Shown here in pieces: positions 1-64,000 of a stretch of DNA of 64,000 nt. This stretch comes from Heliocybe sulcata (Eukaryota; Basidiomycota; Agaricomycetes; Gloeophyllales; Gloeophyllaceae): assembly GCA_004369045.1 (NCBI GenBank), contig ML213511.1, positions 751,128 through 815,127 of the forward strand, given 5' to 3'. A program made the position numbers and the translations under genes. Numbering within the stretch: the stretch's first letter is position 1; each line of letters begins with the position of its first letter. The notes under the pieces are model-generated. The model searched no databases. It had not been told where the DNA came from and saw only the letters and a list, made by a program, of their open reading frames with translations.

Positions 1-959
1 CTGGCGGTGTTAGCGCATACAGAGTTGTTATACTCAGCTCGGAGATGTTCATACTTCTTCTGGTACTGTTCAGCATTGAATGCGAACGGCTTCCATACGT
101 AGAAGTTCCGGAGCTTGATGTCCATGTCTCGAATGACTGTTTCCCAGTCGCACGCGAACTTCAGGTGATTGACGAACCACAAGCAATGCTTATCGAGGCA
201 ATCGGCCCGGTCTTGACCTAACACCTCCAGCGTGCACGCGACAGCGTTCTCCATGGCTTCGCGCCATTCTTCCGAGGATAGAGTCTTCTCATCTCGGTAT
301 TTCGAGACATCTAGCATCTGCCTCTTTTTGCCGTCCTCGCCGACACTGGTCCTGAGATGCACGTTGTTGTTCTGATCTAGCATCTGTCGCCGAGTATCAT
401 TGAGAAAGAGTGATGCCGGAGTGTACTCGCCGTAGTTCATCAGTTCCTTTAAGCGAGGGTGCCATCCCACTACCTCATCGATGGAAATGTCGATGTTGAG
501 TTCCTCTTCTAGTCTTCTCTTCTTAGTCATGGGGGTTTCGTCTTCGGAGTCCAAGTCCCAGTCACTACTACGGCGTCGTCTAGAAGGCTTAAGCGAGCAC
601 ATATAGTCCTTCGCTAGCCCCTTCCTCGAAGACGGAGACAGTTCTGCTAAAATAGCCGTGAGAGCTGCCACATCAGTGTTATTTACCGGAGTGGTGGGAC
701 GAGAAGGAGGTGGTGTTAGTTCGATCATATCAGGTTCGTCTTCGGAGACTTCAGATTCTCCCGCGTCCCTTCGAGCCTGGTGAATGTTATTGCGTGCGTC
801 AGTAGCCATCTTCATTCCTTCCCGCATTGACCTCGGGTATTTCGATCCATCAGGTTTCAGGCCCCGGCGTAAATAATTTCCCAGCTCTTCTGGAGTCGAT
901 GCCGGCGGTCCCGATGGTGGAACGAGGCCATGTCCTGAGGTGCCAGACGGGACGTGCAT
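1..959 (-). CDS. Unrecognised protein, C-terminus cut off by window edge
   Basis: An open frame of about 319 codons runs leftward from an ATG at 959 and leaves the window still open at base 1. The N-terminus is Pro/Ser/Gly-rich (MHVPSGTSGHGLVPP). It is followed by an acidic Glu/Asp patch, a basic KKRR stretch that could be a nuclear signal, and then a Trp/Tyr-rich region containing DCLDKHCLWFVNHL and FAFNAEQYQKKYEHL. I do not recognise a named domain. Proteins of this general make-up are common, often multicopy, in Agaricomycete genomes and may be linked to mobile elements, but nothing here proves that. The start is the first in-frame ATG found; upstream codons are also open, so an earlier spliced start is possible. 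Codon use and CpG content match the host genes to the right. Confidence 0.55.
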   Translation of the reverse strand, partial: MHVPSGTSGHGLVPPSGPPASTPEELGNYLRRGLKPDGSKYPRSMREGMKMATDARNNIHQARRDAGESEVSEDEPDMIELTPPPSRPTTPVNNTDVAALTAILAELSPSSRKGLAKDYMCSLKPSRRRRSSDWDLDSEDETPMTKKRRLEEELNIDISIDEVVGWHPRLKELMNYGEYTPASLFLNDTRRQMLDQNNNVHLRTSVGEDGKKRQMLDVSKYRDEKTLSSEEWREAMENAVACTLEVLGQDRADCLDKHCLWFVNHLKFACDWETVIRDMDIKLRNFYVWKPFAFNAEQYQKKYEHLRAEYNNSVCANTA

Positions 960-2844
960 AGTTGCAATAGAGATTATTGCCGCGTAGCTTACACCAGAAA
1001 AAATGATAGCGACGAGGACGCAAAGACGAGGAGCCAGCAAGACGCGTACGTGTACGCGTCTTCACGGCGAAACCAGCTGACTAAGCTCACTGCGTAGCAA
1101 GCACTCCCACGCATCACCGCTCGCAGGCTCGCTTGTGCTGCATGTACAACTTTCTTTGCTTTCCTTTATCATGCACGAGTTTCGTTCACATTCTGAGCTC
1201 TCATCAGTGCTGCCTGCTTGTTGTATGATCATTGTAATTGTACTATATGTTTCTCGAACAATCTGTATTAGTGTCTATCACGTACAGCAATGTAGTTCCC
1301 TGCCCCCATCGATCAATTGCGACCCATTTTGTCATTTCAAGACGCCCGTGGATGTTTAGTCAGTTCTACTTGCGTAACAAACCCCGTAGAAATCCACAAA
1401 TTTATAGCTTCCAGGTCAATCGTGACCTGCGTCATATGTAATCCCCCGGAGGTCATTCATCTCGCTCATCAGCCACTCAGTACTCAGTATTCAACAGACA
1501 TCGAAACAAATTCATAGACGAATTCATAAGGGAAATTTAGCGTTTCCGCGGCATCTTCAAATAAAGTACAACGATATTGAATACAGCGACGCTGAATGTG
1601 TGCCACAAACGGCACGGTAATGATACCACTGCACTAAAATAAAAAGAAAAAGAAAAAGAAAAAAGAAAAAAGGGGATTGGCTCAAAGAGCCATGTGGCAT
1701 ATCCGGATGTAGTCCACTGTGGCTGGTAGTATTCAGTACCTCGCCTTTGAGCTCGTAATACCATGGTAATTTAAAGAACTCAGAATCTATATGATCAAGG
1801 CATTCCGTAACTCTTGTTTCTGGGCCCTAGTTTCCATTTTTTTCTCCCGGTCTTCGACCGGGCAACATACCAGTGCCCAAGCTTCACAGAAGCCGGAGGC
1901 TGGAAAGCCAGGGGAAAAATAAGCTGCATAAATACAACAGTATGTTTCTGGCACTCAATATCACTAGAAAGGCACTCCATAACTCTCCTCGAGGTGCTCT
2001 GAGCGGGAAGGCGAGAGGGCGGACACGATGCTTCCCACGGTTAGAACCCCGCTCGATATCAAGGGTGGCTGAAAGTGCAATGCCTCCTATGAAGCTCTGT
2101 TGCACAGCTTATTCTCATACATCTTATTCATTAGATACATAAGGTGCTATAAACACTATACCAATTTTTTTCTCGTTTTATTACGAGTTGTAACTCGTCC
2201 TATGGGTCACCTATGATATTGAGCGGAGTACGAACTATCCAAGTCAGTCCGGCAAAATCCGCTGTGCTCCAGCAACGTTGTCGCTCTCACAGCAGCCACG
2301 GTACGCACACGCTGACCAGCTGAAGGCTAGGGAATGTATTATAGCCCTCGCAATATTTTAGTTTATAGGTTCTTTAGGTCCTTTTAACAGTTTCCACGTT
2401 CTGTAAGCTCTGTGCAAGGCAGTTTCCGCGTCGCCACTAGCCACGTGAACTTCCCTATTCTGGATTGAAACTCCGCTCAATATCATTATCAATATCATGC
2501 CTGGGAGTGAGTAACGCCCCCCACAAACGCGTTTAAATTTCAAACTCAATCCAACACCCTTCAGCCACATCTAATATTCTGACCTTCTCTTCACTGATGC
2601 TACCTCTGATATTGGCCTGCCAAATGTGCTACTGTGTCTGGTCCGGGGTCAAGGAGGCTGACTATTCCGACGCCGCTGGATGATTCGACCTATAATTGCA
2701 ATCCTGACCGAGAAGACTGTCAGCCTCCATGCCAGCCGCTCGTGAACCTATAAGATCCAACGCTAGCTTGTCCTCTCTGTTTACTCTTTCTCATCACTCG
2801 ACCAGGAACTCTCGATACAGCTGCATTTTACTAGCTTGTCTGTC
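960..2844. other. Gene-free stretch with purine-rich tract
   Basis: I see no supportable gene here; open frames are under 100 codons, overlap on both strands and show no recognisable motif. Bases 1,637-1,676 are an almost pure A/G tract on the + strand (repeats of AAAAG). The last ~150 bases are C/T-rich and are probably the promoter and 5' leader of the gene starting at 2,845. Confidence 0.5.
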
Positions 2845-4739
2845 ATGGAGTTCGATATGATTCTCTTGGCTTGGATCCTGGCCTTCTCTCTCATCGGTGT
2901 CGCCTTGGTGGGTCTCGCGGTCCTCTTCCGGTCTCCCATAGTTGCCGTCTTTGGTCTGGTTTCTGGCTTTGCTGCATCGCTGTGGACGCGTCTCTCTGCC
3001 GTGCGAGGAATTGCCAGCGATGCTTCAATCACTATCGTGAGTATCCATCGCTCGTTCATGGCTCTCTTCGGCGGCTAACATGCAGGATGAGAAGTGGAAC
3101 AGGAATACCGTGGCATCAGCAGTACCCGACGCCGGAGCCACGTCGATGTCGAACAGACAGGTATGTAGCACGTTCCCTCGCCGACCGATCTGGTACTCAC
3201 TTGCGGCTGTTTTCAGAGCGTCGAGGGCGACCGGCTCCTGGAAAGGATCAAGCAGTCTGCGATCAATTTTCTTCCGACGGTCCCCGACTCTCTGGTCACC
3301 TCGTCCAACGATTCGCCTCTCCCGGCCGCTGCCCTACCGAACCCAGTGGTCCTCACCGTCGCCGAATTTCCCATACCCCAGCAACGGTCGCTTGATGTCT
3401 ACTGGCTGCCTCGCCTTATTGGTGCCTTCCACAATCACGTTTCGGACTCTAGCGCAGACGAGACCGCTTACGATGCGGTCGAACCTGGAAGCCCCGCCAC
3501 TGTCGACGTCGAAGGCCAGGAGAGCGGTCTATGGACGTATGATTCCATCACGGCAAGCATCGGGGCGAGCTTGATATTTTCCGACTCTTCTTCATCTGTC
3601 TTCACTCCCGCCGGCTCGGAGCTGCCGACGCTCGTCTCGCAGTGGACTGCCCCGACTGCCCCGACTTCGAGGGCGACTGTCGCCAACTCTGATTATCGAG
3701 CTTCGCTCCGGACGTCCAGGCGGTGGAGCTACCCGCTGTCACAGCGGGAGATGCAAAGCAGAACGGCCGTTGTTAACTCTGAATACCAAGCTTCTCTGAA
3801 GACGTCCCGGAGGACAAGCTTGCCGGTCCCTAACAGGACGCCCGACTATCAGCACGGTCGTAGCTTCAGCATGCCGGTCCATGACTACTCTCCCACTGTC
3901 GACTGGACAAAGAGGAAGACAGCGGAAGAGACTAAGAAAGACCTGCTGGTGGCTCTCGGTCTAGAACTTCCTTCCTCTTCCGTCGTCCAATTCAAGGACT
4001 TCCTTACTCCCTCCGCTAGCTCCCCGGCTACCTTTACTCCGTCTGCGACCGTCAACCTCCCTCTTGCTACGCCGGAAACACCGGTCATCGAATCCCATGC
4101 GGAGGACGTCTCCGTCTTTGTGGAAGAATGTTCCTTGGCTACTGTCGCTTCTGACGCCGACAAATCATTTTCTACCTCTACCTCTTCTGGCAGCTCCACC
4201 GCCTTTGACACCTCTGACTCTTCCGTCGCCTCAAGCTCCTCTGTTACGTCGTGGTCGACTGGTAATGAATGCTCCATCGACTCTATTGACGTCCCCCTCG
4301 CACCTACCGCTGCCTTAGAGACCCCGATGGAGAAGTCGAAGCGAGCAAAGACGACAAGGGCAAGGAGAGTGCCTCCCCTAGCGATGCGAAGGTTTGCTCC
4401 CCCTCAGCCCGCTGGAGTGTTCGAGCACGGATTGTCAAGAAGGACTTGAAGTCTCTGGCCAAGTCTGGGGTGAAGAAGCCTGCTGTTGTCGCCGCTACTG
4501 CAACGAAAGTTGTGAAGGCGTCGCAGCCGGGCAAGAAGGAAGCCAAGACGACTCCGTCCGCAAAGGCGGTCAAGGCTAGCAAAGTACTAGCGGACGCGGC
4601 GGCCAAGCCTGGAGCTACTTTGGTGGGTGACTTCGATGCGAGCAAGACGTCCAAGATCGCCGTCGTCGAGCGTAAGAAGGGTGTGGTTCCTGCGCGAAGG
4701 AACTCGACGGCGAAGGTGGCAGGCGGTGCTTGGCGATAA
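2845..4739 (+). CDS. Membrane-anchored Ser/Thr-rich protein with basic tail, function unknown
   Basis: Four exons: 2,845-3,036, 3,086-3,160, 3,217-4,261 and about 4,321-4,739, giving 576 residues. Introns 1 and 2 are 49 and 56 bases and leave phase 0. Residues ~5-50 form two hydrophobic segments (ILLAWILAFSLIGVALVGLA and a second Ala/Val/Gly run), so a membrane hairpin or signal anchor is likely. The middle is Ser/Thr/Pro-rich and low in complexity, and the last ~140 residues are Ala/Lys-rich like a histone H1 tail. The third intron (GTAATG at 4,262) is needed because two long frames meet near 4,260-4,450. The downstream frame (VEASKDDKGKESASPSDA, then RIVKKDLKSLAKSG) runs to the stop at 4,739. 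The exact acceptor, AG at 4,318 or 4,320, is uncertain; only 4,320 closes the frame. No family recognised. Confidence 0.65.
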
Positions 4740-5110
4740 AGTGGCGGTCTTGTGTATGGTGATAGGGCGCAAGTGGGGTTTACACTCTAGTTTTATTCTC
4801 TCTGTATCCCTTTCCGATTCCTTCTCGTCATCTTCGGTGCACGTTCATCTTCATCGTGCTCCGGCGCGTGCCCGATCAATGGGTTTTGTATCATTATATA
4901 CTTCTCTATTGTCTGCGTCAGATCTCTTTATTTTCACTCATGACTCTAGTGTATGAATAATATGCCCGTCCACATCCGATCCTTGAATCGTGTTCGTCAT
5001 CATAAAGATACATTATTAACATTAACCCCCTCTATATCCACTAAGCCAAGGGAGATGGTACTGTAACAAATCCGCACTGTACAAATCAAAACATGAAAAC
5101 CGAACCACCG
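4740..5110. other. Convergent 3' region
   Basis: This is the tail-to-tail interval between the gene ending at 4,739 (+) and the SLATT gene ending at 5,111 (-). It is AT-richer than the genes and has T-rich and AATAAT/ATTATTAAC stretches that could serve 3'-end formation on both strands. No gene is seen. Confidence 0.5.
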
Positions 5111-6597
5111 CTACACGACCGCGCGATTCTCCCCGCCGCCCGCGGCGCCGTTGAGGGCGAGCAGCTCGTCGAGGCGCCGGCGGAAGGCGGCGATGCGCTC
5201 GTCCCACTTGCCGCGGAGCTCGTCGTCGCCGCCGTCGGTTGTGGAGGAGGCGGACTTTTCGGTGTAGGGGAGTGTGGGAGGGGGGCCTGCAGGGGGGTTA
5301 GATGTGGGGAGGGAGGGGGAGGGGGAGACGCACCTGAGGGGAAGGGGGTGGGATGCCCGTCGTAGGGACGGGGCGAGGCGAGTGGGGAGGAGGGCGTGGA
5401 GAGGGTGTGGTGCGGCGGGTAGCCGGTTTCGTGGCCGTGGTCGAGGACAAAGGCTTCGATGTCGCGGAGGAATTGGTCGAGGTCCTGGGTGAGGGGGCCG
5501 TGATTTAAGTTTGTTGATAGGCGGGGAAGGAGGAGGGTATGCGGCGAAAGGAGAGCTGGATGGAGAGAAACGCACCTTTGTCAAGCGGATACTGCTCTCG
5601 GGCTCGCTGCTGCCCCGCATACGGGCGAGGTAGGACGCGATGAGGGTTGCGGCGCCGCCGAGGACGGCGGTGGCTATTGATGTGCTTCTGCCTGAATTGA
5701 TCCGGGTGTTAGTGGGGAGTGAGGGCGGTGGAGGAGGAAGGTGGGAAGGGAAGGAAAGAGAGGCAGTTATGGGACACTTCTCACCTTGAGTAGCAGCACT
5801 GACGGCGGTTGTGAGCGAGCCGAGGAGGACCTGCCCGCCGATGGCGACGTTGAGGGTTAGCCCTGTTCGTTTTGCTGGAGGGGTGAGGTTAGTCAAGCAG
5901 TAGGATTGGGAAGGAGTGCATTGGATAGGGAGGAGGATATAGAGACGCGGCATAAGTGTACGTGAGATAAGAACTGTTAGCAACAAGTACCTCTCGCATC
6001 CGCCTGGTCCCGCTTCTCCCTGGCAGTCTTGAGCGTAGGCTCGAGTCTCTCCCCAACAGTCTTGACCCTATAGCGTTCGCGCTCTTTGATAGCGAACACG
6101 TCCATCGGGTTGATAGTTGTTCCAGGCCAGATGGCGGGGTCTGCGGTGCTGGGATCGCGGATACCCCGGACGCTCGCCGAGGAGTCGCGAATGTTAGCCC
6201 CCGAGTAGTCGCGAATGGAGAATGGGCGCTGGTCATGGAAGGAGATGGAGGGCCCGCGAGAGGTGGGGCGGTCGCGGCGAGAGTGGCCGGGGACGGAGAG
6301 CGTGCGTTGTGGAGGCTGGGGCTGAGGTTGTGGGTAGTCGTTGGCATTGGGAGGCGATGAGGGTCCGGCGACGGGAGCAGCATTTTGGTAGGATGACGGC
6401 GCGGGCGGTGGTGTGGCGCGAGACGGGGATGCTCGCCGTGATCGAGGCGGCTCGGGCAGGTTCTGCGGCGCACTCGACGCCGAGGAGTCGGCGCTATGGC
6501 TCTGGTCTTGCTGGTGCTCTTGCTCTGGCTCCTCTGGGACGGTGTGGACAGGCATGTCGGGGACGGGCGGGAGGGGATGGTGGCCGTCTGGAGCCAT
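5111..6597 (-). CDS. Fungal SLATT-domain protein (two-transmembrane, SMODS/SLOG-associated family)
   Basis: Five exons: 6,597-5,991, 5,874-5,785, 5,691-5,576, 5,484-5,334 and 5,286-5,111; all introns are GT-AG, and phases close to 379 residues. Residues 1-~160 are Pro/Ser/Gln-rich and probably disordered. The fungal SLATT region follows: a basic helix (ERERYRVKTVGERLEPTLKT), a first hydrophobic segment (LNVAIGGQVLLGSLTTAVSA), a second (STSIATAVLGGAATLIASYL) and the typical RMRGSSEPE and DLDQFLRDIEAFVLDHG stretches. A charged C-terminal helix ends the protein (KWDERIAAFRRRLDELLALN). In bacteria SLATT proteins are proposed membrane effectors of nucleotide-sensing conflict systems. The role of fungal members is not established, so calling this an effector is inference. 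The GC content is very high, like its neighbours. It faces away from the region to its right, so 6,598-6,826 should hold its promoter. Confidence 0.85.
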
Positions 6598-7849
6598 TAT
6601 TTGAGGAGAGCCGAAGCGATGGCCACGCGAAGCAGGAGCACGCCCACTTGGCGCGGAGAACGCGAGGGCTGCTTTTATACCATCGCAGTGGGGCCAGTAC
6701 CATAATCATCGCGGGCCTCCAACTGTCCCGCCGCCGGCCTCGACGACGTCGAACATACCTGGCAACGTTCTCACAGACGTCTCACCTATCTCTGCCCGGC
6801 TTTTCTTTTCTTGCCATCATCAGACCATGCCCATCTTGACACTGGCTTGGAAGCAAACCTTGCCCAACTCCACCGTTATGCTCCTGGGAAGCCGCCCGCT
6901 TCATCAATGGTCAGGTACATCATATCTTCGCTATGGTTGCTCGGTCGCGCTCGTATATGCGTCAACGCAAGTGTCGGTACCGTGTGGCCGTCTTCTAACA
7001 TTGCGCTAGTCTCCCGCCGGCAGTGGCTGCGTTATTCGGGTGTCGTCCTCTACTACTCCATGTATGCCGGCCATCATCTGACGGCCCTCTGGTGCTACCG
7101 AGATTACCGTAAATACACCCACGTATATTTGGACTACTCACTGCTCTATACCAGGTGCCCTCTCGCCTCAAAGCCACTCTATTGGCCCCGTGGTCAAGTG
7201 TATCCCTGGCAGCATATACTTAGCTGACAGTGGCACACAGAGTCCTTGTCGACGCAGACAGATCTGTCCGATCTACGCGCTCTGCTGAGATGGAGAGTAT
7301 GTCCCGAACAGCATATATGCACTCACGTAACTACCCCACGGCTATCCAATCGACTAGTTCATTCCTTTCATATATTAACTGCATTCCTTCATAGTAATGA
7401 GATCCAGATCCATGCCCCATTAACGTGCTCCAATGCCGCTGTCTTCCAGTCCAGCAGTCTCTTCAGAACCGCTGCCATTCAACCCATCGATCTTCTTCCA
7501 GAAGCGCGCCGTTCCAAGTCGTCCATATCATTTGTCGCCGCTGCATCTTCTCTAAACGCAGAGTCGTTTGGTCTTGTCAGAACCGATGTGATTCGTTATT
7601 GTCCCGCAGAACCAGCAGCAGGCTTTCAGAGTCCCTATTATCATTGACGGTCAGTCCGTCTCATACGCCCCCTTCTAGCTATCCGGCATCCGTCATTTAA
7701 CCCGTAAACACCTTCTCACTGTCTGTGTCTCCTCTTTCTGTAGCCGGCGCCTTCAACACGCTCCTCATTCATTTCGGCTCCTCGCGCTTTCGTCTTCCCT
7801 GGTAACCCATGACGCTCTATGCTCGCAGACAGCGCCGCCTGTCCCCGCT

Positions 7850-9080
7850 CTTTTTTCTATTGTTCCCGTTCAATATAGACGGTGGCATATTGTGCAAGCC
7901 AATGGTCACTGCCTCCCCTTTTCTTCCATCCTTGCAGCATGGCAAACCGCGCCGCCTCTTCCTTCCATCCCACGCGATTTATTTCATACTGCCGAACCTC
8001 GTTCAACCATTGAGTATTGAGTAATGCCGCTCAAGAAGTTCTTGAGCGTCATTACTCAATACTCAATGGTCCCCCTCTTGGTCCCTTCTTACCGTTCCAG
8101 GCGTTATCGCAATTCTGACCTGCTTCTAGGACCGTCGAAAGGCGAAGTCTACAGCCGCCCGTTTACTATCCATTTGTTGTCGTCCCAGCTCTCTGGGCAC
8201 TCTTCGCCATGTTTCAAGTGTCCGTCTCTATCTTCCATGGAGATCATCGTGGAAGCAATTCTTGTCTGCTCTTCGCAAGGCTATGAGGCCGATGACTGTA
8301 TTCTAGCCCAGCAGACTTTCTCGTCAACAACAATTCCCGTTCCAGCCTGCGTTCTTGCATCAGCCCCAGGAGTCAGCTATCGGGTCTCCAGAGCCAGGAC
8401 GAAGCGGACTTCGTAAGCAGTAGGCTATCGAGCTGGTACTGCTGCGTCAGGCTCTTTATCTGCATTCTTGTCATCTCGTTTCTTTGGACCTTATATGACG
8501 GTGGTATCTCTTGCAAGCTGATGGCCACCGCTCCTTCTTCTACTTCTATCCTTGCAGAATGACACGTATCCAATCGCGGCTCCTCTCCGTCCCGTTTCCT
8601 TCCTCTCCTCGCATTTTATCTCATACCACGGAAGCACCGAGTCTCGTTCTTGGGCGTCACTACTCGACGATCGGCCACTTGGTTCTTGTTTACCCTTCCA
8701 GGCTTTATTATGACTCTAATTCGGTGCCAGAACCGTCCAACGGCGAAGTCTGCAGCCGCCCATCTCCTGCTTGTCAGCGCTATCCGCTGGCTGCCGCTCC
8801 AGCTCGCAGGGCGCTCTTCGCTGTGTTTCAAGCGTCCATCTCTGTTCCATAGAGCTGAATACCCGTTCGCAACGGAAGGGAATCATGTCTTTTTGTCCCT
8901 CGGGTGTGAGGTCGACGACTGCATCCTAGCCAGCAGGCGTTCTCGTCAACAAGAGTGCTCGTTCCATTCTCCGTCCTTGCATTGGTTCCAGCAACCGGCT
9001 ACTGTGACTCAAACAGGATAAAGCCGACCTGGACTGTCGACTTGTGTTATTGCCGAGAAAAGGTCGTCATCTCGTTTGTT
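7850..9080 (+). repeat. Diverged ~600 base tandem duplication, two units
   Basis: Unit 1 (about 7,850-8,480) and unit 2 (about 8,480-9,080) share a series of landmarks in the same order. These are GACGGTGG plus a TTGCAAGC block, CATCCTTGCAG or TATCCTTGCAG, CGTTC plus TTGAGCGTCA or TTGGGCGTCA, ACCGTTCCAGGC or ACCCTTCCAGGC, GGCGAAGTC plus CAGCCGCCC, TGTTTCAAG plus TCC, and a closing GTCATCTCGTTT. The offset is about 600 bases and identity looks like 60-70%, so the duplication is old. The GEV.SRP coding-like match in both units is in the same frame but is lost downstream, so coding is not supported. Confidence 0.7.
8006..8070. repeat. 65 base near-perfect palindrome
   Basis: The left arm 8,006-8,037 is the reverse complement of the right arm 8,039-8,070, with one mismatched pair (8,027/8,049) and a single central base. 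The outer arm begins ACCATTGAGTATTGAGTAAT. It lies inside unit 1 of the tandem duplication, and unit 2 has only the right-arm equivalent. As RNA or single-stranded DNA it would form a very stable hairpin. Confidence 0.9.
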
Positions 9081-9952
9081 TCTGGGGAATCTCGCCGAAA
9101 GAGACGGCGCGGAATTAGGTTAGGGAAAGCGCGACTGGAAGGCGGCGCTGGTATACGGCGACCCACCGATGCGAGAGACGGTCCGAAAGGTTACGCCCAG
9201 ATTGGGTAGAAGGTTCGCTGTACTGGGCTGTTCAGCTCTCTCAGTGTATATATGTGGTAAGGCCAGCAGTGTTGGAGCAGAAGAGCAGTACTGGTTTGAG
9301 CTGGGGAAGTGACAAGCCGAAGTACGCATCACGGAGGGGCAGTCAGAGAAGATAAAAAGGATACATAACAGGAAAAGGTATTGTGCACGAGGAAAACGTC
9401 TGGAGAGGAAAGCCCGCGTGTCCGTAGGCAGATGCTAGAGCGTACAGTACATAGCGGGGTTGCACACTGCGATACGTTAATTGAAAGGCGTGCCCACGGT
9501 CGAAAGGCTATATTCTACCCTAATCTCATGCTTTTGAGGCGATAAAAGGTATTCCAAGCGTGTTAACTACGATATTTTGGTTCTCACCAATATATATCGC
9601 AACACCCGAGAATCGTTCAACTCCCGCTGTGACAATCACTCAACTTCTCTGTGGTCAACAAGAGAATGTCAAGTGTTGAACGCTGAGCGTTAGGTAGGCG
9701 AGTATCCCTATGCTGCAGCCCAGGATGTAGTCTTCGGAGTCGACCATAGCTGCTTGTTGCGATCACCTGTGGAAGCGCGCCGTGGCGGTGCAAACCGCCG
9801 ATCAGATCAACCAATCAGAGGACGTGGATCGGGCCGAGGAACTCAAATTCTTCAACTGAACTTCTTTCAGGTCTCTTCGACTCAGTCAGAGTCACTTAGA
9901 CTCCCGGCTCACTGTTTACTACCTTGACCCCAGCGTTGCGGCGCTCTCTACC

Positions 9953-11583
9953 ATGTCAGCGATCCACGCGCCCTCGCTGGCGGCCACAGTGGGCAAGCGA
10001 GTCCCGCACATCCTGACCCTTGCGGACCTCACCGTCCCGCAGATCAGCCGCGTCCTCCTGCACGCGCACACACAACGCCGGTTCTCGCTCCCCTGGCTCG
10101 TGCCCCAGTTTCCGCCGGTGCCAGACGCCCAAAAGAACAAGAAATCCAAGGCCAAGCAAGAGCCGCTGCGCATGCCCAGCCAGTCGCTGTTCAACAAGAG
10201 CATCGCGCTGCTGTTCAGTAAGCGCAGTACAAGGACACGGGTGAGTGCGGAGACGGCGGCGCTGCTACTGGGCGGGCGGGCGTTGTTTTTGGGGAGGGAG
10301 GATATACAGATCGGGGTGAATGAGAGCGTGAGGGATAGTGCGCGGGTTATTGGCGGGATGTGTCAGGGTATCTTTGCGCGTGTCGGTGAGGACTCTGAGA
10401 TCGAGGTGCGTGGTATCAATACTCAGACGCTATTTGCAACTAACACAGCTGACTCAGGAACTCGCCCGATACTCCCCCGTCCCCGTCCTCAGCGCGCTCT
10501 CCAACCTTTGGCACCCCACGCAAGTCCTTGCGGACCTCCTCACGCTGCACGACCACGCGCACCTCTTTGATGCCACCCTCCATCCGCCCTCTGCCAAGCA
10601 AAGATTGGCCCCCGGTCTCGCGCCGCTGCGCCCGCTGACGGTCGCGTGGGTCGGCGACTCGACGAACATCTTGCACGATATCCTGGTGTCGTTCCCGCGG
10701 TTGGGGCACAGCGTACGCGTAGCGACGCCGGGGAAGGAGGCGTACCAGTGCCCAGAGCCCGTGAGGAAGAGGCTGGATGGGCTGGGGTTGACGATGGGCG
10801 GGGAGGAGGAGGGGAAGGGCGCGGAGCATATTGTGTGGACGGATGATCCGCGGGTTGCGGTGAAGGGCGCTGATGTCGTTATTACGGATACTTGGTGAGT
10901 ATGGCGCAGTATTCATGGTGCAATTTGGACTGATGACTCGCTGCACAGGATCTCGATGGGTCAGGAAGAGGAGAAAGCCCAACGTTTGCGAGACTTTGCT
11001 GGGTATCAGGTCACGGAAGCTCTCTGTAAAGAAGGTGGCGCAAAGGAGAATTGGGTGTTCATGCATTGTCTACCGCGAAAAGCCGAAGAAGTCGATGACG
11101 AGGTGTGTCCCATGTTTTCTGTATTCATGCCGGCTCCATACTCCACTGTGCTTGCATGAATGCCTGTGTTCTACCGTATCATCTCCTCCCGTTCACGTCC
11201 CTTTCTTCGTTCTTCTGCGCATACAATACTGATCACGACGCATACCCATCCACAGGTCTTTTACGGCCCGCGCTCCCTCGCCTTCCCCGAGAGCGACAAC
11301 CGCAAGTGGACGATCATGGCTCTCTTCGAGTGAGTGCTCTTTCGTGCCCCTGCCTTTCTGTCTTTCCTGATCACGTCCCACCCCCCTTCATCCTCCTCCT
11401 TGTACCATTACCCTTTTACGCTTCCTATACCATCGTCTTCCTGGCCTCCGTACGATACTGACGAATGCGATTTACTTCCCCCTCTATAGCTTGCTTTTTG
11501 GCAAGTGGGAACTGCGTCCCGAGATGCTGGAGCAAGGTTCAACATCAGAGTCCACAACACCAGAACCCACATCCGAGACCTAG
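9953..11583 (+). CDS. OTC: Ornithine carbamoyltransferase
   Basis: This enzyme joins carbamoyl phosphate and ornithine to make citrulline in arginine synthesis, in mitochondria in most fungi. Five exons: 9,953-10,405, 10,458-10,894, 10,949-11,102, 11,256-11,329 and 11,490-11,583, giving 403 residues; every intron is GT-AG and in phase. The carbamoyl-phosphate loop is seen as [14 protein letters not shown]. The ornithine/carbamoyl-binding part has [15 protein letters not shown] (the family HPxQxxAD motif) and [13 protein letters not shown]. The ornithine site is [20 protein letters not shown], followed by RKWTIMALF. The N-terminus has Ser/Thr/Arg but is not a clear presequence, so mitochondrial import is inferred from the family. 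Arg-Lys-rich inserts (KNKKSKAKQ and [11 protein letters not shown]) are longer than in bacterial enzymes. Neighbours are unrelated by function. In yeast the gene is ARG3. Confidence 0.97.
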
Positions 11584-11792
11584 GGAGGGAGCTCCGTGTA
11601 AAAGAAGGCAGAGATGGGAGGGGTAGGGAAGGCAAAAGTATATAACGTACTCACTCTGTTATTACCCGACATCTCCAAGACTTTGGTGCATCGGGCACAC
11701 CCCACGTCTAGATCCCACTGGGGTTTATATGTCTGATTCGGACCTCGCATCGTAAGAGCAAGCGCTATACAATACATTACATCCCAGCTGCT

Positions 11793-13804
11793 CTACACAT
11801 CTCCTTCGTCTATCCGCCCACCCCTAAGCCCGTGAGCACCGATCCGTCTCCCTCCATCCACATCAAAATCGTCCATCTCAACTACCGCCGGCTCTTCCCT
11901 GCTTCTCTCATGCCCGCAGAATTCTGGTTCCAGACTCCAATGAGCCGGTGCGCTTTCCAACAGATGACTTGGGCTGACGAATGTCGCGATCGAGGACAGG
12001 ACATTCGTTGATGGTGTTCGTGATGTGCTGAGAGAGGTCCGGTCGGGGTGGAGGGAGGAGGGTTTCTGGCGTTGTCGGGATTTGAGAATGAAGAGGAGGA
12101 CACGGGTGCAGAGGATGGAGTGGATGACGCGCTGGGGGCTAGGAGGGAAATGCAATAAGGCCATGGTATCCGAAGGCGACGAGGAATTAGGGCATGCAAT
12201 GGGGTACGATAGAGATTTTAATTGCGAAGGGTAAGAAGAGAGGACGTACGTGGCGAGCCAGTTTGTCAGCTCCGGCTACGAGGTAATAAAGCTGAATGTC
12301 AGCGATAAGACAGGAGGAGTGGAGAGAGGTTCATACGGGTCCTACAAGGGGTATTATCACGTTCACGATTGTTATAGCTGGCGAAATGATTGATGTGAGC
12401 AGCTCTATTTCACGGCGGGCGAGGATAGATTCAATGAAGAGAAAGGCTTGCCTAGGAGGATAAAGTAGAATAGTATTCCTGCGTGAGTTCAAGTGCGAAA
12501 GATCAATATGGGGTAAGATCAGAGAGGCGGTCAGCCTCACCATCACGATAGAGAGTGACCACGAGGGGCGAGCGGGTGTGCCGCACTATCTCGCACCATT
12601 GCCGTTAGTATCAGTCAATCAGAAGTCGGGATGGGAACGCACGGTGCTCGAGGGCTTTGATAACAGTCAGTATGACCACAACTACAAGCTCGCCTCGGTC
12701 AGCACAAATCCAAACAATATTTGCCAAACTCTTACTGGTTTCTGCTACTAATACAAGAACGTAGTCTACAAAGACGATCGGGGAGGCGGAGCGGAGGAAG
12801 CAGCCTGGAATGTTGGGTAGCGGAGGTGGCCCATCTGATTATATGAAGACGATCAGTCAGAGAACAAGCGACGGAAGGTACGATGAAGGTAGCATTAATT
12901 CGGATATGTGGTCAGAGGGACGTACAGTGCAGAGAATTCGCTTCGAGCGCTACGATTCCAATTCCGGACCCGAACAGGGCCTTCGAGTGGGAGTAATCAG
13001 TCGAACTGACACTCGATGAAGATGCTGAACCAGGAATTCACCCCATAGACTACGAACAGTGCGATCCCTATGGACTTGCGACGCTCCCATAGGGCATAAG
13101 TGCGGAGGCACAAAATTGCTGCCATGAGGGCACGTGCATGAGGGAGATGGGAAAAGTGTGATGCACGATAGAGGACGGACATTCAGAGATGAGAGTGCCG
13201 AGGACGATTAGCCCTAAGCGAGTAAACATACCGGGAGGTGAGTAATGCAGAAGGAGAGCGGGAGAAGTGCATACATAGGACGACTTTGAAGTTACGTTCA
13301 CATGCCTGCACAGTCGGTCAGATACGCCTCGCATGCGGGGCATACGAGAGAACTCGCCTGTGGGGAGTGTCTGCCGGTAAGAACTACGGGATATGAGCGC
13401 TCCTTAGTTGCAAGGCATGATAAGCAAAGGGAACTGACGATCGAGGGATATAAACGTGTCGATGAAGGGGGTATAACGATTCAGGTAGTACAGGTTCGTG
13501 CCGAGGTTTTGTCGGGCTTTCCAAACATATTCAACCTGGCGAGGTCAGGTAAAGCCGACGAACGTGATATTTAATCACATACCTCATCGTCAAGAGTACA
13601 TAACAGGTCGTAAATCTGCCACCCGTTAGGCTAGGACGTGCCATATGCCGCGAAGGGCGTACCAAGATAGTGCCAGTGGCCACTATGGAGAACGGGACAA
13701 CATCCTGGATGGAAAGGATATGTCAGACTGTTCGCGATAGACTATGGTCAATGTCATACCCTCAGTGAGCTACCAGTACTGGCAGTGAGCGCAACCGCGC
13801 TCAT
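11793..13804 (-). CDS. DUF6533 family multi-pass membrane protein
   Basis: Sixteen exons: 13,804-13,760, 13,704-13,663, 13,615-13,583, 13,535-13,439, 13,383-13,358, 13,305-13,275, 13,213-13,181, 13,118-13,042, 12,980-12,926, 12,834-12,736, 12,681-12,643, 12,585-12,541, 12,478-12,452, 12,377-12,337, 12,275-12,250 and 12,138-11,793. They join in phase to 353 residues. The DUF6533 signature is clear: TLDDEVEYVWKA, then LYYLNRYTPFIDTFISL, NFKVVLWLIVLGTLISE, ILCLRTYALWERRK, PLPNIPGCF, FVDYVLVLVAET, PLVVTLYRDGILFY and ELTNWLATPQRVIHS. About six or seven membrane helices are predicted. The layout is GPCR-like, but ligand and role are unknown for this Agaricomycete family, which is usually present in dozens of copies. 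Two introns, 13,357-13,306 and 12,451-12,378, start with GC rather than GT. Confidence 0.92.
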
Positions 13805-14164
13805 CGAGCTGGAGGGGAGGGCAAGGAAAAAGGGCTTGCATTGACGACGCCGATGAAACCTCTTGAAGTCTTCATTACGGCCCGAGACAGTTTAGCCTGG
13901 GCGAAATGCATCAGTGCGATCTGTCAATCAGTCTTATGATTCTGTAGTCAAGGCAGTCATTCCGCTACGCCGGCATCCATCTCGACCAATCGCCGCGACC
14001 TTGAAGTTAATCACGCGCATCAAACAAGCTTGTCCACTCGTCTTCGCTGTCGGTCACGACATCGGCCATCATGCATCAGATACGTGCTGTGCTGACTTAG
14101 CGCCGACGAGCGTCCGCAAGCGCTGGAGCGCCCTTGTCCTCCGACTCCCTCTCCCGACGTCGAG
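13805..14164. promoter_or_regulatory. Divergent promoter region
   Basis: This 360 base gap separates two genes that point away from each other, the DUF6533 gene (-) and the TMEM19-like gene (+). It must carry both promoters. I see no canonical TATA box or known operator, only C/T-rich runs close to each start codon. Confidence 0.5.
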
Positions 14165-15271
14165 ATGGCAGCAACATTGCAGATACCCTACGTCCCACTA
14201 GCGATTGCAGTCCTCTTTAGCGCGCATGGCTTCCGCAGAGGCTCGCTCTCACCATCTGGAGCGGCAATCGCTACAATTGTGGGCGCTCTCATGCTCGCAG
14301 TGCCCCTCCGCGCCTTCGGCATATCCCTGCTTTCCTTCTACCTCATCGGCTCGCGCGCAACAAAGGTGGGAAAGCAGCTCAAGGCGCAGTTGGAGGATGG
14401 CCACCAGGAGGCCGGGTACCGTTCTGGATTCCAGGTCGTCTGCAACTCGTTCTCTGCCTTCATTGCCGCGATGGCATGGGAGGGATTGTTCGTCCCAGGA
14501 TCCTTATCCTCTCTATTCATCCACCAAATCCTCGGAGCCACAGCTGGAGGTCCTGCATACTCGTCCAATGGCTGGTGTCCGCTGTCGCCTAACGTCTTCC
14601 ATGGTTGGAGTCGTGCACTGGTCTTTGCTGCGCTAGGGTAAGTCACTATGCATCTCACTACCACACCGGCAAACTCATGTTCCCTAGCCATTTTGCCTGC
14701 TGTCTGGGCGACACCCTCGCATCTGAGCTCGGCATCCTGTCGAAATCCCCGCCGATCCTCATCACCAGTCTCAAGACGGTCCCTCCAGGCACAAACGGCG
14801 GTGTCTCACGTGTAGGAACGCTTGCATCACTCGCGGGTGGGCTTGCAATGGGCGGCACCCTTGCCGGCAGTCTGCTCATCGAGAATGGTGCCTGTCGGGG
14901 TGGCGCACTAGGTGTAGCGCAGGCAGTCGCCTGGGGCGGGTTCGCTGGTCTCTTCGGTTCTTTGGTACGTCCATACTCCTACTACTTACAGAGGTTCAGT
15001 GCTGATATGAGGCGGAAAGGTCGACTCCTTCCTCGGCGCCACAGTGCAGCAAACCAAGTACTCCGCTACCTCCAAGCGCATCCTGACTGACGAATCCGGT
15101 GCCCCGCCTAAAGATGCGGAGATTAAGGTAGTCAGTGGGCTCAATGTCCTGACGAACAACCAGGTAAGCTACGGTCGATTACCGCTCGGGTGTAAACTCA
15201 CTAATCAATGGGAGCAGGTGAACCTTCTCTCATCAGTTATCACCGCTCTAGTCCTCGCAAGATTCGCATGA
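14165..15271 (+). CDS. TMEM19/DUF92 family integral membrane protein
   Basis: Four exons: 14,165-14,637, 14,688-14,964, 15,020-15,163 and 15,218-15,271; all introns are GT-AG of 50-55 bases, giving 315 residues. The family pattern is plain: a hydrophobic N-terminus ([20 protein letters not shown]), then [16 protein letters not shown], which is the diagnostic FY..GS..TK motif. [17 protein letters not shown] follows, then the TNGGVS loop ([17 protein letters not shown]), Gly-rich helices, [13 protein letters not shown] and a final [17 protein letters not shown]. Plant and cyanobacterial relatives include phytyl-phosphate kinase (VTE6), so a prenyl-phosphate or CTP-dependent lipid kinase role is possible. 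For fungal TMEM19 members this is unproven. It shares a divergent promoter region with the gene on its left and ends tail-to-tail with glycogen synthase. Confidence 0.93.
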
Positions 15272-15633
15272 GAATGGCGAACTCACTAATATCCGAGGGG
15301 CTCATACGGAGCGTGTGCTAATGTATTATATGTGCGTTTGGGTTACGAAAGGTATCAATGAGGAACACAACGACGCGTCGAGTCACGTCATCACGTGAAA
15401 CGATGCTTGTGGCTGCGGTCACTGAGGCACCTGCAGTCGACAACACATATAGTTGACATCCAAGATTCAATTTGTACATTTTTACTACGACACAGCTAAC
15501 AAAGGTTTGAGTGAAGGACCCAAGCATAGCATACGTCATGATGTCATGTCTCGCCTATTCATCCAGCGTTGTCGTGGCACTTGTTCCGGCGATATCCATT
15601 CACGGTTCCTTGATTCATTGGCACTGCGAGTTC
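15272..15633. other. Convergent 3' region
   Basis: The stretch lies between the ends of the TMEM19-like gene (+) and glycogen synthase (-). It contains AT-rich segments such as TAATGTATTATATG near 15,320 that could direct 3'-end formation. No gene is seen. Confidence 0.5.
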
Positions 15634-18196
15634 CTAGTGGCCGTTAATGCCGTTCACGTGCACGTTGCTCAGCGCAGCGTCGGCCTTGCGCAGGTCATTC
15701 TCCGTCAGGCTGCTGAACGTGCCGCCACCAGGAGTGCTCGCGCCAGATACGACGGAGCTGGCCCGCGACCGGACCTTCATAACGAGCGGGCTATTGCACG
15801 ACGAAAATAATCAAGACCCAGCAGACATAGGATAGATGCGCACGTACAATGGATAACCCTCGTCTTCGTCCTCCTGACTTGACGGCCAATTGAAGCCACG
15901 GTAGTCGCTCGTCTTGAGATGTTCCATCTAAGCACGGCTTATCAGCAGGATTATCCCTGACTTAGAGAACAAACCCACCTCCTCCGTCAACGTCCCGATA
16001 TCACCGGGAGTCGCCATCCCAGTGGCCCTGACCCTTGGACTCGGCGGCATCGAAGGCATCATCCTATCAATACCCGCCCCAAAGTCGAACTCCTCCTCCT
16101 CATTCCCATAGAATGCATCAGGATACGCGCGACGGAGCGCAAGCTGCCTCGCTTTACTATACTCCATACCCAGATTCTTCCAGTCGAGGAGCGGACTGAG
16201 GCGCTCGACGCGGTTCCGCTGGTTGATGCGCTGCCGCTTTGTCTTGTTCGCGAAGCCGAACATGCAGTTCGTGAGCGAGTTGACCGAGTCTTCGACGGAC
16301 TGCATGCGCCGGTCGATGATGTAGCACCCCTCGTCCTCGGGTCGCTCGATCAGGTCCTGCATGAAGCAGCCAAAGCCAGAGAGGTTGGTCGTGATCGAGG
16401 GAATACCCATCTGGACAACATTCAGCACAGAGGACATAAGAGACCGATGGCATTGGCTTACCACCGTACACTCAGCAGGCGTGTAACCCCATGGCTCATA
16501 GTAACTCGGGAAGACACCCAGATGGCAGCCTCTCACGAACTCCTCATAGTCCAAACCCAGAATAGGGTTATTCGAGTTCAAAAAGTCGGGGTGGAACACG
16601 ATCTTCACGCGGTCGTACGAGTGATTGAAAAGCTGCACGCGCCGGATTTGGTTCAGGATTGGGTCGTTCCCGTCATCGAGCATGTTGTGCGTCGTCACCG
16701 GCGGGAGAGAATTACGCTTGAGAGCGAAGATGCGCCGCTTCAGCAGCACCTTGTCCTCTTCCGAGAGGAGGTCATCCGGTGCAGGGAGCGTGCCGTGTTC
16801 GCTGCGGATTTGGTCAGTGATTGTTATATATCTAAGAGGATGAAAGCCAACCCGTTCGATCGCATCGCATGGTCGAATAGCCGCTGACCGATACGGTTCT
16901 GAATTTCGGTGACAGTGTCTCGGAGCTGCTTAGTGACGGCCTGCCCCTTCAATGCTTCTATCGTATACGACGACGTCGCGGCGGGCATAATAATGAACGC
17001 GACAACAGTCATCTTCGATTGGGACTTCTGCAGCAGGTAATTGAGACCTGCACGTGAACACTTAGTAAGCTCAGTCTCTCTGAAGCTCCGGGATCAGCGT
17101 ACGTGCGAGAGATTCAATGAACATATCGACACCCTTGTTCCGGTACTCGTAGCGCCCAGCGGTAAACAGCTATCTCGGACCTTAGCCGCGAAAGTAAGAG
17201 CTTCGCATCAACGAGTACGCACGTATAGGGTATTGTCCAGGTCGAAATCATAATGACCGTAGAAGTGCCCGCGCACAAACTCGTGTATTTTTTGCTTTGA
17301 GGTTTGATGGAGGTTCTGGAACTCGTGCATGGCCTGGAACTTGACAACGTTGAGACCGTTCGGGACGACGCCATCGGGCTTGCGCTTGAGCAAGTGCTCG
17401 GACTCGTAAGCGGTAATGTGGGAGACCGTGGTGAAAACGTCGGCGCAGTGCGCGGAAGAACGCTCAATGCAGTAGCGGTGGTAGATACCGCGCTTGCCCG
17501 CCTCGTGGTCGACGTCAAAGTACTGGAGGTTGTTATAAAAGTCAACGGAGCCGGCGCAGAGGTAGCGGCCCAGGAGGGTGGCGTGCGTCGTGAAAACTGT
17601 CGTGACGTCGATGTGCCGCTTCCGACATAAGGGGATGGCGAGGCCGGCTTGCCATTCGTGGAAGTGTGCGATCACGGCGGTATGCAGTTGACGAGAGACG
17701 TACTGTGGGTGATGATAGGTATACGCGAGAGCTGCACATAATTTATGCTCACCTCTCCGAGGAACCATGCGACAAGGTATCCGAAAACCACCGTCTCATT
17801 AGTCTCGTGGTCATTCGGAGGTGTTGGGATACCGGCGAGATTCCATAGATCACCCTTCCACTCGTCTAGACGGGAATACTGACTTCCAGTGTCGAACAGC
17901 AAAACCCGGGGCGCGCCTTCAATCAGCCAGCGTCCATACAAACATTTTACTCCCTGTGAACGCATCGCGTCGAGGGTCCCCGCAAGGTCGGGATCTGTCG
18001 GCTCCTCCGCCTCAACCTCCATCGGGGCTGTCTTGTAGCTGAGGGGCCCGATCAGACAATACCTGTCGCCAAACTCTGATACGGTGACGGGGACCTTTGT
18101 CTTGATGACGGTGTAGATTCCTCCAACTTTGTTTGCGACCTCCCATGCGCACTCGAAAAGGAGGGGGCGTCGTATGTCGCGCGTGTTGTTCGACAT
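15634..18196 (-). CDS. GSY: Glycogen synthase (glycosyltransferase family 3)
   Basis: The enzyme extends glycogen by adding glucose from UDP-glucose in the cytosol. Eight exons: 18,196-17,753, 17,702-17,223, 17,169-17,103, 17,047-16,852, 16,801-16,462, 16,410-15,979, 15,927-15,848 and 15,790-15,634. They close to 731 residues, the usual fungal length. Seen motifs: the N-terminal donor site [69 protein letters not shown] after splicing; and the catalytic E-x7-E region [15 protein letters not shown]. Next come [14 protein letters not shown] and the Arg-rich regulatory helix [20 protein letters not shown], which binds glucose-6-phosphate in yeast Gsy2. The C-terminus has Ser-Pro sites ([16 protein letters not shown]) typical of phosphoregulation. 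No defects seen. The first 150 bases upstream (18,197-18,400) are probably its promoter. Confidence 0.97.
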
Positions 18197-19350
18197 GGCG
18201 AGGAGAGTGCTGGTGAGGGCAAGAAAATGGAATGGAAAAAGAAGAAGAGATGTTCGCGATAAGTATGGGGTAATATATGCAGAGGGGCTCGTCTGGGGTA
18301 GGCGCGTCCACTGTTCAGGAACTCAATGACCTCATTCAAACCGCACGTGCTTTCCCCGCATTCGCGCTCGGCTTCGGTCCGTGAACACACGACTGAATAT
18401 TGAATCTTGATCGTCGTCCCATCCTAACTATGGACGAGCGCGCATATATCCTGCTCCTCGCACTCGAATAGGCCATGCTATCGGTATCTACCTCTTCGCT
18501 GGTTCTCGGTGTACATCTACGACCACCGCATATTTTGAATCACACCCATGGCGAGCGCAATCATGCGACTTAGCGGGACCGCCAGCAATGTTGTGGTTGG
18601 AAAGATCGGGGTCAGTAGATGAAATTCTCCAGCCTCGACCGGCGCTTATGCCACCTATATCGCATGGCTTGATGATGATGACATTCCTTCATCTTGACAT
18701 GACTTTCCCCGGCTATGAACTATAGACTTGTCACTGCGTTCTGGGTACGAGTATCCGACGTCCGAACAGATGTGAGCGTCCGGCAACTACACATCTGTTC
18801 GGACGTGGGTTAGATGGCCCCCGCGAACTCCCGAACATCTTGGTATTTATATATATACAAATCTGTTTGAACCCTCGGCATAGATAGAATATTCTGCCGT
18901 TCGAACAGATGTGAGCCGGTGGTGTATACAACTTCTGAATATCTGTACCCAGCCCTACGTAGTGGCTAGCAGAAAATACTCAATATGCACAATATAATCT
19001 TCATTTACAATAGCGATAATCAATTAATTAGAAAATCTGTAAATACACAATTACAGTGCCCGTGCCTTCCCGCGCCGCAATTGTGCTCGTCGTCGTCGCC
19101 GTCATCGTCCGACTTCGACAATCCCATCTCACCCATGACACGGTCCCGGGCCTTCTTCGAGACATGTGGAGGTGCAAACCCGCTTCAAGGACTGTAGCGG
19201 CCATGTAGAGCAAAGAGCCTGCAACATCGAACCCAATATCATGTAGCAACCTCACGTTCAGATTGAGTCAGAACATGACACAGTCGGTCTCAGGGTAAGC
19301 TCACCTCAGATATCGCTAATTGCATATCACAGGCCTTCATGCAAAGCTGC
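18197..19350. other. Intergenic, start of accessory region
   Basis: No gene is supported. The left ~200 bases should hold the glycogen synthase promoter. A cluster of CGAACAGATGTG motifs in both orientations lies at 18,758-18,914 and is listed separately. The rest is A/T-rich simple sequence. Confidence 0.5.
18758..18914. repeat. Inverted repeat and spaced CATCTGTTCG motifs
   Basis: Bases 18,758-18,774 (ACGTCCGAACAGATGTG) are the exact reverse complement of 18,790-18,806, a 17 base stem with a 15 base loop. The same core recurs as GAACAGAT at 18,904, exactly 140 bases from the one at 18,764, and degenerate copies sit near 18,833 and 18,861. The core matches the four regularly spaced copies at 21,896-22,117 on the far side of the LTR at 19,355. 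Confidence 0.8.
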
Positions 19351-19354
19351 GCGT

Positions 19355-20462
19355 TGAAAGGCACGAACACACGACAAAACCCGCACAGACCTAAAGGGGA
19401 ACAACAACCACAAAGCGTAGCACCAATCCCTTGGTGCTAGATGGCTGCGAGGTCCGGGGCGACGAAGGGTATAGTAAACGTTCGGAGGGAGTCAATGGTA
19501 AGGATAGGGCCAAGACCGCCGACCACAGTGCAACGTATACTCTAACAAAAAATGCGATCAAAGCTAAAAATAGAATGCGATCAAAACGCGACGGCGCGCG
19601 ACGTCGCGCACTCTAGAAGCGGAATACGTGCGCTAACTAAAAATAGATGTAGACGCTAAAAATAGAACAATGCGAAAACGGGAAACTCTGGTGTCTGGCG
19701 GACACAGACAGCAGCAGCGACGGAAATCGGGAACAACAGCGCAGCGACGAGAGACAGCAGATGGAGACACAGAGAGATAAGAGACGCAGAGTTGAGATGG
19801 GAACAGTAGAATTGCGCAGGGAGGCAGTCAGCTAGCCTAACCTAAGGCCAAAGCTAACCTAAGGTACAGTGTCGGGAAGTCCGACTTAAGTATACTACAG
19901 AGAAAATCAAATAAACCGAGTACCATATGCTAACAAACTGAAACTACTCCTGAAAATGATCCATCACAAACCTCAGACAAGGGGGAACAATCTCCGTACA
20001 CTACAGTGACCATGTGCAAAGGTGGGCGCATACCAAAAGGAGCGTGGGAACGCGCACAGCGCCGCATCAAAAAGCGCTGATGGGCCGTGTGGAGGCCGCG
20101 CCGGTGCCCGCAAGGCACGCACAGCCTCGGAATTGACTCGAAACTTGATGGACAGCACATGCAAAGGCACCGCCGGGGCAGCGCAGCACCGCCGTGCAAC
20201 ACCGCCGCTGTCGGGAGGGTATTGCCACACCGCCGTGATGGCTGGGATGAGCACGCGCGCTTACGTAATGCAGTGGAGCGGTTGTCGAATGAGATCGGAG
20301 AGTCGTCGGGAATTGCCGGAAATAGTGAAAAGTCCATGGAAACTCGAGTTTTGCTCGTAGCGCGACGCCGCGGATACACTCACTCTCGCACAGAGCGTGG
20401 GAATCTGCGAAAATAGCCTAGAAATGCGTTTTCGGAGGCCAGAACCATGTAGAGGCGTATCA
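19355..20462 (-). mobile_element. Solo LTR-like repeat, copy A
   Basis: A 1,108 base unit with termini TG...CA (TGAAAGG...CGTATCA as read on +). It is flanked by the 4 base target duplication GCGT at 19,351-19,354 and 20,463-20,466. Four other copies occur at 23,024, 27,680, 59,818 and 59,779 (the last interrupted). CpG sites are largely kept, so this copy is fairly young. No internal region or partner LTR in the same orientation is attached, so it reads as a solo LTR. Gypsy or Copia origin cannot be told. A short non-autonomous element with TG...CA ends is the alternative. Confidence 0.65.
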
Positions 20463-20681
20463 GCGTCATTGCTTCTGGAAGATAAGTCAAATGTTCTTCC
20501 TGCTATAACACAGCAAAGACATCTCTCGATTGGACTGAATGTGCATGATGAGGGACCTGGCTGATTAAAACCCTCAGGCTATAAGGACCGGGAGCCAAAT
20601 CAGGCCCACTATGAGATGGAGCATCATCATCTGACCGCATCATATGAATGAGCATACATCGACCAATTGTGTTACCCAGCG

Positions 20682-20896
20682 GTGAACTTCATCCAAGCTG
20701 TGCAGGACAGACAACAAAGCCAAGGGAACTGAACGTACTTTGACCCCACGCCTTCAGTGGTCCAGATGTAGATGGAACCGCTGAGGGGAAGCACCGAGCA
20801 GATCGCATCCCGGACAGCAGCTGTAATCAATGTGAGACCGATGATGACATACAGCGGCTGGTCCGCCAGCAAGTGAGTCCCAAAAAGCGCACAGAC
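20682..20896 (-). pseudogene. Fragment of an APC-superfamily amino-acid permease
   Basis: About 71 codons on the minus strand follow a TTTAG acceptor. They read VCALFG, then PLYVIIGLTLITAAV, then SVLPLSGSIYIWTTEG and TAWMKFTAG, and end at a GTAACA donor-like site. This order matches the early membrane helices of fungal GABA/amino-acid permeases (the LSGSIY.WT.E and TAW...TAGN patches). The family's GGPAAV segment is visible only in the neighbouring frame just upstream of PLYV, so a small insertion has disturbed this copy. Helices before and after are absent, so it is a relic and not a working transporter. Whether it arrived by transposon capture or decayed in place is not known. Confidence 0.6.
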
Positions 20897-21895
20897 CTAA
20901 ACCATATGAGGATCATATGCTTCACGATAATGTATGTCACGCACCTCACTCCGCCAATGAAGTTCAGTCGGGTGGAGCTTGCCAGGAAACTTGCAAATAA
21001 ATGTCATGTTTGATATAGTTGCTATTGCAAATGGGAAAAAGCTCACGCATCGGTGTTCCTGTATTTCCACAAGCACTTGTCATTTTGAAAGCCATACACC
21101 TGGACACTCTGCCGTAACTCGTGGTTGCCACAGCAGATAGCCACTCGAGCGCGGTAGCGGAGCTCCAGTGGCCAAGGAGGGTCACTTTCTCCACTAACTA
21201 GTACCCTCACTCAACGTTGTCGCCCATATTCTTCACGGGTACGCAGATCGTAGAGCACATCACTCGTTTCTAGAAGATGGCAGTCTTTCGAGACGATGTA
21301 TGCTGATAGACCGTAGTCGGTACCTTGCGGGCCAGCAGAAGTGTCGTGGGGTCTCCATCAATGTGTGCGTTTGCTGCCGCAAGGATAATTCAACTTGCAT
21401 CTGCTGGCAAATTAGTTGCTCTTACCGCGCATTTTGATAGAGTTTCCACTGACTCATGGATATATGCACACATGTCTGATCCAGATCTCCAGCAAGTCAA
21501 CACAAGAACTTATCGAGGAAAGCTGAGTCCCTGACAAAAGCGGGACAAGTGCGGAGGATGTTTGCGGTGTGATAGGAGTCAAGAAATAAGTGGGAAAGCA
21601 GAGGGCATCGACGAGGAGGCTTGCACTGAGGAAGACTGAGGGCAGGAATGTAGTGGTCCGTGCGCAAGAGCGATTTTTTACAGAAGTCGGCCTTTTGGGT
21701 CGGGCTTGAAGCTTGAAGCTTGAGTTGGCGTGCAGGGTCAGGTAACGGCCCTTCCCATATCGTCGAATCTAGCAGCTTCACTTGCCCCAACCCCACCACG
21801 AAGGACTTGGACAAGGAAAGGAATTATATTAAAAGACCAAGTAGCAAAGTAGCAACATAAAATGGTCAAATAGATACCTGGAAAGGCTAGACGAG

Positions 21896-22117
21896 CATGT
21901 CTGTTCAAAGGGCGTGTAAACGAGCGCGTTGTGCAAGTGACCGCTTCACATATCCGAGGTAAGGTCATGTCTGTTCGCACTTTATCTGGTCGGTCTCTTC
22001 GGGCTGTCAGAATATGTTTGTATTCTCAACTGGATCACGTCTGTTCGCACCTGGGCTACTCAATGTATCCAAATCATGAAACTATCTCTGTATTCACAGG
22101 CACCTCATATCTGTTCA
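21896..22117 (+). repeat. Four CATGTCTGTTC motifs at exact 70 base spacing
   Basis: CATGTCTGTTC, CATGTCTGTTCGCAC, CACGTCTGTTCGCAC and CATATCTGTTCAGAC begin at 21,896, 21,966, 22,036 and 22,106. The spacing is 70 bases each time, while the DNA between shows no clear similarity. The same core occurs at 18,764-18,914. Confidence 0.85.
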
Positions 22118-22221
22118 GACAAGCGTAGAGATCTATGCTGAACACAGTGTGTAGAAGAGGGCCATTGCATGCATGGCAAGTTTCGAGTCCTGAGGCTTTT
22201 AATATTTAATTTGTATTACTG

Positions 22222-22241
22222 ATATATATATATATATATAA
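22222..22241. repeat. AT dinucleotide microsatellite
   Basis: About ten tandem AT units in an AT-rich stretch. No gene is nearby. Confidence 0.95.
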
Positions 22242-23023
22242 TGATGTACTTATGCTGGTACCAAAAAGATGAATAGCACTGGATATCTTTCTGTAGAAAT
22301 TCAAATACACTTAGTCTAAGTATATGATTGACTTAGACTTCCTAATTATTCTCTATACAGGAGGTATAGGCTGTCCTTCATGAACATACTTTGAAGGATG
22401 GTCCAATCAAATTGAGGTCAATTCAGAATGTAATGACTGTAGCTTGTGGGGATATTTATAGGACCAGAGCACTTACAGTACTTTTAGTAGCTTCCTTTAT
22501 AATTCACTAGCTTACTTTAACATCCCAGCACCTCTCCCAGGCTTCATCTTCTTAATCCTGGTATTGTAAGTGATTATATGGATAGCCCTTACAGCCACTG
22601 CATTCAAGGGTGAACTAGTCGGTACCTGACAAGCCGTGGTAGTCCCGGCTAGTTGGTATGGGGTAACAATCCACAATGAGGACCATTACGTTGGGATTGG
22701 GCGCTGTCCTACTAGCCAAGCAAGCTTGAGCTTATCGAAGTACTACTAGCTGAGACTACTTCAGGGACGTATTTTTCAACTATCAGCATCAGTATTTTAT
22801 TTCATTGGTTGTATTCGGCTTCAGATTTTGGATCATGACATAAAATCACATAATATATTACCCTATTCCTTACTACATAAGTGACTACGAGAGGTACACA
22901 GAGTACCTTAGTTATCCTATATCGCAAATTGCTTGATGTATGCGCCGAGATACCAGGTATATGCGCGCATGTCTTCAACCTAGAAGCAGTCAAAACAAGC
23001 TTGGTATCATTCCAATAAAACCG

Positions 23024-24120
23024 TGATACGCCTCTACATGGTTCTGGCCTCCGAAAACGCATTTCTAGGCTATTTTCGCAGATTCCCACGCTCTGTGCGA
23101 GAGTGAGCGTATCTGCGGCGTCGCGCTACGAGCAAAACTCGAGTTTCCATGGACTTTTCACTATTTCCGGCAATTCCCGACGACTCTCCGATCTCATTCG
23201 ACAACCGCTCCACTGCATTACATAAGCGCGCGTGCTCATCCCAGCCATCACGGCGGTGTGGCAATACCCTCCCGACAGCGGCGGTGTTGCACGGCGGTGC
23301 TGCGCGGCCTCGGCGGTGCCTTCGCATGTGCTGTCCATCAAGTTTTGAGTCAATTCCGAGGCTGTGCGTACCTTGCGGGCACCGGCGCGGCCTCCACACA
23401 GCCCATCAGCGCTTTTTGATGCGGCGCTGTGCGCGTTCCCACGCTCTTTTTGGTATGCGCCCACCTTTGCACATGGTCACTGTAGTGTACGGAGATTGTT
23501 CCCCTTGTCTGAGGTTTGTGATGGATCGTTTTTCAGGAGTAGTTTCACTTTGTTAGCATATGGTACTCGGTTCATTTGATTTTCTCTGTAGTATACTTAA
23601 GTCGGACTTCCCAACACTGTACCCTAGGTTAGCTTAGGCCTTAGGCTAGGTGACTGCCTCCCTGCGCAAATCTACTGTTCCCCTCTAAACTCTGCATCTC
23701 TTATCTCTCTGAGCTTACTGCATCTACTGTCTGTTGTCTCTGCATCACTGTGGTGCTGTTTCAGATTTCCGTCGCTGCTGCTGTCTGTGTCCTGCCAGAC
23801 ACCAGTTTCCCGTTTTCGCATTGTTCTATTTTTAGCATCTACATCTATTCTCAGTTAGCACGTGTTTCGCTTCTAGAGCACGCGACGTCGCATGCTGTCG
23901 TGTTTTGATCGCATTCTATTTTTAGCTTTTGATCGCATTTTCATTAGAGTATACGTGGTCTCGGCCCTATACCTTTCTATTGACTCCCTCCGAACGTTTA
24001 TCATACCCTTCGTCACCCCGGACCTCGCAGCCATCTAGCACCAAGGGATTGGTGCTATGCTTTGTGGTTGTTGTTCCCCTTTAGGTCTGTGTGGGTTTCG
24101 TCGTGTGTTCGTGCCTTTCA
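23024..24120 (+). mobile_element. LTR-like repeat, copy B, followed by internal sequence
   Basis: A 1,097 base copy of the same family, in the opposite orientation to copy A and very similar to it. It starts TGATACGCC and ends GTGCCTTTCA. The 4 base flanks differ (ACCG left, GCGC right), so it has no target duplication of its own. It is followed at once by sequence (24,121 on) that recurs at 57,310. This is what a 5' LTR joined to an internal leader would look like, and it sets the orientation used for the other copies. The element is broken: no second LTR in the same orientation is found nearby. Confidence 0.6.
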
Positions 24121-25213
24121 GCGCATACACTCACCGCTGGCAGCTCCTTGGAAAGCAAGCAACAACTCTACTGGTGACCCCAACCATTCATTCTGGCAGC
24201 GACATTGTGACTCTATTCCCCGCAGCATGGCAACACTCAGGCTATTCAGCAGGACACAGTTCAAATGGTCTATTCTCATCTTGCAGGCTATTCTTGGACA
24301 CAGCAACAACAACACATAAGCTCCAGTGGTCGGATCTTTCTGAACAGGTCACTGGTAACTTGGCACAACACAGCCCAGTCAGTACTGAGGAGTCTAGGCC
24401 ACGGTGGCATTCTAGATCGACCATCCCACTTGGTGTTCCGCCTGTCATTCCCCATCATCACCACATCACCCATCGGGGCACATGCTCAGGGCACTCATGC
24501 ACATCAATCACTGCCTCCATCATTGGTTTCTGGCACCCTCCGCATGATGCATCACCATCCTGACCCACTTCCTCTTTCAGCACGCCCATGCCCCTCTTAG
24601 GCAACTATGTCCGCCACCCATGTCCCTGTGGCATTGCCAAGCTGACACAAGGTCCCATACAGCATAGTGCGAGGACAAGACATGCCGCACATCTCAAGCT
24701 AGGACTCGAGTGTACTCATGCAGGCACCATGCCGTGAGGAGACTACGGGATTGGTAGAAGGAGTTAAATACAGGGTGGTTGGGGCGATACTCGCCTTGTG
24801 GACGAGTGCATGACACAGGAGATGGGTTGCGGAGAATGGCTTTTTGTTCATGTTCAACTGCAAGTAGTGTAGTGGCATTGTTTGTATTTAGTCTCTGTCT
24901 CTTTATCTGAAAAATACAAGTTATCTTCACTGTTCATATTTCAGTCTTGGCATCAGAGTTTCCTCTTGAGAATAAGGCTAGCGTCTGCCTTCTGATTTCA
25001 CCCAGAGTTTACCATGACAAGTAAGTCTCACAACTTTGAGTAATCCTAAGTCCAGCCTTGTGCGCTGACAGTGTCATTATTTGCATTCAAGTCCCTTCAG
25101 GTTTTAGAGTCCTGCACAGCACCCTGACAGCACTGTGTGCGCATCTTAATTGCATCACAAAGGCAATCCCAAAAATGCTCCCTCTGAGTCTGCACGACCA
25201 AGCACACGCGACC
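24121..25213 (+). mobile_element. Internal-region relic following LTR copy B
   Basis: This segment matches 57,310-58,400 over most of its length. Shared landmarks are CAGCTCCTTGGAAAG, a TGGTGACCCC box ~55 bases in (primer-site-like), ATTCTAGATCGACCATCCC, AAGCTAGG plus a cluster of basic codons, and AAAATACAAGTTATCTTCAC. Almost every CpG of the 57 kb copy is TpG or CpA here, so this copy is older or longer methylated. It looks like the leader and start of a retroelement interior, heavily broken. No protease, integrase or reverse transcriptase is seen. Confidence 0.5.
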
Positions 25214-25904
25214 ACCTTATGTAGTACCTGTATTGTAACACATGCCAGTAAGTTGTTGGCAGCAAGTTATGAGTTTAGCACTGCAGATGGTTACTGGCCA
25301 GCATTATAATGCAGCAGCTACCCAATAAAAGTGAATGTTACTTCAGCCTCCTACAATATGTCCTGATTTTTCCTGATTTCTTTGGATTTTTTAGGGCCCT
25401 CCTAGCCAGATTTTCCTATTTTGGATATGTTTTTTTCGGCAGTATCATCCCATATGTCATGTTCAAGAGAAGCCAGGATTTACTGGGATTTTTTTCTGAA
25501 TTTTATCAGCCACCTATCCATATGTTCTTCCAACTTCTCCGAATTTCCCATGCTCTGGTATGTTTTTCCGCAACCAATCCCTAGCCAGCCCAGGTCACAG
25601 GAATATATTCCCAAATTTTCGTTCTTTTTTGCATTTTTTAGGATTGTGTCATATGTTCCTCCATGTCCATATGTTTTTGTCCCCCCCCCCCAGGATATGT
25701 TCATCCTCCTCACATCAATCCTCTTTGGGATATATAATCCATCTGCACCCATTTTCGCATTTTCTCCCATTTTATTCACTTTTATTTGGGTAGCTGCTGC
25801 ATTATAATGCTGGCCAGTAACCATCCACAGTCACTACTGCTAAACTTGTAACTTGCTGCCAACAACTTACTGGCATGTATTACAATACAGGTACTACATA
25901 AGGT
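25214..25904. mobile_element. MITE-like element with ~120 base inverted arms
   Basis: The left arm 25,214-25,336 (starts ACCTTATGTAGTACCTGTAT) is the reverse complement of the right arm 25,774-25,904 with few differences. The ~440 base centre is T-rich, includes a run of 12 or so C at 25,680, and codes for nothing I recognise. Long arms with a non-coding centre fit a foldback or MITE-type DNA element. Flanking target duplications are not obvious. Confidence 0.6.
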
Positions 25905-27679
25905 GAACAGGCAATGCCAGTCCTGGTAAGCATATGACTGGAAGAAGCAACCAAGCCTCTGAGGCAGCCGATGCAACACACAGTGATGGTACCACACGAA
26001 GTCCTCAGTGGCACAGCGGGGAGTTACACCATTTCGGACATTACAATATGTTGATCAAAATGGAAATCAAATACATTTGATTTTGTAATTGATTCACTGA
26101 CCTGAGAAATGTATTATTTTTGGAACTCTTCACAGGTCCTTATATATCATCTATGGCAATTCCTTTTGCAGGATTGTATAGAAGAAATAAGAATACCATA
26201 CATAATGCCAGTGATATATATTCATCTGCAGTCAATTTAGGACGTGGCAAAGTTTGAGATTTAGGGAATTCCCTAAATGTTGTTTGTTAGATCTTATTAT
26301 GTATACAGTAATTCCATAAATACTACAAGATACATAATATCAGTTACTGACATTGCCCGAAATGGTTTTGGAAATCATGTATTCTGCAACCTTGCAAAAG
26401 GTATTGGCCCAGTAGCTGCCCAGTAGCCACCCGATAGCCGCCCAGTAGCCGCCCAGTAAGGGTTCATGAGAGGGCACACAAGATAGTATAACTTCATACT
26501 GTAAAGACTGGAAAGGATACATGTCAGGCTAATAGAATGTGGCACCCTGGCCAATATGTGAACATATGTCCTTGAGGCCTTGCATGTTTTTATCCAGCAA
26601 ACAGATGTTGACATGTCTATACTTGTTATAACAAGAGCTGGGGGCAACAGCAAGGCCCGCTCGTACAGAGTTAAGCTTCGAGGAATACAGGGCTCACATG
26701 ACTTCCATGGTTCGAGCACACCACAAGATGTCTGGTGACTTCAGAACAAGATGGTACACAGCACACTCATGTGTGTCACATTCACAACAGGGTGGTGTAC
26801 TTCCCCAGCTGAACATAAGTCTGATAGCGACCTCAAATATCAGCAAATAGATTCGCCTCAATGGACTACAGCACTTACACTTCATCATGGAATATGACAA
26901 TACCTGCCACATAGGAATGCACACTTGTGACCCAACGCTCTTGACAGTCAGTGCAGCACATGGTTGCTCGCCTGTCTCCATCTCGCGCAGACCAGTGGAT
27001 TCCACCTCTGGGAGGCAGTGGAAGCTGGTCAGTACAGTACAGGGTATACAGGGAAGGGTATGTGCTTGATCTCAGCAAGATGAACTCTCTCCTTGAACTC
27101 AGGCCATCTGGTGAGAGCATGGTGCATGGTGTGCTTGTGCTGATACAACTGAGGCAAGTGAGACGGCCAGAGGAATCACATTCTGGAAAGCCAAGTTATG
27201 GAGTACAGCAGACAGAACAGTATATGAGAGACAGGTTTTAGCATTGCCGTAGTTACTGCAGTAAGAGCAAAGCACGAGTTAGCAAGACCCGAAGTCAGTA
27301 CTGAATGCCAGTTGCAGGATGCATGAGTTGGAAGTGTGCAAGAAATAGGTCTGAATCATGGTTCTATGTCAGGGACTACAATGACCTGAAGGATCCCAAG
27401 TCTGCCCATCAGATGAAGACGCATACAGGCAACTTAATTGACCACAGGTTCTTCAAAAATTTTCCTCGCGAGGCAAAGGGCATGTATCCTCCGCAGCATA
27501 TCCTCTTGCATGTGACTTGCGAAGTGCCCGAGAACACAGGCTACATTGTGAACTCTACGCCCACATTCCGGCAGGACACCTTCAGCTGCTAGGTTGGAGT
27601 GGCCACCAGCGATTATGTGCAGAATCTGTGCAATGACATTGACATGTATTACATAAGGATAGTCTGTCTTTTGTTCCGC
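25905..27679. other. CpG-poor accessory DNA, no clear gene
   Basis: Open frames are short. One on the + strand at 27,305-27,592 (WFYVRDYNDLKDPKSAHQMK, ...) and one on the minus strand at 26,694-27,005 with several Cys residues look like gene relics, but I recognise neither. Tandem GCCCAGTAG units lie at 26,403-26,457. Confidence 0.4.
26403..26457. repeat. Short minisatellite of GCCCAGTAGCC-like units
   Basis: Five imperfect 11-12 base units (GCCCAGTAGCT, GCCCAGTAGCC, ACCCGATAGCC, GCCCAGTAGCC, GCCCAGTAAGG) lie end to end. Confidence 0.85.
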
Positions 27680-28996
27680 TGATGAACATGAACACACGAT
27701 GAAACCTGGAAAGAGGAAGACCTAAACAAACAACAACAACCACACACCAGCACCAATCCCTTGGTGCTGCCGCGGCTGCGAGGCCCCGGGAATCGAAGGG
27801 TATGAAAGTAGTTCAGAGGGAGTCAATGGGAAATATAGGACTGAGACCACAAGCCACAAGAGCGACATAGCAAAGCACTAAAAATAGAACAAGTGGCAAA
27901 AGCGACCAGGAGCAACGGAGAGCACTATAGAAGCGAAAATGCGCTGAACGCTAAAAATAGATGTAGACTCTAAAAATAGAATGAAGCAAAAAGACCTCTG
28001 GTGTCTGGCGGAACACAGACAGCAAAAGCTCTGAAAGAAACAGACAGAAAGTGCACAATGAGCGAAATAGCGACGTGTGGGAAAATATGATGAAGCGACA
28101 GCGGTGGGTGTAGCAACAGCTCTCAATAGCTGGCAATAGCTCGGGATGACTGGGGATGCAGAGCAGCGATGATTCGGAGAAGCGCAGGATAGTGAGTGAG
28201 GCTTGCCAGCAGTTTAGCGACAAGCAGCAGCTTTAGCGACAATTAGCGGGTTTGGCGACGATGAGCGAGATTAGCGACAGCGACGCAGGAGACTCAGACA
28301 GAGACGCAGGAAAGAGAGGGGAACACTGGATTGTGCAGGGAGGACGAGATACAAGCTCTGGGGGGGACTCTGGTAGCCTCAGTGACCTAAATTATGAGTA
28401 CAGGAGGTGCTACTCTAGTAGTCTACCTGCCTAAACCAAATATCCGAGGTCCCTGTGCTAAACAATAAGAACAATAGCTATATGCAAAACAATAAGATGG
28501 ACTAGACCAAACCCCGAACCTCAGAACAAGCTTCAAGAACTGCAGCATCCATATACGGAAGCGGCCGCTGTCCGACACAAGCGTGGGAATGTGCGCTCGT
28601 TGCATCAAAAGCGCTGCCGGATGATGAACAGTGCTGGCAAGGCATGCACACTCTCGGAAATGACTCGAGCTGACAGAGACTAGAATGTCGGCCATTGCCA
28701 AAGTGTTGCTGCATCGCTGCACCGCGCTGCTATGATGTGCCGCCAGCACCGATGCCAACAGCAATGCAGCGCTGCATATCGAGAGGCCAGCAACAGCCTG
28801 TGGAATGATTCGGAGAGGCTGTCGGGCAAGGTCAGAGCTCGGGAAAAGCCAGGAAATAACAGAAAAATCCATAGAAACTTGAATATCGCTTATAGTGCGA
28901 TGCTGCAGATACACTCACTATCGCACAGAGCGTGGGAATCTGCGCAAATGTAGCGAAAATGCGTCTTCAGCACTCAGAGACACGTAGGGTGTATTA
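27680..28996 (-). mobile_element. Solo LTR-like repeat, copy C (old)
   Basis: A diverged 1,317 base copy flanked by the 4 base duplication CCGC at 27,676-27,679 and 28,997-29,000. It keeps the family blocks CACCAATCCCTTGGTGCT, AAAAATAGA and CAGAGCGTGGGAATCTGCGC, but most CpG is lost and it has extra internal sequence. Its right end reads TA where other copies have CA. It is older than copies A and D. Confidence 0.6.
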
Positions 28997-29000
28997 CCGC

Positions 29001-30884
29001 GCAATGCTAAAATACTACAGTATGCTCCGCACTTTCCTCAGCGGTCACATTTCCTATGCCATGCAATGGAATGGCCCTTCCATCATTCTTGATGTGCCAT
29101 GCTTGGGCTCCATTGTCGCTGTCTATCAAGAGTGCCACACCTTGATGAACCAGGAGAAATGACTGGCAAGAGAGCAAACCTATGGTGCACCAATGTTGTT
29201 GACAAAGTGCCCAGCAAGGCAGAGAGGGAAGGACAAGGTGAGACGGCAGAGTGCACAGGTGATGGTGAGAAGAGGAGTATGCACGACGGCATTGCATGGG
29301 TGCTCGGAGAGGACGACTGTTCAATTTCGATGTTGGCAAACAGATTTTCGGTCCAGAGGGGGTTGCATGCAGGAACACCCATCTGTATCCTTGTCAGAAG
29401 GGCAGGCAGAAGGCCGAGGAACCAAAGCACAGCCTGGGAGGCTTGAATCTCCCTATGAGATCACAACAGTGCTTGGAGGAAATCGAGTCAGCTGCAAGAT
29501 GAGTGTGTTCAATGAGACGAATGAGTTAATGGTCTTGCGTGTTGTTCCCAAGGAGGACTGGCTATGGGAGCTGGCAAGCATAGTCAAGACTTGACAAGGA
29601 GGTGCAAGACCTGTCAGGGCTACCATGCCTTGGGGAGATAATGACCTTGTAAGGGCTCCCCTTCAGCCACCGTGACGTGACGTCACGTGTCATGCAGAGC
29701 AGCCACTTGTGTTTTGCACTTGTTGAAGGGTCCCTTAACCTATTCCTCTTTGGAACTCCCTTCAACAATGTGCAGATAAGCCCTTAGATACCATTAGAGG
29801 ATGTATCTAGTGCTCATAGGTGTATATATTTGCTTTGAAACTCCCTCCAACAATGTGCAGCCTTGCCAGCTCACTGGTTGTTAAGGTAGCCCTCACAGAC
29901 CTTGTAAAATAGAACAAGAAATCAGTCAATGGTTCTTGATGAAAAAAATTCAAAAAGTGTACCATAGTATGTTCACACCTAGATACTCTCGCAGACAGTC
30001 CATGCGGAGGTGCTCTAAACCATGCCATTGATGAGAAGAGGGACACAGGAGTAGACAAGGTGCAAGAGCAGTGAAGGCGGCCATGGTTGCATAGATGTTT
30101 GCACTGCACAATAAGATGGCAAATCAGCCAGTGGTCCTTCAGAGCAAAGTTCGAAATACGCACCATAGAGCACTTGCACCTAGCCTTGTGGCAGGTCACT
30201 CCACACGTTGGTCCAGGTTGCACTGTTGCCAGGGTGATGGACATGATGTCAGAAAGCATGTTGGAGTAATGGCGGTGGCTGGCATATGGCCCAGGCACCT
30301 GAACGCAGGACACAGTGAGCAGCAAGCCATGTGGACAAGTCAAAGCAGTGGGAATGGCAGTGGACCTGGACTGGAGGTGGAGGATGGGCGTTGGGAGAGG
30401 GATAGCATTGGCAGTGGGTCTGGGTCCGTACTCGGAGACAATTTTGAGTTTTGCAAGGCTGTGAATTCAGAAGGAAAGTGAGGATGCACCACATGCTGTA
30501 TGTCTCCATGCCAAATGGCCCCAGTCCATGACTGTGGCTCCTGCCAGAACCGAGCATGCTGCATCTCTCCCTATCACCCAGAATTGATGCAGCCTTCAGC
30601 TGTGCAGGTGGAGAAAAATTTGCATAATGAGGATACTGCTGGAGTCTATTCAGTAACAAATTAAATGGACACATGAGTGGACATACCTTGCAACACAAAC
30701 TGCGGATCTCCACTCCACTTGACTCACTCCATCCACTCAGCTCATCCAAGGTACTGAATTCTCCCTTCTGCTGCAGACCCTTCATATTTGACCATCCCAC
30801 TGGTGACTTTGTTTGTGTTTGCATGGAATGAGAGGGTAGTTCTGTAATGCACACAATTAATGATATGTATAGAAAGGACTGCAA
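29001..30884. other. CpG-poor accessory DNA, no clear gene
   Basis: Several overlapping open frames of 100-226 codons exist on both strands, mostly because the DNA has few stops in C-rich minus-strand frames. None shows a family motif I trust. The 226-codon frame at 30,249-30,929 (-) is opposite the PKS relic and is likely a shadow. Confidence 0.4.
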
Positions 30885-31340
30885 CACTGCTCTTGTGGAT
30901 GGCATCAACATCATCAGCAGCCCTGACATGAGTGGTAGTCAGATGTTCCTGGGTCTGGACAGAGGCCACTTCCTGAGCCAGACAGGCTAGTGCAAGGTGT
31001 TTGATGCATCTGTGGACAGATACTTGAGCAGTGGAGGCTGTGGGCTGTCTGTGATGAAGTGGCTGTCTGCTGCTATTTCTGAGAAGGACAATAGCCTTGG
31101 TGTTATTTGCAGCATTGAGGTGAACTAGAGCAGCAATGCACACTCAATCATGCACCCACATGCGCTGATGCAGGTGAACCTCTTCCATCAGGTGCTTGCA
31201 CAGACTGGCATCGACCCGCACTGCGTGAATGTGGTGAAGGTGCATGGGACAGGGTCGCAGGCTGGGGACCTGATTGAGCTTGAGATTATCTGGAATGCCT
31301 TTGCAGTGAGGAGGGCAAACTGCATACTTCCAGACTCAAG
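30885..31340 (+). pseudogene. Relic of a polyketide synthase ketosynthase domain
   Basis: About 150 codons of a fungal iterative PKS ketosynthase domain, broken in a few places. Recognisable pieces in order are [62 protein letters not shown] and VHGTGSQAGDLIELE. The last corresponds to the family's EAHGTGTQAGDPIE. The rest of the synthase (SAT, AT, ACP and so on) is not in the window, so this is an isolated fossil fragment, not a cluster. The surrounding DNA is CpG-poor repeat sequence. Confidence 0.75.
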
Positions 31341-34300
31341 CAGCCAGTCCTCTTCACCTCTCTGCCAATGCCGAGAAATGGTGGAAATACGAGGGCCAAT
31401 CAATGAAAGTCTTCACATTACGCATCCACTGGATCTGCTGCTGTAGGCAGTCCAGGGACCAGACATAGATTGCATTGTGGTGCTTATCGAGCACCTTGGC
31501 AGTGACTGAAGGCTGCATCGCTGATGCCAGAGCATGGTCAGCGATGTCACCAAATTTGTCTGGACATGCAATTGTATCGACCACTGAGGTCCGGCTAACC
31601 AGATAACATCTTTGTCGAGTTTTTTGCTGCAAGCATGGAAGCAAAAATGAGCATATTATAACCTTGAGAGTATGCCATGACAAACCTGATGACATTTGGC
31701 TCCTTCACAAGAACAGCATCTGATAGTACAGATAGTACAAGTTCGGCTGTCTGACCTCAATACTGCACTACTGTTGGGACAGTCGAGTCTCAGACACTAA
31801 CCACCGTCTGCATGCAGTCAGCCTGGTACCAGTGTCAAATAGTGGATAGAATGGCCTAGGGTGGATGGGGAGAATAATGTAAATCAAGAAACATACACTA
31901 GGATGTATTATTGAGTGATCTGGTTAGTCCTCAGTGATTACAAACATGCTCAGCATGGCCAAGACAGTGGTATCCAGGTATACTGCCCTGGCTGTTAGAT
32001 AGATGTTACTGCTAACTCTAATTATTTCAGTCTGCTATACTGCTCAGAACCACCCCTGGAGGTGCCCTAGAAGGGGTACTAGGCAAAAGCGGTATCTGGT
32101 GATGTAGTGAATGGATCCACCTGGGGTCTTGAGCAAGTATGGAGGGTCATATGGGAAGATCATGCTCTCAAAATATCCCAGCCTGTACCCCCCTGTACAC
32201 GCCCATCCGTGCGAAGTCAGTCTTCCACCGATACTGGACGCCAGCTGTTGCTGCGGCACCATCGCCAATCTTTGTCCAAGGTCGGCTTGGCATTGGACCA
32301 ATACCCGACCGGAACATAAAGTTGGGATCGTGCAATTGAAGTACTGGAATGACCTCTGCCTCAAGCATCAAGTTGACATTGAGCGGAGACGTTCCCGTAA
32401 GTGTACGCTCATGCTGTAGGGATGTCGTCTCTTTGCTGCCCTGACATTACTTTGGTGACATGTATATGTTGCTAGTAGCATATGTTTGATAATGGAGACT
32501 CCCAAGACAATAAACATGTATTAGAATGGCATAGTGATATAGCTAAAGATAAAATCATCTATCAGGGGGTTTTGTATGCACTAAAGCAGTGAGCCCCCCG
32601 CTGGGTACCTTCGACAGTCATCACGAGCTCATCCACCTTCATGTTGTCGCCAGTCTTCTAGTGTTCTATGATCTGTGAGAAGCAGCCCAGCTGTCGAGCA
32701 TAGAATCAGCAGCGGGTATCTTAATCGAAACATGAATACTCACTTTGACGGCTCGACTGACCCATGCTCATATTCCTCGCGTGTCTCCTCGAGCAGCCTA
32801 TCAACAACACTCCAGGCAGCCTCGGTATCCAACACAAGTGTAGTGTCCTCAATCACTGCTTAGTAGGCAACTCGACAGCAGATGAGCTGAGCTGTGTACC
32901 TTGGCGTATAGATTCTCGCAGAGCATAGGGATCCTTATGTTGTGCGGAGCTGAATGTCCAGGATTGAGACGGCCAAAGCTCTGTAAGGTCTCCAGATGTG
33001 AATATTGTGAGATTCTATGTGTATTCCGGAATGGATATACATACCAGCTTAGCCATGATACCCGTTAATGTTCTTGCCGAGCCAGGCATCTCTGCTTTAC
33101 CATGACACAATGTTTTTAGCAAACCGCTTCCGGGAGCTTGTCAGATTGCTAAATAAAGAGTAAGGACAGATGTTAGCCAGTCTCAAGTGCAACGGTCTGG
33201 TAGGACTGTGTCACTTGCAGATCTGGCTTGGGCACAATATTGCCACCCAGGTGACAGAGACTCGGACTTGACTCTCAATGAGGCCAGTAATGGATACCAT
33301 GTCACGAGAAGTGATATGAAATGATGGAAAGAAGGGAGATTGAAGGTGGAAAGGGACTGGCAAATGAGCAAGGATGGTGCAAGTTCCCAAGTTTGAACTT
33401 TGAACAGGGGCCATGAAAATTGCAGACTTTGCACCAACCGTGGGATCCTGAGTCACATGCACACGCAGCACGCAAACACCTCATTTGCCAGGACTCGCCG
33501 GTGCAAAGCAACCATGCAAATGGCAGCGGACTGCTCAGCGCTCAGCGCTGAGCTACGGCATACTTAAGATTGAAGCTTAGCACTTCACATATACAATTGT
33601 CATTTTGTCCTATGCACATAAGCGCCAGCGCTGTCACGGTTTTCCATGCAATGCTTGTCAGGTATCATCTTACGACATACTATTGGTATCAACCGGGAGC
33701 TCAATCTGACGTCCTGGCAGACAACAAGTAGAGATCTGGATTCCGACATTGATTCGTCCTCAAGCAGGACATTCCGACAACGTTGGAGTCCGACAGCAAT
33801 TTGGTATCCCGACTCCAATCTCGCGACAATGCATAGCTAAATTGGGTGTGTAGGGGTGGCAAAATCGAAAATACATTTTTGCAGCTGGCAGTTGAAATCA
33901 AGTTTTGTCTGCAATGAAGAGCTATGGGACCCCTTATAGAGCCCTGAGAAATCCCACATCAGTAGCCCCCATAGCTGGATCCCTACAGCTACCACAAATC
34001 ATCTTGATTGCAAGAAACTACTACTAGATCTAGGACCAGGAAGAAATTTGGATCTAGGTGACCACCCTGTTGCATATGAACTATTTTGAGACTGTAGTAA
34101 CTAAGCAACAGCCATCAAATACAAGATCTATGAAAAATTTGGGTCTAAATGGCTACCCTATTGCATATGTAGTATTTTTAGAGTCTAGTAAACAAGGGTA
34201 CACAAAGGCCATGACATCATAGACCCGTACAAATTTTTCTGAGTTTTTTCTGATTTGTTCCTGATTTTATAGCAGTCCTGGAAGCTGTTTTGCCTATTTG

Positions 34301-34730
34301 GGACAGGATTCCCACCCTGGGTCCCTACAAAGGGGGGTCTACAAGAGGTTTACAAACTGCCTACAAATGCTTATGAGAAGCTACAAGAGGTCTACAAAGG
34401 GTCTACAAACTGCTTACAAGCAGCTACAAGAGGTCTACAAGGGGTCTACAAGACCAGTTACAAGGACCAGTATGGAGCTACAAGCCATCTACAAAAGTGC
34501 TTTCAGAGCTACAAGAGCCTACAAGGCTAGTTACAAGCCCATTACAAGAAGGGCCACAAGAGGGCTACAAGCCATCTACAAAGCTACAAGCCTTCAGGCC
34601 TTTACAACCTTGCTAGCTATGTAGGTCTTATCTTGACAATGGACTTATGGATAGGACAGGCTATTTGTTAACAAATAAACTGCTCACAACTCTGAACTGA
34701 TGGGTCCAGCAACTAGAGGCTTGACCGAGT
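31341..34730. other. Accessory DNA with unrecognised gene scraps
   Basis: Scraps that look protein-derived but that I cannot name are: 31,380-31,695 (-), with PDKFGDIADHALASAMQPSV; 32,050-32,320 (-), with YLLKTPGGSIHYITRY; and 32,600-32,870 (-), with LVLDTEAAWSVVDRLLEETR, whose CpG content is higher than its surroundings. The TACAA minisatellite at 34,320-34,618 is listed separately. No intact gene is seen. Confidence 0.4.
34320..34618 (+). repeat. Irregular CTACAAG minisatellite
   Basis: About twenty copies of CTACAAG or TTACAAG, spaced mostly 9-18 bases, often as GAGGTCTACAAGGGG. One frame (34,298-34,624) stays open throughout and would read as a Tyr-Lys-rich repeat, which follows from the unit itself and is not evidence of a gene. 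Confidence 0.8.
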
Positions 34731-34984
34731 CTCACAGCAGTAAGAACTGCTCTGAGAATACGTTCAGCGAGGACACAACTGGGTCGACAATCTTGATGTT
34801 GCAGTCTTACACCAGTAGGAAGTGCTCTGAGGAATGCGTCCAATGTGAGGAAATCTTGACAATGAGGAGAACATTGACACTGAGGTAGGCATGTGGTTCT
34901 CACAGCAGTAAAACTGTGGTGAGATGGTACTGCATTAGTGGGCATCCAGTGTCACGAGCGAGTAGACGTACAGGCATGACACAA

Positions 34985-35310
34985 AACTGCAAGACTGTCA
35001 GGATAGCCTGGCCATCAAGGTGGTATGTCCTGATGCAATGGGCTTTGCAAGTTGTAGAGACCATGCTCCCCCCTGATGTCAATGGCACCAACCTGCAATG
35101 CCAGCTCCCACCCGACAACAACCTCCATCTTGCCCGCTGCAGACTTGGCAACCAAGTAATGTGTCAAGCAACCAGGCACCCACAGCCAGGCCTCACAGCA
35201 GTAAAAACTGCTTTGATGCATACATCCACCATAATACAATATTGGTGACAGGGCATCTTGACATTGAGGCAGGCATCTGGGTCCTGCTGCAGTAAACCTG
35301 CAGTGAGACA
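34985..35310 (-). repeat. Left inverted repeat flanking the JmjC gene
   Basis: About 325 bases matching 38,353-38,640 in reverse complement. A shared core around 35,046-35,098 covers GAGACCATGCTCCCCCCTGA and the bases after it almost without change. The right copy lacks ~40 bases of this one. It includes palindromes 4 and 5 of the family. Confidence 0.8.
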
Positions 35311-36011
35311 GCAAAGGGAGCAGGGGAGAAGCTGCACATCAGCAAGAGATTGCAATGAGTTTGAACACAACTGGGTGTTTCCTGGCACATGGGATGTGGT
35401 GTGCATGCAGACTTAGCAGTTTCACGCCCATTTGATGGGTGCTTAAACTGTAATTTATCCTGCTGCCCTTCGTTATGCGCGGCATCTCAATTTTTCTTCT
35501 TTGAATATAGGCAGAGAGCTTGTAGAGTACCAGATACTTAGTCAAATGGCAAAGGTGTAATGATACCAATATGAGATGTCTACAATATGGGATTTTGGTG
35601 TATTCAGTCCAGAGTCAAACACGGTACTGCTTTGCATCAAGATGGTCAACAAATCACTAGTGCATGCAGGGATTTGAGGAACTCCTTCTTCAGAAGCATA
35701 TGGAGGCTGTGAGCTTCCCCTTTCTCCAAGCAAAGTTGGTGCTTTTCCACACTGGCCATGAATTAGTGACAACTGACTGAAGGGATGGTTGACTCACAGA
35801 TGATGGACAAGCCTGGTCTGTGCAAACCCCATCTGCTCACATGCATGCAGCGGCACCGGGCACAGGAAGTCATGGTCTGGCTGAGATGACCTGAGGGCCT
35901 GCTTTTGCTGTGCTTTGCGCCTTAAGCACCTTTCCTTTCTTTTCTGCATTCACTTTTCTATTTTGTGATTGGCACCAGATAAAGTTGGACATTCTTTCTG
36001 GTCAACTAGCA

Positions 36012-37801
36012 TCAGCTCAGGGTCAGTAATAACATCATCTTTTCACAGTGGTTAGACGTGGTATATGCTACAGGCTGTGACATACCAGTGGGATCACAGG
36101 TGTAATCAATCACTGCATTCCTGTGAAACTTCATCTGCTGTGATAAAGAGAGCCAGGCATACCATAGCACATCATAGAAGTGCAGGACATCTTCACCCCA
36201 ATCTGTGATTATCCTCTGTATGTGAAGCTCCTGCCTGACATGTTCTGTGAGAGGAAGATCCGAAACAGAAAGGAAATCCAGAGCAACTTTAATGCTATTG
36301 CTGATGTTGCAGACCTGAGATTCCATCGCAGGTTAATGATCATTGTGCCTGAGTCAAACAAAAGATACACTGTTGATGAGCACAACCAGCAGGAATGAAC
36401 ATCACTTCACCAGGACGTTGTTTGATCTCCCAGGGTACAATGTCATATTCGACCCATAGGGGATCCAGCATTTCCTGCAAAACATATGTCTTCTGATTGT
36501 GGATTGGATCTCCCATCTCTTTGCCCATGTCACTCTCTGATATCAGCTTGCAGATGCTTGAACACATGGACCTGGGAAAAATGTGCCATACAGCACTTCC
36601 AGGGCTTCTGTCTTCTTCCGCTACAGCATAAAGCATCAGGTTTACAGCGAATGTTACGTCAAGGTGAAGATGTGTGGTCCCATGCTGGCTGTAAGTTTGT
36701 GTACCATGTACATTGTTCATCTTCGGTCTTGGATATTGATTAGAGCCATGCAAGATTACTCAGAGCAAAATATGACTCACACCAAGATCCAGGATAACTC
36801 CGTTAGGAGGGAAGTGCACTGTCAAGTTTGCAACACCCTCCAGGTGTGTATAATCAGGCACAAGGAGCACATCTACAAAGGCTTTGAACAACTGAGGAAA
36901 CCTCATGCTAAACTCGGTATCGGGAGGCCAGTCCTGTCAAATGGGAATATCATCAGCTGCTCACATATGGTTGATCAGACATCATTAACTTTGAGCTTCA
37001 AAGGCCTGCCATTACTAGACGATTCAAACCTCTGAAAAAAATCTCTGACAGCCGTAGAGCTGCTGATGTTTGTCTCACAGTCTACAACTGACACAACATC
37101 GGACCCATCAGTATCAGCAAAGTAGTCCAGACCCCAACTCCCTTGCATAGCACCCAATATGTCTCCCACTATAAAAGGTTGACCTTCGGACCAAAGAGAC
37201 AGGAATTTCTTGTTGTCAAGGTCACATGTATGAAAGTGAGGGATGTCTGATTTGAATGTTGCACTGACATCTCCAACTCCACTGAGCTGCCTAATGGTAC
37301 TTGGCATTAGTGATTGGTCAACAGAACTGCACCAAACATACCTGGATGACCATTGCTCTATGATATCACACATGTCAGACAAATGGGACTTGACCTCATT
37401 CTTGTCGAAGCAAGTGACAGGATGGATGTTGTCGCAATGCTTCATACATGCAATCTTGGCCTGGAGGAAAACAAGTTAAGATGGCAACTTGTGACAGGAG
37501 AATAAGCTGACCTGGTGACACTCATCACAGAATTCTCGGCCACACTCGACACAGAGCCACATTAACGCAAACAGAGTTGAGTGACAATAGTCTTAAGCAC
37601 ATAGCTCAAGAATGGGACACCGAATGATACAAGAAAGAACCCACCACAGGTGACTCTTACCTGCAACTCCCATTGCCTATGGACAAGACAAGGATGTCCT
37701 TGCCGGTGTGCATCTTTGGACAAAATGGGTAGAAGGAGCTCCGTGCAATCACACTTTGCGCCAGGGCATAAGTTAGGTCCAATACAACAGCGGGAGCACA
37801 T
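36012..37801 (-). CDS. KDM3-like JmjC domain protein (putative histone demethylase)
   Basis: JmjC enzymes use Fe(II) and 2-oxoglutarate to remove methyl groups, in the KDM3 group from histone H3 lysine 9. Minus-strand exons include about 37,801-37,661 (Cys-rich, CSRCCIGPNLCPGAKCDC) and one reading WLCVECGREFCDECHQ, ending near 37,512. Next are one from about 37,463 to 36,970 (QPFIVGDILGAMQGSWGLDY), one ending at 36,781 (DWPPDTEFSMRFPQLFKAF) and 36,720-36,400. The exon after that ends at a stop at 36,012. The core has HGTTHLHLDVTFAVNLMLY, giving the iron-binding H-x-D, and RPGEVMFIPAGCAHQ, giving the second His. The joint at 36,781/36,720 closes in phase. Exon starts at the 5' side are uncertain and the true N-terminus is not found. 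The locus sits between inverted repeats in CpG-poor DNA, yet its frames are open. Confidence 0.7.
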
Positions 37802-38352
37802 ACCTGCTGGGACAATACAAGATCCTGGGGAAACAGCTGATTGAATACTTACCAGTTCTCAGGCCTGACATCTCCATCACGTTCTTCAAAAGTAACTTGA
37901 ACATGGTTCACTTCATCATGATGAGTGCAATGAAATCCTGGTGGTGAGTTTGGAAGCATGCAAGTACCTGACTATCCAATAAAGTGGCATTCCTTCTCAT
38001 CAGCAGAGCAAGGCCAAGGCAGGAGTCAGAGCGTGGGGGCAATGGCATGCCTTTGCCTGCGTTATTGTCTCTGACATAGGCATGCATCCACGTCTCACAA
38101 CAGTAAAACTGTAATATGCAATTGGCTGTTGAGCCGGATGTCTGCATCTCACAGCAGTAAAACTGCGCTGAGACTGTTGCCATTGAGCTGGACCCGGTAG
38201 GATGAGGGATAGAGGTGCCTGTCTGAATGGGCACAAAACTGCTAAGTCTGTGGCACACCACAACTCATGTGTCGCCTGCCACAACTCACATCTCAGCATG
38301 CCCACAGTTCCTCTCATCCTCTCTTGCCAATGCATAGCCTCTCCCTCGTCAT

Positions 38353-38640
38353 CTCACCACAGTTTTACTGTGGTGAGACCCGGATGCCTGCCTCAACATC
38401 AAGATACCCCATTGTCAATATCGTATCATGGTGGGCATATGTGTTAAAGCAGTTTTTACTGCTGTGAGGCCTGGTCGCTCAACATGTTACTTGGTCGCCA
38501 AGTCTGCAGCGGGCAAGATGGTGGTTATTGCAGGTTGGTGCCATTGACATCAGGGGGGAGCATGGTCTCTACAACTTGCAAAGCCCATTGCATCAGGACA
38601 GACCACCTTGATGGCCAGGTTATCCAACAGTCTTGCAGTG
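38353..38640 (+). repeat. Right inverted repeat flanking the JmjC gene
   Basis: Reverse-complement partner of 34,985-35,310, roughly 85% alike by eye. It begins with palindrome 8 and includes palindrome 9. A further partial copy in the same direction is at about 39,012-39,120 (shared GGTGCCATTGACATCAGGGG block). Confidence 0.8.
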
Positions 38641-40245
38641 TTGTGTGATGCTCATACATCTGCTTGTTCATGAATGCAGTCTTTGTCTGCAGTGCAGTTG
38701 TCACCTCACTGTCTTGCTGCACTTTTACTGCTATCAGACTCTGCTGCTCTTGCCATGGACATATCTGTCAAAACAGTAGCCTTGCACCATTGCTATGCTT
38801 CTCCCTCATCTGCAAGATTTCCCCTCACCCTCACTATTGTCTTGCTGTTGCAGATGCATACCATACCTCAACATCAAGTTTTCTGACTCAGCTGCCTCAC
38901 GCTGGACGTATGCCTCAAAGCAGTTTTTACTGCTTTGAGACCCAGTCATGCACCTGCTTGCTGGATGTGTCACACAAGAAAGATGGAGGTTGTTGTCAGG
39001 TGGGAGCTGGCATTGCAGGCTGGTGCCATTGACATCAGGGGGGAGCATGGTCTCTATGACTTGCGAAGCCTGTTGCATCAAGACAGACTGCTGTGATGAC
39101 CAGGTTGTCTGGCAAGCTTCCACATACATCAGGAAAATGCAAAACTGTCTTTCGATCACTTTCCGACGATCTTCCGCTCTTAGTCGGGCGAAAGCCGCCG
39201 AAAAAGCCCCAAAAAGAGCAACATCAAAAATAAGTCAAGTTTTTCTTATGGTGGTCTTGTATTGGTCTTCGATGTATCAGACATCGAGACCTTATTCTTA
39301 CACTCAACTTGGACAGAGATCTTAGCCTACTTAGGGTATACCTGTAGAGTTTGGTCTGACGTTTATTTATTCTTATGCTCACATTCGGCGGTCTTACGGC
39401 CATCTTGGTCGACTTATTTATGCCTTCTCTAATGGCTAAGACGGAGCAAAGCACAATCTAAGTTTACCAAGATCGGCCGTAAGCCACGCAAACGCCAGGA
39501 AAGGATCCAGCAAAGACCGTTGAGACTTGCCTGAGACCGCGTAAAGTTTACGCCAAGTCGTCGTTAAGCTGTAGATAATACATACTGAAGTATGAAAGAT
39601 CCACTAAAGTTTGCAAAAAAGATTCAAGTAAGTATATAAGGAATACTGAACTCAGTCCAAAAGAAGTCACAAGACTCCAACAAGATGAAGACAAAACAAG
39701 TAACAAGCACGGAAAGTCTGGTAAGATTCAGATGAAGAGTGTCCTGAGAAGTCAAAAGAGATAGGTGATTGTTGCGAAAGTACCAAAAGTCTGACAGGAC
39801 TCGGAGAGCGCATATCAAGAAACCCTGCTTAAGACCGTCTGAAGTTAAATGTAAGTACGAAAACCCCGGGTAGATCAGCGGCAAAAGACATACAAAGAGT
39901 GAGTCAAGATTCAGAGGGCTTGAAAATGGTATGAGGGAAAGATCGGCCAGCACGAGGTTGAGGTCATGATGCGAAGTAAGGTCGACAAAGAGAGATACAC
40001 GGAAGTAGCGAGTTGGTACCAAGACAGCGACCGCACAAAGAGCAAGAAGATGGTGTTTAGAATCTGCTGCCGTACTGCCTCGTATAGCAAGAACATAAGC
40101 GCGTCCACGAATGGTCGAATCCCAAGATGTGGTAAGCAGCAGGCACCACCGAACAATGCCTGCGAATGGGTGTATGACCTTCATGAAAAGAAGCAACGTA
40201 GGTGTAAGGTTAAAGACATCTGTAAGGGAAGATTCACGTACAAGA

Positions 40246-43200
40246 CTACTTCTTGCGGCGAACTGCAAGAAGGGCCCTCTCATCCTCGTCCGAATCGTAC
40301 GCCTCCACGGCCCTGTAGCGTCGAGCAAGACCGCCGGCAATCTGGAGAGCGGACTGGATGAGATCCTCAACTTCCGTCTGGTCGAGTTGCTCTGCGCATC
40401 TGGACCACCCCCGAGTCTTCTTGCCGTAGTCGCCAGCGCTGAAACTACTTCCCGTGGCATCCTCATCGATGCCCTTGGACCTCTGCTTCTCAGAGGCTTT
40501 GCCGCGCGTAGCTTTGTTCGATGAACCTTCCTCGGATAGATTGCTCGGCAGGATCTTCACTTCGCCAGTGCTCGTCACCTTAACTTCTTTACGCTGCCAC
40601 TTCCGTAAGATCCGCTCCACCTATATGGAGTCTATGAGCACCAGTCGACAGCGTCAATGCATTACGTACTGCACATGCGGCGAGGCCAATAGCGCCGACT
40701 GGAGCCTTATCATGTCCTTGATGTAAAGCAGCAGAGATTGGCACGATGGTGGCATGCTTCACGATGGAGTAATGGAAAGCCAAGGTCTTGAGAATCAGCG
40801 CACCTTGCAACAGCCCGTCCCATTCCTATCCATTGTGAGCGGACGCAATCACAACCTCTATCTAAGACTTACGCTCGGGTCGCCATTGCCGTAGGTCTGC
40901 GCGAAGCTGAACTTATAGTCTTTGACGGCGTCCGCGGCATAAGCCTGACGTTGGCTGTACGTCGTGAATTTACCTGGTGGCGACTGCCAGTGTGCTTCCA
41001 GAACGTGGATGGCTGCACTGCCTAAGCCATTCCTCCAATCGTGCAGTCTTTTGTGTGTCTAGGATTGAGAGGAGTCAGTTCCAGAATGAACCATACCCAA
41101 GTTGAATGTACCATGATATAAATGGCATCCTTAGCCTTGACCTGATATTCGTTGTAGTCGTTACGGAAAACGGAGTTGTAGAGCTCCTGAAGCACTGGCA
41201 CGAAGTCTTCATCTCCGATCGTCCAAGGGTCGCGACGGGTCGCGACATAGTTATAGATGGTTGGTATGAACGTTTTGTTCCAACGTACATCGTGTCCGAT
41301 ACCACCGGGCAGATCAGCAATGGTAACACGTTTCTTCTTGCGTGGACCTGCTTCATCAGTTATTTCACTTCGGGTTTCAGAATCCAGGTCGTCTTCGTCG
41401 AAGAAATCAACCGTGGCAGCTGGGGGGCTGCCTGGTCGTCCAGCCGTGTCCGGTGCCTCAGGCGTAAATGACTTGGGCACGTGCTTCTTCGAGGCCTGTT
41501 TCTTCTTGGAGATCTATAGACCTGATGTGATAACCGAGGTTGTTGAACTGAACAGGAGAACTCACTACTTTGCTTGGGATTATATCCTCATTCAAGCGCT
41601 CGCTGACACCCGGCGCCATCTGTAGTACGCCATATGATCAGTGAGCGGCGATGTCTTCTGTGTAGCTAGCTCACCATGTCGGTGGTCCACCGATCTGATC
41701 CAGGAGGTGGGGCAATCAGATCGTCATTAGTGGGAGTGGCGATGGAGCGAGTACTACGAGCTGCCAGGATGCCGCCTTGCTGGTCAGCCATCCGAGCCCG
41801 TTGAGAGTCGCGCCAATCTTGAACTACTGCATGAGAGCCTGGAGGTCCATCACGGTGGTCTTGAGAGTCGTCACGCAGGATGCCTCGGCGATTTTTTAAA
41901 GCAGTTAGCCTGTCTTGATGCTCGCCTTGTTGGCCCTGAACAATGTCGCGGCGATCATATAGGATGCCGCCACGGTCTTGAGAGACACCTCCTAGGTCTT
42001 GAGAATCATGTCGTCGGTCTTGATAGATGTCGAGGCGATCACGGAGGACACCTCGGCCGTCTTGGAGGCCACCGCGGTGGCCTGGAGGGATGCCTCGGCT
42101 CTCTTTGACACTGTCTCGAACGTCATGTTGCCTGCCTTGAAAGCCGCCTAGGCTGCCCCGAGTAATGCTGCGATGGTCTTGAGCAGCATTGTGTCCATCC
42201 TGATGCTGGGCGCGCTGATCCCGACGAGAGTCGCGCTGGCTTTGAGGAGGGTGATCTCGTGCTTGAGCTGCATCACGCCCATCACAATCATTCAGAGGTC
42301 TTAGATATTCCTTTTGATGAAGTTGCAGGCTCTCGGCGTGGTCGGGGCGCTTACTGTAAGAATTGTCGCCCACAAAAGCAGGAGGACTCTCCTCGTCGCA
42401 TGTGTATTGATGGCCTTGTGGATAATCTTCGTCGTCATCAATGCGGTTCATGTGACGCCGACTAGGCTTTTGACGGGCGGTGACTGGGCGCTCTTCATCC
42501 TGCTCACTGAGAGAGTCTGAGTCCGAGTCTCCAGTAATGCCAGCTGTGCTGTCCTTGACAGTGTATGCCTTCTAAAATTCGAGTCAATTTTTTGTTGATG
42601 ATGATGGAGTAAGACGGCTCACTGATTGAGCTGCGCGTGCTGCCGTGGTCTTCACAGGTGAGCGCAATGCAGAATACCATTCTGTATCCTCATCACCACT
42701 GTCAAAGAAACTGGACTCGAGCCAGCGAGGGGTCTTCTTCTGGTCAGCTGATGATCTATTGCCCAGCACAGTGTCGCTCGCCCTGGGAGCATACCTGTGG
42801 ACATCGAGGCGTGGAAGTGGTGTCGGAGTGGCAGCAAAAGGAGCACGACGGGTTGTCTGCACGAGTGGCGAGTGACTTGAATGGCCATCGACGCCCCATT
42901 TCGTAGACTGATGAATCTGGAATTCGCCGTGGACTGGATCGACAACTTGAAGGACTTCTTCACGCGCATAGGTAGTTTTCCCAGGCTTATCAGCACTGAA
43001 GGGGTCGTGTGAATATAGGCTTCGCATTCCGAAGCAAGCAATGCTTACCGTGGTGTTTTGTCTTCGTCTTCCGACATGTAAGTCCTATCGATGTCCTTGA
43101 TGGACAGAGGCTCACATTGGGCTACTCTTTCCTCACTAGGGGATGGGAAGCTCATGTCATTGGTCTGAGCCAACTTGGTTTTTTTGAGTGGCACGGCCTC

Positions 43201-43884
43201 GGTAGAAAGGTCCCCGGACAACTCCGATAGCGTCGACAACTCCCTGTCTGTCATTGACTTATTGCTGAACATACTGACGTCCGAACTTGGGTCAAGAGTG
43301 TGATGCTCGTCGGCGTCATGCACCAGGGTATTGCCGGCAGTAGCTCGGTCAGAGCCCTCCACATCGGCTGCACTGTGCAAGTCCGCACTGCTGTTCTGAC
43401 GCACCGGAGGACGTGGTGGTTGCAACTGTGCAATGTTGGTAATGCGACCTTGATTTTTGTCAGCCTCAGCTTGAGCTAACTTCTGCTCCAGCTCGGCAAC
43501 CTTCTTGGAGGCTGATGTCTCGTCTCCGAGCAGAACGTCCTTGGTCTTCTCTTGCCCTGTAGACTTCTTCGATCTTGCAGCAGCCTTCTTGCCGGTAGCA
43601 CTGGCGGCCTTCGTGTTCGTCTTGTCAGTACCTGCCTTCACCTTTGCCGCGTCTTTCTCCGCCTTCGCCTTTTCTCTATCTGCCTGCTTCTGCTCCGCTT
43701 TGATCCTTGCTGCCTCCTTCCTCTCCTTGGCCTTGCGCTGGCGCTCTACCTTTAAAGCAGCATCATCTGCCATCTTCTCTGCTGGTGTTCTACGCTTCCG
43801 CTTCTTTGGCTCTGACCCAGGATAGTTCTCTGAGTCCGACGCAGGAGGAGGAAGCACCACTGGTGCCCTCTTGGCCCGAGGCAT
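40246..43884 (-). CDS. Plavaka-element partner protein, function unknown
   Basis: Eight exons: 43,884-43,049, 43,019-42,623, 42,571-41,675, 41,619-41,569, 41,513-41,112, 41,058-40,873, 40,825-40,670 and 40,620-40,246. All introns are GT-AG and the frame closes to 1,099 residues. The start is the ATG beginning MPRAKRAPVVLPPPAS, with basic KKRKRRTPAEKM close behind (a nuclear signal). Then a long Ala/Lys/Glu coiled coil (residues ~45-130) and acidic Ser-rich stretches follow. Next is an Arg/Asp/Gln-rich region of irregular ~10 residue repeats (QDRGGILYDRRDIVQ). The C-terminal part has DPWTIGDEDFVPVLQELYNS, HDWRNGLGSAAIHVLEAHW, GLAACAVERILRKW and SAGDYGKKTRGWSR. That C-terminal pattern is common in uncharacterised Agaricomycete proteins. 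Its divergent pairing with the transposase suggests an accessory DNA-binding role like TNPA of plant CACTA elements; that is inference. Confidence 0.75.
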
Positions 43885-44153
43885 GCTGTTGTTCGAGTAG
43901 AAATTTGAGGCTCGGGATAAGTGGGAGACGGTGGTGGGTGAGTGGAAGGACGGATGGTTGAAGTTCAAAAGTTCAACTTGCTTATTCATGCAATTCAGTA
44001 GCGGGCACTTGAATGTTGGATTTTCCCGGTAGTTTGGATTCGGGTGAGTGCGAGTGGCGCCCATTCCTCGAAATTTCGCTAAGTCCACATTCCCAGGCAG
44101 CCTCTAGGTTACTTGCACCTGTTCATTTCTTGCAACCGCCTTCGCAAATAATC
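43885..44153. promoter_or_regulatory. Shared divergent promoter of the Plavaka gene pair
   Basis: Only 269 bases separate the two start codons, so one region must drive both genes. It has no clear TATA box. The run to the transposase start is C/T-rich, as is common before fungal start codons. Confidence 0.6.
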
Positions 44154-47100
44154 ATGAGCTCGGCACCAAACACATCCCTTCCTTACGAGCCGCAAGAAGC
44201 ATCCTCCATATGCTGCTCCGACTGCGGAAAAAAATTCCGGAGCTCGGGAGGTCTTACGAAACATCGTCAGTTATCTCATCCATACCGGCCAACTGCAGAT
44301 GCAGCTTATGCTCCTACGGCCTTGGGAGTGGTATCTCAGGCATTATTCGACATACACGGTTTTGTCCCTGTCAATTCATGGGCTGAAGGATCGCCTGCCT
44401 GTGCGGCTGAATCAATGTCACTTCACCCCACCGGCTCATCACCGGCTGGTCACGGTATTACACAGGACAGTCTCGCTCCTGTATGTCCTGAGGAGGAAAC
44501 TCCTTTCATCGCTCTACCGTCACCCGGTATTCCAGATGATCGCGCATTTTCGGCCTTGCCCCCGCGAGTGGCTGTGGAATCTCATGTATCTGGCTTCGTG
44601 ACGCCACCCCGCCGTCGGCCTGCCAATAGCGACAAGAATGCACCAGAGCACTTCAGGTATTTCATGCCCTCTCCCTTCGCTCAGCACCCAGACTTCGACT
44701 CGCCCGACAATGTCTTTCATCCCTACTTCTATGACTACAGTGATGCGGACCCATTTGCTCCCATCACGGAGAGCGATCAGGAAGACGATGTCTTCCCAGA
44801 CGAGGAATCATCCTCGGAAGCTTCATACAGTAGGGACCGCGATTGTGCACCTGACGCAGAAGACATATTCGCTCCAGAAGCGGCGGAGGATGCATATATG
44901 GAAGAGGAGAAGCATGCAGGCCAACGTAAGAGTGATGATGGGGACTCGCAGGATGAAGGTGATGGCGTCGGATACGCGTGCAAGCATCCGGGCGCAGGTG
45001 CAAACAGCAGGTCCCGGGATCCTCTAGAGGATGACGGTATGGATGAAGACCCGAGAACAGAGGAGGAAGGACACACGCAAGAGGAAGAAGACATGGGTGA
45101 GGGCATCGATATTGATTGCATGGATACGGGAGAGGATGTGGGTGGTGTTCGGGACACTATGGACTGGGGGGACAGCGTAAAACCCGCAGATTATGGCTAC
45201 AAAGCGGAGAGCGGAGACTTAATGGATTGCGACAGTGAAAGAGAGGACGCGGACCTCACGGCTTGGGTCTATGATGAGGAAGTACCGCTGCGCGCCCACG
45301 GGCAAAATATTGCCAGTTGCTATAGCCCGAGCAACGTCGCGGGACATGGTCCGAACCAGCCAGGTCACGAACTTGGGCGAGTCTCGCTAGACCGCGGACC
45401 TGAGGAGCGCACTGCCGTATCTAGCGGTCATGGGCCTGCAGCGGCGGCATCCGCTGCTGAAGGTGGTATAACAGGTCCCAGAGATCAGAGTACAACCAGA
45501 GGAGCTGCTGTAGATGTCGAGGCAGCGTCGGACGGTATCGTGATAATCACACATCCGGACTTGAATGGTGCGATATTCAGACCCTGCTCTTTACTCTCCA
45601 AATCTGACCTATCAGTCATTAGGTACTCCGTGTGATGCGAAGGGCAACCCTATAGTGGCTAGGGAGTCCTGTCTGCAAGTGTCGTCTTCCTCCTCGTCTC
45701 ACTCGACACCTTCCGCAGCATCCGAACCCGACGCCTCGTCACTTTCATCAGAGCACCCGAAGTCTAATCCATGGGAGCCATTTGACGACAGAGAAGGTTT
45801 CGAGCTAGCGGAATTCTTCTTCACCGATGCGAAGATGTCGAAAAGAAGAATTACCAGACTGCAAAAGCTGTGGGCAGCACGGCATGGGGGAGACTCGCCT
45901 TACCTTGATGCTTCGCACATGTACAAGGTGATAGACTCCGCTAGGCTCGGAGATGTTAAGTGGGACTGTTTTGATGTGGATTATCGAGGAGAGAAGCCTC
46001 CCGGGACTGTTCCCGACTGGATGTCAAAGAAATATGAGGTCTGGTACCGTAATCCACTCGAAGTGGCACGGCAGATGCTCTCAAACAAGGATTTCGACAA
46101 AGAGATTGATTACTCTGCTAAGAGAGTATTTAAAGATGGCATCCGGCAATGGCAGGACTTCATGTCGGGCAACTGGGCATGGGAGCAATCGGTGAGCTTT
46201 GCTACTCCAGGTTAACGACAAATACTAACTGGCTACGTCAGACTATCATTGCAAAAGATCCCGAGACTCATGGAGCAATGTTCATCCCTATCATCCTTGG
46301 TAGCGACAAAACTACTGTTTCTGTTGGCACAGGTGACAATGAGTTCTACCCATTATATATGATGCTGGGCAACCATCATAATGCCGTGCGCCATGCCCAT
46401 CGCAATGCTGTTGCATTGATTGGCTTCCTAGCTATACCGAAAAGTGAGTTCTATCTGCATCAACCTCCAAACATGGGCTCATGGGTGTAGCCACCCGGCA
46501 ATACAAAGACAGTGTCCAGTTCCGAAAATTTCGGCAGCAGCTCTTCCATGTATCACTTGCTCGTATCCTCAAATCTCTGAAGCCAGGCATGACCAAGCCA
46601 GAAATTACTTCTTGCACTGACGGAAACTTTCGGCGTGCTATCTATGGTTTGGCCTCGTACATCGCTGATTACCCCGAACAGGCGCTGTTGGCCTGTATTG
46701 TTCAAGGGTGGTGTCCTAAGTAAGTCTTGTCTTCGGTGACTAGATGAGGAACCGTGCTCATGCATCCAACAGATGTCTTGCGAAGAGCAGTGAACTTGGT
46801 GCAGATGGCCCATGGCCTCCTCGCAGATGTGAACACGTCGAAGAACTCATCAAGTCCTTTGGACTTGGGACCTTATGGGACAAGTATGGCATCGTCGGTG
46901 ATATTGTGGTAAGCATGTCCGTGAAATTGATTTCCGCATCCATTTCTTTGTTTCGTGGCTTCGTTTCATTCAATTTCTCGTGTTTCTTTCTCTACTGCAA
47001 TTGAGGGATGTTCGAGATCAGGAACATGGTCCCGAATCTGTCAGGCTGCTTCCAGTCTGGCGCCCGCCTTGAGGGCGAGGAGAGACAGTGCTGTGCTGTT

Positions 47101-50100
47101 TACGCAGCAAGTTTTGATACGTCCGGGATGCGTGAGGGCAGCTTGTCTGTGAACGAGCCCACGACAACGCTGCACTTCAATCATCTCACTCTCAACGCCT
47201 GTGCCTCCTGCATCCCAGATGGTGAGCTGTGCGTCCTCTCGGCGTTCAGTCACGTACACCTGCTCAAAAGGACCGCTTCTCCTGTTCGAGATCATTCATC
47301 CCCGGAAGCACATCCCACACACCATCTGGTTCTATTTCGGCGTTGGCAACCGCATCCATTGCCATCAATACAATTGTCAACTTCAGCTATAACAACACCA
47401 GCTCATCGCGGCGAAGCTTCCCTAGTGCTCTGCGCTTGATGGCGGGAGGCTCATCCTCATTGACGTCATTACTGGCGGAGACCGATTTATGCTTCTGGCA
47501 GGCATGCTAGTGGCGCCACGGCAATCAGTCGAAGAGCGTCGGTGAGGTTACGAGTATTGGGCGGACATTTGAGGAGACAATATAGAAGGCTATCAGGGCG
47601 ATTGATGATCAGTTCCTTGGGTTTGCGAAGGTCAGCTATCCATTCAATATTGCATTGTATGTGGCTACTTACAAATCATTAGAACGGCTCTGTCGAGGAT
47701 ATCATGGTGAACTACGACCCGGACACCGTCAGTACCGATTACGACGAAGCCGATCGTTTGTACTTCGAGAACATCAGCTTGGAGACCGTACTTGACATCT
47801 ACGACGCCAAGCGGTCCTGTGGTGTCATCCTCTTCATAGGTGGCCAGACGCCGGACAATATCGCGCTACCGTTGTATCATCAGAGGATCTACAGTACCTC
47901 CCGGAGATAATTGATATGGTGGAGAGTCGGTACAGGTTCTCTCGACTGCTCAGTGAAATCCGGGTTGACCAGCCCTCGTGGAAGGAGCTGACGACCATCG
48001 AGGAGGCCGCTTTCTGTGCGACAGTCGGGTACGCAGCCTTGGTTCGGCCCTCTTGTGTCCTGTCTAAAGCTGCCATGAGCTTTCATGCCAGACGACTTGC
48101 AAAGTTACTTGACCCAGTCGACGGCGGTGTCCCGAGAGCACCCTGTGGTTATCACAAAACACACCAAAGGTGCCAAGGAGGTCGAAATGGGTGCCATCAC
48201 CAAGGACCGCATGATGGTCATGCACTACATATCGGAACACGTCGAGAACGCTGGTGTCTATTCAGGCGATGCAATGCTCATTCATCCGCCACACGATCTG
48301 GATCCTTGGACTGTTCGTCAGATAGAAGAGGCTGCTGCAAAGATCGGTAACTGTCTGAACATGACTGGTCCCTTCAACATCCAGTTCATCGCCGAGAACA
48401 ATGAGATCAAGGTCACTGAGTGCAACCTCTGTGCCGCATACTCATTCCCTTCATATCGAAGGTGACCAGTGTTGATGCCATAGAAATGGTGACGACTCAA
48501 GGTTTTGTTGGCCTTCCAGCAGAAGTATACCCAGACTCAGGTTTGTCCGCGGATTATGTCGGGGTCAAGGTGCCGCAGTTCAGTTTCAGTTGATTGTCCG
48601 GGGCCGATCCCATCCTGGGCGTTGAGATGGCCTCCACTGCTTTTGGCAGGTTAAGTATGAGGCATATCTGCAGTCCCTCATATCAACGGGTATCATACCT
48701 TCGGAACAGGATATTCTATTCTCAATCGGCGGCTACAAGGAGAAATTAGAACTACTTCCGGTCATTCAGAAGCTGCATGCAGCTGGTTACAACTCTTTGC
48801 TACTGCGAGTACCGCTGATCTCTTCTCGGAGCACAATGTACCCTGCAAGGTGAGTTATTCCTATCTTGTAAATGAACTATAGTGACGTCTAAGACAGTAC
48901 CTCGAAACACTAGGCAAGGAAGTGAAGCCAGAATACGACCTGGCCCAGCATCTGGCTAACAACCTGTCCAACATGTCCATAAATCTGCCATCCAAGAATC
49001 ACTATCGGCAGCCTGCGAGCTACACGAGTACAGGATACCATAATCGGCATATGACCATTGACTTCACCATTCCGCTTACAACCAATGTCAAGTGTGTCAA
49101 GCTGCTCGCTGGGGCCCTAGTCCAGAAGCTAAGTTTGGATGTCGCACCGGTCAATATCTAGACATCACACCGCATGCACATGTTCCCTGGCCTCGTCAAC
49201 GTCACTAGCTTTGTTCCAGGTCTGACTGTCCCGGGTAGCGGCGACTTTGTGGAGGCTACCAAGATCAGCGCTGGTTTCACCAGGGCTGTCGTAGTGTCTG
49301 TCGGCCGCAGCAACAAGATAGCTGACCTGGCCACTCTTGAGCGCGCTTGTGCCAATGCCAAGCACTCAGTGTTTTGCAATTACACTCACGTGATGCGCAC
49401 CCTCACTGTGTGTCTTTCTTGTGGCAAGTCCCTGGACGACCTCTTCCCCAATCTCCGCACTGCCTTGTGGACATTCGCCAGGACAATGATCTGAAGAAGC
49501 GGTTCTACAGCTTCTCCACCTATGCACCCCAGAGCCTCGGTGAGCCAGATATTTCCACTCGGCAAAGTGCATGGAGCGGTACTCGGAGCTGCATCAGCCC
49601 TGGCGAGACCTCATGTCTCAGGCCAGGACTCGAAAGTGGGCCGGAAATGGAAGGCGGACATAGGAAAGATTAATGATGACTGGACGGCGTTCCAAACGAG
49701 TGCTCGGATCGATCAGGACCAGGATATTCAGCGTAGTCGGGGCGACACGTTTGGGAGTGATTTGGAGGATGCAACACTTGAGGCTGGGAGTACAGGCATG
49801 CAGATTGCCGCTATGCAGGCGAGCTCGTTCTGTCAGGACATCTTCCACGTTTACATGCCGAGAGTGTTTCGTGCTCAAGGATACCCTATATCAAGGTGTG
49901 TCATGTTGCGGGTCTTACATTTTCGGAGTGCTGATGAATGCTTTAGGACTGAGTACAAAGGCACCAGGACCAAGTTTGTTCTGCCATCCGTGACAGTGCT
50001 GACGTCGACATCGCCGTCCCGCCAGAGAGTTGTCAGCGCCTTCACGCACATCACTTCTCCGATTCCTGGCCTATATGTCCTCCTCGCCATTCTCCAGCTC

Positions 50101-53100
50101 CTGCACCTCACTCAAGCCGTGGCTGGCCAACCGCGGTCATGTGGATTCGAGGGATCGGCTGGGAGTGAAGGCCTTCGACTGACCACTGTGCTTAGTGTTT
50201 CCTGACCACGTGCGCTGTATGTTGGAACGGCAAAAGCGCTGAGAGAAGCAATGGAGATAGGGCATGCAGGCCTGGCAATGAGGATGATGGAATGTGTAGT
50301 CGACGGCGTCCACATCTGCTGTCCTCATTCTTCAGTCCGAGGTCATTGTCGGACTTGGATGATGTGGGTGATGAGAGCAAGACGGAGATAATCGCACTGG
50401 CAAAGAGCATCTCGACTGCATTGGAAGTGCAGAAGACGATCCAGCAGCAGGTCAATGACGAGCAGAAGCACAAGAAGCAAGACAGGCTCAAGGCAAGCTG
50501 CGAAGACCACGGGCAATGAATAGTTGCTGTCAATTGAGGTCGAGCATTTGAGGCTGATCAGGATGACATGGGACCAGGAGGACGTGCAGCTGCCAGACGA
50601 ATGCTCAGTACATTTGCCCATCCCGAAGCTCTTGATTCATCAGCTTATGCATCTGTCTTTTATCTACCTGTCACATCTGGTCACTGCCCACATACCAAGA
50701 CACTGCGCGGTGCTATTACTAGTACTTTCTTCCTTGGTGAACTGGCAAAGAAGCTGATTAATGTCAAGGCGTCCGGTGCACCTCCTCCCTCTGTCTCTCG
50801 GCCTCTTTCCAACGAAGCCAACAGCAGCTCCTCTAAGTTCTTCCGGCCTGGCTCGCGGGATGGCTAGAACAGCAGGCAGCCTTATCTCTCGTATGTGATC
50901 TATGAGGCACCAAAAGGTCATCTGCACTGTTGCATACAATGAAGGCCGCTTGCAAGGAACGGTACTGTCTGTGCTGGCCCTATATCCCAGCACCCGAGTG
51001 CGGAATGCGAGGATGAGCGCGGGCGGATTACGTCGTCCTCTACTCCATGCAAGTCGGGCGTCGACCGTGCACATAGTATGTCTCGGCTGTGTGCTGCACC
51101 TGCACCTGATTCTATCTCCCCTCCCCCGCCTTCACCACTGCCCGCCATTCTCCGTCTCGGTGTGAACTTGATGCAGCGGCAAGTGCTTGCAGCACTTCGA
51201 CACGGTTGAGATCGGGCCTACTACAACTACGGAGGATGTCATCAAGTCGGTCGTGAGCTAGCATGAGTGACTCCCTCCTCGAAGGGCATCAACAGTATCT
51301 GTAACAGTGCGTTATATCTCCTCCTTGCTCTACAGTATCAACATATTAATGAACAATGGCATGCAGTTGCTGGCCGCACAATGTTTTGGGCACCGTCTCG
51401 ACCAGCTGGAGCGCATCATCTTCAATGATAATCCTCTCAAGTTCAGCTTCCGCCAGATCTCCTATCAGCCTGTCGTGTCCCTCTTCCACATATGGCTGGC
51501 ATTGCTGAAAATACCCCCAAGCTCCAGGACTTGCTTCCCTCGATGCCTACCACGGCACGCACCCTTCGCTGCTACCCTCCAAATGAGCGGGATGACAGCC
51601 GGCAATCAGCCCTTCTCTGCCCGAAAGTGATAGATGTCAATGTGAGGGGCTCTGACAACAATCCCAGTCTCATCCCCGCCATACCTATCTGACAGGGAAA
51701 GTGTGTCTACTTAGGCTTGAAGCACCCGTGCGATGTCTAGCTTGGCGCGCCTAAGTCTGTCTGCATGTAGCTATCCGAACACCAAGCATCCCAGATTTCC
51801 GTTGTCCTGGCTATATGAAGGCAGTCGCGAATGGCATCATCAAGGGTACGCAGATCCTTCAGCTCTGGCTCAAGAGCAACCGGATCTCAATCAAGATGTT
51901 GTGGATGTTCCGATACTGCAGGACTCCTCAATCCAGCCAGCGTACGTGTATCAATCCACCACCACAGCGTCTTCTGGACATTCTCGACCATTGGCTTATG
52001 TTTCTGCCTTGCACCGTCAATTACTGTCGTCCTCCAGTGCAGGGTCAAATAACTTCGCCCCAGGTATTGCTGCCTCGCTGCTTCTACTGGAACCGCCTCA
52101 ATATTAAGAGCAGAGGAGCCATATCTACATATAGTGTTGTCCTACAATTGCCGGCTATCGACCTGCGCTTGAAGAGTCCTCTTGAAGGTTGCCGTGCTCG
52201 AACTTGCGAGATAGCTCCTCCATATACAGTCACGCGTTGTTGGGGACTCCCAAAAAGGCTATACGACTCACAAAAGCATTATCGTACGGTGCAGATGACG
52301 TCGGATACTACCCGCTTGGAGGCAAGTGCATTACTGCAGGCGATTCATACTCAATGTGTTCTTATCTCCCGAGTCGCAACGGTATGCGTGGCTCTATCAC
52401 TATGCACGAACAGTCATTGGGGATCTCGGATACAACCTTATATCTTCATATATCAGTCAGCATCGACTGCGGCCAGGACTCTCCCGCTACACGAAACTCC
52501 CGAGCCTCTTTGCCAAAGCCTCTTTGCCAATGCCTTCTCCTCTTATGAGTTCCCTGAAACCTCCGTTCCCTCAGCAAGACGCAAGTCAGCAAGTGCCGAA
52601 TGTCATGGCTGAGACATCCGAGGCATTTTCTTACTCGATCAATGCAAACTCGGTCCACTTCCCAGGTGATCCCGCCATGAGCGCGGAGGAGCTGCAGATG
52701 CGATGGGAGCTAGGTCCCTTGGCTGCTGGCCTGGACCTGGGATATTTGACAATCGCTATGACTCACCTTAGTAAGTATGGCTGTTGGTGTCGTTGTATGC
52801 TCTGGCTTATTTCAGTATCAATCAGGAACAATCCTGACAGACATACGGGAGTGGTGGCCCCTGGAGAAGTCACCTGCTTGTTTCGTGCCAGCAACAAAAC
52901 ATTCGATGATACCTGGTACGCCCTGAAGTTCTACCACTGGCATGCTGTGTACCTGATGATTGCCACAAGAAACACCTCTCGTACCAGAAATGCCAAAACT
53001 CGAGGGTATCTTCTCGCCCATTCCGCCTACCTGGGAACCCGGTCAGATGGCGGAGGATTATTACGTGGAGTGCTTGAAGCGATACCTCATCTCTGTGGTC

Positions 53101-55731
53101 GCCAGGAGCGGCTTACCTGGAACCGTGCTTGACCTCGTACTGTGCTATTTGAGGGAGCTTCAGCCTTTCGTCCAGAAGGCTCGAGAAGAAGCGCTCCAAA
53201 CCCCTCCTGTTCTGCTCGCAAAACCATGGAGCCCCTTGATGCTCTTCCCATCCTTCATGCTTTGCCCGTATCGGGCTCTCGTAGCATGTGTCATGTACTC
53301 CGTAAAGTTGTACAGTCACTACAACTTCGGGATTCATGAGCTGAGCTGTGCGATGTGGGCATCCATCTCCGGGCTCAGTCTTGACGAGCTGAACGTGGCA
53401 TATGCTCTCGGCGCGGATCTAGAGATCGCCTGGATGGGCAGTTTCTAGGATAGGACAAGTTTCTTGCAATAAATCATGGTGAACTCCCGTTGAAACAACC
53501 TCTCAGTCTCCCTGATGACTCCAGTGCCATGTATCTTGGACACAATGGTCTCAATATCAACATCCGCTGAGCGATGTCCTCGGGTCCGGTCCGATTTACC
53601 AACATACTCAAGCTTTGATTATTGGCCTCGATGTCGACTAGGCGAAGACGGTGACTGTGGACTCGTAAGACATCATCATGATTCTATGCTCCGGGTATTC
53701 ATCCCGCCGATGCTCGATGTTCGTATGCAATGCCGTTGGTGCCATGACATATCGACGTCCACCGAACGAGTACCAACTTTGACGTCTGGACTATGCAGAC
53801 AGGCTCGACGACGCTGATGATATAACAGCATGTGGTGGCAGAGGCTGCACGACCTGGCTCTTTCTGTACCTCGGCAATCTTCCGACACTCACCTCGGATT
53901 CCTGGTTGTCATCGACAGACACCGTGGCTATACTAGCCAAGGCCGTTCTTTTCTTTCCTCCTCAAATCTCATTTTCATTCATGCTTTACTATCATTTTCC
54001 TTCTCTGCTCGTCTGCAGTTAACAGCTCCACTGACAATGCATTTTAGCCCTTCACGAACGACTTCCCCCGTGCGGATATACATGAACTCATCACCCCTGA
54101 TATCCTACATCAGCTTATCAAAGGCACGTTCAAGGATCATCTCGTTGACTGGGTCGTCGAATATCTGGCCTCCAAGCATGGCAAGGCAAGATCGGATGCA
54201 ATCTTAGCGCAAATTGACAGGCGGTACGAGATGGCTTTTTCAACTAAGCAGATGTACTTATGGATCACGCAGAATTGGAGCTGTCCCCCTGTTTACAGGA
54301 TTACGAAGGTTTCCAGAAGGCCACGGGTTCAAGCAGTGGACGGGCGATGATTCTAAGGCATTAATGAAGGTTCGTCCACGATGCTGCCTGCCAGCGTTTC
54401 GCCAGCGTCATGTCCTCATGCCGTGTGTCAGGTTTATCTTCCTGCTATTGATGGTCTGATACCGCGCGACATGGTCCGTGCTATCCGCGCGTTTCTTGAC
54501 TTTTGTTACCTTGCTCGTCGCGATGTACACACTCCGACAAGTCTCGCGCAGCTTCAGGAAGCACTGGGTCGGTTTCACAGATATCGAGCAGCATTCCGAG
54601 ATGCCGGAATCCACATCGACTCCCTTCCCAGACAGCACTCCCTTGACCATTACTTCCTGGCTATAATGGACTTCGGTGCTCTGAACGGAATATGCTCATC
54701 AATCACAGAATCGAAACATATCAAGGCTGTCAAAGAGCCTTACCGTCTTTCAAACCGATTCAAGCCACTCCGCCAGATGCTACTCACAAACCAAAGACGT
54801 GATAAGTTAGCCGCTTGCCGCGTAGATTTTGAGAGCCGCGGGCTGCTTCCTAAGTCTTGTAAAGATGAGTATAATTCGTAGTACGATATATGCTGACGCT
54901 ACCCCTGGTTTACTAGCGAAAGAACCCAAGAAACCTCCAAAAAAGCCTCCACCCATACACCTTGAGGATGGAAGTGTTGATGGACCACGCGTGGCTGACT
55001 ATGTCATGCTCGCGACAAGATCTCGTGAGTTGAGCACCTCCTTGCTCTGTGCTATGGATTCTGACTGTCGGGTAGGCCGGCAGCATCACCATCAACCTGT
55101 CAGCCTCCCCGATGGATCACCTCGTATGACGTTTCATCATCTCCTGCAGCTCTTTTTGCAGGATCGTCTGAAGAGTAGTCATATGCTGTATGGCCTCAGA
55201 GAACTCCCAGATTTCGACGGTGTCATCTCTATTCATTATTCTGCTGCTGCGACATTCTACGCTCCCAGCGACCCATCCGGTATAGGAGGAATGCATCGCG
55301 AACACATCCGAGCCAATCCTTGCTGGCGCGGGACTGGTGGTCGCTTTGACTGTGTCTTGATCAAACCGTTGCTAGTGGAGGACGACTCCCCCCGGCCGCC
55401 CTGGGAGGTTGCAAGAGTCTTCGAGCTTTTCTCGTTCCAGCATCTTGGTGAACAGTATCAGTGCGCGCTCGTGCACTGGTTTGACTGGGTCGGTGACTCT
55501 CCGGACGAAGACACTGGCATGTGGGTCATTCACAAAAGGCGGGACCAGGATGATTCTTTAGCCATCATATCCGTGGACCGTATACTACGGGCGGCACATC
55601 TTATCCCGGTGTTTGGAGAGAGGGAAGTCAATCTTGACATCACTGAAACGAACAGCTTAGATTCGTATCGGCTGTTCTATCTGAACAAATACGCTGATCA
55701 CCACGCTTTCGAGCTCTTGCATTCAGGTTAA
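44154..55731 (+). CDS. Plavaka transposase
   Basis: Ten exons: 44,154-45,567, 45,623-46,191, 46,242-46,443, 46,491-46,719, 46,773-46,908, 54,048-54,223, 54,273-54,369, 54,432-54,858, 54,917-55,024 and 55,076-55,731; joined in phase they give about 1,337 residues. The last intron is probable, with a CTGAC branch site. Residues ~20-45 form a C2H2 zinc finger ([17 protein letters not shown]). A long acidic linker follows. The transposase core reads [71 protein letters not shown] and GDIV joined to [14 protein letters not shown]. It continues with [49 protein letters not shown] and [15 protein letters not shown], then [20 protein letters not shown]. This is the full Plavaka signature, and no break is seen. 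The acidic residues of the RNase H-like core are expected in the GSDKT and TESKH regions. Intron 5 is 7,139 bases and is described separately. Confidence 0.92.
47530..49490 (+). pseudogene. URA2: Captured URA2 (CAD) fragment: CPSase large half to dihydroorotase-like domain
   Basis: In order: KSVGEV and GRTFEE from the end of the first CPSase half; [35 protein letters not shown]; and [20 protein letters not shown]. Then follow [83 protein letters not shown], and, after an intron still in place (48,850-48,897), the dihydroorotase-like part [29 protein letters not shown] and [16 protein letters not shown]. In yeast URA2 these stretches are contiguous and start pyrimidine synthesis. Here the frame is interrupted several times, parts are missing near 47,640 and 48,465-48,660, and the aspartate transcarbamylase end is absent. 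The kept intron shows capture at DNA level, not through mRNA. It is a non-functional host gene fragment. Confidence 0.9.
52960..53448 (+). pseudogene. Captured fragment resembling a Pcl-type cyclin
   Basis: An open stretch of ~162 codons reads [56 protein letters not shown] and [20 protein letters not shown]. The order (RS.....VL..AL.YL, then CPYRA....S.K, then W..ISGL...E.N) matches the cyclin box of fungal Pho80/Pcl-like cyclins, which activate Pho85-type kinases. It has no ATG of its own in frame near the start, and stops lie just upstream, so it is probably a captured exon or exons and not a free gene. The match is by pattern only and moderate. Confidence 0.5.
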
Positions 55732-57309
55732 CTTCATTTGGGGTTGGTTCTAGTGCTGCAATTGTTCGTATCTTTTACTCTTACTGATAAACTCTTGCTC
55801 TCCGTACAGCTCCCATGATCTCTTTTGCGGTCTGCGTACACACACTTTGTCTCGTCTTTCTTATAATCACTTATTTACTTCGGTGCGTCTCTGTAGAATC
55901 TTCGTAGGGTCTTTGTCTCTATGTGTTCTACTTTTGTCCGCTCTCCGCCCGACCTTCCCGGCTTCTCGTCCTTATGCTGCTTGACGGCTGTCTCTGCCGG
56001 CTGACTTCTGTCATCTTACTAAGCTCTTGATGCCCGAGCATACCGTTTCCATCCATCTTTTGCTGATCTTGCCCGCTTTGCTGCCTTATTGGGTTTGACA
56101 GGTCCGTTGCTGCACTCTTTTAGTGTCTTCGATACGTATTTAGCCTCACTTATATACTTTGGGGCATGGGAAGACTGAAAGAAGCAAAAAAAGTAACTTT
56201 AGCATTTTGCTGATGTATTGTTGTGCCTCACCAGTACCTCCTTTTACTTGCAGCATTGTACACCTACTAATACAACCCAGCACTTAGTGGCCTCTGCCTG
56301 CAGGCAGAGAGTGGAGAATGCAGAACATTCATTACTACAATGTCAAACTATTCCTAGACTACAAAATTGAATGTGCTGCGACTATCCAGTACATGGAACA
56401 GTACTCTGCCGAAATCATCTTGTGGTTCCATACACTTGCTACGCTCATGCTTGGGAGGGCATATGACACCGTACTCCCAGGTACCGCTCTCATTCCTTGA
56501 AATGTGTCCACCTATCAACCCATACTTTGCCTGTGCTCGATGCTCAATGAATTGCTCAGCGTAGTCTGACTGTGCCAGCCTCTCACCCACCAGGCTTGTG
56601 GAGAAGAGGCCTGTTGGCCAGGGGGTCGGCTCAGGCATGGATTGCATACCGTAGTCTGAGCAAGCCATTTGCTCGCCCCAGATGGGGGAGGATCCACAGC
56701 TGAGTGCTATTGTCAGCGAGGATGCACTGGAGATGGAAGGTGTATTGGAGATGTTGCTGCAACCCTGCTCATCCAAAGTCTTGCTCGTCTCCTCCTTCTT
56801 TCCCTGAGGGGCAGTCTCCATGTACTCCAGATGGTCGGTGGCAGTCAGTGGAGGTGTAGCAATGGAACTGAGGTCTCATTGTTCTGTGGTGACCCAAGCA
56901 GGCCATGCATCCCACGAGAGAGGTTTTGGCTGATAGAGGCGAGGGCTGTACTGGAGCTGGTTGCAGTTCTCGGGTGTTTTGCCGAGGGTTGAGCCCGATT
57001 GCTCATGATATATCTGACTGATGCCTCAGTTTTGTGCAGAAAATCATTATATTGAGGATTGGTACCTTGATGACATCAACAATGCCTCTGTTGGGTGGGC
57101 CAGAGATGATACTATCCCTGACATCCATATCCTCCTTTACTCTGCTGCTGGGCCTGCTGCATGCCAAAATTGAACATATATGAGACATGAGAGATGAGTA
57201 AGGGGAGGGGTGCAGATTTAGTGAAGCGCTGATATGGCCAATCAGGGTTTAGTGCTCCAAAAATGCATTTTAGGGTCGTTTGGTGATCGCGGTGACATTG
57301 CGACTCTAT
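55732..57309. other. 3' flank of Plavaka and CpG-poor DNA
   Basis: Bases 55,732-56,150 are the transposase 3' region and right flank of the element, T/C-rich with no gene. From 56,150 CpG becomes rare. A 155-codon minus-strand frame at 56,354-56,821 (CSDYGMQSMPEPTPWPTG) is open, but I recognise nothing in it. Confidence 0.45.
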
Positions 57310-58400
57310 TGCGCATGCACTCGCTGCTGACAGCTCCTTGGAAGGCGAGCGACGACTCTACTGGTGACCCCGACTATTCACTCTGGCAGCGAGCTCGTGA
57401 CTCTATTCCCTGCAGCATGGCGCCACTCTCTCTATTCAGTGGGACTCACTGCAAAACGATCTATTCTAGTCTCAGAAGCTATTCTTGGGCTTGGCCACAA
57501 TGACACGTAGGATCTGGCATCCGGATCTTTCCGATCAAGTCACCAGCAGCTCGGCACAACACAGCCCGGTTGGTTCCAAGGAGTCTAGGCCATCGAGTCA
57601 TTCTAGATCGACCATCCCACTAAATGTTGTTCCCATCATCACCGCTGCTGCCCGTCGGGGCGCATGCTCAGGGCACCCATATGCATCAATTCACTGCCTC
57701 CATCATCGGTTTCCGGCTCCCTCTGCATGATGCATCACCATCCTGACCCACTACCCCTTTCGGCACAACCGCGCCACTCTTCGGCAACTACGCCCGCCAC
57801 TCAAGTTACTGTGGCATCACCGCATCAACACAAGGTCTCGTATGGCGTGGCGCGAGGACAAGACTCGTTGCGCGTTTCAAGCTAGGCTACGAGCGTACTC
57901 ATGCAGGTACCGCGCCGCGAGGAGACGATAGGATTGGTAGGAAAGTTAGGTACAGGGCGGTTGAGGCGATGCGTGCCTTGTGGACGAGCGCGCGATGCAG
58001 GAGATGGTTTGCGGAAGATGGTTTTCTCTTCATGTGCGACTGCGAGTAGTGTAGCGGCAACGTTTGTACTTAAGTCCTTTCTCTTTGTCTTGAAAATACA
58101 AGTTATCTTCACCCTTCGTATCTTGTTCTCGGCGTAAGAGTTTCCTCTAGAGTATCAGGCTTTCGACGGTCTTCCGACTTCACCCAGAGTTTACGCGAAC
58201 CTTCTGACAGCGTGCGCGACAAGTGAGTTCTTTCATTTCGAGTTTCTCTTAAGTCCGGCCTCATGCACCGTCCACCTCGTTAATCACGTTCGAGTTGTCT
58301 CGAGTTTTAGAAGCGTCGCGCATCGCACCGATGGCATTGTACGCATGCCTCGATTGCATTGTGTAGGCAATCCCGAATCCACTCCCTCCGAGACCATGCG
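57310..58400 (+). mobile_element. Internal-region relic, second copy
   Basis: Counterpart of 24,121-25,213 with far more CpG kept. It shows the same CAGCTCCTTGGAAGG start, TGGTGACCCC box and AAAATACAAGTTATCTTCAC block. It has no LTR at its left edge. It is a broken retroelement interior with no enzyme domain visible. Confidence 0.5.
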
Positions 58401-58594
58401 ACAAGCGCACGTTCCGCGACAGTTCGAGAAGTTATCACAACAAGCACGCACCGAGTGTGTTTGAATCGCACCGTCAAGCGGAGTATGATACAAGCGACTC
58501 CCGAGGTGTGCGTACCGAATTGAGACTGCTGCATGACCGCGACTGGTCTGCGCCAAACTACCTTTAGCCCCACCTATACGTCTTACCCTACCCT

Positions 58595-58960
58595 GTCCCT
58601 CCGAACGTTTATCATACCCTTCGTCGCCCTGGACCTCGCAGCCATCTAACACCAAGGGACTGGTGCTACACTTTGTGGTTGTTGTTCCCCTTTAGGTCTG
58701 TGCGGGTTTCATTGCGTGTTAGTGCCTTTCAGCATGAGGACAAGACTCATCACACGTTTCAAGCTAGGCTACGAGCATACTCATACAGGCACTGCGCCGC
58801 GAGGAGATGATAGGATTGGTAGGAGAGTTAGGTACAGGGCGGTTGGGGCGATGCGTGCCTTGTGGATGAGCGCACAGCACAAGAGATGGCTTGCGGAAGT
58901 TGGTTTTCTCATCATGTTTGACTGCGAGTAGTGTAGCGGCAGCATTTGTACTTAATCCAT
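58595..58960 (+). mobile_element. LTR end fragment joined to a second internal piece
   Basis: Bases 58,595-58,730 match the last ~135 bases of the LTR family (ACCAAGGGACTGGTGCTACA ... GTGCCTTTCA). Bases 58,731-58,960 repeat 57,853-58,080 (GAGGACAAGACT, AAGCTAGGCTACGAGCATAC, TTGTACTTAA). It is another broken copy, with much of the interior missing. Confidence 0.55.
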
Positions 58961-59169
58961 GTAAATTAAGGTACATCACTATAGAGATGAAATCGGACTT
59001 CCAAGTGGCAGAATAGGTGGATGGTAACATTCTAGGAGGCTGGAGGTGGGGGGAAAACCAGCTGGAAGGGTAGGGGGGTGCACTAATTCATCCTGAGAGA
59101 TATTGCCCATGTTATTGGGTCAAACTGTGGTCCCATATGGGGTCATAAATATCCCTGATTTATGGGAGA

Positions 59170-59760
59170 TTCCACCCAGCAGGGCCCCCCCAATTTGGAT
59201 ATAAATCTCATATAATGTGACCAGATCTTCCCTATAGTTATACAAAGTGCCCATACATTTTATATAAATCCAATATAAAGCAACCTGCAAAAGTATATAG
59301 CATATATATATGCATATAATATGAGCCAGATCCGGTATAACCCTATATAAATGCACCACCAGATAGCATGTATCCAGTATAACTGCCCTGCAAGTTTATA
59401 CAAAGGCACCTCAATATCATATACCCCATATATAAATATAGCAGTGCAGTATACAATCCCATATAAACTAACAAACAGAGCATACAAATGCAGTACAAAC
59501 CCCCTGCCACATCTCATAACCCCAGTATAAATAGCCTGATGCACCCTACCAGAGCAATCCTATACACACACAGTATAATATCCCCTTAACCATATACAGT
59601 CAATATATACATCCTATATAATCCTGGCTCAATCATGTATAAGCATACCATAATGTGGTCAAATTATATCCAGTATAATGCGACTACAACCATAAACATA
59701 TATGGAGTACTAAAGTGGTGCATATGAGCTTACCACAGTTGTGGTAAAATGTATATATGA
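59170..59760. repeat. Irregular TATAAA/TATACA-rich array
   Basis: Dozens of TATATAA, TATAAC and TATACAA words occur every 10-35 bases with C-rich spacers such as CCAGTATAA. The pattern is a degenerate minisatellite. A minus-strand frame through it reads as Tyr/Ile-rich because of the unit and is not taken as a gene. Confidence 0.65.
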
Positions 59761-59778
59761 GTTAGGGCCCACAACTCA

Positions 59779-61680
59779 CTCTGGTGTCTAGCAGAACACA
59801 GACAGCAGCAGCGACGGTGATACGCCTCTACGTGGTTCTGGTCTCCGAAAACGCATTTTTAGGCTATTTGCGCAGATTCCCACGCTCTGTGCGAGAGTGA
59901 GCGTATCTGCGGCGTCGTGCTACGAGCAAAACTCGAGTTTCCATGGACTTTTCACTATTTCCGGCAATTCCCGACAACTCCCGATCTCATTCGACAACCG
60001 CTCCACTGCATTACGTAAGCGCGCGTGCTCATCCCAGCCATCGCGGCGGTGTGGCAATACCCTCCCGACAGCGGCGGTGTTGCACGGCAGTGCTGCGCTG
60101 CCTCGGCGGTGCCTTTGCATGTGTTGTCCATCAAGTTTCGAGTCAATTCCGAGGCTGTGCATGCCTTGCAGGCACTGGTGCAGCCTCCACACAGCCCATT
60201 AGCTCTTTTTGATCTGGTGCTGTGCGTGTTCCCATGCTCCTTTTGGTATGCGCCCACCTTTGCACATGGTCATTGTAGTGTACGGAGATTGTTCCCCTTG
60301 TCTGAGGTTTGTGATGGATCATTTTCAGGAGTAGTTTCACTTTGTTAGCATATGGAACTCAGATTATTTGATTTTCTCCATAGTATACTTAAGTCGGACT
60401 TCCCGACACTGTACCCTAGGCTAGGTTAGCTTCGGCCTTAGGTTAGGTTAGGTCGCTGCCTCCCTGCGCAATTCTACTGTTCCCATCTCAACTCTGCGTC
60501 TGTTATCTCTCTGAGCTTACTGCATCTACTGTCTCTCGTCGCTGCGCTGTTGTTCCCGATTTCCGTCGCTGCTGCTGTCTGTGTCCCACCAGACACCAGA
60601 GTTTCCCGTTTTCGCATTGTTCTATTTTTAGCGTCTACATCTATTTTTAGTTAGCGCGCATATTCCGCTTCTAGAGCGCGCGACGTCGTGCGCCGTCGCG
60701 TTTTGATCGCATTCTATTTTTAGCTTTGATCGCATTTTTCGTTAGAGTATACGTCGCCCTGTGGTTGGCGGTCTCGGCCCTATACTTTCCATTGACTCCC
60801 TCCAAACGTTTACTATACCCTTTGTCACCCCGGATCTCGCAGCCATCTAGCACCAAGGGATTGGTGCTACGCTTTGTGGTTGTTGTTCCCCTTTAGGTCT
60901 GTGCGGGTTTCGTCGTGTGTTCGTGCCTTTCAACGGAAATAGGGAACAGTAGTGCAGCTACAAGAGACAGCAGATAGTGATGCAGAGGAGAGCTCAGAGA
61001 TATAAGCTGCAGAGGATGAGAGGAGAACAGTAGATTTGTGCAGGGAGGTAGTCAGCTAGCCTAACCTAACCTAACCTAGGGTACAGTGTCAGGAAGTCCA
61101 ACTTAAGTATACTACAGAGAAAATCAAATAATCTGAGTACCATATGCTAACAAACTGAAACTACTCCTGAAAAATGATCCATCACAAACCTCAGACAAGG
61201 GGAACAATCTCCATACACTACAGCAACCATGTGCAAAGCCAGGTGCATACCAAAAGGAGCATGGGAACACGCACAGCACCAGATCAAAAAGAGCTAATGG
61301 GCTGTGTGGAGGCTGCGCCAGTGCCTGCAAGGCATGCACAGCCTCAGAATTGACTCGAAACTTGATGGACAGTACATGCAAAGGCACCACTGAGGCAGTG
61401 CAGCACTGCTGTGCAACACTGCCACCTGTTGGGAGGGTATCACCACACCACCGTGATGGCCAAGATGAGCATGCACACTCACGTAATGCAGCAGAGTGAT
61501 TGTCAAATGAGATCAGGGTGTCATCGGGAATTGCAGGAAATAGTGAAAGGCCCATAGAAACTCGACTTCTGCTTGTAATGTGATGCCATGGATACACTCA
61601 CTCTCACACAGAGCATGGGAATCTGCGCAAATAGCCTGAAAATGTGTTTTTGGAGACCAGAGCCACATAGAGGTGTATCA
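59779..61680 (-). mobile_element. LTR-like repeat, copy E, interrupted by copy D
   Basis: The pieces 59,779-59,817 and 60,937-61,680 together correspond to copy A from about its base 330 onward; the first third is missing. Copy D has inserted between them. E has lost most CpG to TpG/CpA where A and D keep it, so E is the old resident. Confidence 0.7.
59818..60932 (+). mobile_element. Solo LTR-like repeat, copy D (young), nested in copy E
   Basis: A complete 1,115 base copy, TGATACGCC...GTGCCTTTCA, flanked by the 4 base duplication ACGG at 59,814-59,817 and 60,933-60,936. It is very close in sequence to copies A and B and is CpG-rich. It has no internal region, so it reads as a solo LTR. Confidence 0.7.
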
Positions 61681-64000
61681 CCGTGAAGATGGCCTGTATG
61701 TCAATGACTGTTTGATGGGAGGGGCCATGGGCAGGGAATTTGTATGGGACCAGAGCATCTAGATGCTAATAAGATAGTGCCAGCTAGGGCAGAGCAGACA
61801 GGTGGCATACCTTGTTCTGGCCAACATATAATTGCCATGGCTTTCTTGGTGCCAGAGTTTAGGATGGAGCTGGTTCTCATCCGGGAGGCTAATATGTCAA
61901 GGCACTAGAAATGAGTGTAAGAGGCAGTTGCAAGATGGGCAAAAGAGCCAGACTCAGTGATGTGTGCAGAAAGCATGCATGTTGCAAAAGAGGAGAGTGA
62001 AACAAATCCAGCAGAGTGCTGTGGCCGGCCTCTTGCACCCAGCAATGAGGCAGGGGTGACAGAGAGTCAGGAGGTTTATGTTTTGGGGTGCAACCCTCTG
62101 GCTGGGATATTTGAAGTCTGTGGATGGTGACATTTCTCTTACATTTTGTGAGGGGGTGGTGTGTGGTATTAGAAGACACAAGGTGTCATAATGTACAAAT
62201 AGCTGAGTCAAAGAGGTACGTTATATAATAGATGTTAGGTCTGGGGTCAGGGATGCAGGGATCCCAGAATTGAGGGCATCTTTCAGGTGAACTGCATTTG
62301 GGATGGATGACTGCACTATGATAGGTATTTGCACGGGCAGGTCTGGGGAGTGCTGGTTGGGAGAGTTCAGGCATAGCTGTCAGGTGAGCTCCAAGGGAAG
62401 AGCAATCCCATCTGGAAGCAGAGGTAGGGTAAGTCTGTTTTTTACAACTGGGAGTTTGGTAGAATGGTAGCACCTGAGGAGTTAGGGAACAGTGATCAGA
62501 TGTCTATCAGGTCCCCTATCTGATAGAGGTGGTCCCGCAGTTCAAGCTCAGTTGGGATCCGGTATCATCTGACTGATCTGTTCCTGTGTTGTGTGTGTGA
62601 ATATGGCATCATCCATGAAGTGTCTAAGTTTAGACCATGCGTGTGTGTAGCAGATGGTCTGGCAGCTGTTGACATTGTTGCGGTTATGGTGGGCGTTGGG
62701 GGCACCCAGGTAGGTTACATGAGAGCTACCGGAGTTCTGTGCACATAGTATCATTGAGGGCAGTATCGGGTAGTGCTGGTGCAGGCCTCTAGGTACTGCA
62801 GGTTGTGGGTATAGCAGCAGATCATTGGTTGGGTCAAGTTACTGTGTTGTGCAGTGGTTGGATGTATATTGGTCTACAGTTTCATCCTCAGCAAACACTG
62901 GTATAGGGTCTGTAATTGCATGGAATTGAGGTTCTCTTGAGGGACATAGGGAGTGGAGCTCTTGGTCAGGGCATTGGTCTGCCCCTCCTTGCCCAGGCCC
63001 ACATGTGGGGAACCCAGAATCAGGTGGTGGTTCCAGGACAAGGAGCTCCAGACAATTTTATCCTTGCTGATGCTTATCTCGTGTGACTGTCAATAACCTC
63101 TTGCTTGCCAGGATCTCTGTGAGAATGATGATAGCAGACACGTGGTCTTCTAGACAGGTGCTCATGTGCTACATTCACTCCCTCTACTACCTCTTTATTT
63201 CTCCCTATTTCTCCTTCACCACTATCTCACCTACTGCCTGCACCACGATGATCACCTCCTCCTGCAACTGTTGCTGTGCATGCCTTCTCAACTTAAAGAT
63301 GTCATATAGTTACAGTGATTGCCAGTGATCGGGGTGAAATCTCACACAAGCTTCTTGGAGCAAAGAGTGATAATCAGCTAGGCAAAGATGCTTCCATGCT
63401 TTGGGAAAGAAAGCTGCAATGTCGTCCCAAGAGATAGAGGATATGCAGACCAAGTGTAGAAGCATTGGCCAGGGGACATCTGTCCACCTGAGCTGGTGTT
63501 TGGGGTGGGTGCGGTCGAATGATTTTGCTGTTCTCTGATACACAGTTAAGGCTTTTTCCGTAGTCTATTGAGTGCTTCAGTGCAGAAAGCTGAGCTGCTG
63601 TGGCATGGTTTGAGGATGCATGCACAGCCTTTGCCGGTCAGCCAGCCTTTCCCCTGTCTTGATCCTCCTCCGCCTCGCAGATTCACGGTCTCAGAGCATT
63701 TGCACCTGTCTTTTGGGAGCCAGGTTATACTGTCCCACACCACCACCATGTTCTGGGCTTGATGGAAGAGCAGTATCTATAGTGCATCAGACTTTCAGCA
63801 CAGGATCACTTCAAAGGCAACACGCACCTTCATTCCATGGTCTGACAGTACAAATGGAAGCCATTGATGCATCCGTACAGATTGAAAGCATTGTAACATC
63901 TATGGAGATGTCAGAGCCCATCCAAAGTGAAGTCATGGAGATGTCAGTGACCGTCTGAAGTGAAGCCATGGAGATGCTGGAGTTGGACCAAGTAGAAATG
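61681..64000. other. CpG-poor accessory DNA, no intact gene
   Basis: Frames are short and on both strands. Apart from the fragment at 63,310-63,543 I see nothing recognisable. The window ends inside this region. Confidence 0.45.
63310..63543 (-). pseudogene. Fragment of an Agaricomycete WHPD-type protein
   Basis: About 77 codons on the minus strand read LRWTDVPWPMLLH, SWDDIAAFF, LADYHSLLQEACVRFHPDHW. The pattern W.D.PWP.L ... I.AFF ... LL..A..R.HPD.W resembles a widespread uncharacterised Agaricomycete protein group whose core ends in RWHPD(K/R). Flanking exons are not recognisable in this CpG-poor DNA, so it is most likely a relic. Confidence 0.4.

Follow-up and report, generated by a model that had tools for sequence, protein, structure and literature searches.

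The transposon and its ends

The window (the whole 64,000-nt stretch of Heliocybe sulcata DNA analysed here, C9:751128-815127) was searched against its own genome, an assembly of 31.6 Mb in 51 contigs, which are referred to by C numbers. It contained a complete PlavakaB-type element of 17,089 bp (~17.1 kb) on the plus strand, at 39127-56215, bounded by the inverted ends CATCAGGAAAATGCAAAA and CATCAGCAAAATGCTAAA with TA on either side. The left terminal inverted repeat (39127-39144, plus strand) had CATCAGGAAAATGCAAAA at 39127. The right one (56198-56215, minus strand) had CATCAGCAAAATGCTAAA ending at 56215, with 2 mismatches in 18 against the left end.

The left end was the exact start of homology to a sister element on C8. 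This sister is 23.4 kb long and is flanked by a CA duplication, and its ends, located at C8:1176072 and 1199466, are the same as in the window. The end pattern, with up to two mismatches, occurred 28 times in the genome, versus 3 for a reversed control.

The available part of the description of PlavakaB (PMC12730594) gives it termini of 5'-CATCA..TGATG-3' and duplications of 2-3 bp. The window element had CATCA..TGATG termini and a 2-bp target duplication (TA), as expected from this rule, besides the Pfam PF18759 (Plavaka) transposase domain, and was therefore placed with PlavakaB. Assignment to CACTA/EnSpm proper was rejected, the termini being CATCA and the duplication 2 bp rather than CACTA-type and 3 bp.

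The transposase gene

The exons of the transposase were modelled on the basis of open frames and splice signals, with the C8 copy for comparison; the start codon of exon 1 was our choice. It placed nine exons on the plus strand: exon 1 at 44154-45567, exons 2-5 at 45623-46191, 46242-46443, 46491-46719 and 46773-46908, and exons 6-9 at 54048-54223, 54273-54369, 54432-54864 and 54917-55731. In this model they formed a frame of 1,356 codons without stop or frameshift. The introns measured, in order, 55, 50, 47, 53, 7,139, 49, 62 and 52 bp.

The Plavaka profile PF18759 matched exons on either side of intron 5, exon 2 among them, with 100.7 and 65.3 bits (cut-off 26.3), and the exon past intron 5 started at position 290 of its 325. 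The lengths of exons 2-8 were identical in the window and the C8 sister. Between these two copies dN/dS was 0.085 for exons 2-5, 0.02 for exons 6-8 (with dS near saturation) and 0.12 for exon 9.

One lesion was visible. The last intron (54865-54916) begins with AT, in place of the GT found in the C8 sister. This altered splice site may be recent, and the copy may be damaged today. The C8 transposase contained two in-frame stops. A relative of exon 2 was also sought in viral contigs, where three pattern matches were obtained and none was confirmed.

A single large intron with boundaries common to the sister copy

The original prediction had described one transposase intron of 7,139 bases amid very small ones. 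This was exact: intron 5 spans 46909-54047 (plus strand), is ~140 times longer than its neighbours, and the other seven range from 47 to 62 bp. It begins with GTAAGC and ends with TAG, and the C8 copy has an intron of 2,388 bp, also GT..AG, at the same place. A branch-point-like motif, CTGAC in the window and CTAAC in C8, lies just 5' of the terminal TAG.

Both ends of the intron were common to the two copies. The first 105 bp (46909-47013) aligned with C8 with a score of 57, compared with a best score of 39 in 200 shuffles; all such controls were 200 plain letter shuffles. The common 3' end (53888-54047) included the CTGAC and the TAG. Here the homology begins at 53948 at the latest, and 53888-53951 alone was not significant (score 38 versus a best shuffle of 40).

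The length of intron 5, unlike that of the other introns, could be explained if the two halves of the transposase were separate genes and the 7.1 kb between them were intergenic DNA. On the other hand, the TAG that ends the intron is an in-frame stop directly 5' of exon 6, where the conserved block starts at once, and this is so in both copies. This argued against a stand-alone gene made up of the downstream half. Comparison with other Plavaka copies pointed the same way. The genome contained 13 Plavaka matches, and all five of the distant copies inspected ran continuously over the intron 5 point; another five were outside the inspected set, and a copy on C20 was broken at this point. The C20 copy (at 196 kb) retained only parts 3' of intron 5, without a match to the cyclin-like gene described below. 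The separate-gene explanation was thus considered highly improbable.

Host gene pieces inside the intron

When the DNA of intron 5 (7,139 bp) was compared with its own genome, ten matches were obtained: the window itself, the C8 intron, C10:999085, and the rest at four donors. The C10:999085 match (72% over 154 bp), which falls within the URA2 piece, resembles a paralogue.

The first piece, C7a (47048-47526), came from C7:300312-299695 and matched it at 75.6% of aligned bases. It was followed by two URA2 pieces, a (47526-47703, from C9:888612-888793) and b (47701-49387, from C9:889307-891040). These overlap by 3 bp (ATC), and 513 bp of the donor is absent between them. A HAM1-like piece (49389-50052, 81.7%) came from C13:674702-673977. 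Piece C7b (50212-51257) came from C7:299138-298025 and matched at 78.2% of aligned bases, and the last piece (51275-51534) came from C10:166305-166563. All six lie on the plus strand. Together they cover ~4.3 of the 7.1 kb, and ~1.8 kb of the intron had no donor match.

The URA2 sequence with its own intron and the unnamed coding-like blocks of the original prediction were thus traced to host sources, the former to C9 and the latter to C7, C13 and C10. The intron gave a match to Pfam CPSase_L_D2, and the host URA2 gene lies at C9:886-893 kb. The URA2 and HAM1 names were taken from Pfam matches on the donor genes. The C7 donor is an unnamed frame of 1,146 codons, which had no Pfam match. The C10 donor gene resembles what we take to be a histidine acid phosphatase. 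The pieces were 75-87% identical to their donors in the same genome, with URA2 at 87% of aligned bases. The alignment scores, with E values down to 0 for the URA2 pieces, excluded chance.

The captured pieces were broken. Over 3,630 aligned bases they showed 25 indels that shift the frame, they also contained five in-frame stops, and their dN/dS values against the donors were 0.27-0.50. The joins between pieces share 0-3 bp. Donor introns, located from the donor reading frames, were kept in the copies: two in URA2, one inside each piece, and one in HAM1. This indicated that the template of capture was DNA.

The same observations bear on capture through RNA, in which retrocopies of host messages would have been inserted into the intron. 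All the pieces of known gene direction are in the transposase sense, as such copies might be. The three kept introns contradict this route unless unspliced precursors served as template, and no poly(A) was noticed when the joins were read. We regard it as hardly credible.

Pieces C7a and C7b, from one donor gene, flank the URA2 and HAM1 pieces, and ~556 bp of the C7 sequence is absent between them. The simplest history would be that the C7 piece was gained first, and that URA2 and HAM1 then entered it. Since the latter two lie inside the C7 sequence and have diverged less from their donors, the block appears to have grown by insertion into itself.

The C8 sister intron had no match to 47048-51534 (score 35 versus a best shuffle of 41). 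In the genome search the C8 intron DNA matched only itself and the window, and no second copy of the URA2/HAM1/C7/C10 mosaic was found there, only the separate donor genes. The comparison showed the host pieces in the window copy only, where they were added, after the split from the C8 sister, between the 5' intron end and the cyclin-like gene described below.

Helitrons and Pack-type elements typically contain mosaics of host pieces, and the 5-kb mosaic resembles their content. It might accordingly be a separate gene-carrying transposon of such a kind that jumped into the intron, and the ~34 bp before C7a and the 17 bp between C7b and the C10 piece, which have no donor, would leave some room for this. 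A search of 46900-54060 for inverted and direct repeats did not bear it out. The repeats listed were scattered pairs of 14-31 nt only, and among the 25 longest of 49 inverted repeats there was no long, well-paired repeat at the block ends. The absence of a second genomic copy of the mosaic also speaks against such an element, and we consider it quite improbable.

A cyclin-like gene older than the host pieces

Downstream of the mosaic, the window and C8 introns have a gene in common. Its 5' region (52148-52522, plus strand) aligned between the copies with a score of 138, compared with 46 for the best of 200 plain shuffles. The gene (52530-53445, plus strand) was modelled as three exons encoding 269 amino acids, and the positions of the exons and of the ATG coincide between the copies. 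The region 52614-53476 was 69% identical. The comparison showed that the common ancestor of the two elements already had a large intron, with a predicted three-exon cyclin-like gene on the same strand. This gene is the only intron cargo common to more than one element.

Between copies, dN/dS was 0.21 for exon 3, 0.24 for the exon-1 block and for all blocks, and 0.42 for a middle block of 28 codons; exon 3 read in the shifted frames gave 0.94 and 2.2. Such ratios alone are weak evidence here, because the decayed captured pieces also give low values. The unbroken frame was better evidence, and the case that the frame was kept leans on it. There was no frameshift in 267 compared codons, only one in-frame gap of 6 bp. 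At the decay rate of the URA2 piece, 4.0 lesions were expected (P(0) 0.019). At the pooled rate, which includes indels possibly dating from the capture itself, 6.7 were expected (P(0) 0.0013). The C8 copy of the gene has one in-frame stop.

The identity of the product was less clear. The protein had no Pfam match, and a search against PDB sequences gave nothing usable (best phmmer hit, E 1.3). Only one other protein of the same genome resembled it, on C4 (E 0.08, collinear, 30-40% identical). This host protein scored 19.9 bits with PF08613 (Cyclin), just under the cut-off of 21, and hhalign of the two gave E 4.3e-5 and a probability of 69.5. An AlphaFold model of 161 residues of the cyclin-like exon had a mean pLDDT of 42.3 and a pTM of 0.35. 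The probable cyclin of the original prediction therefore gained a C4 relative near the family threshold and no direct match in Pfam or PDB, and its cyclin-like identity is a weakly supported lead. The prediction had also counted this block among the captured host genes. That part did not hold: it is, judging from the comparison with C8, an older gene whose frame was kept, unlike the captured scraps.

Probable use of the transposase after the intron grew

The decay of the captured pieces was used as a yardstick for the transposase. At the URA2 rate, 20.2 disabling lesions were expected in the transposase frame and none was seen in its codons (P(0) 1.8e-9). The rate from all four-source fragments gave 33.8. 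In these counts every difference from the donors is taken to be a change within the element later than the capture, and some indels may be as old as the capture.

Since the transposase frame remained open over the time in which the URA2 piece decayed, the transposase was probably still in use after the growth of the intron. So selection on it would have outlasted at least part of the intron growth. On the same ground, the 7.1-kb intron would have been spliced well enough for transposase production.

It could be argued that the copy is dead, that the transposase failed when the intron grew, and that the mosaic is junk in a corpse. The AT start of the last intron, the broken transposase of the C8 sister and the single copy of the mosaic would all agree with this. 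However, the 1,356 codons hold no stop or frameshift where ~20 would be expected at the URA2 rate, and the large intron of the ancestor already went with a transposase that was strongly constrained, as judged from dN/dS. We consider a dead copy unlikely.

The idea that genomic DNA was captured in the intron without wrecking the transposase was thus supported by the donors on four contigs (C7, C9, C13 and C10), the kept introns and the open frame, and by the lack, among the intron repeats listed, of ends that a nested transposon would have.

Captures outside the intron in the C8 sister

The C8 element also contained host pieces, in a stack between the transposase and the right end (C8:1187797-1199466). 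In order, these came from C20:523976-524333 (84.9%), C12:454448-455614 (89%), C15:162986-166121 (93.5%), C12:459126-459724 (89%) and C20:524334-525865 (about 93-93.4%). The arrangement is nested, C20(C12(C15)C12)C20, and from one C20 arm to the other the donor sequence continues without a gap (524333/524334). The age order is not clean: the outer C20 arms gave 84.9 and 93.4%, C12 89% and the inner C15 93.5%. The region also contained a multicopy repeat and further host pieces: a second one from C20 (82%), one from C30 (84%) and one from C20:393 kb (76%).

Capture and stacking are thus a habit of the window/C8 element family, with the intron as one of at least two compartments. The earlier description of the intron as a store of captured genes was therefore right in that the intron cargo is real, and overstated in that the host pieces of the C8 sister sit 3' of the transposase, outside the intron.

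Gene direction could be read for seven of the nine host donor loci (URA2, HAM1, C7, C10, C20:524 kb, C12 and C15); the C30 and C20:393 kb pieces were outside the count. The basis was the longest open frame for C7 and C20, and putative motifs for C12 and C10; those of the C12 donor are presumably of the ABC-transporter type. All seven were in the transposase sense (one-sided chance, 1 in 128). In the intron the blocks likewise all followed the transposase direction, as predicted.

A proposed mechanism of intron growth

We interpreted the fifth intron of the transposase as a tolerated landing place for DNA, which has grown stepwise in a near-intact, autonomous PlavakaB transposon. Taken as a whole, this explanation is very probable. 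Breaks or excision gaps in the element would be filled with sequence copied from ectopic sites, with little or no overlap at the joins. Inserts in exons or at the ends would kill the element, and those in the intron would be spliced out. The intron would then be the compartment of the survivors, and would offer a larger target with each gain. Gap repair with such a survival filter was favoured, since it explains the short joins, the kept introns, the nesting and the spared exons together. Gap filling with short overlaps has been described for animal Pack-TIRs, in the available part of that study (PMC8277862).

The original prediction had added that the captured DNA could travel with the element. 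The host pieces were seen in one copy only, and the cyclin-like gene alone was inherited by more than one element.

A stronger version would make intron 5 a lasting cargo bay, which had a working gene before the split and has been stacking host pieces. One transcription unit would make both transposase and cargo by a choice between splicing and termination, and this choice would set the transposase dose. If so, the intron would both hide the cargo and control the dose. We regard this version as rather doubtful.

Comparison with known systems

Among DNA transposons, those known to have captured host pieces are chiefly non-autonomous. For Plavaka, the available part of PMC12730594, which uses a Kojima-type classification, reports cargo of TET/JBP genes, of which there was none in the pieces given to Pfam, and host pieces in a transposase intron are not mentioned in that part. 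Pack-TYPE and Pack-TIR elements and transduplication (PMC8903248, PMC8277862), as far as the available parts describe them, show the same features of several host pieces between terminal repeats, short overlaps and copying from DNA. The Pack-TYPE elements are, however, non-autonomous there. In the window element host pieces also lie between terminal repeats, but it has an open transposase and holds the pieces in its intron.

Among plant elements, Tgm-Express1 of soybean (PMC1947982), in the accessible part of the report, is a CACTA-group element with five host gene pieces that include exons and introns. There a 6.44-kb intron is at times cleanly spliced out and at times gives chimeric RNAs. 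In that case the element sits in the intron of a host gene, whereas here the host pieces sit in the intron of the element's own transposase. CACTA-like elements of Chenopodium also contain captured gene pieces, but the accessible part of the report (PMC8978399) places these in the 5' region and not within coding sequence.

In fungi, host-derived genes have been described in a Pyrenophora hAT transposon that shows transduplication (PMC3538342), and Helitrons carry genes in Pleurotus (PMC4289320). Both belong to other superfamilies, and captured host DNA within an intron of the transposase is not described in the available parts of these reports. Among the papers listed on Plavaka and gene capture, no title or opening of an abstract concerned host pieces in a transposase intron, which is no proof of absence. 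Gene capture by DNA transposons is known; as far as the literature searched shows, its occurrence in a transposase intron that also has a resident gene is new.

In this locus the pieces were captured in an intron of a transposase gene whose frame is open, all donors are in the same assembly, and the sister represents the state before capture. It can therefore be tested where an active element gains DNA without loss of function, and in what order. It can also be tested whether a fungal spliceosome is able to remove an intron that exceeds the others ~140-fold in length. Both in the window intron and 3' of the C8 transposase, the inside-out stacking suggests a target that enlarges itself.

Other features in and around the element

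The left part of the element contained a region of minus-strand reading frames (40194-44103), two blocks of which are conserved between the window and C8 elements (67-73% identical nucleotides). These frames had no Pfam match at the gathering score, and are perhaps accessory genes of the element.

A third left end, at C16:176649-178367, was 84% identical to window 39127-40866 and was followed by a multicopy repeat with at least 43 matches. At first it resembled a further autonomous copy, but the multicopy repeat takes over beyond 178362, and it was of no use for the comparison.

Some of the genomic matches to the end pattern were miniature elements of ~200 bp with the same CATCA ends, at C2:148 kb, C27:205 kb and C12:559 kb, where 2-bp duplications (TC, TA and TG) could be read. 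Just outside the window element there is a direct repeat of 220 nt (57854-58073 and 58736-58955), the two copies of which are 89% identical and 882 bp apart.
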